Shown piece by piece: positions 1-64,000 of a DNA stretch of 64,000 bases (positions within the stretch are counted from its first letter, which is position 1; every line of letters begins with the position of its first letter). The stretch comes from an uncultured Bacteroidota bacterium (GTDB taxonomy: Bacteria > Bacteroidota > Bacteroidia > Flavobacteriales > Flavobacteriaceae), in contig CAJWUI010000001.1 in NCBI GenBank assembly GCA_913047695.1, positions 310,001-374,000 of the forward strand, given 5' to 3'. The notes beneath the pieces are model-generated. The model was given only the letters and a program-made list of their open reading frames with translations. It had not been told where the DNA came from and made no database searches. A program made the position numbers and the translations under genes.

Positions 1-693
1 CAAAATAGAATTTCCAAAGCTAAATTGAGCATTAGTCTCATTATATTCGATATTAATTTCAGTATTCATGTTTTGTAGAATCCCTTTAAGAATTTGAAGC
101 GGTTTTTTCGGCATTATAAATTCTGCATTTTCATCTGTTTTAAGATCTTTTCTAGTATATTTTACAAGTTTATGTGCATCTGTAGAAACAAATTTTAAGG
201 ATTCAGAATCGAATTGAAAAAATACACCACTCATCACAGGTCTTAAATCGTCATTCCCGCTCGCAAACAGAGTTGTGTTAATAGCACTAAATAAAATTGT
301 GCTAGAAATAACTGTAGTTTTAGAGTCAGTAATTTGTGCTGCAATTGGGTATTCATTTCCATCTACGTAAGCAACAGAATATTTACCATTATTAGCACTA
401 ATTTCAATTGTATTTTTTTCTGTTTTCAAAAACGTAAGAGGCTGATCTGGAAATGTTTTTAATGTATCTAATAGCAATTTAGCAGGAAGTGCAATTTTAT
501 CATTTTCTGCTGACTCAATTTTTAATTCTGTGGAGAAACTTGTTTCTAAATCTGATGCTGTTAAAGTTAGTTTATTGCTATTGATTTCAAATAAAAAATT
601 CTCTAAAATAGGCAGGGTAGTTACATTATTTATGATGCCTCCTATCATTTGGAGCCCTTTAAGAAGAGAAGCACTAGATACGATAAATTTCAT
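1..693 (-). CDS. dnaN: DNA polymerase III subunit beta (sliding clamp), C-terminus truncated by window edge
   Basis: Manual minus-strand translation from ATG at 693 gives MKFIVSSASLLKGLQMIGGIINNVTTLPILENFLFEI...TASDLETS..., typical DnaN N-terminus; open to position 1. Confidence 0.93.
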   Translation of the reverse strand, partial: MKFIVSSASLLKGLQMIGGIINNVTTLPILENFLFEINSNKLTLTASDLETSFSTELKIESAENDKIALPAKLLLDTLKTFPDQPLTFLKTEKNTIEISANNGKYSVAYVDGNEYPIAAQITDSKTTVISSTILFSAINTTLFASGNDDLRPVMSGVFFQFDSESLKFVSTDAHKLVKYTRKDLKTDENAEFIMPKKPLQILKGILQNMNTEINIEYNETNAQFSFGNSIL

Positions 694-802
694 TATGAAT
701 TATAATTTTTAGTATAAAATTGAAATGGTTGTTTTTTATCAAAATCTTATATATATAAAGATATTTGAAAACATTCTAATCTTAAAACAAACTTATCAAC
801 AG

Positions 803-2455
803 TTAGAGCTCAAGATGTTTACTTCTTAATTTAGAAGTAATCCATAGAGTAATTATCCCAATGAGAATTGGTAAAGAAATCAATGTCCACTTCCAAACTT
901 GAATATTTTTTTTAGTTTTTTGAACATCAAAAAAAGCAAAATTCCATTTCTTTCCCTTTGTTACTAGATAGTCACTATTGCCTACTAAAGAATGAATGAC
1001 ATTTATTATCCATGATCTGTTAGCATAAAAATTATTTGTCCACTTATCATAACCAAGTGGGAGTGGAGATCCTTTATCAATTTGATTTTCTGCTAAATTT
1101 CCATCACTTATGACCACCAATTCAATATTTCCTTTCTCTATATAAGTATTTGTTTTAAATGGTTTAATTCGATTTTTAAACAGTGAATTATTCTTTCCTT
1201 GAACTAAGTAACCAATTGCTTTTGATTTTTGTTTAAAAGCAGAAGGTGTTATCTTCTTTGTAGCTTGTTCTAAGCTTATTTCTTCGGGGAAAGCAGATGT
1301 ATTTATAAAGTTTGAACTTTTCAACAATAAAGATTTCGATAGTCTGTTATCAATGGCTTCAATTGGACTTGCAAAACGGCAAATGATTGGACCCGTATCT
1401 TTTCCAATTATTGTCTCTTCAGGTTTTATTATGGGGTAATAAACCCATGGATAGGGAATGTACTGAGTTTTATCATTATTACCACTAGCAACTACTATAG
1501 GTGCACAGTAAATATCTTGAATAAGTGTTTTTTTTATTTTAATCCCATAATTAAAAAAATAGTCTTCAAGATTTAGATCCTGTGGTAAAAGATAACTTTT
1601 TCCAGACTTATTAAAAAGGCTATCTCTGTCGATAGCAACACCATTGACCATCCATAATAATCTTCCACCACTAAGATTGTATTGATCTAAAATATACTTC
1701 TCACTTTGAGTAAATTTTTTGCTCGCATTTGAAATTATGAGTAAATCAAACTTTTTCAAACTATCCAAACTTTGAATTGGAGAAATCTTGGAGTTTTTAA
1801 AATTAAATGCTGATAAATTATAATAAGGTTTTATGTTTTTAAGTAAGTCTGCTATCTTGATATTTTTTGAAGTCCCATGTGAATTTAGTACAGCTATATT
1901 CTTTTTTTCGTTAATACTAACTCTAAAAATCCCATCCATAATTTTGTTTTCTAGAAGCTGCATAGATCTGATAATTTTTATACTTTCATTGTCGCCCAGT
2001 TGTTTTTGTAACAATTCAACTTTTTGGGATTTTCCCTTATAACTAAAAATTGCCCACGGGAAAATTATATTTTCCTTTCGATTACCGTTTTTATTTTGAA
2101 CTACAATTTCTGGAGTAAAGCCAAATTCTTTCATTTGTTCAATTATCGAAGCAGATTTACCATATTGAAAAGGATCATTATATTTTAGAACAATATTACT
2201 ATTGTAATACTTCAATCTATTTAGAATCGCGTCTAACTCATTTCGAAAAGGTATATAGGTTTCAGGTATGTCTCCCTCCAAAAAAATATCAATAATTAGG
2301 GGTTCGTCTATTTTTTTAAGTTTAGTCAATGAACTTTTGGAAAAGCTATACCTTTTGTCATTTGTTATATCAATTTGTATAAAAAAAATATTGCTTAAGG
2401 ACATTAATATGACAATTAATGAAACTATTAAAAATAATTTATTATTCAATTTCAT
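803..2455 (-). CDS. gldG: gliding motility-associated ABC transporter substrate-binding protein GldG
   Basis: 550 aa; N-terminal TM, ITNDKRYSFSKSS..., C-terminal TM; overlaps gldF by 4 nt. Confidence 0.88.
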   Translation of the reverse strand: MKLNNKLFLIVSLIVILMSLSNIFFIQIDITNDKRYSFSKSSLTKLKKIDEPLIIDIFLEGDIPETYIPFRNELDAILNRLKYYNSNIVLKYNDPFQYGKSASIIEQMKEFGFTPEIVVQNKNGNRKENIIFPWAIFSYKGKSQKVELLQKQLGDNESIKIIRSMQLLENKIMDGIFRVSINEKKNIAVLNSHGTSKNIKIADLLKNIKPYYNLSAFNFKNSKISPIQSLDSLKKFDLLIISNASKKFTQSEKYILDQYNLSGGRLLWMVNGVAIDRDSLFNKSGKSYLLPQDLNLEDYFFNYGIKIKKTLIQDIYCAPIVVASGNNDKTQYIPYPWVYYPIIKPEETIIGKDTGPIICRFASPIEAIDNRLSKSLLLKSSNFINTSAFPEEISLEQATKKITPSAFKQKSKAIGYLVQGKNNSLFKNRIKPFKTNTYIEKGNIELVVISDGNLAENQIDKGSPLPLGYDKWTNNFYANRSWIINVIHSLVGNSDYLVTKGKKWNFAFFDVQKTKKNIQVWKWTLISLPILIGIITLWITSKLRSKHLEL

Positions 2456-3195
2456 ATATGTTGTAATTTTTTAATCTGATCAACTCCGAGCATATGAAAA
2501 ATAATTATTGAACCTATTAAATAAATAATATCATCAAGTTTAATAATACCTCGTGACAGACTTATATAATGTTTTTTTATGCCAATACTTGATACAATTT
2601 CATATAGTAATGGATCCGAAACTAGGCCAGCTATGAAATCCCACATGAAAAATTGAAAAAAACATAAAATAAAACCAGTCAAGAATGATACAACTAGGCT
2701 TCGATATAAAAGAGAGCAATACAAGCATATACTTATAAATATAAGCCCAACAAGAAATAGACCAAAATAAGAGGTTATAATGGAAGAAAAATCTAGCTCT
2801 GATTCAAGTTTTAATAATGAATTAAGTGCTAGAATATTTATTAGAGTTATTAGAAAGCATGTAGAAAAAATAGATGTTAACCCCAAAAACTTGCCTCTAA
2901 AAATTTCATACGGATTTAGGGGTTTGGTTATCAGTAATTCTATAGTTCCAGTTGATATTTCTTCAGAAAAACTTCCCAATGATAATGACGAAATTAGCAC
3001 AACTAGGAGCCAAGGACCTAATTCAAAAAATAAATCAATATTGGCAACTTCATAATTTAAAAAATTGTACGGGGTATCAAAAAACCAAAGGATTAATGTG
3101 TTAATTGTTAAATATGAACCAATAACTAAATAGCCGGTCAAATTGGTAAAATAAAATTTAAATTCTCTTTTTGCTATACCCCACATATTAGTCAA
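2452..3195 (-). CDS. gldF: gliding motility-associated ABC transporter permease GldF
   Basis: Multi-TM; IAKREFKFYFTNLTGYLVIG..., SFSEEISTGTIELLITKPL ABC-2 permease motif; next to gldG. Confidence 0.88.
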   Translation of the reverse strand: MTNMWGIAKREFKFYFTNLTGYLVIGSYLTINTLILWFFDTPYNFLNYEVANIDLFFELGPWLLVVLISSLSLGSFSEEISTGTIELLITKPLNPYEIFRGKFLGLTSIFSTCFLITLINILALNSLLKLESELDFSSIITSYFGLFLVGLIFISICLYCSLLYRSLVVSFLTGFILCFFQFFMWDFIAGLVSDPLLYEIVSSIGIKKHYISLSRGIIKLDDIIYLIGSIIIFHMLGVDQIKKLQHI

Positions 3196-4018
3196 ATTGA
3201 ACTGTTACAGGATCACGATAACCCAATCCAAAAAGAGATCCAGCTCCACCCACGGTTTGAGGATTACTCTTGTAAACGGCTAACTCAAGATGACCTGCTG
3301 AATTAAATAATGCAATTTTTTTTCCATCCTCTTCTCTTTTACCTTTTGGTAAGTTGAAATCAATTGCTTGACTATAGCTTTTGAAAATTTTTTTGAATTT
3401 TACAGATCTTGCAAAAATTGTAAAGTTTCTGGATTTACCTATTTCAAGAAAAAGGGATTCTTTTATACTTGTTATTAAATTACCGTAATTATCAATATAA
3501 ATAACACTACCCAAAATTTGATTTTTATCTTTATTAATTACTGGTTTAATATCGGTTAACTCTTTAATTTCTTTAATCGATTTACCAATTACTTCAAGTT
3601 TTCCATTTCTCGTAATATGAGCCGCCACATTTATAAAAATATCAAATACTGGAAATGCAGAAACTATTTTTCCATGTATATTGATTTCAACAATTTTTGT
3701 CGCAGCCAAGTCTTCTTTTATCATAGATAAAATTCCATTATCAGAGCAAATAAAATAGTGCTCTTCAAATTCCATAACAAGGTGAACATTTTCAGGAGTC
3801 CATTCGGATTCCACACCAATAATGTGAATGCTTCCATTTGGAAATGATCGAAATGCATTTTTTAATATATACGCAGTCTCTGATGGATTATATGGACTAA
3901 TTTCATGAGATATATCAATTATGGTAATATCTGGAATCTGTTGCATTAATGCCCCTTTAATTACTGAAACAGAGTAATCTTTATGTCCAAAATCTGTAGT
4001 CAGGGTAACAATTGGCAT
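3188..4018 (-). CDS. SAM hydroxide adenosyltransferase (DUF62/SAM_adeno_trans family)
   Basis: MPIVTLTTDFGHKDYSVSVIKGALMQQIPDITIIDISHEI typical DUF62 N-terminus. Confidence 0.87.
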   Translation of the reverse strand: MPIVTLTTDFGHKDYSVSVIKGALMQQIPDITIIDISHEISPYNPSETAYILKNAFRSFPNGSIHIIGVESEWTPENVHLVMEFEEHYFICSDNGILSMIKEDLAATKIVEINIHGKIVSAFPVFDIFINVAAHITRNGKLEVIGKSIKEIKELTDIKPVINKDKNQILGSVIYIDNYGNLITSIKESLFLEIGKSRNFTIFARSVKFKKIFKSYSQAIDFNLPKGKREEDGKKIALFNSAGHLELAVYKSNPQTVGGAGSLFGLGYRDPVTVQFD

Positions 4019-4116
4019 AAAGTCTGTTTATAATTATTGATTAATTTAAAATTATCTAATTTTAAAAATATAATTTAGCTCAAACACAAAAATAAACCAT
4101 TTTAAATTTGTAGACT

Positions 4117-5070
4117 TTGAATGAAATTAAAATTGATTTAACTGGAGTAAGTGCACAAGAGTTCTTTGGTCATCAAAATACAAATGTACAGAAGATAAGT
4201 AAACATTTTCCAAAAATTAAGATAGTAGCTAGAGGAAACACTCTTATGGCATATGGTGAGGATATCCTTCTCCAAGAATTTTCTACAAAGACACATATGC
4301 TTGTAGCGCATTACGGTAAATTCAATGTGTTAAATGAAGAGATAATTGATAGAATTATTTTAGCTGATAGCAAAGAGAAAGCTTTTTTAAATGGCGGCAC
4401 CGAAGCTAATATATTGCATGGAGTAGGGGGGAAAATAATTAAGGCTAAGACTTTAAACCAGAGGAAATTGGTTGAATCCATAAAAAAAAATGATATGGTA
4501 TTTGCCATTGGTCCCGCTGGAACTGGAAAGACTTATACTGGAGTAGCGATTGCAGTTAAAGCTTTGAAAGATAAACAAGTAAAAAGAATTATCCTGACTA
4601 GACCTGCTGTTGAGGCAGGAGAAAATTTAGGGTTTCTCCCTGGAGATTTGAATGAAAAACTTGACCCATACATGCAGCCACTCTATGACGCTTTACGTGA
4701 GATGATTCCAAACGAAACTTTACAAGGCTATTTTGTAAAAGGTATTATACAAATCGCACCACTGGCTTTTATGCGTGGAAGAACACTTGACAATGCTTTT
4801 GTTATACTAGATGAAGCGCAAAATTCTACCCATTCTCAAATGAAAATGTTTTTAACTAGAATGGGAAAAAACTCAAAATTTATCATAACAGGGGATCCGG
4901 AACAAATTGACCTGCCAAGAAGTGTATTATCAGGGCTTAAAGAAGCTCTTTTAATTCTCAAAAATTCGGATGGAATTGGAATTATCCAGCTAGATGACAA
5001 AGATGTAATACGACATTCATTAGTCAAAAAAATTATTGAGGCGTACAAAACAATTGAACACAATAATTAA
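4117..5070 (+). CDS. PhoH family protein (P-loop ATPase)
   Basis: [22 protein letters not shown] Walker [36 protein letters not shown]; apparent TTG start. Confidence 0.92.
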
Positions 5071-6026
5071 TGATTTCAAATGTATTAATAAATACAGATT
5101 TTAAATTAAAAGGATTAAGAGAAAAATATACAGGAAAAGTCCGTGATGTGTATAAATTAAAAAATAATTTGTTGGTAGTAATCGTAACGGACCGAATTTC
5201 TGCATTTGATGTTGTTTTACCAAGGGGCATACCCTTTAAGGGACAAATATTAAACCAAATAGCTGCCAATATGCTTTTTCAAACTAAAGATATTGTTCCA
5301 AACTGGCTTCTAGCCACTCCTGATCCAAATGTCTCTATAGGTAGAGTCTGTATACCATTTAAAGTTGAGATGGTAATCAGGGGTTATTTGACTGGTCATG
5401 CTGCTAGGATATACAATTCTGGCGGTAGATCTATATCTGGTGTTATTCTTCCTGAAGGTATGAAAGAGAATGATAAATTTGAAAATCCGATTATAACACC
5501 ATCTACAAAAGCTGAAAAAGGTCATGATGAAGATATTTCAAGAGAAGAAATAATTAAAAAAGGTATTGTAAGTAAACATGATTACGAAATTCTTGAAAAC
5601 TATACAAAAAAACTATTTGAGAGAGGAACAGAAATTGCAAAGAAACAAGGATTAATCCTTGTCGATACTAAATATGAATTTGGTAAAACCGTTGAAGGAG
5701 AAATAGTTCTAATCGACGAAATTCATACACCCGATTCATCGAGATATTTTTATGAAAAGGGTTACTCCGAAAGACAAATTAATGGGGATAGGCAAAAACA
5801 ACTTTCAAAAGAATTTGTTCGCGAGTGGCTTATAGAAAATAACTTTAGAGGTCTCCCAGGACAAAATCTGCCAAAAATGGATAAACAGTTGATTTTATCT
5901 GTTACAAAAAGGTACATTGAATTATTTGAAAAAATAATGGGCAAGTCTTTTGTAAGATCATCATCTACAGAAAATTTACTCAAAAGAGTTAACCAAAATA
6001 TAGTAACTTATTTGGAGTCCATCTAG
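5070..6026 (+). CDS. purC: phosphoribosylaminoimidazolesuccinocarboxamide synthase
   Basis: [42 protein letters not shown] and VRGYLTGHA motifs. Confidence 0.95.
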
Positions 6027-6088
6027 ATTGCAAACAAAATATATGCTGAGTGTCTTGACTTATTTAAATATTTCTGTCTAATTCTCAA

Positions 6089-6994
6089 CTACCTTAATCT
6101 TAACAAAATATCATGTATCTCATCAACAGATTTACTAGATGAAACTTTAATTGAATTTTCATATTTTTTAAACCATGTAATCTGTTTTTTTGCAAATCTT
6201 CGTGAATTTTTTTTTATTTCATCTACAGCGTCGTTAAGTGTAAGTTTTCCATCAAAATATTTGAATAGCTCTTTATATCCAATTGTTTTTAATGGTGTTA
6301 AATTTTTATAACTTTTTAAATTAAAGGCCTCTTCTTCTAGACCTTTTTTTAACATGGAATCTACACGTTTGTTTATTTTCTGATAAAGAATATTTCTTGG
6401 ACAATCTAAAAGAATCATTTTTGAAATAAAATCACGTTTTTTGTTCGTCTTTCCTAAAAATGAGGAGTAAGGACGGCCAGAACTAATAGAAACTTCTAGT
6501 GCTCTTACTAAACGGGCTGGATTTTTAATATCAACAGACTTGAAATAGGTAGGGTCCTTTTCAAAAAGTAAATTTTGCAGTGACTTTAGGCCATGCTTTT
6601 TATAAAAATAGTTTATTTGTTTTCTAGTATCTTCAGTTATGGTTGGGAATTTATCTATTCCAAACATTGCAGCATCCGCATACATACCAGATCCTCCAAC
6701 CATTATAAGTATTTTTTTATCTTGAAAAAGTTCATTTATTTTCTGAATAATATCTTTCTCAAAATCACCAACGGTATAGATGTCCTTGATTGATTTATGT
6801 TGAATAAAATGATGTTTAATTTGAGAGAGCTCATTTTTACTAGGCACAGCAGTTCCAATTGAAATTTCATTGTAAAATTGTCTTGAATCACAAGAGAGAA
6901 TCTCAGTTTTAAATTTTTTCGCTAGCTCTATGCTAAATTTTGTTTTTCCAACGCATGTTGGTCCAGCTACATAAATTAATGTATTATTTTTCAT
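6089..6994 (-). CDS. miaA: tRNA dimethylallyltransferase
   Basis: MKNNTLIYVAGPTCVGKTKFSIELAKKF...EILSCDSRQFY; start moved from the 7033 ORF start to the conserved N-terminus. Confidence 0.93.
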   Translation of the reverse strand: MKNNTLIYVAGPTCVGKTKFSIELAKKFKTEILSCDSRQFYNEISIGTAVPSKNELSQIKHHFIQHKSIKDIYTVGDFEKDIIQKINELFQDKKILIMVGGSGMYADAAMFGIDKFPTITEDTRKQINYFYKKHGLKSLQNLLFEKDPTYFKSVDIKNPARLVRALEVSISSGRPYSSFLGKTNKKRDFISKMILLDCPRNILYQKINKRVDSMLKKGLEEEAFNLKSYKNLTPLKTIGYKELFKYFDGKLTLNDAVDEIKKNSRRFAKKQITWFKKYENSIKVSSSKSVDEIHDILLRLR

Positions 6995-7796
6995 CATTGA
7001 GTATTTTTCCACACTCATGACAATAAATCGCATCCTCTTTATGATCTGAATTCATACAATATGGACAAGATTGGGTATTTAAATCTACATTTGTTTTTTT
7101 TGTCATTTCAGCTGTAACAATTCCAGTTGGAACAGCAATTATTCCGTAACCTAAAACCATAATAATTGATGCTAAAAATTGTCCAAATGGAGTTATAGGT
7201 GCAATATCACCGTAACCAACAGTTGTTAAAGTTACAATACACCAATAGATACTAATAGGGATACTTGTGAAACCACTTTTTTCACTTTCTATTAGATACA
7301 TTAAAGTACCAAAAATGACGCATAAAATAACTACACTAAAAAGGAAGACAAATATTTTTCTTCCACTCGCTTTTAAAGCTTTTAACAAAGCATTTGATTC
7401 GCCTATATATGGTGCTAGTTTTAGTATTCTAAATACTCTTAACAGACGAAGTGCTTTTAAAGCCACTAAACTATTTGTTCCAATTATAATCAGAGAAAGA
7501 TATTTTGGGACAATTGAAATGAAATCAATTATTCCATAAAAACTGAAAATATAACTCAGTGGTCTTCGGACGCAGATAATTCTGAGTAAATATTCAATTG
7601 AAAATAAAATTGTCACAACCCATTCAGCTATATTTAAGTACTCACTATATATGTTATTTATAGCTTCAATGCTCTCTAGTGAAACAAAAAAGACACTTAA
7701 TAATATAGTTATCAGCAGTAAAACATCAAAGAGCTTTCCTGCTGGTGTATCAGCTTCATATATAATTGTATGAAGACGATGTTGTAATCTTTTCAT
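6984..7796 (-). CDS. voltage-gated-like ion (potassium) channel with C-terminal zinc ribbon
   Basis: Six-TM pattern, S4-like ALKALRLLRVFRILKLAP, selectivity filter TLTTVGYGD, C-terminal CPYC...YCHECGK. Confidence 0.87.
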   Translation of the reverse strand: MKRLQHRLHTIIYEADTPAGKLFDVLLLITILLSVFFVSLESIEAINNIYSEYLNIAEWVVTILFSIEYLLRIICVRRPLSYIFSFYGIIDFISIVPKYLSLIIIGTNSLVALKALRLLRVFRILKLAPYIGESNALLKALKASGRKIFVFLFSVVILCVIFGTLMYLIESEKSGFTSIPISIYWCIVTLTTVGYGDIAPITPFGQFLASIIMVLGYGIIAVPTGIVTAEMTKKTNVDLNTQSCPYCMNSDHKEDAIYCHECGKILNDEK

Positions 7797-7850
7797 TTTA
7801 TATTAACTAAAATAAACTTAATATATCAAACCATTTGAATTCTAGAAACT

Positions 7851-9158
7851 TTATAAATTTATCAACTTTATGTATTTCTTTTTTAATAAAAAACTATAAA
7901 TTAATTTTTTTGTATCGTTGTTTTCTTCCATTGAAATAAGGCGTGAATTTATTTGTGAAATTGTTTTAATTTGATGATTTAATTCAAAATATCCATAACC
8001 TCTGAATTGATTATTTTTTATCAAAATGAAGGTGAATTCCCCATGTTTTCTTCCATTTTCGATTATTAGGAAGTTTGGGAAAGGATATGAAAATGATTTA
8101 CTTAATTTTTTGACTTTGTAATTATATTTTTTTGGGCTTTCTTTTGACTTAATAGAAAAACTTGAATTATTTAACTTTATTTCAAATTTCTGTACCAAAA
8201 TTGCAATTGCCTTTTCCGCATCGATTTTATTTTTGAACACTGTTAAATATTTAAATTTTTTTTTGACCTGCTCAATAATTATACGGTGGTATGTTTTTGT
8301 GTCATCAACTCTAACACCAACTGAATAAATTCTGTATTTAGAGGAAGTATTTAATACAGGTCTGTTAATTTTTATTTCAATTTGTTGTTTTAAAAGTGTG
8401 ATTAGTTGACCACCAGTTAGAGAAAAAGAGACTTGAGATATTTTATTTTGAATAATTAACGATTTCTTCTTCGATGAGGTTAAATCTTGAGTAACAGTCT
8501 GTTTTATATTTTTGCTTTTCCCTATGTATATTATTTTGTTATGTGCATCGAGAATATAGTATATGCCCATTTTTGTTGGTAATTTGTCAATAATTTTAAG
8601 AAATCGTTTTGAAGCTTTATTATTATTTAAATTTTTTATGTGTTCTCTTATAATATTTTTTTTAATATCCTTTTCAATAAGTAACTCAAAAAGCTTAAGA
8701 GTTGCTTGAGCATCTCCAAATGCTCTATGCCTAATTGAAAATGGAATACCAAGGTTATTTACCAATTTTCCTAAACTAAATTCTTTCTGCTCTGGTAGTA
8801 ATTCCTTTGATAAATTTATCGTACAAATTGTTTCCCTTTCAAATAGATATCCAAGTCTTTTAAATTCTGTTTTTAATATTCTATAGTCAAAAGCTGCATT
8901 ATGTGCAACTATTATGCAATTCCTAGTAATTTCGACGATTCGTTTTGCAACCTCAAAAAATACTGGTGCTTTCTCAATCATCTTTTCATTTATTCCAGTA
9001 AGCTTTTGTACGAACGGTTGGATTTTTTTTTTTGGATTTATCAAACTACAAAATTGGTCTGTAATTTTAAAGCCATCATATTGATATATTGCAATTTCTG
9101 TAATTCCTTCCTCATCGTAATCACCTCCAGTTGTCTCAATATCTATAATGGCATACAT
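7851..9158 (-). CDS. DnaQ-like 3'-5' exonuclease fused to GIY-YIG (UvrC N-terminal-like) domain
   Basis: MYAIIDIETTGG, IVAHNAAFDYRIL, HRAFGDAQAT exonuclease motifs; GIYYILDAHNKIIYIGKSKNIKQ GIY-YIG motif. Confidence 0.86.
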   Translation of the reverse strand: MYAIIDIETTGGDYDEEGITEIAIYQYDGFKITDQFCSLINPKKKIQPFVQKLTGINEKMIEKAPVFFEVAKRIVEITRNCIIVAHNAAFDYRILKTEFKRLGYLFERETICTINLSKELLPEQKEFSLGKLVNNLGIPFSIRHRAFGDAQATLKLFELLIEKDIKKNIIREHIKNLNNNKASKRFLKIIDKLPTKMGIYYILDAHNKIIYIGKSKNIKQTVTQDLTSSKKKSLIIQNKISQVSFSLTGGQLITLLKQQIEIKINRPVLNTSSKYRIYSVGVRVDDTKTYHRIIIEQVKKKFKYLTVFKNKIDAEKAIAILVQKFEIKLNNSSFSIKSKESPKKYNYKVKKLSKSFSYPFPNFLIIENGRKHGEFTFILIKNNQFRGYGYFELNHQIKTISQINSRLISMEENNDTKKLIYSFLLKKKYIKLINL

Positions 9159-9159
9159 C

Positions 9160-9798
9160 TTAATAATTCCTCTCTCCAAAAATTTTACTTCCGATCCTCA
9201 CCATTGTTGAACCTTCTTCAATCCCTATTTGGTAGTCACCACTCATACCCATTGATAAAACTCTAAGATTATTATAACTATTATACAGCTTTGAAAGGGA
9301 CCTAAATTCATTTCTAATCTGATTTTTGTCTTCTGTAAAGCTTGCCATTCCCATTAGACCTGAAATTTTGATATTCGGAAGTGTTTTAGAGAAATTTAAA
9401 AATTCTTCTAGCTCTGAAGGCTTTATACCAAACTTGGTCTCTTCATTAGCAATTCTTATTTGTATTAGACATTTTATTTCTCGATTGCGTTTAAAGGCTT
9501 GTTTTTGTATTTCTTTTAAAAGTTTGTGACTATCAACGGAGTGGATAGTATTTACAAACGAGGCTATATATTTGACTTTATTTGTTTGTAAATGCCCAAT
9601 CATATGCCATAGTATGTCTTTGGGTAATTGATCAAATTTGGACACCATTTCCTGAACTTTATTTTCACCAAAAATTCTCTGTCCAGCATGATAAGCTTCT
9701 TTTAAGTCATTAATGGGTTTAGTTTTTGATACAGCAACTATATCAATGTTGTTTGGAATACTACTTTTTAAAATACTCAAATTTTTTTCTATCTGCAT
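9160..9798 (-). CDS. YggS/PLPBP family pyridoxal phosphate homeostasis protein
   Basis: VAVSKTKP, AGQRIFGENKVQE, WHMIGHLQTNKVK, LSMGMSGDYQIGIEEGSTMVRIGSKIFG. Confidence 0.95.
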   Translation of the reverse strand: MQIEKNLSILKSSIPNNIDIVAVSKTKPINDLKEAYHAGQRIFGENKVQEMVSKFDQLPKDILWHMIGHLQTNKVKYIASFVNTIHSVDSHKLLKEIQKQAFKRNREIKCLIQIRIANEETKFGIKPSELEEFLNFSKTLPNIKISGLMGMASFTEDKNQIRNEFRSLSKLYNSYNNLRVLSMGMSGDYQIGIEEGSTMVRIGSKIFGERNY

Positions 9799-9850
9799 GA
9801 AGTTAAAAGTATAATCAATATTTTTTTTAAAATAAAATTACTTTAAAATG

Positions 9851-9881
9851 AAAAAGGGTTACTTGGAGAGTAACCCTTTTT
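9851..9881 (-). terminator. Rho-independent terminator (potentially bidirectional) downstream of OmpA-family gene
   Basis: Perfect 13-bp inverted repeat AAAAAGGGTTACT/AGTAACCCTTTTT with 5-nt loop, just after the stop of the 9900..10751 gene. Confidence 0.85.
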
Positions 9882-9899
9882 TTGAAAAAGTAAGTATGA

Positions 9900-10751
9900 T
9901 TATTGAGCTGACTGCATGCCTTGATCAATAAGATCATAAAATTGATCTAATTTTGGCAACACTACAATTCTAGTTCTTCTATTTTTCGCACGATTAGACG
10001 CGGTATCATTATCTGCGACTGGTAAGTAATAACTTCGTCCAGCAGCTGTCATTCTTGAGGGTGCTACTCCAAAATCTTTTTCTAAAATTCTTACGACAGC
10101 TGTAGCACGCTTAACAGAGAGTTCCCAATTGTCTTGAATCCCCTCAATTTTTATAGGAACGTTATCAGTATGTCCTTCGACCATAAACTCAATATCAGGT
10201 TTCTCATTTACAACCTTAGCAACCTTTCCTAAAACTTCTTTTGCCCTAGATGTTACAGTATAGCTTCCACTTCTAAAAAGTAGCTTATCTGATATTGAAA
10301 CATAGACAACGCCTTTTTCAACATTTATCTCAATATCTTCATCGCTAAGATTACCTAAAACACCTTTAAGACTAGTTACTAGAGCTAGCGTAACTGAATC
10401 TTTTTTCGTTACTGCGTCTTGCATTTTTTGGATTCTAACATCTTTTTCTTTCATACTCTCGAGTGACATTTCAAGATTTTCAGCACCTTTTTTTGAAAGT
10501 GTAGTTAGGTTTCCAATATTATCAATTAGATCTTGATTATTTTCTTTTAAGAACTTATTCTGTTCTGTAAGAGTAGCAAGTTGTGCTAACGCTGCTTCCT
10601 TTTCTTCGCTGGTTGCATTTAATTTAACTGTAGTCGAGTCTAATAGATCTTTTGTATTTTGCTGTAATTCTTCTAATTCTGTGAATTTTTTCTGCGATAC
10701 ACATGATGCAATTAAAATTCCAGATATCGCTAAAGTCAAAGCTCTTTTCAT
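9900..10751 (-). CDS. OmpA family lipoprotein (peptidoglycan-binding)
   Basis: MKRALTLAISGILIASCVSQKK lipobox; coiled coil; FMVEGHTDNVPI...WELSVKRATAVVRILE...NRRTRIVV OmpA motif. Confidence 0.92.
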   Translation of the reverse strand: MKRALTLAISGILIASCVSQKKFTELEELQQNTKDLLDSTTVKLNATSEEKEAALAQLATLTEQNKFLKENNQDLIDNIGNLTTLSKKGAENLEMSLESMKEKDVRIQKMQDAVTKKDSVTLALVTSLKGVLGNLSDEDIEINVEKGVVYVSISDKLLFRSGSYTVTSRAKEVLGKVAKVVNEKPDIEFMVEGHTDNVPIKIEGIQDNWELSVKRATAVVRILEKDFGVAPSRMTAAGRSYYLPVADNDTASNRAKNRRTRIVVLPKLDQFYDLIDQGMQSAQ

Positions 10752-10799
10752 AATTAATTTGTTTAAATATTTTATAATGTGCAATTTAAACGAATTTAT

Positions 10800-11804
10800 T
10801 TAATTTTTTTGGTTTAAATCACCGAAATATGTGAAGCCTCTGATAAAATATGCATATAAAATGTTCTTATATTTATAATAATCTGGTTTTTTTCTTATTT
10901 TATTTTCCTTGAGAGCGAACCTTCTGAACGAAATAATGAATGCAATATGTGCGCGTAAAATTGAAATAAAATTCAATAATTTTAGAGAAAACAGATAATA
11001 TAAAGCGATAGCAGCATTTATTAACATACGCGAAATTAAAATGCTAGATTTATGTTTTCCAGGAAGATTTTTCATCAACATGAAAAGGGAATTTCTGTGG
11101 TTTAAGTAAGTTTTGTTAGGGGATTTTGGTAAAGTCACACCACCTATATGAAATACCTTGGACTCTCCTAGGGCATATATTTTGTAATTCTGATTGAAGA
11201 TCCTCCAGCACAGATCAATTTCCTCTTGATGTGCAAAAAAATCACCGTCAAATCCATTAAACTTCCAAAATATTTTACTTTTTATTACGAAACAAGCGCC
11301 GCTGGCCCAAAAAATTTCTTTAGGTGAATTATACTGACCTTTATCAACTTCAATCGTATTGAGGATTCTGCCTCGACAGTAGGGGAAACCATATTTGTCT
11401 ATATAACCTCCAGCAGCTCCAGCATATTCAAAATATTTTTTTTTATTGTAATCTAATATATGTGGTTGAATAACACCTATCTCGCTATTAGACTCAAATT
11501 TCTGGATAATTGGATTAAGCCAATTTTCTGTAACAATTAAATCTGTATTTAACAGCGCATAGTATTTGTTTTTAACAAATTTCAGACCTTTATTATATCC
11601 ATCCGCATAACCATAATTTTTATCTAGTTGAATACAAAGTAAGTCAGGATATTTTGATTTGAACCAGGTCACTGAATTATCAGTTGAACAATTATCAATT
11701 AAGACAACATCTGCCTGAGGACTATTTAAAATTGTATAATCCAAAAATTTTTTCAATAATTCTAAGCCATTAAAGTTTAGAAGAACAACTGCAGCCCGTT
11801 TCAT
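10800..11804 (-). CDS. glycosyltransferase family 2
   Basis: AAVVLLNFNGLELLKKFL...VVLIDNCSTDNS...LLNTDLIVTENWL...GFDGDFFAHQEEIDLCWR. Confidence 0.92.
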   Translation of the reverse strand: MKRAAVVLLNFNGLELLKKFLDYTILNSPQADVVLIDNCSTDNSVTWFKSKYPDLLCIQLDKNYGYADGYNKGLKFVKNKYYALLNTDLIVTENWLNPIIQKFESNSEIGVIQPHILDYNKKKYFEYAGAAGGYIDKYGFPYCRGRILNTIEVDKGQYNSPKEIFWASGACFVIKSKIFWKFNGFDGDFFAHQEEIDLCWRIFNQNYKIYALGESKVFHIGGVTLPKSPNKTYLNHRNSLFMLMKNLPGKHKSSILISRMLINAAIALYYLFSLKLLNFISILRAHIAFIISFRRFALKENKIRKKPDYYKYKNILYAYFIRGFTYFGDLNQKN

Positions 11805-12253
11805 TTATTTTTTGAATAAAAAGGAATAGAATCTATAAACTCAACTTTTTTTTCATTTTGTTTTACAGCACAAAAATAATGATTTAGTCCATTTGTAACC
11901 ATAAGATATGGACATTTGAGTTTAAGATTATATTGAATAATTTGATCAAATGTTTTTTGATTAATTCTTACTGATGGTGATTTACATTCTATTAAAATAA
12001 ATGGTGATAGTTTTTTACTATAAACCAACAAATCAAACCTTTTTTTTAGCCCATAAACATCTATTTGATGTTCAACACTTAGATGAGAAGATGGATAGCC
12101 CTTAGTGTGGACAACGTAATTTATACAATGGACCCTTACCCATTCTTCAGGTGAACAAAAAAGCCATTTTTTGCGTATAGGTTCAAATATATAATGTTTA
12201 TTTTCTATATTTTTAGTTAGCAGATTATATTTTGGGAAATTCAATTTTTTCAC
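11801..12253 (-). CDS. stand-alone type I restriction enzyme R N-terminal-like (HsdR_N) domain protein
   Basis: KKLNFPKYN...IRKKWLFCSPEEWVRVHCINYVV...FDLLVYSKKLSPFILIECKSPSVRI; nuclease-like LIECK motif; likely GTG start at 12253. Confidence 0.78.
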   Translation of the reverse strand: MKKLNFPKYNLLTKNIENKHYIFEPIRKKWLFCSPEEWVRVHCINYVVHTKGYPSSHLSVEHQIDVYGLKKRFDLLVYSKKLSPFILIECKSPSVRINQKTFDQIIQYNLKLKCPYLMVTNGLNHYFCAVKQNEKKVEFIDSIPFYSKNK

Positions 12254-12280
12254 GGTATAAAGTTGCGATAAAATTTTTAG

Positions 12281-13276
12281 ATGCAAGACTACAATAAAAT
12301 ACTGTCGAATATCAAAAAGGAGAAATATTCACCTTTTTATCTTTTATCGGGAAAAGAAACTTATTTTATAGACTCTGTTTCATCCATTCTTGTAAATAAA
12401 ATTGTTCAAGAAGCTTCCAAAGAGTTTGATTTTACAAAATTTTATGGCCAAGACACAAGAGCATCTGATATTATTGAATCTGCAAGGCGTTTCCCGATGT
12501 TATCAAAATACAATCTTATAATAGTTAAAGAGGCTCAAAATATGCGTGCCAACGAGTATGATTATCTTGCAAATTACGTATCCCAACCCTCTAATCATTC
12601 AATAATTATTTTCTGTTATAAACATAAAGAATTTGATAAAAGAAAAAAGCTATATAAAAATGCTGAAGTGTTTGGTGAATGTGGAAATTTTAAAGGTGTA
12701 AGCGATAATCAATTATTTAATTGGATCAAATTAAATGCTTCCAATATCAGATTAGACATCTCTCCCCATGCGATTGAGCTACTAGTATCAAATATTGGAA
12801 ATAATTTAAGTAGGCTTGATAGTGAATTGAAAAAACTGAAAATAATTGTTTCAGATAGTGAAACAGTAGATAAACAACATGTAGAGAAATATATTGGTAT
12901 TAGTAAAGATTATAATACTTTTGAATTGCAGAATGCTATCGGTTTAGGTCATTTTACAAAAGCATTCCAAATTACAAAGTTTTTGAATACTAATCCTCGA
13001 GAAAACCCTGTTTTCCTTATCTTGGGGTCACTGCATAATTACTTTCAAAAACTAATTATGCTGAAAAGCGGTTGTTATGATATGAGTAAAGTTGGTATAA
13101 ACCCTTATTTTTTTGATGAATACAAAATAGCTGCAGAAAGATTTTCGGTAAAACAAATCTTACAGGCACTAGAATATATTATGAAAGCTGATTTAGAATC
13201 TAAAGGTATCGGGGCCTTAAATAAAAAAAACACCACAATTCTTGAAGAATTAGTTTTAAAACTTTTTTCGATTTGA
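12281..13276 (+). CDS. holA: DNA polymerase III subunit delta
   Basis: SPFYLLSGKETYFIDSVSSIL...FTKFYGQDTRASDIIESARRFPMLSKYNLIIVKEAQ. Confidence 0.92.
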   Translation: MQDYNKILSNIKKEKYSPFYLLSGKETYFIDSVSSILVNKIVQEASKEFDFTKFYGQDTRASDIIESARRFPMLSKYNLIIVKEAQNMRANEYDYLANYVSQPSNHSIIIFCYKHKEFDKRKKLYKNAEVFGECGNFKGVSDNQLFNWIKLNASNIRLDISPHAIELLVSNIGNNLSRLDSELKKLKIIVSDSETVDKQHVEKYIGISKDYNTFELQNAIGLGHFTKAFQITKFLNTNPRENPVFLILGSLHNYFQKLIMLKSGCYDMSKVGINPYFFDEYKIAAERFSVKQILQALEYIMKADLESKGIGALNKKNTTILEELVLKLFSI

Positions 13277-13284
13277 AACTAGGT

Positions 13285-15717
13285 TTATTTATAAGATATG
13301 AGTGGATACTTATTTGGGTTAGAATCATTCATAATTTGGTATGCGGCCTCAAAAATGTCATCTTCAGAGGGTTTCGAAAAATAATCACCATCACCCCCAT
13401 ATGCAGGCCTATGTGCATTTGCAGTTAATAGTTTAGGAGTCGAGTCTAGGAAATTAAATATATTTTGCTTATCAACTAGCTGTTGGAATATATAAGCCGA
13501 AGCCCCACCAGGCACATCTTCATCAACAATCAGTAAGCGATTTGTTTTACTTATACTTTCTTTGATTTGATTTTTTAAATCAAATGGTATTAAACTTTGC
13601 AAATCGATTATTTCGGCCGAAATTCCTTCCTGTAACAATCTTTTTGCCGTATTCACAACAAGTCTTAAAGTCGATCCATAAGATATTATTGTAATATCCT
13701 TTCCCTCTAAAATAGTTTCAATTTCACCTATTGGAATTGTAAATTCTCCCAAATTTTTAGGTAATTTTTCTTTAACCCGATATCCATTTAGAGATTCAAT
13801 GACTATAGCTGGTTGTTTGATCTTCATTAGCATGTTATAAAAACCAGCAGCTTGGGTCATATTCCGAGGAGTCAAAATAAAAATACCTTGAAGCAAATTA
13901 ATTAACCCACCCATTTGAGATCCTGAATGCCAAATACCTTCTAACCGATGGCCTCTAGTCCTTATTATTAAAGGAGCAAACTGCTGTCCTACAGTTCTAT
14001 AACTCATTGTAGCTAAATCGTCACTTAATATTTGTAAGCAGTAAAGAATATAATCTAAATATTGAATTTCTGCTATTGGACGAAGTCCACGATATGCTAA
14101 TCCAATTCCCTGTCCTATAATTGTTGATTCCCTAATACCTGTATCAGAAACTCTATTTTTACCATATTTTTTCTGCATGCCTTCCATCCCCTGATTGACA
14201 TCGCCAATTTTTCCAACATCTTCTCCAAACATAATAAGATTGTCATATTTTTTAAATAATATATCAAAATTGTCTCTTATGATTATTCTACCATCTACCA
14301 TTTTTGATTCTTTTTCAAAAATTGGTTTAGTGCAGTTAATCTTTTCCAAACCTTTTAAAGGATGGCTGTATAAATCAGATGAAATTTTATTTGATACAAA
14401 TTCATATAACTCCTTAAACCATTTTATGTAATTCTCAAATCCGCTGTAATCATACTTCGCAAGAACTAGATTAATTTTTCTGCCGGCAGATATAAGATCC
14501 TTATATCCAATTTCTTCAATTTTTTCTAAGTGAGAATAAATTAAATGTATGTGTGGATCATTATGTGTGATTTTTTTTAGTGTTGATTCAAATTTTATCA
14601 AATTTTCCTTTTCCTTGATAATAGGAGATTGGTAGTTATTCCATGCTTCACGTCTTATATTCCTAACATCACTTACAATTTGTTTTTCTATATCCTCTAT
14701 TTCTAATTCAGTAGCTATACCTTCATTTATTATCCATTCCCTCATTTTAAGGTTGCAGTCATACATTTTTTCCCACTCAAGGCGTGATTTGGATTTATAT
14801 CGTTCATGCGATCCTGACGATGAGTGCCCTAGTGGCTGTGTTAATTCTTTGACATGAATCAAAACTGGAACATGTTCTGACCTTGCGATTTTCGAAGCAA
14901 AATTATATGTCTCTATTAGGCTTAAGTAATCCCATCCATTGACCGATAATATTTCAAAACCTTTTTCAGTATTTGTTCGTTGAAAACCCTTTAGTACTTC
15001 AGAGATACTTTGTTTTGTTGTATGTTCTTCATTTGACACTGAAATTCCATAGCCGTCATCCCATATACTTATTACCATCGGAACCTGAAGAACACCTGCG
15101 GCATTTATAGCTTCAAAAAACATACCCTCACTAGTGCTTGCATTTCCAATTGTTCCCCATGCAATTTCGTTTCCTTTATCAGAAAAATTTTTACTGTTTT
15201 TAATTTTAAGGTTTCTGTAAATTTTTGATGCCTGCGCAAGACCCAATAATCTTGGCATCTGGGAACCTGTTGGCGAAATATCGCCACTATGATTTTTAAT
15301 TTTTAATAAACTCAACCATTCATTATTTTTATTTTTATTTGCTGTCATAAAGTGGCCTCCCATTTGCCTTCCGCCAGACATAGGTTCTCTTTTTAAATCT
15401 AGGTCAGCATATAAGGATGCAAAAATATTTGAAACACTAAGGAGTCCCTGCGCCATAAGAAGAGTCTGGTCTCGATAATATCCTGCTCTATAATCACCTT
15501 TTTTAAAAAAATGGTTCAAGGCTAGTTGAGGCAATTCTTTTCCATCGCCAAAAATTCCAAATTTTCCTTTCCCTGAAAAAACTTCTTTTCTGCCAAGAAC
15601 ACTACATTCTCTGCTAGTTACTGCAATCTTATAATCAGAAATAACTTGGTTTTTAAAGTCCTTAAATGAAATCTTAATTTCTTCGTCTTTATTTTCAACA
15701 CTCATAAGTGTTTGCAA
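13285..15717 (-). CDS. 2-oxoacid/2-oxoisovalerate dehydrogenase E1, alpha and beta subunits fused
   Basis: 810 aa; alpha-like GGRQMGGHFM...GTIGNASTSEGMFFEA; beta-like FGEDVGKIGDVNQGMEGMQKKYGKNRVSDTGIRESTIIGQGIGLAYRGLRPIAEIQY. Confidence 0.9.
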   Translation of the reverse strand: MQTLMSVENKDEEIKISFKDFKNQVISDYKIAVTSRECSVLGRKEVFSGKGKFGIFGDGKELPQLALNHFFKKGDYRAGYYRDQTLLMAQGLLSVSNIFASLYADLDLKREPMSGGRQMGGHFMTANKNKNNEWLSLLKIKNHSGDISPTGSQMPRLLGLAQASKIYRNLKIKNSKNFSDKGNEIAWGTIGNASTSEGMFFEAINAAGVLQVPMVISIWDDGYGISVSNEEHTTKQSISEVLKGFQRTNTEKGFEILSVNGWDYLSLIETYNFASKIARSEHVPVLIHVKELTQPLGHSSSGSHERYKSKSRLEWEKMYDCNLKMREWIINEGIATELEIEDIEKQIVSDVRNIRREAWNNYQSPIIKEKENLIKFESTLKKITHNDPHIHLIYSHLEKIEEIGYKDLISAGRKINLVLAKYDYSGFENYIKWFKELYEFVSNKISSDLYSHPLKGLEKINCTKPIFEKESKMVDGRIIIRDNFDILFKKYDNLIMFGEDVGKIGDVNQGMEGMQKKYGKNRVSDTGIRESTIIGQGIGLAYRGLRPIAEIQYLDYILYCLQILSDDLATMSYRTVGQQFAPLIIRTRGHRLEGIWHSGSQMGGLINLLQGIFILTPRNMTQAAGFYNMLMKIKQPAIVIESLNGYRVKEKLPKNLGEFTIPIGEIETILEGKDITIISYGSTLRLVVNTAKRLLQEGISAEIIDLQSLIPFDLKNQIKESISKTNRLLIVDEDVPGGASAYIFQQLVDKQNIFNFLDSTPKLLTANAHRPAYGGDGDYFSKPSEDDIFEAAYQIMNDSNPNKYPLISYK

Positions 15718-15782
15718 AATACAAAAAAAGGTTGCCTTAAATTACGATATAGTCAAATTAAAAAAAGATTTGATTTTAAATA

Positions 15783-18608
15783 TTAAAACCATTTTCGTGT
15801 GAAAAGACTACTTAATGTGCTTAATCTAGGATAAAACAAAAATCTAATTTTTGTTGAATAGAAGTCTTGTGTTGGTTCGAAACCATTTGAAGAGTAAAGA
15901 GGGAAAAACAGTTCAAAATAATCTTGAACAAGATTAAATTTAATTCCAGAATCAAAATAAATTTTAGAATTACGTCCTTGGTTTTTAAGAGTTCCTATGT
16001 CACCGTAAAGTTCAATCCATTTCCAGATTCCTATTGAAGCGTTAATTGATATCATGTAATTATTTGATGAAGACTCATCAAAAAAGGATTTAAATCCACC
16101 TTCTGCAGGAACAAATTGTTGACTCCAAATACCAGTCTCGTCTGATCTGCCTAAATAATCATATCGAAACAGGTAATCAGGTGAACGATTTAGATTGAAA
16201 TCGAAAAATTGGGTTTCAAGTGTATTATGCCAAATAAATTTTCCAGCAAATAAGCGAATTGAAAATTGACGCCCACTCGGAAATAATTTTCTGTATTGGC
16301 TTGTAAAATGAATTTTACCAAATTTGCCAGAGACTTCAAAATTTGATGTTGTTGAAAAAACATTAACAGCATCTGAATTGTTGTATCGATGCAGAAAACT
16401 TAGAACGCTATAATCTGGATTTACTACAATTTCAGGATCTCGTTCTCTAAAAACGTTGTACCATGAAACATTAAACAGCTGCCTCTTATTTGATCTCAAA
16501 TCTAAAGGTCTAAAATACATTGAAAATGAGGGCTGTATAGAAGTGTATCGCAAATTTGTGTTATAATGATAACTTTTACCAGTTATAAAAGCCTGATTAA
16601 GATAATTTTTACTTTTATGATTAATAAATCGATAACGGGTTCTAAAAAATCCTACGTAATCATCCTCTTTAAAAGAGTATTGGGGATGAATATCAAGTTC
16701 AAAAGGTTGATTTTTTACTCTTGTATTATAAATCCTCATTCCAGCAGTAAATCCATCATAAACATTAAAATCTGATATTGGGTGATAAAATAGTTGATTG
16801 CGTTTAAGGTTTTCACTGTCACCATAAAAGGTCAACTTAAGGGGTTTTATACCGTGAGATGAACGCAAGTATTTCCAGTTATTATTTCTGTTTTTTTCAG
16901 GTAGGTATCGATTAGAATTTATTGCTGCAAAATCATATTCCCCGTTTTTAAATTTGAATATAGAGTCATTTCCTGTATAAAAATACCAATGCTCTTTTAA
17001 GATGCTATCATTTTTAATGAAATCTAACTTAAATGGTAATTTTCTTTTATTCTTTTCACTAATGGTTATGGATGTTGTCGTTTTATTTTTCACAGTATTT
17101 TTTATATGGAGATCAAATGCTTCTCTGTCAGATAGATAGTCATTAAAAAACCAATTTAAGTTTTTGTCGGATTTATTTTCCAAAATTGTTTTTAATTTCT
17201 TTTCACCTTTGCCTGACGTATATTCATACAAACTTTCTAATAAGATTCTTTTACCTAAAAATTGATCTAAATAAAACAAACCTGATCCAACATGATATGG
17301 TGAGGTGTAAAGTTCATTGGATTTTGTTAACTTTTCTCTGCCTAATGTGTCTGATTGTTGATTATTTGCATGTTCGCCAAATTCATATATAAAAGAGAAA
17401 CTTTCATTAAATCCAATTTTAGGTGCACTATATCCTTTAAATAGGGGGATTCCTAAAATTTTAAAGTCTTTCAATGCACCAAGAAATTTAGTTTCAGGAT
17501 AAAACTTTTCAACATATTTCATCATTGTGTATGTTTGAATACCACCTGGAATCCAATGATTTTTTCTTTTGTTTATTTCTAAAAGCTCGTGTAAATAAGA
17601 GGCTAAAAAAGCTTTAATAAATTTTGTTTCAAAAATAAATTCTTCACTAAATGGCTTCAAAAATGAAAATGCTTCGCTTATACCTACTAAAGGGTTTTTG
17701 GCATAATCTTTCCTCAGAACTAACAATTTATAATTTTTCAATGGGCCTAAAATGGTCTTTGTAAATGAATAAATTTTTTGCAAAGATTTCTCTAGCTCAA
17801 CTTTTCCATTTTTCTTAGGTAAAATATCGGTTACAATTACGAAACCATCATCAAATACTATCCTTTCAAAGTCATTTTTTTCATCAAAAATAAATTCTGG
17901 GCTTGATAATTCTGCAGCTTCAAATCGGCTTAAAACTAAATTTTCACTATAATTTTTTGTTGAAACGTTAGTTAAGTTAGTGACTAAATTGTAGTTTTTA
18001 GGATATTTCCAATTAATAAAATAATTAGATGGAGGGTTACTATTGTCCCTTAGTCCAAGATTACTATGTAATATCCAATCCCCTTTTTTGAATGGGCTAA
18101 CACTAATAAAAAAATCTCTGATGAATATTTTATTATTCGAATTTATCCCGTATCCAGTAAATTTATCATCTGGAAGTTTAACTTGATATTTTATTGAAAT
18201 ATCAATTCTTTCACCTGGATTTATGGTTTCAATAAGTTTTAATTCAACTATGTCAAGCTGATTCTCAAGCCTTGACCACCTTAATGATTTATTTTCATTA
18301 TTTATACTTTCAATTTTAGTGAAACCAAGTTTATTTTTTGCACTGAAATAAAAACTGCGATTAAATTGGTTTGCCAAATGGTTTACAAGCTGAGACTCTG
18401 TGCCTTCGTATGAATTAGCCCAGTCATTCAAATATATTTTGTCAAGTTTAATATTTGATGTGTTTTTAAATGAAATTGTTTGGGAAATTGTTAATGTTTT
18501 TTCGTTTGAATCTAATTCACTGTCAATATTATATGTTGTTTGAGATATTGCTTTTAGCTGAAGCAAACATATATATATATATAAAAGAAACTTGAATTTA
18601 TAATCCAT
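15783..18608 (-). CDS. M1 aminopeptidase-like protein (degenerate active site) with C-terminal beta-barrel-like region
   Basis: Signal peptide; YNIDSELDSNEKTLTISQTISFKNTS N-terminal M1-like domain; HELLE in place of HExxH; C-terminal alternating aromatic strands ending in ...RKWF. Confidence 0.65.
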   Translation of the reverse strand: MDYKFKFLLYIYICLLQLKAISQTTYNIDSELDSNEKTLTISQTISFKNTSNIKLDKIYLNDWANSYEGTESQLVNHLANQFNRSFYFSAKNKLGFTKIESINNENKSLRWSRLENQLDIVELKLIETINPGERIDISIKYQVKLPDDKFTGYGINSNNKIFIRDFFISVSPFKKGDWILHSNLGLRDNSNPPSNYFINWKYPKNYNLVTNLTNVSTKNYSENLVLSRFEAAELSSPEFIFDEKNDFERIVFDDGFVIVTDILPKKNGKVELEKSLQKIYSFTKTILGPLKNYKLLVLRKDYAKNPLVGISEAFSFLKPFSEEFIFETKFIKAFLASYLHELLEINKRKNHWIPGGIQTYTMMKYVEKFYPETKFLGALKDFKILGIPLFKGYSAPKIGFNESFSFIYEFGEHANNQQSDTLGREKLTKSNELYTSPYHVGSGLFYLDQFLGKRILLESLYEYTSGKGEKKLKTILENKSDKNLNWFFNDYLSDREAFDLHIKNTVKNKTTTSITISEKNKRKLPFKLDFIKNDSILKEHWYFYTGNDSIFKFKNGEYDFAAINSNRYLPEKNRNNNWKYLRSSHGIKPLKLTFYGDSENLKRNQLFYHPISDFNVYDGFTAGMRIYNTRVKNQPFELDIHPQYSFKEDDYVGFFRTRYRFINHKSKNYLNQAFITGKSYHYNTNLRYTSIQPSFSMYFRPLDLRSNKRQLFNVSWYNVFRERDPEIVVNPDYSVLSFLHRYNNSDAVNVFSTTSNFEVSGKFGKIHFTSQYRKLFPSGRQFSIRLFAGKFIWHNTLETQFFDFNLNRSPDYLFRYDYLGRSDETGIWSQQFVPAEGGFKSFFDESSSNNYMISINASIGIWKWIELYGDIGTLKNQGRNSKIYFDSGIKFNLVQDYFELFFPLYSSNGFEPTQDFYSTKIRFLFYPRLSTLSSLFTRKWF

Positions 18609-18609
18609 C

Positions 18610-21456
18610 TCAAGTAGTTATGTATTTAGATTCTAACTCTTTTTTTAGGAACTTTGCAGTATGACTGTCTTGATTTAGTATTAGCTCTTCTGGAGTCCCT
18701 TTACAGACTAATTTTCCACCATTTTTCCCCCCCTCAGGTCCTATGTCAAAAATATAATCAGCCTGCTTAATTACATCAAGGTTATGCTCGATAATCATAA
18801 CAGTATTTCCCTTGTCAACCAAAATATTTAAAATGCCAAGAAGAACACGTATGTCTTCAAAATGAAGTCCAGTTGTGGGCTCATCTAAAATAAAGAGCGT
18901 ATTACCAGTATCTTTTTTGGAAAGTTCAGAAGCAAGTTTCACTCTTTGTGCTTCTCCACCTGAGAGTGTTGTCGAAGGTTGTCCTAAATTAACATAGCCT
19001 AAACCAACTTCCTTTAATGCTATTAGTTTTCTATATATTTTTGGAATTTGTTCAAAAAAATCACAAGCTTCATTTATTGACATTTCAAGAACATCTGATA
19101 TGGATTTACCTTTATATCTGACTTCAAGTGTTTCTCGGTTAAATCTCCTCCCATGGCAACTTTCACATTCAACATGAACATCCGGTAAAAAATTCATTTC
19201 AATTATTTTCATACCGCCACCTTGACAATTTTCGCAACGGCCACCAATTACGTTAAAACTAAATCTACCTGGCTTATAACCTCTAATTTGTGCTTCTGGA
19301 GTTTTTGTAAACAAACTTCTGATTTCACTAAAAGCACCACAATATGTGACAGGATTGCTTCTAGGGGTCCTTCCTATTGGACTTTGATTTACGTCAACTA
19401 TTTTATCAATATTTTCCAGTCCCGTAATATTTTGATAAGAAAGAGGAGATTTAAAGGAATTGTACAGATAATTGCTTATTACAGGATATAAAGTTTCATT
19501 AATCAGAGAAGATTTTCCACTCCCCGAAACTCCTGTTATCCCTATCATTACACCAAGAGGAAATTCAATATTTATATTTTTTAAATTATTTCCTGAGCAA
19601 CCAATCAAATTTATTTTTTTACCGTTTCCTTTTCTACGAATATTAGGAATATTAATTTGTAAATTACCATTTAGATAATTTGCAGTCAGAGTATTTTCTA
19701 AAAGAATCTGTTTGGGATTCCCTTGGGATATAACTAATCCGCCTTTCTTCCCTGCCAAAGGCCCCATATCAATTAGATAATCTGCACTTAACATCATATC
19801 TTTATCATGTTCCACTACTAGAATTGAATTCCCTAAATCTCTTAACGAATTTAAGGAGCCAATTAGCCTTTTATTGTCCCTTTGATGAAGGCCAATACTT
19901 GGTTCGTCTAAAATATATAATACGTTCATTAATTGCGATCCAATCTGAGTAGCAAGTCTAATTCTTTGGGACTCCCCTCCAGAAAGAGATTTTGATGATC
20001 TGCTAAGTTGCAGATAATTTAAACCTACATTAAGTAAAAATTGTAATCGATTTGAAATTTCCTTTATAACTTCTGAAGCAATTTTTTTCTCATTTTCATT
20101 CAAAAATTTATGAAGTGATTTTATCCAAATCAAGAGATCATCTAAATCCATTTTGGTTACTTCAGATATATTTTTATTGTTAATTCTAAAATTAAGTGCT
20201 TCTTTTCTTAATCTTGATCCAAAACATTTTTCACATTCAAATTTGTCCATGAATTCATCTGCCCATCTTTTTAAGCTTGCAGTAGGTGATTCACTGTAAA
20301 TATTTTTTATATAATTTTCTAGTCCTTCGAAATCTATATTATATGTTCTTGTAATTCCCAAATTTTTAGAGGGGATTTCAAATTTCTCTTTGCTCCCTTT
20401 TAAAACAACAGCCATTGCCTCACTTGGAATCATTTTTATCGGGTCAGTCAAATTAAAACCGTAACAAGTTGCTATGGTTTCAATCTGACGATAAGTCCAA
20501 TTATTTTTTTTTGATCCTAATGGCGCAAGCCCACCTTGAGCAATTGACAGCTCATCATCCGGGATTATTTTTTTAAGATTTACTTTATGTTGAATACCTA
20601 ACCCTTTACATTTGGGACACATTCCTTTTGGTGAGTTGAATGAAAAGGTGTTTGGTTCTGGTACCGGATATGAAATTCCAGAAGAGGGACACATGAGGTT
20701 TTTACTGAAATAGCGCGTATTATCCTGGTCTAAATCTGAAATTAATACAGTTCCATCACCGTAATGCATTGCCGTTTTAATTGACTCTTCAAGACGTTTT
20801 TTAAAATCATCATTATCCTTAACTGTAAAACGATCAATCACTAAATCTATGTCGTGTGTTTTGTATCGATCTAATTTTAGACCTGGTGTTAACTCGATTA
20901 TTTTTTGATCTACTCTTACTTTTGAAAATCCTTGTCTTGAAAGGGAATCCAATAACTCACGGTAGTGACCTTTTCTAGATTGAATTATTGGAGCGAGAAG
21001 AGATATTTTTTTGTTAAAATATTCTTGTATGATTAATTCCTGAATCTGTGAATCAGAATAACTGATCATTTTTTGATTTGATTTATAACTATATGCTACT
21101 CCAATCCTTGCATACAACAGTCTCAAATAATCGTATAATTCTGTAATTGTTCCCACTGTTGATCTTGGGCTTTTGGAGGTAGTTTTTTGTTCTATAGCAA
21201 TTACTGGCGAAAGCCCATCTATTTTATCAACTTCAGGACGCTCCATATTGCCTAAAAACTGTCTGACATAGGCTGAAAATGTTTCCATATAGCGCCTTTG
21301 TCCTTCGGCGTAAATTGTATCAAATGCAAGTGACGATTTTCCACTGCCAGAGAGACCAGTAATGACGACCAATTTATTTCTAGGAATTTTTAAATCAATA
21401 TTTTTTAGATTATGAACGCGAGCCCCCTCAATGTTTATGTAGTTATTTTTTTGCAT
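18610..21456 (-). CDS. uvrA: excinuclease ABC subunit A
   Basis: [67 protein letters not shown]; zinc-finger CPKC/CENC. Confidence 0.98.
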
Positions 21457-21471
21457 GCGATGATTTAAAAA

Positions 21472-23157
21472 TCAATAGTAAATATGAGATGCTCTGTCAT
21501 CACCACGGGGATCAGCACCGGTTGTTATAATACCACTTTTTGAAACCAAAATTGCATCTACCCGCCCAATTACCCTATTATACTCCTGCTTTACATCATA
21601 GCCTTTATCCTGGAGTTTTTTCATGGACAACTCATCAAATACACCATTTTCGAATTCGATTTTTTCAGGCAGCCATTGATGATGAAAGCGTGGGGCATTT
21701 ATTGCTGATTGAATATCCATTCCAAATTCGTAAACATTTAGTATTGTTTGCAGTACAGATGTAATAATTGTAGATCCTCCAGGGGTACCAAGGATCATAT
21801 AGAGTTTATTATCTTTTAAAATTATTGTCGGTGTCATTGAGCTTAGCATTCTTTTTTCTGCTTTTATTGAATTTATCTCACTACCAATTAAACCGAACAT
21901 GTTTGCAAATCCAGGTTTAATACTAAAATCGTCCATTTCGTTATTTAGAAAATATCCCCCATCTTCTACAAATACCTTTGATCCATAACTCCCGTTAAGA
22001 GTGGTTGTAACAGCAACCGCATTTCCTTCTTTATCTAATATCGAATAATGAGTGGTTTCTTCACTTTCTTTAGATGCAATTTTGCCAGCTTTGATGTCTT
22101 TTGATTCAGAAGCAAGATCGAAGGTAAAAGATTTCATCCTATTGTTTAAATAATTATGACTAATTAATTGATTATAAGATATTTTGTTAAAATCTGGGTC
22201 TCCTAAATATTTGCTTCTGTCTGAATATGATCTACGTTCAGCTTCAACTATAAGTTGTATTGCTTTTTCAGAATTATGATCATATTGATTTATGTTATAC
22301 GGTTCAATCATTTTCAATATTTGTCCAAGACAGATTCCCCCACTCGAAGGTGGACCCATGGAGTATATATTTAAGTTTTTATATCTAAAATTTAAAGGCT
22401 CTCTCCAGACTGGCTTATATTTAATTAAATCTTCATGGGTAATTATTCCACCAGCTTCACGGACTCTTTTAACTAGTGCTTCAGCAACTGGACCCTGATA
22501 AAAACCTTTAGCACCATATTTAGAAATACGCTTTAGAGTTTCAGCCAAAGCAATATTTTTCACCGTATCACCAGCCTTAAAATCCTGGGCATAAAAAGTT
22601 TTTTTACCATTTATTTTAATAAAATCATCTTTCTTACTTTTAAGACTTCTTTCCTGTTTTTCCGTAACGATGTATCCATTAGTTGCAAGATCAATGGCTG
22701 GCTTAACTAGATCCTCCCATGGCAAAGTACCAAATTTACTATGTATTTCTACTAAACCTGCAACTGTTCCTGGAACACCTACTGCTAGTCCACCCAGAGT
22801 ACTTTTTTCAGGAATGACATCTCCGTTTACATCCAAATACATTTTCTCATATGCACTTAATGGAGCCTTTTCTCTGTAATCCAAACTACCGACTTCACCA
22901 GAGGCAGTTCTGTAGACTAAAAACCCACCTCCTGAAATATTTCCAGCATTTGGAAAGCAAACAGTAAGAGCCAAATCAGTTGCAATCATAGCATCAAATG
23001 CAGAACCACCTTTATTTAATACTGATATTCCTATGTCAGAAGCTTCTTTACGTGCGCTTACAACAGCTGCTTTGATATCTTTAGTTTTGTTACAACTACT
23101 AAGAAAAGATAGAACTATCGTTATATGTGTCAACTTTATTAAAAGTCTCAAGATCAT
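21472..23157 (-). CDS. ggt: gamma-glutamyltransferase
   Basis: GGSAFDAMIATDLALTVCFPNAGNISGGGFLVYR; ETTHYSILDKEGNAVAVTTTLNGSYGS catalytic Thr; SSMTPTIILKDNKLYMILGTPGGSTI. Confidence 0.95.
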   Translation of the reverse strand: MILRLLIKLTHITIVLSFLSSCNKTKDIKAAVVSARKEASDIGISVLNKGGSAFDAMIATDLALTVCFPNAGNISGGGFLVYRTASGEVGSLDYREKAPLSAYEKMYLDVNGDVIPEKSTLGGLAVGVPGTVAGLVEIHSKFGTLPWEDLVKPAIDLATNGYIVTEKQERSLKSKKDDFIKINGKKTFYAQDFKAGDTVKNIALAETLKRISKYGAKGFYQGPVAEALVKRVREAGGIITHEDLIKYKPVWREPLNFRYKNLNIYSMGPPSSGGICLGQILKMIEPYNINQYDHNSEKAIQLIVEAERRSYSDRSKYLGDPDFNKISYNQLISHNYLNNRMKSFTFDLASESKDIKAGKIASKESEETTHYSILDKEGNAVAVTTTLNGSYGSKVFVEDGGYFLNNEMDDFSIKPGFANMFGLIGSEINSIKAEKRMLSSMTPTIILKDNKLYMILGTPGGSTIITSVLQTILNVYEFGMDIQSAINAPRFHHQWLPEKIEFENGVFDELSMKKLQDKGYDVKQEYNRVIGRVDAILVSKSGIITTGADPRGDDRASHIYY

Positions 23158-23738
23158 AAATCCTTTATTTTATTTTTTGTAAAAAGGGTTACATCCTCCA
23201 TAAAATGGAAAAAATGGCTTTCAAAATAGGTATATTTTTCAATTAAATCATAAGTTGAAGCTGCTAATTTAGAAGGGAATTTTGTCCTTTCTTCCATTTG
23301 TTTCAAAATAACCTTAAGATCTTTAAGATTTGAATATTGTTCAAGCCATTTTTGACTAATAAAAGTACGTATAAAGTATTGGACTTGAACATTGAAATAG
23401 AGACATGATTTTTCAAGTTTATCATAAAAACTATTTGAATAAATTTTTAAAGGTGTTCTATGAAAATCTTTCCAATTAGCCGCTAAAAAATGATCAAAAT
23501 ACATATCAATAATAACTCTGCTGTAATGCCTGTATTTTGGAAATAATTCATGTACACAATTTTTGTATGAGTTGTGATTGTCAGTAAATTCATCGATTAA
23601 TCTGTGCAAGACAATCCCACTTTTTATTTTATCTGGTAATTCTGAAATTTTATTGCCCTTTATTTGATCTGCAACCAGGTTGCCTACAGCTAATTCTTTA
23701 TCGTGACCTGACAAATAAATGTGACCTAAAAAATTCAT
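23154..23738 (-). CDS. acyl carrier protein phosphodiesterase-like (DUF479/AcpH family)
   Basis: MNFLGHIYLSGHDKELAVGNLVADQIKG...IVLHRLIDEFTDNH...VIIDMYFDHFLAANW. Confidence 0.85.
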   Translation of the reverse strand: MNFLGHIYLSGHDKELAVGNLVADQIKGNKISELPDKIKSGIVLHRLIDEFTDNHNSYKNCVHELFPKYRHYSRVIIDMYFDHFLAANWKDFHRTPLKIYSNSFYDKLEKSCLYFNVQVQYFIRTFISQKWLEQYSNLKDLKVILKQMEERTKFPSKLAASTYDLIEKYTYFESHFFHFMEDVTLFTKNKIKDL

Positions 23739-23895
23739 CTTGCTAAAATAATTCTTTTAAAAACCATTTTAAAAATAATTACACTCTGGTTTAATGATTA
23801 ACATTAATTACTTTAATATCGTACATTAAATTTGTGTGTGAGAGCTACATTTACTTATTATAATTTAAATTGCAAGGTTTTATATTTTATACAAT

Positions 23896-25284
23896 ATGAC
23901 CTTAATTAAATCAATTTCAGGAATTCGCGGCACAGTAGGAGGGGTGCCTGAGGTAAATCTTACTCCATTGGATGTTGTACGTTTTACTTCAGCTTATGGA
24001 AAATGGATTAAAGAGAATAACATCGGTGATTTAAGGATTTACACTGGAAGAGATTCAAGGATTTCAGGACCAATGTTTCACACATTGGTTAATAATACAC
24101 TTGTTGGAATTGGAATTAATGTTGTTGATTTAGGTGTTTCTCCAACACCGACCTTAGGAATAGCTGTGAATTCAGAACAAGCTAGCGGTGGTATTATGCT
24201 ATCCGCCAGTCATAATAAAAAGAAATGGAATGCATTGAAACTATTTAATTCGAGCGGTGAATTCATAAATGAGGAAGATGGGTTAAAAATTTTAAAATAT
24301 GCTGATGATTTGAATTTCAGTTATGCAAAAATAGATGAACTTGGTACCATAATAACTCACGATGATTATATTGACAACCATATAAACAAAATTTTGAAAT
24401 TAGAATCTGTAGATGAAATCGGAATACAGAATTCTAAATTTAAAATAGTGGTAGATGGAATAAACTCAATTGGTGGTGTAGCTATTCCAAAACTTCTCGA
24501 TGCCTTAAATGTTCAAGTTATTAAAATTAATTGTAATCCAAATGGTGATTTTGCTCATGATCCAGAGCCATTAGCAGAAAATCTTGGAGAACTATGTGAT
24601 GCTGTGATAGAAAACAATGCCGATCTTGGAATAGCTGTTGACCCAGATGTTGATCGTCTTGTATTTGTAGATGAAAAAGGGGGGGTATTTAACGAGGAAT
24701 ATACATTAGTTGCTTGTGCTGATTATATACTATCTAAGCAAAAAGGTAGAACAGTTTCTAATCTTTCTTCGACACGTGCTCTATCTGATGTTACTAAAAG
24801 TCACGGTCAATCATATTTTACAAGTGCAGTTGGCGAATTGAACGTAGTTAGAGAAATGAAAAAAGTTAATGCTGTCATAGGAGGAGAAGGCAATGGTGGT
24901 GTAATATATCCTAAACTGCATTATGGAAGAGATGCGATGGTTGGCACAGCATTATTTTTATCATTAGTTACAAGTAGACAAAAAACTGTCTCTGAGATAA
25001 GATCATCCTATCCAAGTTATTTTATGAGTAAAAATAAAATTTCAGCTAATCAAAATATCAATTTAAATGAGATATTAAATAAGTTAGCTAAAGAATATAG
25101 TAATGAGAAAACTTCAGTGATAGATGGTTTGAAAATAGATTTTTCCGAAATGTGGGTACATCTAAGAAAGTCAAATACAGAGCCTGTAATAAGAATATAT
25201 ACTGAAGCAACCACAAAGTCAGATGCCGATAAATTATCGAATAAATTTATTTCGAAAATTAATCACCTCATTGAGAAAATTTAA
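23896..25284 (+). CDS. glmM: phosphoglucosamine mutase / phosphohexomutase
   Basis: SISGIRGTVGG; GGIMLSASHNKKKWNALK phosphoserine loop; VDPDVDRLVFVDEKG; GEGNGGVIYP. Confidence 0.9.
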   Translation: MTLIKSISGIRGTVGGVPEVNLTPLDVVRFTSAYGKWIKENNIGDLRIYTGRDSRISGPMFHTLVNNTLVGIGINVVDLGVSPTPTLGIAVNSEQASGGIMLSASHNKKKWNALKLFNSSGEFINEEDGLKILKYADDLNFSYAKIDELGTIITHDDYIDNHINKILKLESVDEIGIQNSKFKIVVDGINSIGGVAIPKLLDALNVQVIKINCNPNGDFAHDPEPLAENLGELCDAVIENNADLGIAVDPDVDRLVFVDEKGGVFNEEYTLVACADYILSKQKGRTVSNLSSTRALSDVTKSHGQSYFTSAVGELNVVREMKKVNAVIGGEGNGGVIYPKLHYGRDAMVGTALFLSLVTSRQKTVSEIRSSYPSYFMSKNKISANQNINLNEILNKLAKEYSNEKTSVIDGLKIDFSEMWVHLRKSNTEPVIRIYTEATTKSDADKLSNKFISKINHLIEKI

Positions 25285-26137
25285 ATCTTTTGTGAGTCCA
25301 TAAATATTGACTAGGGTCCTCAAAGATTTGTTTTTCGAGCCATTTTGTATAAGTATTTGTTATCATATTTTTTTTTGTATTTTTTGGAAAACTGGATATA
25401 ACTTTAAATTCAACATTATAATAACCTCTTTTAATTCTATTGATTTTTGAAAACACAACAGGTATATTTAAATCTCGTGAAAGACTTTCTGCACCGCTAT
25501 AGGCAGGTACTTTTTTACCTAAAAAATTTATCCAATATGTTGAACTTTTTGGTCTTGGTGATTGGTCACTAGCAAAACCATAAACTCCAAGTTCTTTTTT
25601 CAATTCTTTTGATTTTATAATTTCTACAGCTTTTTTTTGAGGTATCATTTCAGAATTATGGCATCTTCTTATTTTGTTAATCAGTCTATCAAAATAGAGA
25701 TTTCGTATTGGACGATAAATGCCATAACCTTTGTGTTTTATATGGTATCCCAAAGACATCATCCACTCCCAGGATGAATAATGACCACAGATTAAAAAAA
25801 TTGAACGTTTTTCTTTTTCAAAAAATTTCAAGATCCCAATATTTTGGACATTAAATCTTTCCAACATTTCTGCTTTTGACATACCCATAGATTTAATTAT
25901 TTCTAAGAAAATATCGCAAAAATGAGAATAGAATTTTTTCTCAATTTCTTTAATCTTTGACACCTCATACTCCGGGAAAGCAATCATCAGGTTTGATCTC
26001 ACAATATTTCTTCTATACCTTATGATTCTATAAACAAAAAAACATGCTATATCAGAAAATGCATAAAGAATATTAAAGGGCATTCTTGATATAAGAAATA
26101 AATAAGGATATACTATAAGATAAGTTATGCGATCCAT
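25268..26137 (-). CDS. lysophospholipid/lipid A acyltransferase family (LpxL/HtrB-like)
   Basis: FFVYRIIRYRRNIVRSNLMIAFPE; ICGHYSSWEWMMSLG; ASDQSPRPKSSTYWINFLGKKVPAYSGAESLSR. Confidence 0.88.
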   Translation of the reverse strand: MDRITYLIVYPYLFLISRMPFNILYAFSDIACFFVYRIIRYRRNIVRSNLMIAFPEYEVSKIKEIEKKFYSHFCDIFLEIIKSMGMSKAEMLERFNVQNIGILKFFEKEKRSIFLICGHYSSWEWMMSLGYHIKHKGYGIYRPIRNLYFDRLINKIRRCHNSEMIPQKKAVEIIKSKELKKELGVYGFASDQSPRPKSSTYWINFLGKKVPAYSGAESLSRDLNIPVVFSKINRIKRGYYNVEFKVISSFPKNTKKNMITNTYTKWLEKQIFEDPSQYLWTHKRFKFSQ

Positions 26138-26284
26138 CTTAAATTTATTTCAAAAATATATTTTTAGTTATGATGGTCTAATAAATTTTGCAATGTTAAA
26201 ATTTATCGCAAATTTAAATTCTCTCATAAAATTATTGATAATTCCACAAGGTAATTTACTTTTATGTGTTAATCCTTATTTGAT

Positions 26285-27193
26285 ATGAAATTTACTACTG
26301 ACTCAGTAATGACGAGAATTCTTGATGAGCTTTTTAAAATTTATGCTAAGCGTGTTCCTGATGTGAAAAAGATTACAAATGCGATGATTGAAAGAGGAAT
26401 GGTTTCAGATCAAAATGAAATAATTAACGATCATATAGCTTTCCGAACTTTGGGAGTTCCTAATCTAGGTATAACTTCATTTGAAAAAATCTTTTTGGCT
26501 AACGGTTATAAGCGTATGGATTTCTATCATTTTGATGCAAAAAAATTAGATGCCTATTGGTATTCTCCACCTACAGAAGATCTTCCTCGTGTTTTTATCA
26601 GTGAACTCAAAGTAGAAAAGCTTTCATCTAGTGTTCAAAATGTTGTTAAATTTTATACGGATTCTATTGTTTATGATCCAGTTGATAATTTGAATTTAGG
26701 TGATTATAAGGCTGTTGCAAAATATTTTCAAACCCCACTTTGGGACCTACCTTCATTAAGTGATTACGAACTTCTTTTAAGTGAAAGCGAATACGCAGCA
26801 TGGGTAATTTACAATAGATATTACTTAAATCATTATACAATTAGCGTACATGACCTTCCAAATCCTTATAATAAACTTGAATCATTTAATGATTTTTTAA
26901 ATGATATAGGAATAAAATTAAATACATCAGGCGGGGTTATAAAAACTAGTAAGGATCTATTACTTCGACAAAGCAGTTCTGTAGCTAATACGATAAGAGC
27001 AAACTTCAGCAATGGAAATACAAAAAAAATTGCTGGTAGTTATGTTGAATTTGCAGAAAGGAGCCTATTACCAGAGTTTAGAAATTTAAAATCAGACAAA
27101 TTAAAAAGAGAGCATCGCAGAGAAGGGTTTGAAACAGCAAATGCTGATCGTATTTTTGAAAGTACCTTTACTTCACAAATAAAAAACCAATAA
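26285..27193 (+). CDS. DUF1338 family protein (2-oxoadipate dioxygenase/decarboxylase-like)
   Basis: DHIAFRTLG...RMDFYHFDAKKLDAYWYSPP...PRVFISELKVEKLS; NHYTISVHDLP; GSYVEFAER. Confidence 0.82.
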   Translation: MKFTTDSVMTRILDELFKIYAKRVPDVKKITNAMIERGMVSDQNEIINDHIAFRTLGVPNLGITSFEKIFLANGYKRMDFYHFDAKKLDAYWYSPPTEDLPRVFISELKVEKLSSSVQNVVKFYTDSIVYDPVDNLNLGDYKAVAKYFQTPLWDLPSLSDYELLLSESEYAAWVIYNRYYLNHYTISVHDLPNPYNKLESFNDFLNDIGIKLNTSGGVIKTSKDLLLRQSSSVANTIRANFSNGNTKKIAGSYVEFAERSLLPEFRNLKSDKLKREHRREGFETANADRIFESTFTSQIKNQ

Positions 27194-27195
27194 AT

Positions 27196-28728
27196 ATGGA
27201 TGTTAAACAAATACTTGAGAATCTTAGAATAAAATCTCTTCAGGGGGGGTGTAACTTTGGAGCTGAGTGGTTTGGATCTAGTGATGAAATTTGTTCTTTC
27301 AGTCCTGTTGATGGAAGCCTTCTTGGAAAATTAAAAACGACTTCTTTTGAAGATTTCGAAATTGTTATAAAGAAAGCAGAAAAAGCTTTTAATAGCTTTA
27401 GAAAAATTCCTCCACCAAAAAGAGGTGAACTTGTAAGACAATTCGGCAATAAACTTCGTGATAATAAATTAAGCCTCGGGTATTTAGTTTCATGGGAAAT
27501 GGGAAAATCCATTCAAGAAGGATTAGGTGAAGTTCAAGAGATGATTGATATATGTGACTTTGCAGTTGGACTTTCGAGACAGTTGTACGGATTTACAATG
27601 ACATCAGAAAGAAAATCACATCGATTATACGAACAATATCATCCTTTAGGTCTAGTAGGTATTATTTCTGCATTTAACTTTCCGGTTGCAGTTTGGAGTT
27701 GGAATGTTGCCCTAGCATGGGTGTGTGGTAATGTATGTATTTGGAAACCTAGTGAAAAAACACCTCTTTGTAGTATCGCATGCCAAAACTTAATTATAGA
27801 TGTTTTAAAGCAAAATAATATTGATGAAGGAGTGTCATGTGTAATTAATGGTGGGGCCGTTGTAGGGAGCTGGATTGCAGATGACAAACGTATATCGCTT
27901 GTATCAGCAACTGGATCTACAAAAATGGGAGTAAGTGTCTCAAAAAAAGTAGGTGCGCGACTTGGTAAAACAATACTTGAATTAGGAGGTAATAATGCAA
28001 TTATAATAACACCTAACGCAGATTTAGGTATTGCGATTCGAGCAAGTATTTTTGGGGCAGTTGGTACTTGTGGACAACGTTGTACATCAACAAGGCGTCT
28101 AATTGTTCATGAATCGATATTCAATAAATTCACAGAAAATTTAAAAAAATCCTACAAACAATTGAGAATTGGAAATCCAATTGATGAGAAAAACCACATT
28201 GGTCCTTTAATTGATGAAAATGCTGCACTAATTTTTTCAAATACATTAAAAGAGATTGAAAATCAAGAGGGAACTTGGTTAGTAAAGGGGGGTCTTTTGT
28301 CCGAAAAGGATCATGGTAGTAAATGCTATGTTAAACCAGCTGTTGCAATTATAGGCCGTGAGGCTAAAATAATTCAAAGTGAAACATTTGCACCTATTTT
28401 ATATATAATTAAATATAAGGGTGATATTGAAGAAGCAATCTCAATTCAGAATGAAGTTAAACAAGGGCTTTCATCATCGATTATGTCACTTAATATTAAA
28501 GAAACAGAAACCTTCTTATCAAGTTGGGGGAGTGATTGTGGGATTGCAAATGTAAATATTGGAACTTCTGGTGCAGAGATAGGTGGCGCTTTTGGAGGCG
28601 AAAAAGAATCAGGAGGTGGCAGAGAGAGTGGTTCTGATGCTTGGAAGGCATATATGCGAAGGCAAACTAACACGATAAATTTTTCCAATCAAATCCCACT
28701 AGCACAGGGAATTAACTTTAATTTATAA
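27196..28728 (+). CDS. aldehyde dehydrogenase, L-aminoadipate-semialdehyde/piperideine-6-carboxylate dehydrogenase-like
   Basis: GIISAFNFPVAVWSWN; SATGSTKMGVSVSKKVGARLGKTILELGGNNAIII; GTCGQRCTSTRRLIVHE. Confidence 0.9.
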   Translation: MDVKQILENLRIKSLQGGCNFGAEWFGSSDEICSFSPVDGSLLGKLKTTSFEDFEIVIKKAEKAFNSFRKIPPPKRGELVRQFGNKLRDNKLSLGYLVSWEMGKSIQEGLGEVQEMIDICDFAVGLSRQLYGFTMTSERKSHRLYEQYHPLGLVGIISAFNFPVAVWSWNVALAWVCGNVCIWKPSEKTPLCSIACQNLIIDVLKQNNIDEGVSCVINGGAVVGSWIADDKRISLVSATGSTKMGVSVSKKVGARLGKTILELGGNNAIIITPNADLGIAIRASIFGAVGTCGQRCTSTRRLIVHESIFNKFTENLKKSYKQLRIGNPIDEKNHIGPLIDENAALIFSNTLKEIENQEGTWLVKGGLLSEKDHGSKCYVKPAVAIIGREAKIIQSETFAPILYIIKYKGDIEEAISIQNEVKQGLSSSIMSLNIKETETFLSSWGSDCGIANVNIGTSGAEIGGAFGGEKESGGGRESGSDAWKAYMRRQTNTINFSNQIPLAQGINFNL

Positions 28729-28736
28729 ATATTTAA

Positions 28737-29396
28737 ATGCTCGAATCATTTCCATTAGTTGGAGCAATCATTTTAATTATAAACATTTTATCTAGTATAG
28801 TAGGTTTTCGGGATAGAAGGTTTTTTGAAAGTTATAGCTTCGAAATCAATAAAATCCGAAAAGGAGAATATTACAGGTTACTAACTTCAGGATTTCTTCA
28901 CGTGAATACTCCACATCTAATATTTAATATGGTTACACTATATTTTTTTGTTTCTTTTGTAACGTATTCTTTAGGAGCACTCTCATTTCTGATACTATAC
29001 TTCGCAAGTTTAATAATAGGAAATCTTTTAACTTTAGTAATTCATTTTAATCAGTCTAATTACAGCGCAGTAGGTGCTAGTGGCGCAGTTACAGGTATTT
29101 TGTTTAGCTCTTTATTACTATTTCCATCAATTGAATTAATGATTTTCTTTATACCTATACCAATTCCAGGTTATATTTTTGGCATTGGGTATATCTTGTA
29201 CACTATTTACGGAATAGGTGCACAGAATGATAATATTGGTCATTCTGCCCATTTTGGTGGAGCTGTAGGAGGTGTAATCTTGACATTGTTCTATGATTTT
29301 GATGTTATATACAATTCAAAATTAATGTTGAGTATATTGTGTCTAACTATACTGGTTGCTGGCTATTTACTTTATGATAAAAAAAATAAAAATTAA
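28737..29396 (+). CDS. rhomboid family intramembrane serine protease
   Basis: GFLHVNTPHLIFNMVTLYFF; SAVGASGAVTGILFSS (catalytic GASG); GHSAHFGGAVGG. Confidence 0.93.
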   Translation: MLESFPLVGAIILIINILSSIVGFRDRRFFESYSFEINKIRKGEYYRLLTSGFLHVNTPHLIFNMVTLYFFVSFVTYSLGALSFLILYFASLIIGNLLTLVIHFNQSNYSAVGASGAVTGILFSSLLLFPSIELMIFFIPIPIPGYIFGIGYILYTIYGIGAQNDNIGHSAHFGGAVGGVILTLFYDFDVIYNSKLMLSILCLTILVAGYLLYDKKNKN

Positions 29397-30511
29397 ATAT
29401 CAGATAGTAATTCTTCTACTTTTTTATAAAGTTCCATACCACGCAAATCACGAGCTACGATTACTCCATTTTTATCTAAAACAAATGTAGCAGGGATGGC
29501 AGAAACTTTATATAATTTTGCGATTGGGTCATTCCAAAACATCAAATTTGACACATGATCCCAAACTAAACCATCATCTTCGATTGCTCTTACCCATTTA
29601 TTTTTTTCCTTATCAAGTGATACTCCAACTATATTTAAACCGCGGTTTTTATTTTCAAGGTACAATTTGACTAGATTAGGATTTTCGATTCTACAAGGTC
29701 TGCACCAACTTGCCCAAAAATCTATGATTGTCACCTTAGCCAAACTGTTTTTTAATTCAAAGGGTTTTCCATTTGGGCTTTTACCCTGAAATGAAGGAGC
29801 TATTTGTCCTACCTCAGCAGAATCTGCACTTTGTTCAAGCTGATTTTTCACAGATTTACCAGATCTAGTATTTTTGATTCTTTCTTCGAGAGAATCAAAA
29901 AGATTTTTTGCTTCATCAGTTGAAATAACTTTACTGGAAATAAAACGTTCTAAAATTAAAATAGATAGCAGAGAGTTTGGAGAGGCCTTTAGAAATTCAA
30001 GCTCATAATCTTGAATCTGCTCACGAACCTCTTTATATTGTTCCTGAAGATCCTGAGCTAACAAACTATCTTTTAAAATCATTGCTTGCTGCAAATCATT
30101 ACCGATGCCATTTAATGATTCTATATATTTTCGTGTTTCTGACTTATATCGCATGAAATCGTCATTTGAGGTGGTTCCATTTGCTGTTGAAAGCCCTAAG
30201 CTATCTTTAAACAATGAAATATTTACAGTTCCACTTTCAGCTATAAAAGGGAAAGTATTATTGTCTCCAGCAATTTGAAGAAACTGAAAATTAGGTTCCA
30301 CTATCTCAGTTTCTAATTCAAATGATCCTTTATTTGATACAATTGTATCAAGTGTTACAGGTTGGTTATTAAGGTCGGCAACAATTAAATAAATGTTGGT
30401 CTTGCTGTCAATGTCGACTTTACCCTTAATTTTTAGTAAGTTGGGGTTACTATCCTGACATGAATTTAAAATTGTAAAAACTAAAACGAGTGATAAGAAG
30501 TATTTATGCAT
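29393..30511 (-). CDS. TlpA-like thiol-disulfide oxidoreductase lipoprotein (DUF4369-type N-terminus)
   Basis: Lipobox LNSCQDS; KVTIIDFWASWCRPCRIENPNLVKLY thioredoxin WCRPC motif. Confidence 0.92.
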   Translation of the reverse strand: MHKYFLSLVLVFTILNSCQDSNPNLLKIKGKVDIDSKTNIYLIVADLNNQPVTLDTIVSNKGSFELETEIVEPNFQFLQIAGDNNTFPFIAESGTVNISLFKDSLGLSTANGTTSNDDFMRYKSETRKYIESLNGIGNDLQQAMILKDSLLAQDLQEQYKEVREQIQDYELEFLKASPNSLLSILILERFISSKVISTDEAKNLFDSLEERIKNTRSGKSVKNQLEQSADSAEVGQIAPSFQGKSPNGKPFELKNSLAKVTIIDFWASWCRPCRIENPNLVKLYLENKNRGLNIVGVSLDKEKNKWVRAIEDDGLVWDHVSNLMFWNDPIAKLYKVSAIPATFVLDKNGVIVARDLRGMELYKKVEELLSDI

Positions 30512-30605
30512 AATCTCTGTTAATATCAGTAAAATTAATCAATTGATTGGAAATGGAAAACTTATCATTATTTTTACTTCCTCAGCAAGATTTATTTAAA
30601 TAAAA

Positions 30606-32294
30606 ATGAATTACCCAAATATTCTTAAAAAATTTAAAAAACTTATTGGTGTCCAATTTGTAATTACTAAAGAATGGAATAAATTACCTCATACCAAAGG
30701 CTGGAGGTATGGTGTGGGAAACGCGTTGGCAGTATTGAAACCAGGGAAGTTGACTGAGATATGGAAGACATTAGAGATTTGTGTTAAGCACGATTTAATT
30801 GTTATAATGCAAGCAGCAAATACCGGTTTAACTGGAGGATCTACTCCTTTTGGAAGTGACTACGATAGACCTATTGTAATAATAAACACAATGCGTATTA
30901 AAGATATTCATATAATAAAAGAAGGCAATCAGATTGTTGGATTAACTGGAAGTACACTATATGGATTAGAGAAAAAATTAAAACCCTACGGAAGAGAACC
31001 TCATTCTATTATTGGATCTACTTCTATTGGAGCTTCAATAATAGGGGGAATCTGTAATAATGCTGGGGGTTCATTAGTCCAAAGAGGGCCTTCTTACACT
31101 GAAATGGCGCTATATGCCAGAATTAGTAAAACAGGGAATTTAGAGCTCGTAAATGAGTTAGGGATAAATTTAGGTTCAAATCCAGAAGAAATTTTAGATA
31201 ATCTGCAAAATCAAAATTATGATGAATCGGATATTCATGAAACAGATCAATTGGGATCGGACAACAAATATTCAGAAATTGTAAGAGAGATAGATAAAAG
31301 TACACCTGCAAGGTATAATTCTGATAGTCGGCTTTTGTATGGAGCTTCAGGCAGTGCAGGAAAAATCGCAGTTTTTGCTGTAAGACTAGATACCTATATT
31401 TCACCAACTGAAAATAAAGTATTCTACGTCGGAACAAATAATCCAGATGTGTTTTGGAAAATTAGAAGGGATATACTTTCAAAATTCAAAACTCTTCCAA
31501 CACTTGGTGATTATTTACATAGAGACTGCTATGATGCAGCAAAAAAGTATAGCAAGGATACATTCCTAGTTATTGAAAGATTAGGAACAACATTTCTACC
31601 AACATTGTTTGAACTAAAGAGAAGGGTTGATATTATAGCCAAAAAGCTAAAGATTTTACCCGACAATTTTTCAGATAGATTAATGCAATTTTTAAGTAAA
31701 CTTTTCCCTAATCATTTACCTAAAAGAATGGATAATTTTAGAGATTTATATGAACACCATTGGATTATAGAAATGTCAGATGGAGGAATAAATGAGGCAA
31801 GAAATTACTTTAGTAAATTTTTTAAAAACAATGATGGCGGTTTTTTTGAATGCAATGATTTTGAATCAAAAAAAGCTTCTCTGCATAGATTTGTTTCAGC
31901 AAGTGCAATAGGGAGGTATCATATTCTAAATTCTAAAACTCATGGGGAGATGATGTCACTAGATATTGCATTTCCTAGAAATGAAAAAAATTGGTTTGAA
32001 AAGTTGCCTAAAGATATTGATGATATGCTTGAAATGAAACTATATTATGGTCATTTATTTTGTCATGTTCTCCATCAAAACTACATTGTTAAAAAAGGAA
32101 TTGATGGTGAAAAATTAAAAAAGAAGCTCTTAAAATTATACGATAAACGAGGGGCTGAATATCCTGCAGAGCACAATGTTGGACATGAATATTCAGCAAA
32201 ACCATCATTAAAAAAATTCTATAGGGAACTTGATCCTACTAATGGGTTTAATCCTGGAATTGGTAGAACAAGTAAAAATAAAAATTGGGTTTAA
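30606..32294 (+). CDS. dld: quinone-dependent D-lactate dehydrogenase
   Basis: QAANTGLTGGSTPFGSDYDRPIVIINT; GASIIGGICNNAGGSLVQRGPSYTEMALYA; EHNVGHEYSAKPSLKKFYRELDPTNGFNPGIGRTS. Confidence 0.93.
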   Translation: MNYPNILKKFKKLIGVQFVITKEWNKLPHTKGWRYGVGNALAVLKPGKLTEIWKTLEICVKHDLIVIMQAANTGLTGGSTPFGSDYDRPIVIINTMRIKDIHIIKEGNQIVGLTGSTLYGLEKKLKPYGREPHSIIGSTSIGASIIGGICNNAGGSLVQRGPSYTEMALYARISKTGNLELVNELGINLGSNPEEILDNLQNQNYDESDIHETDQLGSDNKYSEIVREIDKSTPARYNSDSRLLYGASGSAGKIAVFAVRLDTYISPTENKVFYVGTNNPDVFWKIRRDILSKFKTLPTLGDYLHRDCYDAAKKYSKDTFLVIERLGTTFLPTLFELKRRVDIIAKKLKILPDNFSDRLMQFLSKLFPNHLPKRMDNFRDLYEHHWIIEMSDGGINEARNYFSKFFKNNDGGFFECNDFESKKASLHRFVSASAIGRYHILNSKTHGEMMSLDIAFPRNEKNWFEKLPKDIDDMLEMKLYYGHLFCHVLHQNYIVKKGIDGEKLKKKLLKLYDKRGAEYPAEHNVGHEYSAKPSLKKFYRELDPTNGFNPGIGRTSKNKNWV

Positions 32295-32391
32295 ATTTTA
32301 ATTTATTTTATCTCAATTGATTCTTGTCAAGTAGAAATATACCCTAGAACACTTTTGAATATTAAATAACGCATAAAGGTTTATCTTTGTT

Positions 32392-32399
32392 ACATATTT
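32392..32399 (+). promoter_or_regulatory. candidate Bacteroidota -7 box (TATCTTTG) upstream of aroC
   Basis: Matches TAnnTTTG; TTTTG at 32353-32357 is a loose -33 candidate (spacing about 24 nt); start codon only 9 nt downstream. Confidence 0.45.
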
Positions 32400-32408
32400 T
32401 TTGTAGAT

Positions 32409-33473
32409 ATGGCTGGTAACATTTTTGGCTCACTTTTCAAACTCACAACCTTTGGCGAATCACATGGACCTGCTATTGGAGGAATTTTAGAAGGTTGTCC
32501 TGCAGGAATTGAACTAGACCTAGAATCAATCCAAGAAGACCTGGATAGGAGAAAGCCCGGACAATCTTCAATCGTTACTCAAAGAAAAGAATCTGACGAA
32601 GTTTCAATACTTTCTGGAGTATTTAATGGTAAAACAACTGGTACACCTATTGGTTTTTCAATAAATAATACAAATCAAAAACCGAAGGATTATTCCCATA
32701 TTCAAGACTCCTACAGACCGTCACACGCAGATTATGTTTATGATCAAAAATATGGTATACGTGATTATAGGGGAGGAGGAAGAAGTTCAGCAAGAGAAAC
32801 AGCTAGTAGGGTAGTTGCTGGTTCTATAGCAAAACAGTTTTTATCTCCTACAAAGATAAACGCTTACGTTTCAGCAGTAGGACCATTATCACTTGATACT
32901 AACCCATCTGATGTTGATTTATCTCTCATAGAAAAAAATCCTGTTCGTTGTCCAGACCAAAAGATGGCTCTGAAAATGGAAGACTTTATTAAAAAAATAA
33001 GAAAAGAAGGAGACACAGTTGGAGGCATTATAACTTGTATTATTAAAAATGTAAAAATTGGTCTTGGAGAACCAGTCTTTAATAAACTTCATGCCGAACT
33101 AGGAAAGGCTATGCTTTCAATCAATGCAGTAAAAGGCTTTGAATATGGGAGTGGCTTTAGTGGAACAAAAATCAAGGGAAGTGAGCATAACGATTTGTTT
33201 AATGAAGATGGGACTACAAAAACTAATTACTCGGGTGGGATTCAAGGTGGCATATCTAATGGAATGGATATTTATTTTAGCGTTGCATTTAAACCCGTAG
33301 CAACCATTATGCAAAACCAAGAAACTATAAATTCAAAAGGTGAAAAAGTTGAAATGCAGGGCAGAGGAAGACACGACCCCTGTGTAGTTCCACGTGCAGT
33401 TCCAATTGTAGAATCTATGGCCGCACTTGTTCTTGCAGATTTTTCTTTAATTAAGCGAACAAACAAAATATAA
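32409..33473 (+). CDS. aroC: chorismate synthase
   Basis: [67 protein letters not shown]. Confidence 0.98.
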
Positions 33474-33479
33474 TTTAAT

Positions 33480-34745
33480 TTGAGAAAAATAGCTCTACAC
33501 TGGAAAATATTAATTGGAATGAGCCTAGGAGTTTTGTTTGGCGTTAGCTTCTCTTTTATTCCAAGTGGGGACTTATTTATTTCAAATTATATCAAGCCTT
33601 TTGGGACAATTTTTATCAATTTATTAAAGCTGATAGCAGTACCACTCATTCTAGCATCGTTAATAAAAGGAATATCTGATTTAAAAGACATTTCTAAATT
33701 ATCAAAAATGGGTGGTCGAACTATTATTACCTACCTAATTACCACACTTACTGCTGTGACTATTGGCTTAATTTTAGTTAATGTAATTAAACCAGGAAAA
33801 TCCATCAGTGTCGATACTAGAAATGAACTCGTTGAAGCTTATGCAAGCGACACCCAAGCAAAGCAAAAAGCAGCGGCAAAACAGCAGGAGTTAGGTCCAT
33901 TACAGGCACTAGTTGATATGGTACCGTCAAATATCTTTTTAGCTGCTTCAAATAATAGAAATATGTTGCAAGTAATCTTTTTCGCATTATTTTTTGGTAT
34001 AGGAATGATTCTTCTAAATGAAAAAAAAGTAGCTCCAGTTAAGAATTTTTTTGACTCATTCAATTCTATTATTCTTAAGCTAATTGATTTAATAATGCTC
34101 TCTGCTCCATATGGTGTTTTTGCATTATTGGCAGCATTAGTAGTAGAAGCACCAAGCTTAGAACTATTTAAAGCGTTAGCACTCTATGCGATAACCTTAC
34201 TATTAGGTCTTGCTGCAATGATCATAATTTATGTTTTGATTGTTCAACTTTTAACCAAACGAAAAATTTCTTTTTTTGTCCGTGGTATTGCTCCTGCACA
34301 GTTATTAGCATTTTCCACCAGTTCTAGTGCTGCAACCTTACCTGTTACTATGGAATGTGTTAAAGAAAATTTAGGAGTAGATAAAGAGGTAGCTAGTTTT
34401 GTTCTCCCTATAGGTGCAACAATTAACATGGATGGAACGTCGGTCTACCAGGGAGTTGCAGCCGTTTTTATTGCGCAAGCTTTTGGATTAGATCTTAGTC
34501 TCTCTGCACAACTTGGTATTGTCTTTACAGCTACGCTTGCATCAATAGGTACCGCAGCAGTCCCAAGTGCAGGCATAGTTATGTTAGTCATTGTTTTAGC
34601 TCAAGCTGGAATTCCTGAAGCTGGCTTAGCCCTTATTTTTGCAATTGATAGGCCCTTGGATATGTGCAGGACAATTGTAAATGTGACTGGAGATGCAGCT
34701 GTTTCAATGATTGTAGGAAAGTCAATAGGTAAGCTGAAAGATTAA
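33480..34745 (+). CDS. dicarboxylate/amino acid:cation symporter (DAACS/GltP family)
   Basis: LLKLIAVPLILASLIKGISDL; FSTSSSAATLPVTMEC; GATINMDGTSVYQGVAAVFIAQ; NVTGDAAVSMIV. Confidence 0.95.
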   Translation: MRKIALHWKILIGMSLGVLFGVSFSFIPSGDLFISNYIKPFGTIFINLLKLIAVPLILASLIKGISDLKDISKLSKMGGRTIITYLITTLTAVTIGLILVNVIKPGKSISVDTRNELVEAYASDTQAKQKAAAKQQELGPLQALVDMVPSNIFLAASNNRNMLQVIFFALFFGIGMILLNEKKVAPVKNFFDSFNSIILKLIDLIMLSAPYGVFALLAALVVEAPSLELFKALALYAITLLLGLAAMIIIYVLIVQLLTKRKISFFVRGIAPAQLLAFSTSSSAATLPVTMECVKENLGVDKEVASFVLPIGATINMDGTSVYQGVAAVFIAQAFGLDLSLSAQLGIVFTATLASIGTAAVPSAGIVMLVIVLAQAGIPEAGLALIFAIDRPLDMCRTIVNVTGDAAVSMIVGKSIGKLKD

Positions 34746-34775
34746 ATGAATTTTTTTGAGCGTTAAGGTCTAAAG

Positions 34776-35174
34776 TCATAAAAACTTGTGTGCATATTTT
34801 TTTTCTGGTAATGGACAAATATCATGCTTCCCAAACCAGTTATATCTGTTATTTGCTACAAACCTATATATCATATTTAAGAAACTTTTTGGTAAAAGAT
34901 TAAAAATCAAAAATAATTTCCAGAAACCATTTAAATATTTTAAAACTCTAAAAACAGCTTTTGCTTCTGAACAATATTGCTTTTCATTATCCCAAGAAAT
35001 TATTGAATCGCAATCTAGGGTAGAACTTGGATTATTCTTAAAAAAAGTCTTTGCATAGTCACTTTCAAGATTGGTAAATCTGATATTATCATTCTTATCC
35101 CATTTGCACAACTTTAGAATTATCGAATTACACAATACACATGGCCCATCGTAAAAGACTATGAGTTCTTTCAT
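34776..35174 (-). CDS. DCC family thiol-disulfide oxidoreductase (DUF393)
   Basis: KELIVFYDGPCVLCNSIILKLCKWD - YDGxCxxC motif. Confidence 0.9.
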   Translation of the reverse strand: MKELIVFYDGPCVLCNSIILKLCKWDKNDNIRFTNLESDYAKTFFKNNPSSTLDCDSIISWDNEKQYCSEAKAVFRVLKYLNGFWKLFLIFNLLPKSFLNMIYRFVANNRYNWFGKHDICPLPEKKYAHKFL

Positions 35175-37345
35175 TTCTTATTTTGTTTATCTTCTACTAT
35201 CTCTAAAAGATCCAAGCTGACTTGTGTTTTAAAGACTCCATAATTCACAATTGCTTTGTTTTTTTCTATCAGATCAATAGATCCTACGGACCGTCCGTCA
35301 AACATTCTTACACTATCACCAACTTTAAGTTTGATATATGATTTTTTCGGCTTATCGATTTTATTTTTCTTTTTCTCTTTTCTAACTAGGGCAATTTCCT
35401 TATTTACCTGTTCATTTATTTTTTTCTTCTTTTCTTTTTCAGTTTTAAGCAAAAGGCTAGACTTTTTTTTACGTTTTGAATTTTCATTTTCAACCAATTT
35501 TAAAAGTTCTGATATTAATGGTCTTTTTTTATTGTTTTTAAAATAGCGCTCACCGATTTCATTAAATTTATTTCCTAAAACAATCATTTTTTGGTTGTGG
35601 TCAAAAAGTTCTTGATAGCTCGAGAGTTTAGATTTTAATTTGGCCTTGATTTGTGCAGTTTGTTCACTTTGCTCTTCAGCTTTTGATTCTTTTTTCTTCA
35701 AACTTTCACCAGTTTTTAAAAGTTGATTACGTTCTTTTTGAAGCTTAGCAATTGTAGCGTCAAATCTAACCTTGCCCTTTTCAATTTTCTTTTTAGCACG
35801 ATTAACAAGATTATATGGAAGCCCATTTTTTTGCGCTACCTCAAAAGTAAATGAGCTACCTGCTTCACCTAAAACCAGTTTAAAAATTGGTTCTAATGTC
35901 TTGCTATCAAATTGCATATTAGCATTAATCATTTTTGGGAGCTCGGTTGCCAAAACTTTTAGATTAGAATAGTGTGTGGTTATTAATCCTAATGCCTCTC
36001 TTTCATAAAAATCTTCCAATATTACCTCAGCTAGAGCTCCACCTAGTTCTGGATCTGAACCAGTCCCAAATTCATCTATTAAAAATAAAGTATTCGAATT
36101 ACATTTTTTTAAAAAATATTTCATATTGTTTAAACGATACGAATAGGTACTTAACTGATTTTCTATTGACTGATTGTCTCCAATATCAGTTAAAATCAAT
36201 TCAAAAATACACGCGACACTGTTTTCTTTGACTGGAATAAGTATTCCACTTTGCAACATTAGCTGCAATAAGCCGACTGTTTTTAATGTAATACTTTTCC
36301 CTCCAGCATTAGGTCCAGAAATTACTATAATCCGATTTTCAGAATTGAGTTCGATATCTTGTGGATAAGTAGATTTATTTTGTAATCTATTTGTTTGAAG
36401 TAAAAGAGGGTGGAAGGCCTTCTTATAATTGATCTCTTTTTCATCTAAATTTATTTTGGGAAAAATTCCATCTATTTCTTTACCATAACAAGCCTTTGCA
36501 TAAATAATGTCAAATTTCAGTAAAAAATTATGTTGGTTTTGAAAGTAGGGGAGGTAAGGACGAAAAAAATCAGTTAATTCGGTTAATATTTTTTTTATTT
36601 CCTCTGTTTCTTCAAATAGCAGATTTTGTAATTCTTGGTTTTGTAAATATGTGGTCTCAGGCTCAATAAAAACGATGCTACCTGTTTTTGAGCTTCCCAT
36701 TATAGTCCCTTTTACCTTTCGACGATACATTGCTTTTACAGCAAGAACTCTTCTATTATTGACAATTGATTCTTTTATGTCATCTAAGTAATCCGCTCCA
36801 TTATACTGGCTAAGTGATTTGTTAAAACTACTACTTATTTTACCTCGTAATTGCTGTAATTTTTTACGTATTGAAAATAAATGATCAGATGCCTTATCTC
36901 TTATTTCACCAAAACGGTCAATGACTCTTTCTATTGCTGGAATAATATCATTTTCAATACTAATATTATTACTAAATTCATAAAGCGTCGGATAGTAAGC
37001 CTGAAACTTTATTAAAAATTTAATTAGCTTGTTAGTTGTCTCAGTATTTGTGGCCATATTCCGAAACGAGCTAATTGCTAAGACACTATTTTCAATTTTT
37101 AGTAAAGGGAAAATATCCAAAAGTGATTCAAATCCATGGTTTGGTATTCTATTTTCATTATCAAATGAAGATTTAAATTCAGATACAGATTTTAACTGCT
37201 TTTCAATTAGTTCTGTGTCTACAGAGGGTTGCAATTTCTGTATTGCATCTTTCCCTAATTGAGTAATTGCAAATTTCGCGCATTGATTTAAAACTTCAAT
37301 ATACTCGAGATCTTCAAGGGTTTTATTAGGAATAAGACTTTCCAC
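35171..37345 (-). CDS. MutS2-like DNA mismatch repair ATPase, no recognisable Smr domain
   Basis: IIVISGPNAGGKSITLKTVGLLQLMLQSG Walker A; LFLIDEFGTGSDPELGGALAEVIL; coiled-coil clamp; KOW-like C-terminus; GTG start. Confidence 0.9.
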   Translation of the reverse strand: MESLIPNKTLEDLEYIEVLNQCAKFAITQLGKDAIQKLQPSVDTELIEKQLKSVSEFKSSFDNENRIPNHGFESLLDIFPLLKIENSVLAISSFRNMATNTETTNKLIKFLIKFQAYYPTLYEFSNNISIENDIIPAIERVIDRFGEIRDKASDHLFSIRKKLQQLRGKISSSFNKSLSQYNGADYLDDIKESIVNNRRVLAVKAMYRRKVKGTIMGSSKTGSIVFIEPETTYLQNQELQNLLFEETEEIKKILTELTDFFRPYLPYFQNQHNFLLKFDIIYAKACYGKEIDGIFPKINLDEKEINYKKAFHPLLLQTNRLQNKSTYPQDIELNSENRIIVISGPNAGGKSITLKTVGLLQLMLQSGILIPVKENSVACIFELILTDIGDNQSIENQLSTYSYRLNNMKYFLKKCNSNTLFLIDEFGTGSDPELGGALAEVILEDFYEREALGLITTHYSNLKVLATELPKMINANMQFDSKTLEPIFKLVLGEAGSSFTFEVAQKNGLPYNLVNRAKKKIEKGKVRFDATIAKLQKERNQLLKTGESLKKKESKAEEQSEQTAQIKAKLKSKLSSYQELFDHNQKMIVLGNKFNEIGERYFKNNKKRPLISELLKLVENENSKRKKKSSLLLKTEKEKKKKINEQVNKEIALVRKEKKKNKIDKPKKSYIKLKVGDSVRMFDGRSVGSIDLIEKNKAIVNYGVFKTQVSLDLLEIVEDKQNKK

Positions 37346-37364
37346 TTTTCTTAACTTAGCCTCA

Positions 37365-37372
37365 CAAAAGTA
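37365..37372 (-). promoter_or_regulatory. candidate Bacteroidota -7 box (TACTTTTG) for mutS2-like gene
   Basis: Minus strand matches TAnnTTTG, about 20 nt upstream of the GTG start; no clear -33 box. Confidence 0.35.
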
Positions 37373-37380
37373 GTAAATTC

Positions 37381-38058
37381 ATGAAGGTTCAAATAAATTC
37401 TAATTGGGAAAAACTTCTAAACTCTGAATTTAGAAAACCTTATTTCACTGATTTAGTTGATTTCGTTAAAAATGCATACAGAAAAACTGTTTGCTATCCA
37501 CCTGGTACAGATATTTTCCGGGCGTTCAACGAATGTCCATTAGATGATGTTAAAGTTGTTATTATTGGGCAAGACCCATACCATGGTCCAAAACAAGCTC
37601 ACGGTTATTGTTTTTCGGTTTCCAATTCAATTCCTCATCCACCTTCATTAATTAATATTTTTAAAGAGATTGAAACGGATTTAGGACTCGAGTATCCAAA
37701 AAGCGGTGACCTGACTCCATGGGCAAGGCAAGGTGTCTTTTTACTAAATGCAACATTAACTGTTGAGGCCAATAAAGCGGGCAGTCATCAAAAAATAGGA
37801 TGGGAAACATTTACTGATTCGGTTATTAGAATAATTTCTGAGAAAAAGGAAAATATCGTTTTTATGTTGTGGGGTAGTTATGCAAAACAAAAAACTAACT
37901 TAATAGATAGTCTTAAACATTGTGTTCTGAAAAGTGGTCATCCCTCACCACTGAGTGCAAACAGAGGCTTTTGGTTTGGGAATAAACATTTTAGTAAATG
38001 TAACAGCTACTTAAAAGAGGTAGGTAAAAATGAAATAAATTGGTCTCTAGATAAATAA
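37381..38058 (+). CDS. ung: uracil-DNA glycosylase
   Basis: VVIIGQDPYHGPKQAHGYCFSV; GVFLLNATLTVEANKAGSHQKIGWETFTD; SGHPSPLSANRGF. Confidence 0.97.
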   Translation: MKVQINSNWEKLLNSEFRKPYFTDLVDFVKNAYRKTVCYPPGTDIFRAFNECPLDDVKVVIIGQDPYHGPKQAHGYCFSVSNSIPHPPSLINIFKEIETDLGLEYPKSGDLTPWARQGVFLLNATLTVEANKAGSHQKIGWETFTDSVIRIISEKKENIVFMLWGSYAKQKTNLIDSLKHCVLKSGHPSPLSANRGFWFGNKHFSKCNSYLKEVGKNEINWSLDK

Positions 38059-38205
38059 TTTTATTTTAAATGAAAAAGGAATTCTATTGATTCAGTCGAG
38101 TCAACTTAATGAGAAGGATGTATGTTCATATAAGTTTAAAACAAGTGAATTGATACAAAAGAGTTATAACACTTATTAGTAACTTGCGAATTACAACTAT
38201 TATAA

Positions 38206-38817
38206 GTGAAAAATATATTTGCAATTGCATTATGTTTAATAGTATTTTCTTGTTTTAAAACTGATATAGTTCAATTTGAGAAAAAAAACAAGAATGCCCC
38301 AAGGGACGCGAGTGGACTTCAATACGGAGGAATCGGAGGTATGGATGACAGATCAATAATTTGTAATCCAGCAGGTCTTGGAAGAAAGTTTTGTCGATTT
38401 TTACGAAAATACGATAATACATTTTGGACAGATACAGAAAATTATTATAGTAACTTTTCGGATATTCAATTTTTAAACTCTGTATATTTTATATCCTTCT
38501 TTGATATTAATAATGATGTATCATATTGCAAAGGATGGAGGGCAGGTGAAAATACTTATGATGGAATAAAATGGAATATAGAAATCAAAAGAGATGAGGA
38601 GGATATATTTTGGTTTGATTATGATTACTATGGGACAAGTCAAGAAATTGAATATACTATACTGTATAAATATGAAGTAATTGATAGTTTACTTCATTTT
38701 TCTAGTTCTGCTGATGAAAATTTTATTTTTAGCCCTTCAGAAAAAAATTATTCAAAAGATTCTATTGATACAATTGAAATAATTGAAATGGAAGGATGTA
38801 CTTTTTACGGAGCATGA
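38206..38817 (+). CDS. tandem paralogous lipoprotein, copy 1 (unknown function)
   Basis: Lipobox-like LIVFSCFK; shares FWTDTENYYSNFSDI...YFISFFDINNDVSYCKGW...YEVIDSLLHFS with the four following ORFs; GTG start. Confidence 0.85.
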   Translation: MKNIFAIALCLIVFSCFKTDIVQFEKKNKNAPRDASGLQYGGIGGMDDRSIICNPAGLGRKFCRFLRKYDNTFWTDTENYYSNFSDIQFLNSVYFISFFDINNDVSYCKGWRAGENTYDGIKWNIEIKRDEEDIFWFDYDYYGTSQEIEYTILYKYEVIDSLLHFSSSADENFIFSPSEKNYSKDSIDTIEIIEMEGCTFYGA

Positions 38818-39374
38818 AAAAAAATCTTTTACTAATTCTATTTTTTATCACTTCGTCTTGCTTTAAATCAGACATAGTACAATCTCAAACAGCGAATATA
38901 GATCCTGCTACTATGCACAATGGACAAGTTTACCCAACTGCTCCTCGTAGCTACACAAGTTTTTGTAATGCCCCAAAAAATTGTAAATTTTTATTTAAAT
39001 ATGATTACACATTCTGGGCAAATACCGAAAATTATTCTAGTGATTTTTCAAGTATCAGATTTTTGAATAATGGTCCATATTTTATCTCTTTTTTTAATAT
39101 TGATAAAGATATTTCCTATTGTAAAGGATGGAAAAAAGGAGAAAATGCATCCAATGCGATAAAATGGAATATTAAAATAAAAAAAGATGAGTGGGATGAG
39201 TTTTGGTTTGACTATGATTATTATGGAACAGGTCAAGAAATTGAATACTCCATAAATTATAGATATGAAGTAATTGATAGTTTACTTCATTTTTCAAACT
39301 CAGAAGGCGATTCTTTAATATTCTATCGAACTGATGAAATAGAAGATTTTGTTGATTGCATGTTTTATAATTAG
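38814..39374 (+). CDS. tandem paralogous lipoprotein, copy 2 (unknown function)
   Basis: MKKNLLLILFFITSSCFKSDIVQ; family motifs; ATGA overlap with copy 1 stop. Confidence 0.85.
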   Translation: MKKNLLLILFFITSSCFKSDIVQSQTANIDPATMHNGQVYPTAPRSYTSFCNAPKNCKFLFKYDYTFWANTENYSSDFSSIRFLNNGPYFISFFNIDKDISYCKGWKKGENASNAIKWNIKIKKDEWDEFWFDYDYYGTGQEIEYSINYRYEVIDSLLHFSNSEGDSLIFYRTDEIEDFVDCMFYN

Positions 39375-39429
39375 AGTAGACTAAGAATTAATAACATCAA
39401 TTTAATTAATCTAAGAACAATAAGTAAAT

Positions 39430-40050
39430 TTGAGTCAAAATCATGAATCATTGCAAAAGTTATTAGTCGGCTTTTTTTGTTTAGTTATGTTTTCATGTTT
39501 CAAAGCAGAAATAGTTCAATATAAAACGAAAAATGTAGATCCTGCCACATTTGCTAGTGGACAACGACTTCCTACTAGGCAACAAAGTTATACTAGATTT
39601 TGTGAGCCAGGAGGTTTGGGTAGAAAAGGCTGCAAGTTTTTAGCAAAATATGATAATACATTTTGGTCAGATATCGAAAATTATTACAGTGACTTTTCTG
39701 ATATACAATTTACAAATTGGATATACTTTGTATCCTTCTTTGATATTAACAATGATGTTTCCTATTGTAGAGGATGGAGAACAGGTGAAAATATTTTAGA
39801 TGGAAAAAAATGGGATATCAAAATCACAAAAGATGAGTGGGATGAGTTATGGTTTGATTATGATTATTATGGTATTAGCGATGATATTGAATATACCACA
39901 ACTTATAAATATGAAGTAATTGATAGTTTGCTTCATTTTTCAAATACAGAAGGTCAAGAATTTATTTTCCACCCATCAGATAAAGATTATTCAAAAGATA
40001 TTGTTGACACTTCCGAAATAATTGAATTAGAGGGATGTATGTTCTACTAG
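39430..40050 (+). CDS. tandem paralogous lipoprotein, copy 3 (unknown function)
   Basis: LLVGFFCLVMFSCFKAEIVQ; family motifs; no ATG in frame near the signal peptide, TTG start at 39430 or 39451. Confidence 0.83.
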   Translation: MSQNHESLQKLLVGFFCLVMFSCFKAEIVQYKTKNVDPATFASGQRLPTRQQSYTRFCEPGGLGRKGCKFLAKYDNTFWSDIENYYSDFSDIQFTNWIYFVSFFDINNDVSYCRGWRTGENILDGKKWDIKITKDEWDELWFDYDYYGISDDIEYTTTYKYEVIDSLLHFSNTEGQEFIFHPSDKDYSKDIVDTSEIIELEGCMFY

Positions 40051-40093
40051 TTTTAGGTATGTTTTATAAATTGTACTTGGCAATCACAACTCT

Positions 40094-40672
40094 ATGAAGA
40101 AGTCACTGGTAGCATTACTATGTATTTTAATGTCTTCGTGCTACAAAGCAGACGTAGTACAATATCAGAGCTGGAATTCAGATCCTTTTACGAAAGCAAG
40201 TGGTTATCAAGTTAATCGCTTACCGAGACAATATAATTCATTTAGTGGTGCTAGATTTTTAAGCAAATATGATGATACAATGTGGGCAGATATTGAAAAT
40301 TATTACAGTAATTTTTCAGACATTAAATTTGAAAGACATGGCCCAGTATTTATATCATTCTTTAACATTGAGAATGATGTGTCATATTGTAAAGGATGGA
40401 AAAAAGAGGAAAATATTTATGATGGAATAAAATGGTATATAACCATCAAAAAAGATGAGGAAAACATCTTATGGTTTGATCTTGATTATTACGGAACAGG
40501 TCAAGAAATTGAATATACCACAACCTATAAATATGAAGTAATTAATGGTTTACTCCATTTTTCAAATACAGGGGGTCAAGAATTTATATTCCATCCATCA
40601 GATAAAAATTACTCAAGAGAATTAATTGACACTGCTGATATAATTGAACAAGAAGGCTGTCTATTCTTATAA
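40094..40672 (+). CDS. tandem paralogous lipoprotein, copy 4 (unknown function)
   Basis: MKKSLVALLCILMSSCYKADVVQYQ; near-identical core to copy 5. Confidence 0.87.
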   Translation: MKKSLVALLCILMSSCYKADVVQYQSWNSDPFTKASGYQVNRLPRQYNSFSGARFLSKYDDTMWADIENYYSNFSDIKFERHGPVFISFFNIENDVSYCKGWKKEENIYDGIKWYITIKKDEENILWFDLDYYGTGQEIEYTTTYKYEVINGLLHFSNTGGQEFIFHPSDKNYSRELIDTADIIEQEGCLFL

Positions 40673-40690
40673 TTGAGGTAAACTAAATCA

Positions 40691-41269
40691 ATGAAAAAGT
40701 CACTAGTAGCCTTATTATGTATTTTGATGTCTTCTTGCTACAAAGCAAACGTAGTACAATATCAGACCTGGAATTCAGATCCTGCAACCAAAGAAAGCGG
40801 ATACCAAGTGAGTATATTACCAAGGCAATATAATGTATTCAATGGAAATAGATTTTTACGTAAAAATGATGATACAATGTGGGCAGATATTGAAAATTAT
40901 TACAGTAATTTTTCAGACATTAAATTTGAAAGACATGGCCCAGTATTTATATCATTCTTTAACATTGAGAATGATGTGTCATATTGTAAAGGATGGAAAA
41001 AAGAGGAAAATATTTATGATGGAATAAAATGGTATATAACCATCAAAAAAGATGAGGAAAACATCTTATGGTTTGATCTTGATTATTACGGAACAGGTCA
41101 AGAAATTGAATATACCACAACCTATAAATATGAAGTAATTGATGGTTTACTACATTTTTCAAATACAGAGGGTCAAGAATTTATATTCCATCCATCAGAC
41201 AAAAATTACTCAAGAGAATTAATTGACACAGGAGAAATAATTGAACAAGAAGGCTGTTTGTTTTTATAA
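40691..41269 (+). CDS. tandem paralogous lipoprotein, copy 5 (unknown function)
   Basis: MKKSLVALLCILMSSCYKANVVQYQ; near-identical core to copy 4. Confidence 0.87.
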   Translation: MKKSLVALLCILMSSCYKANVVQYQTWNSDPATKESGYQVSILPRQYNVFNGNRFLRKNDDTMWADIENYYSNFSDIKFERHGPVFISFFNIENDVSYCKGWKKEENIYDGIKWYITIKKDEENILWFDLDYYGTGQEIEYTTTYKYEVIDGLLHFSNTEGQEFIFHPSDKNYSRELIDTGEIIEQEGCLFL

Positions 41270-41293
41270 TATAAAAAGACAAAAATCCAATAA

Positions 41294-41638
41294 TTATCCG
41301 CCAACACGTTTTATTTTGTGCCCCATATCCTGAAGTATTTCAATTATTTTATCCCTAAAATTACCTTGTATGATTATTTCCCCATTTTTTATACTTCCAC
41401 CAACACCAAATGTATTTTTAAGTGTTTTAGCAAGATTTTTTAGTTCACTAGGACTACCTGAAAATCCTTTTAAAATTGTGACTGTCTTTCCAGCTCGCCC
41501 TTTATTACTAAAATGTGCTTCAAGATTTTGCGAAACAAAAACAGGGGGTAAAATACTTCGGTCTTCCTTAGGAGTGGGTTGAAGATTATCAAATTGAACT
41601 TTTCCTAAATCATTAAGTGAGTTAAATTTCTTTGCCAT
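41294..41638 (-). CDS. translation initiation factor SUI1/eIF1-like (YciH family)
   Basis: GRAGKTVTILKGFSGSPSELKNLAKTLKNTFGVGGSIKNGEIIIQGNFRDKIIEILQDMGHKIKRVGG. Confidence 0.95.
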   Translation of the reverse strand: MAKKFNSLNDLGKVQFDNLQPTPKEDRSILPPVFVSQNLEAHFSNKGRAGKTVTILKGFSGSPSELKNLAKTLKNTFGVGGSIKNGEIIIQGNFRDKIIEILQDMGHKIKRVGG

Positions 41639-41708
41639 CCTATAATTAACGTTGAAAGACTAAAATAGTATTTTTATGTGTGAAATTTAATTTTTGAAAG
41701 TTTTGAAG

Positions 41709-42245
41709 ATGGCAGATAAACCTCCTTTCTATATAATTCCTGATTCACCCGATACCATATCCTGTGTTAATATAATAACTCGAATGTTGCAAGGTTTAGG
41801 TTTCAGATACCACTGGGCCACTAAAGGACTTAGAGATAAAGATTTAGATTATAGACCTACAGATTCAGCTAAAAATTGTTTAGAAACATTAAAACACATT
41901 TACACATTAGTAGATATTATTAATGCTGCTACTCAAAATAAAATTTCTGTTCGTCCTGCACCAATAGAAAATATTCCAAATGAATTTCAAAGATTAAGAG
42001 AAATAACACTAAATAGAATTAAAGAATCGTGTGTTTTATTTGAATCAATGACTTTGGATGAATTAGGATTATTAAAAATAAAATTTAATAGGGGAGGTGT
42101 ATATTCAGAATTTCCTGTTTGGAATTTAATTAATGGTCCTATTTCTGATGCTATTTATCATGTAGGACAAATAGTAAGCTTCAGAAGAACAAGCGGAAAT
42201 CCAATAGAAAAGGGAGTAAATGTATTCTTAGGTGAAAAGAGATAA
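41709..42245 (+). CDS. DinB-like family protein
   Basis: MADKPPFYIIPDSPDTISCVNIITRMLQGLGFRYHWATKGL...SDAIYHVGQIVSFRRTSGNPI; AYHVGQI-type metal-binding motif; start placed at ATG 41709. Confidence 0.75.
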   Translation: MADKPPFYIIPDSPDTISCVNIITRMLQGLGFRYHWATKGLRDKDLDYRPTDSAKNCLETLKHIYTLVDIINAATQNKISVRPAPIENIPNEFQRLREITLNRIKESCVLFESMTLDELGLLKIKFNRGGVYSEFPVWNLINGPISDAIYHVGQIVSFRRTSGNPIEKGVNVFLGEKR

Positions 42246-42249
42246 CTTT

Positions 42250-42354
42250 TTAATTATCACGATCTTCAAAATTTTCACTTTTTTCTTTGTTAATTTTATC
42301 TATATATAAGTATATCAAAATTCCAGTAACTATTATGATTAGTACTAATGTCAT
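42250..42354 (-). CDS. possible 34-aa single-TM small protein
   Basis: MTLVLIIIVTGILIYLYIDKINKEKSENFEDRDN; hydrophobic N-terminus with charged tail, 7 nt downstream of the preceding gene. Confidence 0.4.
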   Translation of the reverse strand: MTLVLIIIVTGILIYLYIDKINKEKSENFEDRDN

Positions 42355-42361
42355 GGTAAAT

Positions 42362-42676
42362 TTACTTTATGATGACAGCTGTACCATAGGCTAAAATCTC
42401 AGAACAACCTTGCATGACCATTGATGTAGTGAGTCTAACATTAACAATTGCATTTGCTCCTAGGGATTCTGCATCTTCAACCATTCGTTTTAAAGCTTGG
42501 TCTCTTGATTGTGCTTGAAGCTTTGTGTATTCTGATATTTCTCCACCGATTATGTTTTTTAAACCAGCGAATATGTCTTTTCCAATGTTTCGAGCTCGAA
42601 CAGTACTTCCTCTTGCTATACCAAGAGTTTCTACGATCGTTTTATTTGGAATTTGTTCTGTTGTAACTATTATCAT
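42362..42676 (-). CDS. YbjQ family (heavy-metal-binding domain/UPF0145)
   Basis: TTEQIPNKTIVETLGIARGSTVRARNIGKDIFAGLKNIIGGEISEYTKLQAQSRDQALKRMVEDAESLGANAIVNVRLTTS. Confidence 0.95.
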   Translation of the reverse strand: MIIVTTEQIPNKTIVETLGIARGSTVRARNIGKDIFAGLKNIIGGEISEYTKLQAQSRDQALKRMVEDAESLGANAIVNVRLTTSMVMQGCSEILAYGTAVIIK

Positions 42677-42758
42677 ATAGAGTAGTGGCTAAAATATTAT
42701 GATTTATAAAATAAACGATCCTATTTTACATAATATAAATTATAGTTTTTAAAATTAA

Positions 42759-44645
42759 TTAGTTTTTCAGCCATGCAGTTCGTAAAGCCAAAGTCTTTTC
42801 GTCTGCATCACGATCTTCAACAACTCCACTAACTTTTGCATTAGGTTTACCTGTAATTCCAATTAAAGTTTGCTTTTCCATATTTCTCTGAATTGTCAGT
42901 GTAAACTCTTTTTTATCGTCCCACATAAAGCTTGGTGTAAATACTGCATTGATTTGTTCGGCATTTTCCTTCTTAATCTCTGGCAACATCTTACCATCTA
43001 ATCCTAAAAAGACGTCGCCTATTTCAACTCCCATTGATTCTATTGTATCATTTAAACCAGTTACCACATATCTTACTTTACCATCTTGGTCTGGCTGAGG
43101 CTCAAAAAATGGATTCTGGTTGTCTTTAAAAAGAATGCTTGGTAACGGTACTTCAGTTTCTCCCATTGTAAGGCCAACCTTATTTAAATATTCCATGTAA
43201 TTTATTGGTACTTTTCCTTCAACATGATTTTTGAAAAAATCAGCTACTTCTGGGTAAGTCATTGAAATAATTTCGTCTATAAGTAAGTTATCTTTAAATG
43301 GTTTTTCTTTACCATATTTCTTCGCAAGATCTTGCATCACAGACAAAATCCCCTTCTCACCATTACTGTTTTCACGAATTATTATGTCAAGGCACATGTT
43401 AATCAGTGCACCTTTTTGATAAACATTACCATAATTGGTTTGATAGGGTTCGTCTACAATTTTTGAACTCATTTCAGTGAACGACATCTTATCATCATAG
43501 CGTTTCGAGTAGTTTAGTTTTTCAAGGATTCGATTATAGAAATTCTGTTCATCAATAAGGCCTTGGTTAATTTGGAACAAGTTTGCGAAATACTCTGTAG
43601 TTCCTTCATACATCCACAAATGTTTTGACATTAAGGGTGTATTATATTCAAAATTATGGATTTCTTCTGAATGAATATTTAACGGGGTTAAGGTGTGAAA
43701 AAATTCATGTGATACAACATCAACTAAACTCTGGGTTAATTCCTCAGCCTGCATTTGATCAACAAAAACAACAGTCGTCGAAGTATGATGCTCTAAGGCT
43801 CCCATCATTCCACCAAAATATTGCAAGTCTTCCATTCCCATAAGGTGTAATAAAATGTCGTACGAAGTTGTATTATTAGCATCTCCCAAAAATTTTTTTT
43901 GTGCAATCATCATTTTTTCAATAGCATCTTGATAGTCTTCTGCTTTATGTATACCTGTAGGCGAATAAATAGCTAATCCAACTTTTATATCATCTAAATC
44001 AAAAGAAACAGCATTGGGCTCACTGTATAATATTGGGTTATCAATTATATGGAAATATCTTTTGGCTGAAAAAATATCCAGTGTATCACTTTTTGAAATA
44101 ACTGATAATGATGTAAAGGGTTCCAAATTTTTTGGTGATCGAATACTAAGTCTGTAAGACTTTTCTTTCATATCCTCAAAATATCCAATCATACTATGCA
44201 AATTCAATAGAAAGGTTACATCTTTTTTATAATTAGTACCTCCCATTGGGTATATGGCTTTTCCATCAGGACCATCAAAAGTATCATTAGTGAGGTATAT
44301 TATCTTATCCAATTTTTTTGCTTCAGTTATGGACCAAGTATTATCATCTTCTTGGTTTATTGGCAACTCATTACCCTTGTAATCAAAAGCTTTAATATTT
44401 TCAATGAACCGACCAAAATTTGAATATTCATAAGTTCCAGGTACAATTTGAGGAATGTAAAAATTAATTTCATTATCACTAATTTTAGGTGGATCAATTA
44501 CGACTTTAACTTTATCGTCATTTACATTAACCAAGTCAACCAAAGCATTAATATCAATTTGCTTGCGAGTATTATTTTGTTTTAGGGTAGCACAACCAAA
44601 AAGTATAATTGATAATGAAAAGATTAAAAGATTATTTTTCTTCAT
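42759..44645 (-). CDS. M61 (glycyl aminopeptidase-like) metallopeptidase lipoprotein with PDZ-like region
   Basis: MKKNNLLIFSLSIILFGCATL lipobox; VVSHEFFHTLTPLNIHSEEI HExxH; LWMYEGTTEYFANL. Confidence 0.88.
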   Translation of the reverse strand: MKKNNLLIFSLSIILFGCATLKQNNTRKQIDINALVDLVNVNDDKVKVVIDPPKISDNEINFYIPQIVPGTYEYSNFGRFIENIKAFDYKGNELPINQEDDNTWSITEAKKLDKIIYLTNDTFDGPDGKAIYPMGGTNYKKDVTFLLNLHSMIGYFEDMKEKSYRLSIRSPKNLEPFTSLSVISKSDTLDIFSAKRYFHIIDNPILYSEPNAVSFDLDDIKVGLAIYSPTGIHKAEDYQDAIEKMMIAQKKFLGDANNTTSYDILLHLMGMEDLQYFGGMMGALEHHTSTTVVFVDQMQAEELTQSLVDVVSHEFFHTLTPLNIHSEEIHNFEYNTPLMSKHLWMYEGTTEYFANLFQINQGLIDEQNFYNRILEKLNYSKRYDDKMSFTEMSSKIVDEPYQTNYGNVYQKGALINMCLDIIIRENSNGEKGILSVMQDLAKKYGKEKPFKDNLLIDEIISMTYPEVADFFKNHVEGKVPINYMEYLNKVGLTMGETEVPLPSILFKDNQNPFFEPQPDQDGKVRYVVTGLNDTIESMGVEIGDVFLGLDGKMLPEIKKENAEQINAVFTPSFMWDDKKEFTLTIQRNMEKQTLIGITGKPNAKVSGVVEDRDADEKTLALRTAWLKN

Positions 44646-44664
44646 TTTAAAATTAATTTTAGAA

Positions 44665-45336
44665 TTAAATAATTGAAACACCATTTAAATCAGTTGTTAA
44701 GATATTTGTCATATGATCAAAAAATGGTCTTATAGCTATAAAATTATTTATTACTTTATTTAGAAAATCAGACGAAAGTACACTTTTATCATTAAATTTT
44801 TTAATAAAAATAAATTGTTTATGCCTAATCAGATCAATATCAGGATGTTTTTTATTAAAATTTTTTGGTGCTGTTTTAACCTTGTCACCCTGCAAACCAC
44901 CCCAAATTAAATTGAATTTTTTTTCATTAATTATATTTCTTAGTTCTTGAGCGTCAAACTCTAATTCCTTTCTAATGCGATACAAATCCTTAGGATTTGG
45001 ATCCCAGAAACCTCCTGCTATAAATGAATTCCCAGGTTTCATATGCATGTAATAGCCTCCTCTTAATTTTGGTTTTTTTCGATGAAATGATATACCAACG
45101 TGAGTTTTATAAGGAGTTTTATCTTTCGAGAATCTAACATCTCTATAAATTCTGAATATTTTAACTCTTTCGATATCGTCTTCTTTATCTAGACCTTTCT
45201 TTACCTCTTCATTAAATACTTTAAGCTCAGATTCTAAAGCCTTGTATCTTGACTTCTGTTTTTCAAACCATTCACGATTATTATTTTTTTCTAAGTCTTT
45301 ATAAAAAGCTAACATATCCGGATTAATTTTTATCAT
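44665..45336 (-). CDS. DUF2461 family protein
   Basis: FYKDLEKNNNREWFEKQKSRYKALESEL...FRIYRDVRFSKDKTPYKTHVGISF. Confidence 0.9.
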   Translation of the reverse strand: MIKINPDMLAFYKDLEKNNNREWFEKQKSRYKALESELKVFNEEVKKGLDKEDDIERVKIFRIYRDVRFSKDKTPYKTHVGISFHRKKPKLRGGYYMHMKPGNSFIAGGFWDPNPKDLYRIRKELEFDAQELRNIINEKKFNLIWGGLQGDKVKTAPKNFNKKHPDIDLIRHKQFIFIKKFNDKSVLSSDFLNKVINNFIAIRPFFDHMTNILTTDLNGVSII

Positions 45337-45357
45337 ATGTTTCTTATTTAAATGTTT

Positions 45358-46320
45358 TCAATTAATAATTAATTCTTTTGCTAGTTTGAGGAGATCACTC
45401 TTTTCTCTAATGCTTCTTTTAATAGGTAACTGAGCATAGCCAATTAATCGTCTTATAATCTCAATAGCACAGTATGTGGCTACTTCATTATTATCTATTT
45501 TATCTGGATAATTATCACAAATTTTTTTTAAATATGATATTTGACCGGTTGCCAGAATTAAATGACCACTCATTACCCCTAAATCAAATTCTTTTGATCC
45601 CAAGAAAGTAAACTCAGGGTCAATAATATAAATATTATTATTTCTTTCCATCCAACTGCCTGGGTAATAATCTCCATGTAGAAGTGTAGTCCCTCTGTCT
45701 AAGTAATTTTTTCCCGCATTACTTACTCTCCTAATAATATCAGTATTTTCTTTAAATGGTATAGCTAATTCTTCCAAGCCATCTTGAATATTATTTAGTT
45801 GTAAGCCATTATCTTTTAGAAATGGAAGAACAAAAATGTGATCGTAATTAAGTTTTCGAAGGGTTAGATTCGCTGGATAATTTTTGTGTGCTCCTGTCAT
45901 ATGTATATTGTGGAGAATAAGTGTGAGTTTATTTACTTTATCGTTATCAATTTTCCTACTATCATATATATAATTTAAATCACGACATTTTGTTAAATCT
46001 TCCAAAAACAATACATAGTCTTCACTAATAAATCCTAAAACTTTTGGTAAAAAATTCTTTTTAACTAGATTATAAAAGCAGTGTTCAGCAAAAATTCTTT
46101 CTAATGGAGCTTTAATATGAGCGAATTTTTTTACATGGGATCTAGATTGTTTCAAAATAAATGATTTAAAATTTGTCTTTATCCGTAAGACTACATTCAT
46201 ATTCCCCTCACCTGCACTCTCAACTTTCTTTATTATTTCATTCTCTCTGAGTATTGAGGTGTTTTTTTTTATGTAATTAGTTATTATGTTAATTGATGTT
46301 GATTCATCAAAAAAATTCAT
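45358..46320 (-). CDS. aminoglycoside phosphotransferase/kinase-like (MTR kinase-like)
   Basis: ESAGEGNMNVVLRIKTNFKSFILKQSR; LLHGDYYPGSWMERNNNIYIIDPEFTFLGSKEFDLGVMSGHL. Confidence 0.75.
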   Translation of the reverse strand: MNFFDESTSINIITNYIKKNTSILRENEIIKKVESAGEGNMNVVLRIKTNFKSFILKQSRSHVKKFAHIKAPLERIFAEHCFYNLVKKNFLPKVLGFISEDYVLFLEDLTKCRDLNYIYDSRKIDNDKVNKLTLILHNIHMTGAHKNYPANLTLRKLNYDHIFVLPFLKDNGLQLNNIQDGLEELAIPFKENTDIIRRVSNAGKNYLDRGTTLLHGDYYPGSWMERNNNIYIIDPEFTFLGSKEFDLGVMSGHLILATGQISYLKKICDNYPDKIDNNEVATYCAIEIIRRLIGYAQLPIKRSIREKSDLLKLAKELIIN

Positions 46321-46321
46321 A

Positions 46322-47251
46322 TTAATTATTCATTAGTTTGTTGTAATGTCTCCAGAAATCAATTTTCATATTAGTAGAATCAATATAAGTGTAAATCTTG
46401 ATATTACGCTCTAGATTTTGAGGTGGTGTTTTGAAAGTATTAATTTTTGAAAACTCAGGGTTAGCTATAGCTTCAATTAATGCTAAATCCCACATTATCC
46501 ATTTTTTTTGTTCAGGATCTTCGAATGTCCACCATCTTTTATAATTATTCCAACGCTTTTTAATAAAATTCCCTAGTTTATTATTTCCTAAATTTTTAAA
46601 GGTTTCATTTTTATTAAAAATTAGATTTTTCGATACACTAGCACTCATCACATTAAAATCTAAACCCTCTTTGTCTAGCAGAAAATTTGTAGCAATAGAA
46701 TCATTTCTTGTATTAAATTCATTTTTATCATATTCATTAGTTAATGGATTATGCCAAAAACCTACATATGAAATTTTAAGTTTACTGACTATTTTAGGCT
46801 CATGCACAATAGCAGAGGCTGTGTTTGTACAAGACCCTAATATAACTATATGTAGTTTTTTACCAGCTGGAATTAATTTAGCCTGGTTGATTATAAATTT
46901 AGTTGCCTCAGAGGGCTTTGATCTTTTTGTTTTTGACATTGACTCTGGACTTCCAGCCTTAAGAACTAAATCATTTTTTTTTAATAATTTTTTGAGCAAC
47001 TTATTCATTTTATAGCTTTCTAATGCTGTATTTTTCGATGCATAAGGGGAGCTGTGGAATTGAGATGCTGTTACTCCTAATATTTTAAATTTGGGTTCAT
47101 CTATTGATCGGATAATGGCAAATAAATCATCAATTTCATTTGCACTATCTGTGTCTATAATCATATAAGTTTCATTATTTATATTTTGAGAATATGTGTT
47201 TGAAACCGTAAGGCCTAAAATTATTACACAAAAAATCTTCTTAAAAAACAA
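46322..47251 (-). CDS. secreted nucleoside hydrolase (IunH-like)
   Basis: Signal peptide; YMIIDTDSANEIDDLFAIIRSID (DxDxxxxDD motif). Confidence 0.85.
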   Translation of the reverse strand: MFFKKIFCVIILGLTVSNTYSQNINNETYMIIDTDSANEIDDLFAIIRSIDEPKFKILGVTASQFHSSPYASKNTALESYKMNKLLKKLLKKNDLVLKAGSPESMSKTKRSKPSEATKFIINQAKLIPAGKKLHIVILGSCTNTASAIVHEPKIVSKLKISYVGFWHNPLTNEYDKNEFNTRNDSIATNFLLDKEGLDFNVMSASVSKNLIFNKNETFKNLGNNKLGNFIKKRWNNYKRWWTFEDPEQKKWIMWDLALIEAIANPEFSKINTFKTPPQNLERNIKIYTYIDSTNMKIDFWRHYNKLMNN

Positions 47252-47257
47252 TATAAC

Positions 47258-47854
47258 TTATCGTTTTCGGGTTAATAAAACTTTTTCAACATCACTAAGT
47301 CTAAAGCCTTTTGCTTGCAATAAAATTAGATAGTGAAATAATAAATCTGCACTTTCGTTTAGAAAAAGTTCTTTATTTTCATCTTTAGCTTCTATAATTG
47401 TTTCTGTGGCTTCCTCCCCTACTTTTTGAGCGATTTTATTTATCCCTTCTCGAAATAATGAAGCAACGTAACTATTCTTTTTATTATACTTTTTTCTATC
47501 AGCAATTTTTTCTTCTAGTTGAGATAGAAAACCAAAATTGCTTAAATTTTTCTCTCCCCAACAATTATCGGTACCCAAATGACAAGTTGGCCCTTCCGGT
47601 TTTACATAAATTAAAATAGTATCATTATCACAGTCCGCCTTCATATTTATTAGGCGGAGATAGTTTCCACTTTCCTCACCCTTAGTCCATAAGCGTTTTT
47701 TTGTTCTGCTATAAAATGTAACGTTACCTGTTTTCTTCGTTTTTCTCACAGCTTCATCATTCATATATCCGAGCATCAAAACAGTCTTTGTAATGCTATC
47801 TTGAATAATTACTGGTATCAGACCATCTTTATTTTTTGAATAATTTAGTTCCAT
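47258..47854 (-). CDS. hisIE: bifunctional phosphoribosyl-AMP cyclohydrolase / phosphoribosyl-ATP diphosphatase
   Basis: VLMLGYMNDEAVRKTKKTGNVTFYSRTKKRLWTKGEESGNYLR; CHLGTDNCWG; KVGEEATETIIEAKDENKEL. Confidence 0.97.
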   Translation of the reverse strand: MELNYSKNKDGLIPVIIQDSITKTVLMLGYMNDEAVRKTKKTGNVTFYSRTKKRLWTKGEESGNYLRLINMKADCDNDTILIYVKPEGPTCHLGTDNCWGEKNLSNFGFLSQLEEKIADRKKYNKKNSYVASLFREGINKIAQKVGEEATETIIEAKDENKELFLNESADLLFHYLILLQAKGFRLSDVEKVLLTRKR

Positions 47855-47858
47855 AAGC

Positions 47859-48614
47859 TCAGATTCTAACAGCAATATGCTGTGTTTTTAATTGTTTTTT
47901 TAAGTTAAATAAGTCAATTTCATCAAAGTGGAAAATACTAGCGGCCAAAGCTGCATCTGCATTTCCTATTTTAAATACTTCTGTAAAATGTTCTATTGTT
48001 CCAGCGCCTCCTGATGCAATAATAGGTATATTAACAGTTTCAGATAGTTTAGCTAAGGCTTTATTTGCAAAACCATTTTTAGTGCCATCATGATCCATAG
48101 ATGTAAATAGAATTTCTCCAGCTCCCCTATCCTCTACTTCTCTTGCCCATTCAAAAAGATCAACTTTAGTGACTTCTTTACCACCAACCAGGTGAATTTT
48201 CCATTCATTATTAATTTGTTTTGCATCTATGGCAACCACCAAACATTGATTTCCAAATCGTGTTGCAACTTCATCAATTAATTTTGGCCGTTTGACTGCT
48301 GCAGAATTTATAGAAATTTTATCCGCACCATTTTTCAATAGCAGATAAACATCTTCAATAGAACCTATGCCTCCGCCAACAGTGAAAGGGATATCAATTG
48401 CTGCAGCAATTCTTAAAACAAGCTTAGCTAGTGTCTTACGTTTTTGCTCTGTTGCTGAGATATCTAAAAAGACTAATTCGTCAGCATTTTGATAAGCATA
48501 TTTTTTTGCAAGGTTAACTGGATCACCAGCATCTCTAAGGTTAATAAAATTTACACCTTTAACGGTTCTACCGTCTTTAATATCTAAACATGGTATTATT
48601 CGCTTTGTTAACAT
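47859..48614 (-). CDS. hisF: imidazole glycerol phosphate synthase subunit HisF
   Basis: [39 protein letters not shown]. Confidence 0.98.
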
Positions 48615-49117
48615 TATTTTTCATTCAAATTTCTATCATCATAGAACCCTAAATCACATTTAGTTAATTGCTTTACCCAAAAGGCAATTTGACCCACATG
48701 ATATGAAAAGTGTTCTACTGCATGCAAAACAACTCCAAGTCCTGATAATTCAAAACCTTGAACTATGCGATATTCAATAAATTGATTTTTAGTGGTTTTA
48801 TTAATTACTAATTTAGATTCCGTTATTGTTTTATCTAATTTTTCCAATAATTCAATTTTATTAAATCCTCGATCTGTTAAAAATTCTAAATTACGTTCTC
48901 TTTTATCAACATTTTCTCCAAGTGAAGAAATTATGTATTGAGTCATATTACCCGAGCAATGCAATAATTGATTACCCAAGGCCATTCCATTATTGACCGG
49001 CAGCTTCCATAAATCATTCTCTGCTACTTTGGCTAGTGCAATGTGAATCATACGCTGGCCCTCATCCAAACGATAACAGCAGTTTTTTTTAAACTCCCTA
49101 AGAAAAGATTCTACCAT
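48614..49117 (-). CDS. DUF1572/DinB-like protein encoded within the his operon
   Basis: [33 protein letters not shown]...[23 protein letters not shown]; between hisA and hisF. Confidence 0.8.
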
Positions 49118-49119
49118 GT

Positions 49120-49842
49120 TTAATTATTTAAATTATATTTTTCAAGTTCTTTTAATGAAATACTTTCTTCATAAATTGCTTTTCCTATTATTGCTCCCCC
49201 ACATCCTATTTCTCTGAGTTCAGTAATGTCTTCAATTTTCGAAATACCTCCTGATGCAATAAGATCTATACTATTTTGGTTTAAAATTTTTTTATAAAGA
49301 CTAATTGATGGACCTTTTAACATTCCGTCCTTACTAACATCGGTGCATATAGTTGTTTTAACTCCACCATCAATATAGAATGATAAAAATTTATTTATTG
49401 TTTGATTAGATGTTTCAACCCAGCCATTTATCATTATATTTTGCCCATTTACATCTGATCCCAATATAATTTTATCAGCCCCGTATATCTCTATCCATTC
49501 CAAAAATAAAGTTGAATTCTTAACAGCTACACTACCGCCCGTAATTTTTTTTGCTCCACATTCAAAAGCAATCTCAAGATCTTTATTTGATTTTAGACCC
49601 CCACCAAAATCTATATTTAGATTTGTTTTTGTTGCTATTAGTTCTAAAACTTTATGATTTACAATATGATTAGATCTTGCACCATCTAAATCAACAAGGT
49701 GTAAAAATTTAAACCCATGATCTTCGAAAGCTTTAGCTACTTCAAGAGGGTTTTCATTATAAACTTTTTTCTTATTATAATCACCATTTGTAAGGCGGAC
49801 ACATTTTCCATCTATTATGTCTATTGCAGGTATAACTCTCAT
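49120..49842 (-). CDS. hisA: phosphoribosylformimino-5-aminoimidazole carboxamide ribotide isomerase
   Basis: [56 protein letters not shown]. Confidence 0.97.
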
Positions 49843-50417
49843 AATTCTAAGAAATTCTTTAATAGTTGAGATCCAGCAGCACTACTCTTTTCAGGATGAA
49901 ATTGAACACCAAAAAAATTTTCTTTCTGAACCGCAACACTATAAGTTAAGCCATATTCACTTTGACCTATTGTTTCATTTATTGTGGGAACATAGTATGA
50001 GTGTACTAAGTACATGTAATCCCCCTCTTTAATTTTATTAAAAAGCCTTGTCTTAAGTTTTTTAACCTTATTCCAACCCATCTGCGGCACTTTAAATTTA
50101 TCAGAAAATTTGATGACATTACATTTTATAATTCCTAAACCATTAACATCTCCTTCTTCAGTATTTTCGCATAATAATTGCATGCCAAGACAAATTCCTA
50201 AAACAGGCTGTTTTAAATTTGGAATTAATTTGTCTAAGCCAACTTGTTTTAACTTATCCATTGCAGTTGATGCAGCTCCTTGACCTGGAAAAATTACTTT
50301 TTCTGATTTCCTTATAAGTCCGTAATCGTTTGTTAAAATACTTTTTACTCCTAATCGTTCAAGAGCAAATTGTAAACTTTTTACATTTCCAACATTATAG
50401 TCTATTATAGCAACCAT
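49839..50417 (-). CDS. hisH: imidazole glycerol phosphate synthase subunit HisH
   Basis: [50 protein letters not shown]. Confidence 0.97.
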
Positions 50418-51544
50418 TATAAATTCCCTTTAGTAGAAGGTAATATCATTTTGTCAGGGTCACGTTTTATAGCTTGTTTAATAGCTCTTGCAAAGGCTTT
50501 AAAAATAGCCTCTATTTTATGGTGTTCATTTTTACCCTCTGCTTTGATATTTAGATTAACCTTGGCCCCATCGCAAAAAGACTTAAAAAAATGCATAAAC
50601 ATCTCTGTAGGCATTTTACCAATCATTTCACGTTTAAATTCAGCTTCCCAAACAAGCCAGCTACGACCACCGAAATCTAGACTTACCTGTGCAAGACAGT
50701 CATCCATTGGCAAGCAAAAGCCATAACGTTCAATACCAATTTTTTCTGCTAAAGCAACACGAAAAGCCTCCCCTAGTGTTATTCCAGCATCTTCAATTGT
50801 GTGATGTTCATCTACATCTAAATCACCATTTATTTTAAGATCTAAATCTATACCACCATGACGGGCTAATTGATCAAGCATGTGATCAAAAAAACTAATC
50901 CCCGTATCAATACTGCTTTTGCCTACGCCATCAAGATTAAGGTTCATAATAATATCAGTTTCGTTTGTTTTCCTTTTCTTCATTACCGTCCTATCTTTTA
51001 ACTTTAAATGTGAATAAATCTCAGACCAAGAATTAGTTTTTAGAGATATAACCTCGTCAAAATCATTTTTTGTTTCCTCCTTAAGTTTTATGTTATCTAT
51101 GTTTATTAATATACCTTTTGAATTCAAATTTTTGGCTAATTCCATGTCTGATATTCGGTCGCCAATAACATAAGATTCAGACAAATTATACTCGCTATTA
51201 TCTAAAAAATTGGTTAACATACCAGTTCTAGGTTTTCTTGTTGCAGCATTATCTTTCGGAAAGCTTCTATCAATGAAAATTTCAGAGAATGTAACTCCCT
51301 CATTTTTAAAACTATTTAAAAGTTTATTATGAGCTGGCCAAAAAAATTCCTCCGGAAAACTTTTCGTACCTAATCCATCTTGATTAGTCACCATAACTAA
51401 CTCATAATCTAATTCTTTTGAGATTTTTCCTAGATAAGTAAAAACCTCAGGATAAAATTCAAGTTTTTCTAACGAATCAATTTGTTCATCATCAGGTTCA
51501 AGTACAAGAGTTCCATCACGGTCGATAAATAAAATTTTTTTCAT
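50417..51544 (-). CDS. hisB: bifunctional histidinol-phosphatase / imidazoleglycerol-phosphate dehydratase
   Basis: [65 protein letters not shown]. Confidence 0.97.
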
Positions 51545-52590
51545 TTTCTATCAATATTATTCAAAACATCAATTAACCTCGTATTTTCCTCATTAAGACC
51601 AACTGTAATTCTTAACGTATTTTCACAATTCAAATTTTTGGATGAATTTCTAACAACAATACCATTATCAATGAGTTGCTGGTATCTTAAATTACTGTCA
51701 TCTACTTTAATAAATAGAAAATTCGCATCCGATTGATATACAGTAACAATAAAACTGATTTTTCTTAGAGCATTTTCTATTCTTTTTCTTTCTTTGAGTA
51801 TAATTTTCACTTGTTTTTTAATTAAATTTTGTTCCCCTAACCTTACTAAGGCAGCAGATTGTGTAAGGGAATTTAAATTATAAGGTGCTTTAATCTTATT
51901 CATATAAGCGATAAGTTTGGAGTTTGCAAAAGTCATTCCTAATCTTGCACCCGCCATACCTTGGCCTTTTGAAAAGGTTTGACAAACAATAAGATTTGAG
52001 TATTTTTTGATTGAATCTACAAAAGATGAAGAATTTGAGAACTCAATGTAGGCTTCATCTACAACAACAAGTCCACTAAAATTTTGAATAATTTTTATTA
52101 TTGATTTTAATTTGAAGTTGTTAGCTGTAGGATTATTAGGTGTAGGGATAAAGATAATTTTTGAATTTTTGTTAGATTTTTCCAAAACTAATTGAGTATC
52201 AATTTGAAACGAGTTGTCTAAGGGTACTTCTTTAACTTCAACACCTTGAACACGAGCTGAAACTTTATACATTCCAAAAGTTGGGGGAAGAGTTATTATA
52301 TTATCTATTCCAGGTTCACAAAAAGCCATTATTAATTGTGATATAGATTCGTCACTCCCGTTGCTGAGATAAATTTGATTTTCATTAACATTTTTCCAAT
52401 TTGCAATGCAATTTTTCAATTTTATTTGCATGGGATCTGGGTATCTATTAAAACTGGAGGTAAAAGGATTTTCATTTGCGTCCAAAAGAATCATTTTCAC
52501 TCCTTGATTAACATATTCTTCTCTGGCAGATCGATAAGGTATCAGATCAATTAGATTTTTTCGAAAAAACCGATCAACTTTATTTTTCAT
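51541..52590 (-). CDS. hisC: histidinol-phosphate aminotransferase
   Basis: [46 protein letters not shown]. Confidence 0.96.
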
Positions 52591-53872
52591 CTCCCAATTT
52601 TTTTAATCTAACGCTAACAGCATTTTTATGTGCCTGTAATCCTTCTGCATCAGCCATTAATTCAATTGTTTCACCCAAAAGCTGGATTCCTTTTTTACTT
52701 ATTTTTTGAAATGTTACAGATTTAGTAAAACTATCCAAATTTACTCCGCTGTATTGTTTTGAATAACCATTTGTAGGCAAAGTGTGATTAGTTCCTGATG
52801 CGTAATCACCAGCACTTTCAGGGGTGTAATTACCAATAAAAACCGATCCCGCATTTTTTACATTTTTAATATAGTAATCCTCATTCTTAACACATATAAT
52901 GTAGTGTTCAGGACCATATTCATTAATAAAATCTACAGCACTTTTATCATTATCAAATATTATTGCCTTAGAATTTAAAAGAGCATTTTTAACTATATCA
53001 TTTCGCGGTAACTCATCTATTTGATAAGTAATTGATTGATTTACTTTCTCTACAAAATCTTTTTTTGTACTCACCAAAACTACCTGGCTGTCGAGTCCGT
53101 GTTCTGCTTGAGATAAAAGGTCCGAAGCTACAAAATCAGGATCTGCAGTATCATCGGCTGCTACCAATAATTCGCTGGGACCTGCCGGCATATCAATTGA
53201 AACACTGTAACGAGTTGCAAATTGCTTTGCAGAGGTGACATATTGATTGCCAGGACCGAAAATTTTATAAACTTTAGGTATACTTTCAGTACCAAATGTC
53301 ATTGCAGCAATAGCTTGAATTCCTCCAACTTTAAAAATTTTATCAATTCCACAGAGTGAAGCCGTAAAAAGGACTTCATCAGAGATTTTACCATATAAAT
53401 TGGGTGGAGAGCACAAAATTATTTCTTCACAACCAGCAATCTTTGCGGGAGTAGCTAACATTAATATTGTCGAAAATAAAGGCGCAGATCCACTAGGAAT
53501 ATAAAGTCCAATTTTTTCTATTGGCAATTTTTCTTGCCAGCAAATTACGCCTTCTTGAGTTTCAACCTGAATTTTGTTTGTTTTTTGTGCCTTATGAAAA
53601 GTATAGATATTATCCTTTGCATTTTGAATTGCATTTTTAAGATTCTTGGGGATATTTCTAATTGCTTTTGAAATTTCATTATCATTTACAGCAAATTCTT
53701 TAAGCTCGAATTTGTCAAATTGTTTCGCATAATTTAATAATGCTTCATCACCATGATTTCTGATATTTTCAAAAACTTCATTAACCAGTACCTGGTGATC
53801 ATCCAAAGAAAAAGTAGGTCGCTGAATAAGGGCCTTCCAAGTAGGTTTTGAGGGGTTATTAAATTGATTCAT
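52580..53872 (-). CDS. hisD: histidinol dehydrogenase
   Basis: IGLYIPSGSAPLFSTILMLATPAKIAGC; KIFGPGNQYVTSAKQF; MPAGPSELLVAADD; start placed at ATG 53872, giving a TGATG overlap with hisG. Confidence 0.96.
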   Translation of the reverse strand: MNQFNNPSKPTWKALIQRPTFSLDDHQVLVNEVFENIRNHGDEALLNYAKQFDKFELKEFAVNDNEISKAIRNIPKNLKNAIQNAKDNIYTFHKAQKTNKIQVETQEGVICWQEKLPIEKIGLYIPSGSAPLFSTILMLATPAKIAGCEEIILCSPPNLYGKISDEVLFTASLCGIDKIFKVGGIQAIAAMTFGTESIPKVYKIFGPGNQYVTSAKQFATRYSVSIDMPAGPSELLVAADDTADPDFVASDLLSQAEHGLDSQVVLVSTKKDFVEKVNQSITYQIDELPRNDIVKNALLNSKAIIFDNDKSAVDFINEYGPEHYIICVKNEDYYIKNVKNAGSVFIGNYTPESAGDYASGTNHTLPTNGYSKQYSGVNLDSFTKSVTFQKISKKGIQLLGETIELMADAEGLQAHKNAVSVRLKKLGDEK

Positions 53873-54723
53873 CACAAAACCATCTTTTCTATTGGACATA
53901 CTAATATGTCTTCTGCACCAGCCTCTTTCAATTGATCGATAACTTCCCAAAAATCCTCATCATTTATAACTGAATGTAATGAGCTCCAACCCTCCACAGC
54001 TAAAGGTAAAACAGTAGGGCTTTTCAAAACTGGAAGTATAGAACTGACAGATTTAATTTTATTATTGGGAGCATTAAGTAAAATGTACTTTGATTTTTTA
54101 GCCCTTAAAACAGATTGAACTCTGAATTGAAATTTCTCTATATAACTCAATTTTTCATTGTTCAATTTATTACCCTTTACAAGAACAGCTTGAGAGTCAC
54201 TAATTTTAATAACTTCTTTAAGGTTATTTTTAAATAGTGTACTACCAGTTGACACAATATCACATATTGCGTCAGCCAAACCAATATTAGGTGCTATTTC
54301 AACTGATCCATTAATGATGTGTAAATCAGCCTTAATTTTATTTTTCTTTAAAAAAGAATTTACTGTGTTTGGATAAGATGTAGCAATACGCTTTCCATCC
54401 AAGTCGTGAATCCCATTGAATTGGAAATTATTAGGGACGGCAATAGCTGTACGGCAGGATGAGAAACCAAGTCTTTCAATAACTTTTAAATCAACTTCTT
54501 TCTCTTTAAGAAGGTTTTCACCTACTATGGCTAGATCTACCACACCATCTATAAGATATTGAGGAATATCACTATTACGTAAAAAGAAAATTTCAATTGG
54601 AAAGTTACGTGCCGATACCTTCAATTGATTTTCACCATTTTCAATTGAAATTCCACAATCCGATAACAAATTCAAAGATCCTTTATTTAGCCTTCCTGAT
54701 TTTTGTATAGCAAGTCGTATCAT
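53872..54723 (-). CDS. hisG: ATP phosphoribosyltransferase
   Basis: MIRLAIQKSGRLNKGSLNLLSDCGI; VDLAIVGENLLKE; ADAICDIVSTGSTLFKNNLKEV. Confidence 0.97.
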   Translation of the reverse strand: MIRLAIQKSGRLNKGSLNLLSDCGISIENGENQLKVSARNFPIEIFFLRNSDIPQYLIDGVVDLAIVGENLLKEKEVDLKVIERLGFSSCRTAIAVPNNFQFNGIHDLDGKRIATSYPNTVNSFLKKNKIKADLHIINGSVEIAPNIGLADAICDIVSTGSTLFKNNLKEVIKISDSQAVLVKGNKLNNEKLSYIEKFQFRVQSVLRAKKSKYILLNAPNNKIKSVSSILPVLKSPTVLPLAVEGWSSLHSVINDEDFWEVIDQLKEAGAEDILVCPIEKMVL

Positions 54724-54738
54724 AATATTTAAATTAAA

Positions 54739-54766
54739 AAACCCGTTTGATTTCTCAAACGGGTTT
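54739..54766 (-). terminator. intrinsic terminator (attenuator) in the hisG leader
   Basis: Minus strand AAACCCGTTTGA-GAAA-TCAAACGGGTTT followed by TTTT; 12-bp perfect stem, GAAA tetraloop, 15 nt upstream of hisG ATG. Confidence 0.9.
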
Positions 54767-54805
54767 AAATTATTTCATAGACAAATTATCTACTTCTCGT
54801 TTGAG
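54754..54805 (-). promoter_or_regulatory. candidate antiterminator pairing of the his attenuator
   Basis: Minus-strand CTCAAACG (54805..54798) is exactly complementary to CGTTTGAG (54761..54754), the 5' arm of the terminator. Confidence 0.7.
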
Positions 54806-54846
54806 CAGTTTTCAAATTGGTGAATATGATGTAACAATGTTTTCAT
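54790..54846 (-). CDS. candidate his operon leader peptide MKTLLHHIHQFENCSNEK
   Basis: ATG AAA ACA TTG TTA CAT CAT ATT CAC CAA TTT GAA AAC TGC TCA AAC GAG AAG TAG; 3 His in 4 codons; directly upstream of the terminator before hisG. Confidence 0.78.
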   Translation of the reverse strand: MKTLLHHIHQFENCSNEK

Positions 54847-54853
54847 TAAAGTG

Positions 54854-54861
54854 CAAATATA
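54854..54861 (-). promoter_or_regulatory. candidate Bacteroidota -7 box (TATATTTG) of the his operon
   Basis: Matches TAnnTTTG; 7 nt between box and leader ATG; no convincing -33 TTTG at consensus spacing. Confidence 0.5.
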
Positions 54862-54888
54862 TTTATTTTTTTCAAATTTCGAATATAT

Positions 54889-55707
54889 TTATTGATTACC
54901 TAATATTATTGGTAGACCATCTTTCCCACTTCCGATAATGATAACCTTTGAATTTGCTGATTCTGACAACTTTGTTGTAGCTTCAATTCCTTTTTCTTGG
55001 AGAATCTTTTGAGTTAATGAAGCACTTAAAATTCTGTTAGCTGTAGCTTTTCCTTCAGCATCAATTCTTTGACGTTCAGCCTCTTGCTTTGCCTTTTCAA
55101 TTCGAAATTCATATTCTAAAGCCTCTTGTTCTTGACGTAATTTTCTTTCGATGGCTTCTTTAATGGCAACTGGAAGGGTAACATCTCTAACAAGAACTGC
55201 ATTTAATTGAATATGCTGAGACTCAACATTTTTTTGAGTCTCTTCAAATATTTCATTTTGAATAGCATCTCGTTTTGTCGAATAAAGCTGCTCTGGTGTG
55301 TAACGACCAACAACAGATCTCGCAACAGCCCTAATTTGAGGGATTAAAACAATATTTACGTAGTTTTCACCTTTAGTTTTATGGAGCAATCCCAGCTCAC
55401 TGTATTTTGGTTGATACAAAACAGAAACGTCAAGTGAAATTTCTAATCCATTTGAAGAAAGCACTTGCATGTTTCCTTCAAAAAATTCTTGTTGTTTCAC
55501 ATTGTAAATGAAAACCTTATTCCATGGAGCTATAATATGGAATCCTTCGCCAAGTGGTGCTTGATCAGTAACTACTCCTCCTCCAAAAGTCTTAAAAAGA
55601 ACACCCGCTTCTCCATAACCAATATTAATTGATGATTTTGAAATAAATATAAGTAGAACGACAACCAATAAAATTACTGGTAATCCAATTTTAGGTAATT
55701 TTTGCAT
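54889..55707 (-). CDS. prohibitin/SPFH (band 7) family membrane protein
   Basis: N-terminal TM; GEAGVLFKTFGGGVVTDQAPLGEGFHIIAPWNKVFIYNVKQQEF; long EAERQRIDAEGKA helix. Confidence 0.93.
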   Translation of the reverse strand: MQKLPKIGLPVILLVVVLLIFISKSSINIGYGEAGVLFKTFGGGVVTDQAPLGEGFHIIAPWNKVFIYNVKQQEFFEGNMQVLSSNGLEISLDVSVLYQPKYSELGLLHKTKGENYVNIVLIPQIRAVARSVVGRYTPEQLYSTKRDAIQNEIFEETQKNVESQHIQLNAVLVRDVTLPVAIKEAIERKLRQEQEALEYEFRIEKAKQEAERQRIDAEGKATANRILSASLTQKILQEKGIEATTKLSESANSKVIIIGSGKDGLPIILGNQ

Positions 55708-55718
55708 AATTTTTTTTT

Positions 55719-56468
55719 TTAAGTTAACATACCTCCATCTACATGAAGAACTTGTCCTGTAATATAATTTGATAAATCAGATGCCAAAAATACACATGCA
55801 TTTGCAACATCGTATGGTTTTCCACCTCTTTTTAGTGGAATTCCGTCTCTCCATCCTTGGACAACATCCTCGGGAAGTTTTTCTGTCATTTCAGTTTCTA
55901 TGAAACCGGGTGCAACAACATTTGATCTAATATTTCTAGATCCAAGTTCTAGTGCTATTGATTTTGAGAAACCTATTATACCTGCTTTTGAAGCTGCATA
56001 GTTAGATTGACCAGCATTTCCTTTAACTCCAACAACGGAGCTCATATGTATTAGAGAACCTTTTCTTTGTTTTAAAAGTGGTCTCTGAATAGCTTTTGTC
56101 AGATTAAAAACCGATTTTAAATTAATATTTAAGACTTTATCAAAGTCTTCTTCACCCATTCGCATAAGCAGATTGTCTTTTGTTATTCCTGCATTATTTA
56201 CTAATATGTCGATATTACCAAAATCATTTAATACATCACTAATCAAATTTTGAGCTTCATTAAAATCAGCAGCATTACTTTGATATGCTTTTACCTTACA
56301 TTCTTTATTTTCTAATTTGTTTACTAATTTTTCTGCTTCACCCCTACTGGAGTTATATGTAATAGCTACAGAACATCCATTTTCAACAAAAACTTCTGCA
56401 ATACCCTTTCCGATACCTCTACTTCCCCCTGTGATAATTGCAACTTTTTTTTCCAGTAATCTCATCAT
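55719..56468 (-). CDS. fabG: 3-oxoacyl-[ACP] reductase
   Basis: KVAIITGGSRGIGKGIAEVF; ILVNNAGITKDNLLMRM; SNYAASKAGIIGFSKS; GFIETEMTEKLPE. Confidence 0.96.
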   Translation of the reverse strand: MMRLLEKKVAIITGGSRGIGKGIAEVFVENGCSVAITYNSSRGEAEKLVNKLENKECKVKAYQSNAADFNEAQNLISDVLNDFGNIDILVNNAGITKDNLLMRMGEEDFDKVLNINLKSVFNLTKAIQRPLLKQRKGSLIHMSSVVGVKGNAGQSNYAASKAGIIGFSKSIALELGSRNIRSNVVAPGFIETEMTEKLPEDVVQGWRDGIPLKRGGKPYDVANACVFLASDLSNYITGQVLHVDGGMLT

Positions 56469-56470
56469 AA

Positions 56471-57346
56471 TTATTTAGAGAGTATTTCAGCAACTTTTGA
56501 GCCAATTAGGGCAGGAGAATCAACAACATGAATTCCACACTCACGCATAATTCTCTTTTTCGCTTCAGCAGTATCATTAGATCCTCCAACAATAGCCCCT
56601 GCGTGACCCATTGTTCTTCCCTTAGGAGCGGTTTCACCTGCTATAAAACCTACTACTGGTTTTTTATTTCCAGAGAATTTAATCCAATTTGCAGCATCAG
56701 CTTCAAGTTGACCTCCTATTTCACCTATCATAACAATACAGTCTGTTTCTTCATCATTCATAAACAATTCAACAGCATCTTTAGTAGTAGTTCCAATTAT
56801 GGGGTCACCTCCTATTCCAATAGCTGTTGAAACTCCTAAACCCTGGCTGACCACTTGATCAGAAGCTTCATATGTAAGTGTACCCGATTTAGAAACAATT
56901 CCTACTTTACCTCTTTTAAATACAAAACCAGGCATAATACCAACCTTAGCTTCACCTGGTGTTATTACACCAGGACAATTCGGACCTATCAGTGTTGATC
57001 CTTTTGATTTAACATATTGAAATGCTTTAGTCATGTCGTTAACCGGTATTCCCTCTGTAATTGCAATAATCACCTTAATTCCAGCTTCTGCAGCCTCCAT
57101 AATTGCATCTGCAGCAAATGCTGGAGGAACAAAAATTATTGAAGTATCTGCACCAATTTTATCTACAGCTTCTGCAACTGAATTAAATACAGGCTTATCA
57201 AGATGTGTTTGTCCACCTTTTCCTGGAGTTACACCTCCAACTATATTAGTACCATATTCAATCATTTGAGTTGAATGAAATGTTCCTTCACTTCCTGTAA
57301 ATCCTTGTACAATTATTTTAGAATTCTTATCTACGAGTACACTCAT
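56471..57346 (-). CDS. sucD: succinate-CoA ligase subunit alpha
   Basis: [63 protein letters not shown]. Confidence 0.98.
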
Positions 57347-57368
57347 CTTTATTTTTTATTAAAGCAGT

Positions 57369-57938
57369 TTAATTGGTCTTAATTCTTTCAATATATTGTC
57401 CTTTTTCAGTGTCAACTTTAATTTTATCTCCTTCATTAATAAACAATGGTACATTTACAATTGCTCCTGTTTCTACTCTAGCAGGTTTTGTAGCATTAGT
57501 AGCGGTATTACCCTTTAAACCTGGCTCTGTATGTTTTATCTCTAATATTACACTTGCTGGCATTTCTGCAGATAAAGGGGTATTATCTTCAGTATTAATT
57601 GATATTGAAACCATTTCTCCCTCCTTCATTAATTCTGCATTATCTATAATAGTTTTATTTAAACTTATCTGGTTATAATCCGCAACATTCATAAAGTGAT
57701 ATTCGTCATTGTCGTTATACAAAAACTGATACTTATGTGTTTCAACTCTTATATCTTCAATCTTATGTCCCGCAGAAAAAGTATTATCTAAAACTTTACC
57801 GTTGGTGACACTTTTAAGCTTAGTTCTGACGAAAGCTGGTCCTTTTCCAGGTTTTACGTGTAAAAAATCTACAATTTTGTAAATATCATTATTGTATCTA
57901 ATACAAAGTCCTTTTCTAATGTCTGATGTGGTAGCCAT
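57369..57938 (-). CDS. efp: translation elongation factor P
   Basis: DIRKGLCIRYNNDIYKIVDFLHVKPGKGPAFVRTKLKSVTNGKVLDNTFSAG. Confidence 0.98.
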   Translation of the reverse strand: MATTSDIRKGLCIRYNNDIYKIVDFLHVKPGKGPAFVRTKLKSVTNGKVLDNTFSAGHKIEDIRVETHKYQFLYNDNDEYHFMNVADYNQISLNKTIIDNAELMKEGEMVSISINTEDNTPLSAEMPASVILEIKHTEPGLKGNTATNATKPARVETGAIVNVPLFINEGDKIKVDTEKGQYIERIKTN

Positions 57939-57955
57939 GTAAGAGTAAAATTAAT

Positions 57956-58741
57956 CTATTTAGATATACTTTTTAAAATTCCCAGTCTAGATTTCTTCAA
58001 AAAAGTAATAATTATATTTTTTTCAATACTTGCAGTAAAATTTTTCTCAATTGCTTCTAAGGCCTGAGTTGTATTTTTTTTGCTATTGTAAATTATACGA
58101 TAAATCATTTCAATATTTTTGATTTGATCTGTTGAAAAATTATTTCGTTTTAGTCCAATAGAATTAATGCCAAGAAAAACAAGTGGATCCTTTCCGCTTT
58201 TTACGTATGGAGGAATATCTTTTCTAACCTTTGAACCTCCAGCAACAAATGAAAATTCACCAACGGAGCAGAATTGTTGAATGGCAGTAAGACCGGATAA
58301 TACAGTTCCTCTACCAATGCTAACATGACCAGCAAGTGTAGTATTATTCGATAATATAGAATAATCTCCAATCGAACAATCGTGGGCAATATGACAGTAA
58401 GCCATTATTAAGCAATTTGATCCAACCTTTGTTATTCCGAGGGCAGCTGTTCCACGATTTATAGTGACACATTCTCTTATTGTAGTATAATTTCCAATTT
58501 GAACTATAGATGATTCATTATTAAATTTCAAATCTTGAGGTATTGCACTTATAACAGCACCAGGAAAAACTTTGCAAAAACTACCTATTCTTGCACCTTC
58601 CATTATGGTTACATTAGGACCAATCCATGTGCCTTCGCCAATTTCGACATCTTTATAGATTGTAGTAAATGGTTCGATTATTACATTACTTCCAATTTTT
58701 GCCTCAGGATGAATCGAAGTTAAATTTTGATATGTAATCAT
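57956..58741 (-). CDS. lpxA: acyl-ACP--UDP-N-acetylglucosamine O-acyltransferase
   Basis: Hexapeptide repeats; IHPEAKIGSNVIIEPFTTIYKDVEIGEGTWIGPNVTIMEGARIG; CHIAHDCSIGDY. Confidence 0.95.
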   Translation of the reverse strand: MITYQNLTSIHPEAKIGSNVIIEPFTTIYKDVEIGEGTWIGPNVTIMEGARIGSFCKVFPGAVISAIPQDLKFNNESSIVQIGNYTTIRECVTINRGTAALGITKVGSNCLIMAYCHIAHDCSIGDYSILSNNTTLAGHVSIGRGTVLSGLTAIQQFCSVGEFSFVAGGSKVRKDIPPYVKSGKDPLVFLGINSIGLKRNNFSTDQIKNIEMIYRIIYNSKKNTTQALEAIEKNFTASIEKNIIITFLKKSRLGILKSISK

Positions 58742-58748
58742 AATATTA

Positions 58749-60149
58749 TCACTTTCGCTTTGATATTTGGGCCATTAGGTCACCCTCACTAACAATTTGT
58801 CCATTTACAAAGGCATAACCTCTCATATTACATATCCCCCTCCTTATAGGTGTAATTAAATCCAATTTAAAAATTAATGTATCGCCTGGATAGACAGGAC
58901 GTTTAAATTTAAAATTATCAATTTTCATAAAAAAAGTTAGGTAATTCTCAGGATCTGGAACAGTACTTAATACAAGAACTCCACCAGCTTGGGCCATAGA
59001 CTCAATCTGCAACACACCTGGCATTACTGGTGCGCCGGGAAAATGTCCTTCAAAAAATGTCTCATTCATAGTAACGTTTTTCAATCCAACAACATAATTT
59101 TCAGTAAGTTCTAGGATTTTGTCAACCAATAGAAAAGGTGGTCTATGTGGAAGTATTTCCATGATCTTTAGTGTGTCCATTAAAGGGGGCTTAGTAAGAT
59201 CTATGGATGGCGCATTGTTCTTTATTTTGTTTTTTATTAATGAACTTATTTGCTTTGCAAAATCTGTGTTTATTTTGTGTCCTGGTTTTGTTGCTATAAT
59301 TCTCCCTTGTATTGGCATTCCAACTAATGCTAGGTCACCCAAAAGATCAAGTAACTTATGACGCGCAGCCTCGTTTGGATAATTAAGAGTTAGATTATTT
59401 AAAATCCCTTCTTTTGATACGGATATTTCCTTTTTTCCATTTATTCTTTTTAACAAATCCTTGTCACCTTTAGTCAGAGGGTAATCAACATAGATAACAG
59501 AATTATTTATATCACCCCCGTTTATTAGACCTAATTCATGCAGACCTTTAAGTTCGTGTAAAAAACCAAATGTTCTTGCTGAAGCTATTTGACTATTAAA
59601 ATTATCAATTGAATTAAGTACAGCATTTTGAGAACCAAGTGCTTTTGATTCATAATCAATCATTACCGAAATTGAAAACTCTTCATCAGGTACAATAATA
59701 ATTTCACTTCCTGTAGAGTCATCCATTATTTTTAAGTTTTCTTCAACCACAAAAACACCTTGAAGTGATTCCTGTTTTTTTATGCCAGCACTTATTATTG
59801 CATCTGTAAAAACCTTAGAAGATCCATCCATGATTGGAATCTCAGGCCCATCTACAACAATTAAACAGTTATTTATTTCACAACCAACCAGGGCTGCTAA
59901 GAGATGCTCTATTGTTTTTACTTCACTCTCACCTTTTGCTATCGTTGTACATCTTTCTGTTTGGGTTACAAAATTTACTAGTGCCGGTATTTTTTTACCT
60001 GGATCGATGTCGCTTCGAACAAAATTAAAACCACTGTTTTCTTCAGCTGGCTTTAACGTAAGATTTATTTCAGAACCGGTATGCAATCCAATCCCATTAA
60101 ATTTTATCTCTTTTTTTATTGTATTCTGTATTTTATTCCTTTGAATCAT
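58749..60149 (-). CDS. lpxC/fabZ: bifunctional UDP-3-O-acyl-GlcNAc deacetylase / 3-hydroxyacyl-ACP dehydratase
   Basis: QNTIKKEIKFNGIGLHTGSEINLTLKPA (LpxC) plus ILPHRPPFLLVDKILEL...EGHFPGAPVMPGVLQIESMAQAGG (FabZ). Confidence 0.97.
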   Translation of the reverse strand: MIQRNKIQNTIKKEIKFNGIGLHTGSEINLTLKPAEENSGFNFVRSDIDPGKKIPALVNFVTQTERCTTIAKGESEVKTIEHLLAALVGCEINNCLIVVDGPEIPIMDGSSKVFTDAIISAGIKKQESLQGVFVVEENLKIMDDSTGSEIIIVPDEEFSISVMIDYESKALGSQNAVLNSIDNFNSQIASARTFGFLHELKGLHELGLINGGDINNSVIYVDYPLTKGDKDLLKRINGKKEISVSKEGILNNLTLNYPNEAARHKLLDLLGDLALVGMPIQGRIIATKPGHKINTDFAKQISSLIKNKIKNNAPSIDLTKPPLMDTLKIMEILPHRPPFLLVDKILELTENYVVGLKNVTMNETFFEGHFPGAPVMPGVLQIESMAQAGGVLVLSTVPDPENYLTFFMKIDNFKFKRPVYPGDTLIFKLDLITPIRRGICNMRGYAFVNGQIVSEGDLMAQISKRK

Positions 60150-60153
60150 TTAT

Positions 60154-61170
60154 TTATTTTTTTTCAAGCTCTCTAATTCGAGATTCAAAATTTGGCAAAT
60201 TTTTAAATATTGAATAGGATTTGTAAAATGACCTAAAGTCAATTGCTGGAGTACCTTGAATGGTATCCTTACTTGCAACATCATTTATAACACCTGTTTG
60301 GCCTTGTATTTGAACATCATCTCCTATTGTTAAATGACCAATAATTCCCACTTGTCCACCAATTTTACACCTAGAACCTATTTTTGAAGAACCGGCTATA
60401 CCAGTTTGAGCAGCAATAACAGTATCAGAACCAATCTCGACGTTATGAGCTATTTGAATGAGATTATCCAGCTTAACCCCTTTGCCTATTATTGTTGATC
60501 CCAAAGTAGCGCGATCAATTGTTGTATTTGCACCAATCTCAACATTATCTTTAATCACTACATTGCCTAGTTGAGGTGTTTTTGAGTATTTTCCATCCTT
60601 ATTCTTATTGAAACCAAACCCTTCTGAACCAATAATTGCTCCAGCTTGTATTATGCAGTGCTTTCCAATCTCAGTTTGGTCAAGAATTATAACTCCAGAA
60701 TAAATTTTTGTGTTTTGACAAATAACCACATTAGAACCAATGGCTGAATTTGCATTAATAAATACCCCCTTTTTGATTATGGTTGATTCTCCTATTGAGA
60801 CATTTGGGCCTATATATACATCCTCATCAATACTGGTACTGGGGTGAATTGATGAAGTTGAGTGAATTCCATAAGTTATTTTTTCTTTGTCTTGAGAAAA
60901 ATCTGCAAGAAGTTTTGAAAAAGCCGCATATGGGTCTTTAACTCTAATAAATGTTGTCTCCGAATTAGTTACTGCTTTAAATTCATTAGAAATCAGTATA
61001 GCACTTGCTCTAGTGTTTTTTAAAAAAGATATATACTTTGGATTTGCTAAAAAAGAAATAGATCCTTTTCGGGCCTCTTCTATTTTAGAAAGTTTATTTA
61101 ATTGGACTTGTCCATTACCCTCTACTCTACCGTTGAGTTTTTTTGCAATCTCTATAGCTGTAGAATTCAT
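60154..61170 (-). CDS. lpxD: UDP-3-O-(3-hydroxyacyl)glucosamine N-acyltransferase
   Basis: [45 protein letters not shown]; hexapeptide repeats; start placed at 61170. Confidence 0.96.
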
Positions 61171-61366
61171 CGAGTAAAAATAATGATTTATAAAGAATTT
61201 ATATCCTTTGGATAACACAAATAATAATGAAAAATAGGTTCTGAAAACTCTTTGAAATCTAAATAATCAATAACTTTCCATAGAAATAAATCCATAAATT
61301 AGGTAATTAAATAATATTTTATTGAAGCGCAAAAAATAAAAAATTTCCCATACTAAATGCAATATA

Positions 61367-62920
61367 ATGAATGAGATTAAGGTTTTATGGATAGATGATG
61401 AAGTAGAAAATTTAAAACCACATTTTCTTTTTTTAAATAGTCGTGGTTATGAAACTACTGGTGCTACTAATGGCCAGGATGCTTTAGATATTATCCAAAG
61501 GATTGACTTTGATGTAGTTTTGTTAGATGAAAATATGCCAGGACTGAGTGGCATAGAAACATTGCAATTAATAAAAACTAAAAAACCTCAACTTCCCGTA
61601 ATTATGATTACAAAAAATGAGGAAGAAAAAATAATGGAAGATGCAATTGGTGAAAAAATATCCGATTACCTAATCAAACCGGTTAATCCAAATCAAATTC
61701 TTCTTTCTTTGAAAAAAATATTTAGACACAAGGATTTAATTGCTGAAAAAACAGTTGAAAATTACCAAAAAGAATTTGGAAAATTATCACAAGAAGTCCA
61801 TTCATTAGAAAGCTATCAAAATTGGATAAATCATTTTGAAAAATTAGTTTACTGGGAATTAGAGTTAGAATCACTTGAGGATCCAAGCATGTTTGAGATA
61901 TTTGAATCACAAAAAATAGAGTCAAATTCACTTTTTGGAAAATTTGTCGAACGTAATTATTTAGATTGGATTGGTGGTAATAATGGACCAATAATGTCTC
62001 ATGATTTATTTACAAAAATAGTTCTTCCTAAACTAAAAGAGTTTAAACCAACCATTTTATTAGTTATCGATAACCTCAGACTTGACCAATGGCATATTAT
62101 TCGTGAAGAACTGAATACCATTTACTCAATAGAAAGCGAATTAAAATATTTCAGTATTTTGCCTACAACAACACAATATGCTAGAAATGCTATTTTTGCC
62201 GGCTTAAAACCTATTGACATTCAAAAAAAATTTCCTCAGTGGTGGAAATTTGATCATGAAGAAGGTGGGAAAAATCTTTTTGAGGAAGATTTACTAAAAG
62301 AACAATTCAAGCGCCTAGGCGTGAATATAGCTTTTAGTTTTCATAAGATAACCCAATTGGCACAGAGTCAACAGCTTTTAAAAAATTTACAAAATTATAT
62401 GCGAGATAATCTGACAGTTTTAGTATACAATTTTGTAGATATGATTTCACATGCCAAAACAGAAATGGAAATTATAAAAGAATTAGCACCAGACAATAAG
62501 GCATATCGATCATTAACTTTAAGTTGGTTTAGAAACAGTCAGCTTAAAAAAATTCTAAATAAATCAGCTGAATTGGGTTTTCAATTACTTCTTACAACCG
62601 ATCATGGAACTATCAATGTAAAAAAACCAAGTCCTGTAATAGGAGATAAAGAAACAAGTTTAAACTTACGCTATAAAGCAGGAAGAAGTATATCATGTGA
62701 TTCTAAGGATGTTATCGACCTAAAAGACCCTAATCTTTTGGGATTACCAAGTATTTCTCTTAATAGTCAATACATTTTTGCTAACCAAAATAATTATTTT
62801 GTTTACAAGAATAATTTTAATCATTACGCCAGTCTATTTAAAAATACTTTTCAACATGGAGGTGTTTCACTCGAGGAAATGATTATTCCATTTGTTCAAT
62901 TAAATCCAAAAACCAAATAA
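61367..62920 (+). CDS. porX: PorX-type response regulator with PglZ effector domain
   Basis: Receiver domain KVLWIDDEVENLKPHFLFLNSRGYE...VVLLDENMPGLSGIETLQLIK; PglZ-like ILLVIDNLRLDQW...TDHGTINV...QHGGVSLEEMIIPFVQL. Confidence 0.93.
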   Translation: MNEIKVLWIDDEVENLKPHFLFLNSRGYETTGATNGQDALDIIQRIDFDVVLLDENMPGLSGIETLQLIKTKKPQLPVIMITKNEEEKIMEDAIGEKISDYLIKPVNPNQILLSLKKIFRHKDLIAEKTVENYQKEFGKLSQEVHSLESYQNWINHFEKLVYWELELESLEDPSMFEIFESQKIESNSLFGKFVERNYLDWIGGNNGPIMSHDLFTKIVLPKLKEFKPTILLVIDNLRLDQWHIIREELNTIYSIESELKYFSILPTTTQYARNAIFAGLKPIDIQKKFPQWWKFDHEEGGKNLFEEDLLKEQFKRLGVNIAFSFHKITQLAQSQQLLKNLQNYMRDNLTVLVYNFVDMISHAKTEMEIIKELAPDNKAYRSLTLSWFRNSQLKKILNKSAELGFQLLLTTDHGTINVKKPSPVIGDKETSLNLRYKAGRSISCDSKDVIDLKDPNLLGLPSISLNSQYIFANQNNYFVYKNNFNHYASLFKNTFQHGGVSLEEMIIPFVQLNPKTK

Positions 62921-62928
62921 ATAAAAGG

Positions 62929-63339
62929 GTGGAATATATTTATAATTTAACCAATATTAATAAAGCAAGTAAGTTGGTTATCGATAATATAAAAACAACT
63001 GTAGTTCGGATTGATGGAAAAATTGGTGCAGGAAAAACAAAAATAATTTCAAATATTTGTATGCAATTAGGCGTGAAAGAGATTATTACTAGTCCTACAT
63101 TTTCGATCATAAATACCTACCGATCAGTTAATGGCCCAGTACATCATTTCGACTTTTATAGGCTTGAAAATCCAAATGAAGCACTAGATATAGGTATTGA
63201 GGAATATTTAGACTCTGGCAATTTATGTTTTATAGAATGGGCAGAAAAAATTGAACCTCATCTTCCATTAAATTATGATCATTATATTCTTAGGGTTTTA
63301 AATGATACTACTAGAAAAATATATTCAATAAAACGGTAA
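62929..63339 (+). CDS. tsaE: tRNA threonylcarbamoyladenosine biosynthesis ATPase TsaE
   Basis: VVRIDGKIGAGKTKIISNICMQLGVKEIITSPTFSIINTYRSVNGPVHHFDFYRLENPNEALDIGIEEYL. Confidence 0.95.
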   Translation: MEYIYNLTNINKASKLVIDNIKTTVVRIDGKIGAGKTKIISNICMQLGVKEIITSPTFSIINTYRSVNGPVHHFDFYRLENPNEALDIGIEEYLDSGNLCFIEWAEKIEPHLPLNYDHYILRVLNDTTRKIYSIKR

Positions 63340-63351
63340 TTAAATTTATAA

Positions 63352-63711
63352 ATGAGAGTGATTGAGCGTTTTGGTTATTATTTAGGAGGTTTCTCTGTTG
63401 GTATAATTTTTTTAGGATTTGTATTTAGTGGAAAAAAAACTAGTTGTAACTACGGTCCTTCAGCTAGAGTAAAAAATAATTTACTTCAAAAGAAAATTGT
63501 TTATTTACCAAATAGAACTAATAAAGTATTTATAAATGACAGTATAGTTAGATCGATAATAAATGCTGGTGAAATTAATTTTTCTAAGAGTAACACAAAA
63601 AAAGATTCGTGCCGAGTGTATTTTATAGATTTGGATTCAAAAAATAATTTTTATCTAGAAATAGCTAATTGCTCTGAAACAATAAAAATAATTGACTTCA
63701 AATTGCATTAA
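63352..63711 (+). CDS. small conserved membrane-anchored hypothetical protein (possibly DUF4258-like)
   Basis: MRVIERFGYYLGGFSVGIIFLGFVFSGKKTSCNYGPSARV; one N-terminal TM. Confidence 0.65.
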   Translation: MRVIERFGYYLGGFSVGIIFLGFVFSGKKTSCNYGPSARVKNNLLQKKIVYLPNRTNKVFINDSIVRSIINAGEINFSKSNTKKDSCRVYFIDLDSKNNFYLEIANCSETIKIIDFKLH

Positions 63712-64000
63712 ATTTTCGTCTTTTCATTTCTTTTTTTATAAGATATATCTCTTTGGATAATTGACTGTTTACCGATGTATTTTCCTCTGCCCTTCTAATT
63801 AAATATGGAACTACCTCTTTTATAGGACCATAAGGGACGTATTTTACTACTTGATATCCTTGAAATGCTAGATTAAATGATATATGGTCAGCCATCCCAA
63901 ATAATTGTGAAAACCAAATTTTTGAGTAACCATTCGCTATTTTTTTTTCTTTCATCCACTTCAGGATTTTTTTAATACTCTTTTCGCAATGAGTTCCTAC
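63698..64000 (-). CDS. proline dehydrogenase, C-terminal part (N-terminus beyond window)
   Basis: Open frame to the window edge: GTHCEKSIKKILKWMKEKKIANGYSKIWFSQLFGMADHISFNLAFQGYQVVKYVPYGPIKEVVPYLIRRAEENTSV. Confidence 0.88.
   Translation of the reverse strand, partial: VGTHCEKSIKKILKWMKEKKIANGYSKIWFSQLFGMADHISFNLAFQGYQVVKYVPYGPIKEVVPYLIRRAEENTSVNSQLSKEIYLIKKEMKRRKFNAI

What the first reader, a model, noticed from the sequence alone, without database searches (positions are those of the whole stretch)
38206..41269. Tandem array of five paralogous lipoproteins of an unrecognised family
Five consecutive ORFs of about 187-207 aa share a lipobox-type signal (FSCFK, SSCFK, FSCFK, SSCYK, SSCYK), a variable 30-50 aa segment and a conserved core: (F/M)W(T/A/S)(D/N)xENY(Y/S)S(N/D)FS(D/S)I...(F)(I/V)SFF(D/N)I(N/D/E)(N/K)D(V/I)SYC(K/R)GW...KW(N/D/Y)I...(F/L)WFD(Y/L)DYYG...IEY(T/S)...YEVI(D/N)(S/G)LLHFS. 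I recognise no characterised family. The rest of the window is conserved single-copy genes, so this is the only evident accessory expansion, sitting between ung and a SUI1-like gene. The N-terminal variability with conserved core would fit diversifying surface lipoproteins or an immunity/adhesion-like family; function is inference only.
Basis: partly seen in the sequence, partly recalled or inferred. Interest (0 to 1): 0.7.

Follow-up and report, generated by a model that had tools for sequence, protein, structure and literature searches.

The report
Tandem calycin-like lipoproteins linked to cassettes
Five side-by-side genes in an uncultured ocean bacterium make related fat-anchored proteins, probably small barrel-shaped binding proteins of no known family, and their relatives in sister species sit in arrays of interchangeable gene cassettes whose spacers copy the end of a DNA-recombinase gene.

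Summary
Confirmed: five adjacent paralogues (w1-w5, 38206-41269) with lipoprotein signals, a variable N-terminal segment and a conserved ~137-residue core. No Pfam, NCBIfam, PADLOC or PDB sequence match; PHROGs gave only insignificant ones. The core models (AlphaFold2 pLDDT 83) as an all-beta barrel; its nearest PDB neighbours are calycins (fatty-acid/retinoid-binding proteins), weakly (E about 0.01, TM about 0.5). The 'diversifying' reading fails: dN/dS is about 0.04-0.5 in the variable segment, subtypes persist across species and loci, and w4/w5 show gene conversion. ung and SUI1 abut in 25 of 31 comparable genus genomes; the array is an insertion in one clade, with up to 7 copies. Relatives are patchy (11/38 genus genomes, a few other Bacteroidota).

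Outside the window, relatives lie in cassette arrays: unrelated, mostly co-oriented small secreted genes separated by an ~80-bp spacer whose first ~39 bp equal the reverse complement of the 3' end of a ~350-aa tyrosine recombinase gene in the same genomes. Gene order is shuffled; one family member is present/absent between spacers in two sisters. No integron integrase over cut-off, no conserved hairpin. The window array has at most a spacer scar. Closest known designs: rAID arrays and integrons. Recombinase activity, fold and ligand are untested.

The parts
38206..38817 (+). w1, lipoprotein gene, GTG start, 203 aa; lipobox Cys codon 38251-38253; core 38398-38814
38814..39374 (+). w2, lipoprotein gene, ATG start overlapping the w1 stop (ATGA), so probably cotranscribed; lipobox Cys codon 38859-38861; core 38988-39371
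   Evidence: start chosen by alignment
39451..40050 (+). w3, lipoprotein gene, TTG start (the listed ORF begins at TTG 39430); lipobox Cys codon 39496-39498; core 39637-40047
   Evidence: start by alignment with relatives that begin MRKLF
40094..40672 (+). w4, lipoprotein gene, 192 aa; lipobox Cys codon 40139-40141; core 40256-40669; lacks the Cys pair before the core
40673..40690 (+). 18-bp w4-w5 spacer TTGAGGTAAACTAAATCA; probable scar of the cassette spacer, collapsed between its end repeats TAAATCA
   Evidence: 17 of 18 bases equal the start of the spacer after the matching gene in L036; the collapse is inference
40691..41269 (+). w5, lipoprotein gene, 192 aa; lipobox Cys codon 40736-40738; core 40853-41266; collinear with the last family copy of L036
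40269..40543 (+). 275-bp tract of w4 identical to 40866-41140 of w5: gene conversion
37381..38058 (+). ung, left flank of the insertion
41294..41638 (-). SUI1-domain gene, right flank; abuts ung in most genus genomes

Best explanation
The five genes encode lipid-anchored exported proteins built as an anchor, a variable linker and a disulphide-braced, calycin-like beta-barrel that most likely binds a small hydrophobic molecule at the outer membrane. They are accessory cargo. In this marine flavobacterial genus the family circulates partly through arrays of gene cassettes separated by a ~80-bp spacer. The first ~39 bp of the spacer (the putative recombination site) equal the reverse complement of the 3' end of a ~350-aa tyrosine recombinase gene found in or beside such arrays; the rest looks like a leader for the next gene. 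At ung/SUI1 one clade acquired such cargo; the lipoprotein genes multiplied by tandem duplication and were partly homogenised by gene conversion, while subtypes were kept by purifying selection. Shown: the gene family, exchangeable stalks, Cys co-occurrence, insertion site, copy-number change, selection, spacer arrays, spacer = recombinase gene end, changed gene neighbours. Inferred: barrel fold, ligand binding, membrane side, and that the recombinase moves the cassettes.
For: Core model pLDDT 82.7, all-beta; the first 28 PDB neighbours are calycins. A Cys pair before the core is complete in 35 sequences, absent in 11, never single; at least two Cys in every core. Different stalks: charged, coiled-coil-like in L126, GET repeats in L141. 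Purifying selection and gene conversion. ung and SUI1 abut in 25 of 31 genus genomes. Spacer arrays, changed neighbours, spacer equals recombinase end at six of six gene ends inspected. Family genes lie beside the spacer in L036, L039, L042, L045/L128, L048 and L124. One family gene is present in L039 and absent from L037 between the same two neighbours.
Against: No fold match below E 0.001, TM only about 0.5, and the full-length model failed (pLDDT 32.5). No ligand, expression or activity data. No spacer is detectable in the window itself except the possible scar. The surface-export signal is only partly matched (PMC5080379). Homologous recombination could explain the shuffling.
Confidence: 0.5

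Rival explanations
1. Surface adhesins or receptor-shielding lipoproteins whose variable N-terminus diversifies under pressure from phages, grazers or hosts.
For: Lipid anchor; N-terminal segment 21-55% identical against 61-72% in the core; copy number differs between species.
Against: dN/dS in the segment is about 0.04-0.5 and the N-terminal types are conserved across species. No adhesin family matches.
Confidence: 0.15
2. Immunity or defence proteins: the arrays are a marine counterpart of rAID, and the lipoproteins neutralise toxins of competitors in the periplasm.
For: Same layout as rAID (tyrosine recombinase, co-oriented short genes, conserved intergenic motifs; PMC12247911). Patchy, multi-copy distribution.
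Against: PADLOC gives nothing for the lipoproteins; no immunity family among the Pfam matches of 20 array genes; purifying selection, whereas PMC12247911 reports positive selection on rAID genes. Cognate toxins were not searched for.
Confidence: 0.15
3. For the linked arrays: the spacer is only a shared promoter/leader, and genes are shuffled by ordinary homologous recombination; no recombinase-driven cassette system exists.
For: The spacer ends exactly at a start codon in 58 of 106 cases and its second half is AT-rich and leader-like. Activity of the recombinase is untested.
Against: The first half reaches back to the previous stop codon (exact in 24 cases), occurs without the second half (12 of 106), in some places follows a terminator-like hairpin, and equals the end of a recombinase gene. 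A promoter needs none of these.
Confidence: 0.3

Closest known systems
Bacterial lipocalin-type lipoproteins: YxeF 'slim lipocalin' of B. subtilis (PMC3367933), TP0751 of T. pallidum (PMC7521688)
   Same: Lipid anchor, N-terminal linker (disordered in TP0751), C-terminal barrel; like YxeF, the model has no helix packed on the barrel.
   Different: No sequence match to any such family; tandem multi-copy accessory genes; exchangeable stalks; ten predicted main strands, more like fatty-acid-binding proteins, against eight in TP0751.
rAID arrays of gut Bacteroidales (described in PMC12247911)
   Same: Tyrosine recombinase, co-oriented short genes, conserved intergenic sequence.
   Different: Cargo is mostly secreted proteins and lipoproteins, with no recognised immunity family; the spacer's first half equals the recombinase gene end (not known to me for rAID); homology of the recombinases not tested.
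[quoted passage not shown]
   Same: Shuffled small-gene cassettes separated by a repeated site, linked to a tyrosine recombinase.
   Different: No integron integrase over the TIGR02249 cut-off in 38 genomes; no conserved attC-like hairpin; the site overlaps the 3' end of the recombinase gene, which runs against the adjoining cassette; some cassettes end in a terminator-like hairpin.

Membership tests
Lipocalin/calycin superfamily | Up-and-down beta-barrel of 8 or 10 strands | tested here: inconclusive
   Model with ten main strands, pLDDT 82.7; nearest PDB folds are calycins but E >= 0.0087 and TM 0.40-0.53
Lipocalin/calycin superfamily | Sequence match to a known lipocalin or FABP profile | tested here: not met
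   No Pfam, NCBIfam or PDB sequence match
Lipocalin/calycin superfamily | Binds a small, mostly hydrophobic ligand | not testable with these tools
   Needs protein
Bacteroidota surface lipoprotein | Export signal after the Cys: K-(D/E)2 in C. canimorsus, SDDFE consensus in F. johnsoniae (PMC5080379) | tested here: inconclusive
   K at +3 in 39 of 45 and D/E at +5 in 37 of 45, but no acid enrichment at +4
Integron | Integron integrase IntI | tested here: not met
   TIGR02249: 0 of 38 genus genomes over the cut-off; most matches are Xer-sized genes
Integron | attC sites that fold into a hairpin as single strands | tested here: not met
   Consensus z +0.97 and +0.83; two natural spacers z -1.9 to +1.2
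Integron | Array of shuffled, co-oriented cassettes | tested here: met
   75 pairs, none within one family; 12 of 14 cassette families have different left neighbours
rAID system | Associated tyrosine recombinase | tested here: met
   PF00589 genes of 347 and 352 aa in L208 and L207, a broken one in L198
rAID system | Co-oriented short genes with conserved intergenic motifs | tested here: met
rAID system | Cargo genes are orphan immunity genes | tested here: not met
   No immunity family in the Pfam scans of 20 array genes; most cargo matches no family, so hidden immunity functions are not excluded
rAID system | Recombinase homologous to that of B. fragilis rAID | not tested

The most novel reading that the evidence does not exclude
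These marine flavobacteria carry an undescribed gene-cassette system: a tyrosine recombinase other than IntI uses a ~39-bp, hairpin-free site lying in the 3' end of its own gene to collect dozens of small secreted-protein cassettes, this new calycin-like lipoprotein family among them, making an integron-like platform for extracellular functions in abundant ocean bacteria.
Probability: 0.45. Interest if true: 0.82.

Novelty: new variant of a known kind. Interest (0 to 1): 0.66.

Why it matters
The NS5 marine group is described as among the most ubiquitous flavobacterial bacterioplankton (PMC6013644), and how such small genomes keep changing their secreted proteins is open. A recombinase whose gene end is the spacer motif of shuffled secreted-gene cassettes gives a testable mechanism, and would extend integron-like gene capture to a site without attC hairpins. 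The lipoprotein family itself would be a new calycin-like group with exchangeable stalks.

Tried and rejected
Profile searches of the family: nothing in Pfam, PADLOC or PDB sequences, only insignificant matches in NCBIfam and PHROGs. Weak genome hits in G041, G697, G765, G943 and G1008 include the N-terminal signal region; the two that I read (G765, G943) look like unrelated lipoproteins. The family was not found in phages, plasmids or viral contigs, nor the recombinase in phages and plasmids, nor its site in viral contigs. Full-length AlphaFold model: useless. Diversifying selection: not supported. Integron: two defining features not met. Fragments in G012 and G031 lie at contig ends, so they are assembly breaks rather than proven pseudogenes. 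Rfam on three arrays and on the locus: only tRNAs.

Full report
OBSERVATION. Five + strand ORFs fill 38206-41269 between ung (37381-38058 +) and a SUI1-domain gene (41294-41638 -). Alignment with relatives puts the starts at GTG 38206, ATG 38814, TTG 39451, ATG 40094 and ATG 40691. Each begins with a hydrophobic signal and a Cys followed by (F/Y)-K. Pairwise identity is 51-61%, and 92% for w4/w5. No other copy is in the assembly. The finding is real.

WHOSE GENOME. The clade with the array at this site includes a genome (G010) whose contig of 99,341 bases matches in length and content a contig of SCGC AAA795-G10; its ung is 98% identical to the window's. That single cell is published as the NS5 marine group (PMC6013644). 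The window most likely comes from an uncultured NS5-type marine flavobacterium (inference).

DISTRIBUTION. The family is found in the window's genome and ten other genomes of the genus, 11 of 38 in all, and not in the other 27, many of which are incomplete. Outside the genus it was found, among 400 genomes of the family, in two further genera (g273, g336; other hits there were weak). A phylum-wide draw found only the own genome. Five genomes around a Saprospiraceae MAG carry it. The pattern is patchy, as expected of accessory genes; binning errors in single MAGs cannot be excluded.

INSERTION SITE. In 25 of 31 genus genomes with ung and SUI1 on one contig, they are convergent neighbours -2 to 111 bp apart (distances taken from the coordinates). 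The array lies between them in G000, G010 and G017, and evidently in G028 and G031, whose contigs break in or at the array. L036 (G010) and L039 (G017) hold seven copies together with other small genes; L037 (G028) holds five. G013 has a different 3.5-kb insertion at the same junction. Elsewhere in the genus the family lies at other loci, for example four in tandem upstream of a gene that I read as alanine dehydrogenase (L040).

EVOLUTION. The core tree (42 sequences) groups w1, w2, w3 and w4/w5 each with counterparts from other species, including L040 and L041, whose arrays are elsewhere in the genome. Window copies 1-3 are collinear with L036 copies 1-3 (90.7% over 1,887 bp), and w5 through SUI1 with the last L036 copy (92.2% over 2,282 bp). 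dN/dS between orthologues is about 0.04-0.5 in the variable segment and about 0.1-0.4 in the core; the 16-codon signal peptide sometimes reaches 1-2, but from one or two synonymous differences. A few near-identical pairs give higher, unreliable ratios. w4 and w5 share 275 identical bases (40269-40543 = 40866-41140), while the segments before have dS 0.75-1.04. This is gene conversion and conservation, not diversification.

PROTEIN. No known family matches. The core is preceded by different stalks: a charged, coiled-coil-like one in L126, GET repeats in L141, a Gly/Ser-rich one in L133. A Cys pair just before the core is either complete (35 sequences) or absent (11), and every core has at least two Cys, as expected for disulphides in an exported protein. 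AlphaFold2 on 45 aligned cores gave pLDDT 82.7 and pTM 0.76 for the core of a homologue (L143): ten main strands, a short C-terminal one, no helix. In Foldseek against the PDB the first 28 matches are fatty-acid-, retinoid- and SAHS-type calycins, E 0.0087-0.082, TM 0.40-0.53. I read this as a probable calycin-like barrel. Calycins typically bind small hydrophobic ligands, and bacterial lipoprotein examples exist (YxeF, PMC3367933; TP0751, with a disordered N-terminal part, PMC7521688). Ligand binding here is inference.

LOCATION. After the Cys the family has K at +3 and D/E at +5 but no acid enrichment at +4. The C. canimorsus surface signal is K-(D/E)2 and the F. johnsoniae consensus SDDFE (PMC5080379). 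Which side of the outer membrane stays open.

THE ARRAYS. Reading upstream regions showed that family genes in sister genomes share an upstream element with unrelated neighbours. A sequence model of it matched at E <= 0.001 in 37 of 38 genus genomes, 29 times in the window's genome and up to 36 times in others, often in clusters. In the fetched arrays small genes, mostly with signal peptides by eye, stand head to tail with this element in the gaps. Of 106 elements, 58 end exactly at a start codon, and in 24 the first codon of the element is the stop codon of the gene before. Across 75 gene pairs separated by an element none belongs to one family (60 clusters in all); 12 of 14 cassette families seen in two or more genomes have different left neighbours, and 9 of 10 different right neighbours. 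This is what cassette shuffling would give.

THE RECOMBINASE. The first ~39 bp of the element, TAAATCATCGGCATATCCTCTTCATTAAGTTCAGGGACT, are the reverse complement of the 3' end of a ~350-aa tyrosine recombinase gene (C-terminus PELNEEDMPMI-stop). Apparently intact genes lie in L208 (G000) and L207 (G017), a broken one in L198 and further copies or remnants in L185, L186 and L196; all six inspected 3' ends carry the site. Where an array gene adjoins, the recombinase gene runs against it. It matches PF00589, but Xer models only weakly and the integron integrase model far below the cut-off; no genus genome has a match over that cut-off. The element forms no conserved hairpin. By its defining features this is not an integron. 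The published description of rAID (tyrosine recombinase, co-oriented short genes, conserved intergenic motifs; PMC12247911) fits the layout, but recognised immunity cargo is missing.

LINK TO THE FINDING. Family genes lie next to this element in L036, L039, L042, L045/L128, L048 and L124. In L039 one family gene sits between a DUF3500 gene and a 176-aa gene, with spacer sequence on both sides; in the sister L037 the same two genes are joined by a single spacer without it: gain or loss of one whole cassette, at the ung/SUI1 locus. In the window no element is detectable in the array, but the 18-bp w4-w5 spacer (40673-40690, TTGAGGTAAACTAAATCA) equals in 17 of 18 positions the start of the spacer after the matching L036 gene and then runs into ATG. 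The consensus element has TAAATCA near both ends (13 of 38 spacers keep both), so this looks like a spacer collapsed between its end repeats (inference). The window array is best read as cassette cargo that expanded in place and lost its spacers.

WHAT IS NOT SHOWN. Activity of the recombinase, use of the 39-bp site, the fold, any ligand, the membrane side, any fitness effect. Homologous recombination between spacers could also explain the shuffling. Whether the cassette system exists outside this genus was not tested (caps reached). Literature searches found no description of it, but the library is partial.

VERDICT. Real, accessory, not diversifying: a new lipoprotein family with a probable calycin-like core, and cargo of what looks like a recombinase-linked cassette system. 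The family alone would rate about 0.4; the cassette link raises it.

Noticed in passing
L190 (G000:C8:1-14000), L195 (G017:C2), L196 (G028:C1), L197 (G031:C10), L207 (G017:C1): Cassette arrays: unrelated small genes, mostly secreted, separated by an ~80-bp spacer that runs from stop codon to start codon; gene order differs between genomes.
   Followed up: partly
L208:20-1063, L207:6478-7536, L198:10612-11653; remnants in L185, L186 and L196:8503-8598: Tyrosine recombinase genes whose last ~12 codons, read in reverse complement, are the first ~39 bp of the cassette spacer.
   Followed up: partly
L042:1825-8203, L045 upstream of 8741, L200 minus strand: A second spacer version carries GAAGAAAAACACGGAGTAGAGATATTG after the site, which would encode EEKHGVEIL-stop: it may be the end of another gene caught in the spacer.
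   Followed up: no
L196:6950-6977, L196:8475-8500, L195:7660-7684, L195:11120-11147: Several cassettes end in a terminator-like hairpin (ACCCTCC...GGAGGGTTTTTT) directly before the site.
   Followed up: no
L119:1980-4778 (G013:C54): A different 3.5-kb insertion, with 258- and 674-aa ORFs, occupies the same ung/SUI1 junction in another species.
   Followed up: partly
L127:155-2046 (G012:C27): Two adjacent ORFs next to a family gene, one with an integrase arm domain (PF17293): possibly a split integrase of another type.
   Followed up: no
L137 (G493:C68:42852-43227), L014 (G019:C16): Family copies with an in-frame stop, or in two pieces: decaying copies exist in other genomes.
   Followed up: no
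window 38081-38122: Between ung and w1, 42 bp are 74% identical to the 3' end of w1: perhaps the remnant of a lost copy.
   Followed up: no

Follow-up and report, generated by a model that had tools for sequence, protein, structure and literature searches.

A putative ribosome-mediated attenuator in front of the histidine operon of a marine flavobacterium and its relatives in the Bacteroidota

The 64,000-nt stretch of genomic DNA analysed here (the window) belongs to a marine flavobacterium whose HisG is 96% identical to that of the closest record found, the uncultured isolate AG-891-I06. Its minus strand carries a histidine operon that opens with hisG (54723..53872), recognized by matches to TIGR00070 and TIGR03455 above cut-off, and continues through hisD, hisC, hisB, hisH, hisA, a gene for a DUF1572 protein and hisF (53869..47859). 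The DUF1572/DinB-like protein (48614-49117, minus strand) is encoded within the operon, between hisA and hisF, and an ORF that appears hisIE-like on inspection of the sequence (47258-47875, minus strand) comes after hisF. Upstream of hisG, on the same strand, a SPFH/Band 7 gene (54889-55707) ends 42 nt before the ATG of a short leader ORF. Elsewhere in the window, an identical 30-codon ORF, MAQYLYHSLTLRMMCHIVKDGKKRKIFMME, occurs twice on the plus strand, at 40338 and 40935, 597 bp apart, and a TAnnTTTG box lies 6 nt ahead of it.

Read in the direction of transcription, the interval before hisG holds a compact series of elements, all on the minus strand. A putative promoter box, TATATTTG (54861..54854), is assigned by its match to the consensus of the Bacteroidota sigma-A -7 box, TAnnTTTG. 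It is followed by an 18-codon leader ORF, MKTLLHHIHQFENCSNEK (54846..54790), which has three His codons inside four positions (codons 6, 7 and 9; CAT CAT ATT CAC, 54831..54820). Beyond the leader stop codon (TAG) and a 23-nt spacer lies a 12-bp intrinsic terminator, AAACCCGTTTGA-GAAA-TCAAACGGGTTT (54766..54739), with a T-run at 54741..54736, and another 15 nt separate it from the hisG ATG (54723). The final leader codons contain segment 2, CTCAAACG (54805..54798), the candidate 5' arm of an antiterminator. Its perfect 8-nt complement, segment 3, CGTTTGAG (54761..54754), consists of seven bases of the terminator 5' arm and one base of its loop, and is common to the antiterminator (2:3) and the terminator (3:4). 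The first-pass annotation of this DNA had described the ORF with its His codons, the exact complementarity of the two segments and the terminator with its GAAA loop and U-tract between leader and hisG; all of these were found where it had placed them, and only the gap from CTCAAACG to the TAG needs correction, from 7 to 5 nt. The stretch from leader to terminator folds better than its dinucleotide shuffles (z = -3.56). Terminator-like hairpins occur in shuffled sequence at about the frequency seen in the region (6 sites found, 4.2 expected by chance), so the case made by this single sequence is suggestive only, and it is conservation in relatives that raises the element above chance.

For comparison with relatives, DNA from upstream of hisG was gathered within the genus, elsewhere in the Flavobacteriales and in the class Bacteroidia, giving 248 distinct regions, most of them from Bacteroidia. 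A short ORF with at least three His in eight codons is present in 226 of them, compared with 1.9% of mononucleotide shuffles, and in 223/248 the leader and a downstream terminator occur together. When ORFs were restricted to ATG starts, His-rich examples were found in 215/248 regions, against 37/248 for the runner-up amino acid, Leu. Within the genus, the His codons stand at positions 6, 7 and 9, at 7, 9 and 10, or in other patterns, two to four of them being retained; this shifting of positions among relatives indicates that the number of His codons, not the exact sequence, is kept.

The pairing of the RNA segments is conserved as well. Across 36 divergent Flavobacteriales, 90.8% of the cells in the antiterminator 2:3 are paired and four of the eight pairs have changed on both sides. 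The covariation score of this helix is 0.258 compared with 0.201 after shuffling; 1 of 500 shuffles, a procedure that does not remove sequence relatedness, reached the observed score, and registers slid away from the true one score at most 0.154. For the terminator 3:4 the figures in Flavobacteriales are 95.8% paired, with 7 of 12 pairs covarying. Distant relatives have different sequences and keep the pairing, as in CUaAGACGG with CCGUCUgAG (one mismatch) in family f7, GGGUAAGC with GCUUACCC at locus L159 and CUCCACGGUGAGA with GCUCGCUGUGGAU at locus L134. When leader tails were paired with their own and with swapped terminator arms, 18 of 44 arm classes fell in the best tenth, where about 4 would be expected; this test is only moderately discriminating, since many families reuse similar arms, and for that reason the leader tails were also compared with shuffled ones and complements of the terminator arm were sought without restriction. 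Against dinucleotide-shuffled leader tails, the 2:3 duplex gave a mean z of -2.91 in 76 Flavobacteriales and of -1.74 in 43 loci from other orders. In the unrestricted search, which ran from shortly upstream of the leader as far as the terminator in 119 representatives, the best complement of the terminator arm lay downstream of the last His codon and no further than just beyond the stop in 108 of them, compared with 31% expected from length; at 4 of 34 same-genus loci it lay elsewhere. Relatives in which the terminator persists without the His-rich ORF or without compensatory changes had been named beforehand as the finding that would speak against attenuation, and the opposite was seen: the ORF is kept and both helices covary.

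These features also fit the movements expected of a translating ribosome. A stalled ribosome covers about 12 nt beyond its A site. The distance from the first His codon to the start of segment 2 is 26 nt in the window copy and 21-30 nt in about 80% of loci (a spacing count of 164/164 partly reflects how segment 2 was searched for, the unrestricted search giving the 108/119 above), so a ribosome waiting at that codon should leave segment 2 free. When the exposed RNA was folded as it would be before arm 4 exists, with the ribosome at any of the three His codons, the antiterminator was obtained (-12.7 kcal/mol); with the ribosome at the stop codon, the exposed RNA had no structure and subsequently formed the terminator alone (-17.1 kcal/mol). 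The earlier proposal that ribosome position decides the outcome, a stall freeing segment 2 and a ribosome at the stop covering it, agrees with both the geometry and this folding. At equilibrium, the full-length RNA favours the terminator in every case, stalled ribosome included, and the decision to read through must therefore be kinetic; read-through is kinetic in known attenuators, and for the window copy we infer the same co-transcriptional behaviour. An additional helix, which joins the region of the His codons to the RNA that follows the stop, has z below -1.5 in 45 of 84 representatives; in transcripts free of ribosomes it would, according to the model, tip the balance towards termination. 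This stem is weak in the window copy (z +0.1), and untranslated transcripts are consequently predicted to read through there.

The mechanism that we propose would run as follows. The transcript would start a few nucleotides ahead of the leader AUG, and translation of the leader peptide would begin at once. With His-tRNA uncharged, the ribosome would stall at His codon 6, 7 or 9 with its front edge short of segment 2; nascent CUCAAACG could then pair with CGUUUGAG, arm 3 would be occupied and the polymerase would continue into hisG. With His-tRNA charged, the ribosome would reach the UAG and cover segment 2, arms 3 and 4 would pair, and transcription would end before hisG. Translation of the leader and the response to histidine are predictions of this scheme. 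A leader of cognate codons, a terminator before the first gene, a covarying antiterminator that shares an arm with it, and a geometry that separates stalling from arrival at the stop were all found, and with these comparisons of sequence as the basis the element is best read, with high confidence, as a ribosome-mediated transcription attenuator of the his operon.

The element is specific to its place and widely spread. A covariance model built from it (R1) was run on 31 genomes; all 21 matches with E <=1.1e-6 lie just upstream of hisG, the next best match has E = 4.9e-4, and among these genomes those without a hisG match gave no strong match. Outside Bacteroidia, in the same phylum, a His-rich ORF followed by a terminator precedes hisG in several genomes (e.g. 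L326, L327, L329-L331), and the combination was not found there in others. The first-pass annotation had singled out this architecture in a flavobacterium; the attenuator itself is supported, and it is not peculiar to the window, since it is distributed across Bacteroidota, and an element 5' of hisG had been flagged before in F. psychrophilum (PMC9723704). Divergent forms exist. In the Bacteroidales-type leaders of family f56 (L177, L178, L180-L185), the many His codons fold into a hairpin of their own immediately ahead of the stop, and in some Bacteroidales (L177-L185) the His leader is kept with no clear or strong terminator after it, so the output step may differ there. The endosymbiont-sized, 600-kb genomes of the order (f17, Blattabacterium-like in size and order; L136-L138, L274-L283) have kept the promoter box and terminator before hisG in 13/13 cases, and in none of the 13 examined is there a His-rich leader ORF before hisG; in these genomes the terminator would be a fixed brake. 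A minimal 'Met-His-stop' leader was considered for them and dropped, as ATG CAT TAA occurs in some and is absent from others.

The condition of the f17 genomes suggests that the terminator of the window, too, might be a fixed brake from which histidine sensing has been lost. However, the window and its genus keep both the His codons and the complement, and the positions of the His codons move while their number is held, which makes this reading very improbable. Histidine could also act through the same parts in a different way, by nascent-peptide sensing of the free amino acid or mainly by translational coupling to hisG, given that His codons alone cannot tell uncharged tRNA from free histidine and that the Bacteroidales leaders lacking a clear terminator show that the output step can differ. 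Yet across families the peptide is little conserved apart from its number of His and the stretch that overlaps segment 2, and in the window copy the terminator is strong and the antiterminator covaries, so that we find such control scarcely credible here. Hardly tenable either is the notion that the hairpin, a good intrinsic terminator, merely ends the SPFH/Band 7 transcript, that gene stopping so close upstream on the same strand, with the short ORF arising by chance and hisG having a promoter of its own: hairpin and hisG are just 15 nt apart, a TAnnTTTG box stands upstream of the leader, genomes of other families retain leader, segment 2 and terminator together as one unit, and the 2:3 helix covaries.

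The attenuator, as we read it, would also be closely tied to its promoter. At 32 of 34 same-genus loci, the end of the TAnnTTTG box stands 5-8 nt ahead of the leader ATG. The box occupies positions -12 to -5 in F. psychrophilum (PMC9723704), from which a 5' UTR of 1-4 nt is predicted for the genus; the start site in the window would lie near 54849, with a predicted 5' UTR of 3 nt. Outside the genus, box-to-ATG distances are often 17-20 nt, and the very short 5' UTR therefore belongs to the genus and some relatives, not to the class. Leaderless mRNAs make up 5.5% in F. psychrophilum (PMC9723704), and 5' UTRs under 10 nt account for 3.7% in B. thetaiotaomicron (PMC7366714). A comparable case is the trpL attenuator of Sinorhizobium meliloti, in which the 5' end of the RNA is the leader AUG (PMC7298713); it differs in responding to Trp and in belonging to the Alphaproteobacteria, and its start site is known whereas that of the window is predicted.

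No Rfam family matches the element. RF00514 (His_leader) gave no match at gathering cut-off in the window or in 20 relatives, nor any up to E = 10 in the leader region, and T-box models likewise had no match in the window or its relatives. Permissive Rfam matches in the leader were all far below cut-off and were rejected, the best being SSRC10 at 32 bits versus 56. In our search of the open-access literature, no dedicated paper on a Bacteroidota his attenuator was found. Attenuators in Bacteroidetes/Chlorobi were reportedly predicted by Vitreschak et al. in 2004, where the abstract is said to mention them, and by Lopatovskaya et al. in 2010. The literature on how histidine synthesis is regulated in Bacteroidota is thin: a 2021 survey of his genes in the Bacteroidota superphylum discusses no leader. 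His attenuators are established in Proteobacteria (PMC3896937), and the review and surveys of histidine regulation consulted describe Proteobacteria and Gram-positives (PMC3896937, PMC9413887). The Proteobacterial his leader (RF00514; hisL of E. coli and Salmonella) likewise has a His-rich leader before hisG and an antiterminator that excludes the terminator, and the E. coli leader peptide, like that of the window, is described as 18 aa long (PMC3896937). However, E. coli has seven consecutive His codons (PMC3896937) and the window three non-consecutive ones, in an RNA of about 110 nt whose antiterminator arm lies inside the last leader codons and which has a putative Bacteroidota promoter and is predicted to carry a very short 5' UTR. 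In Firmicutes, candidate his attenuators similarly combine a leader of three to five His codons with an antiterminator and terminator, but they belong to another phylum, have other sequences and are confined to a few lineages (PMC9413887).

Closer to the window, the 2021 transcriptome paper on F. psychrophilum describes, 5' of hisG, a structured element that other Flavobacteriaceae conserve and that has no Rfam match, and it notes separately the clues to leader-peptide attenuation before amino-acid operons (PMC9723704). This is very probably the same element as ours; the main text reports neither a His leader nor a pairing scheme for it, and neither covariation nor a wider distribution (PMC9723704). 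The working principle is classical, and what is added here is the conservation, the covariation, the phylum-wide reach and the predicted near-leaderless arrangement. It seems to us an even question whether this is an ancient, Bacteroidota-wide his attenuator, absent from Rfam, which in the marine genus is coupled directly to the promoter, the start of transcription, initiation at an AUG close to the 5' end of a near-leaderless RNA (5' UTR 1-4 nt) and the sensing of histidine being joined in a single compact unit of a design common to the trp operon. One conserved leader missing from Rfam would account for the control of his genes in much of the phylum, and annotators would gain a missed small ORF before hisG. 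The element might further be used in vivo to report on stalled ribosomes and on initiation at very short 5' UTRs, the latter being of value because leaderless mRNAs and very short 5' UTRs account for only about 4-6% of the transcripts in those members that have been mapped.

Other amino-acid operons were inspected in passing. The ilvD upstream regions have no obvious attenuator, and the trpE leaders (L286-L293) match no Rfam family. In the genome of the window (G000:C5 upstream of 35864, L293), trpE is preceded by a short leader, MKNFICNISWWYAKQQILV, with two adjacent Trp codons. The same-genus loci L286-L292 share the adjacent Trp codons, and in all eight a TAnnTTTG-like box stands only 4-6 nt before the leader ATG and a terminator lies just before trpE.
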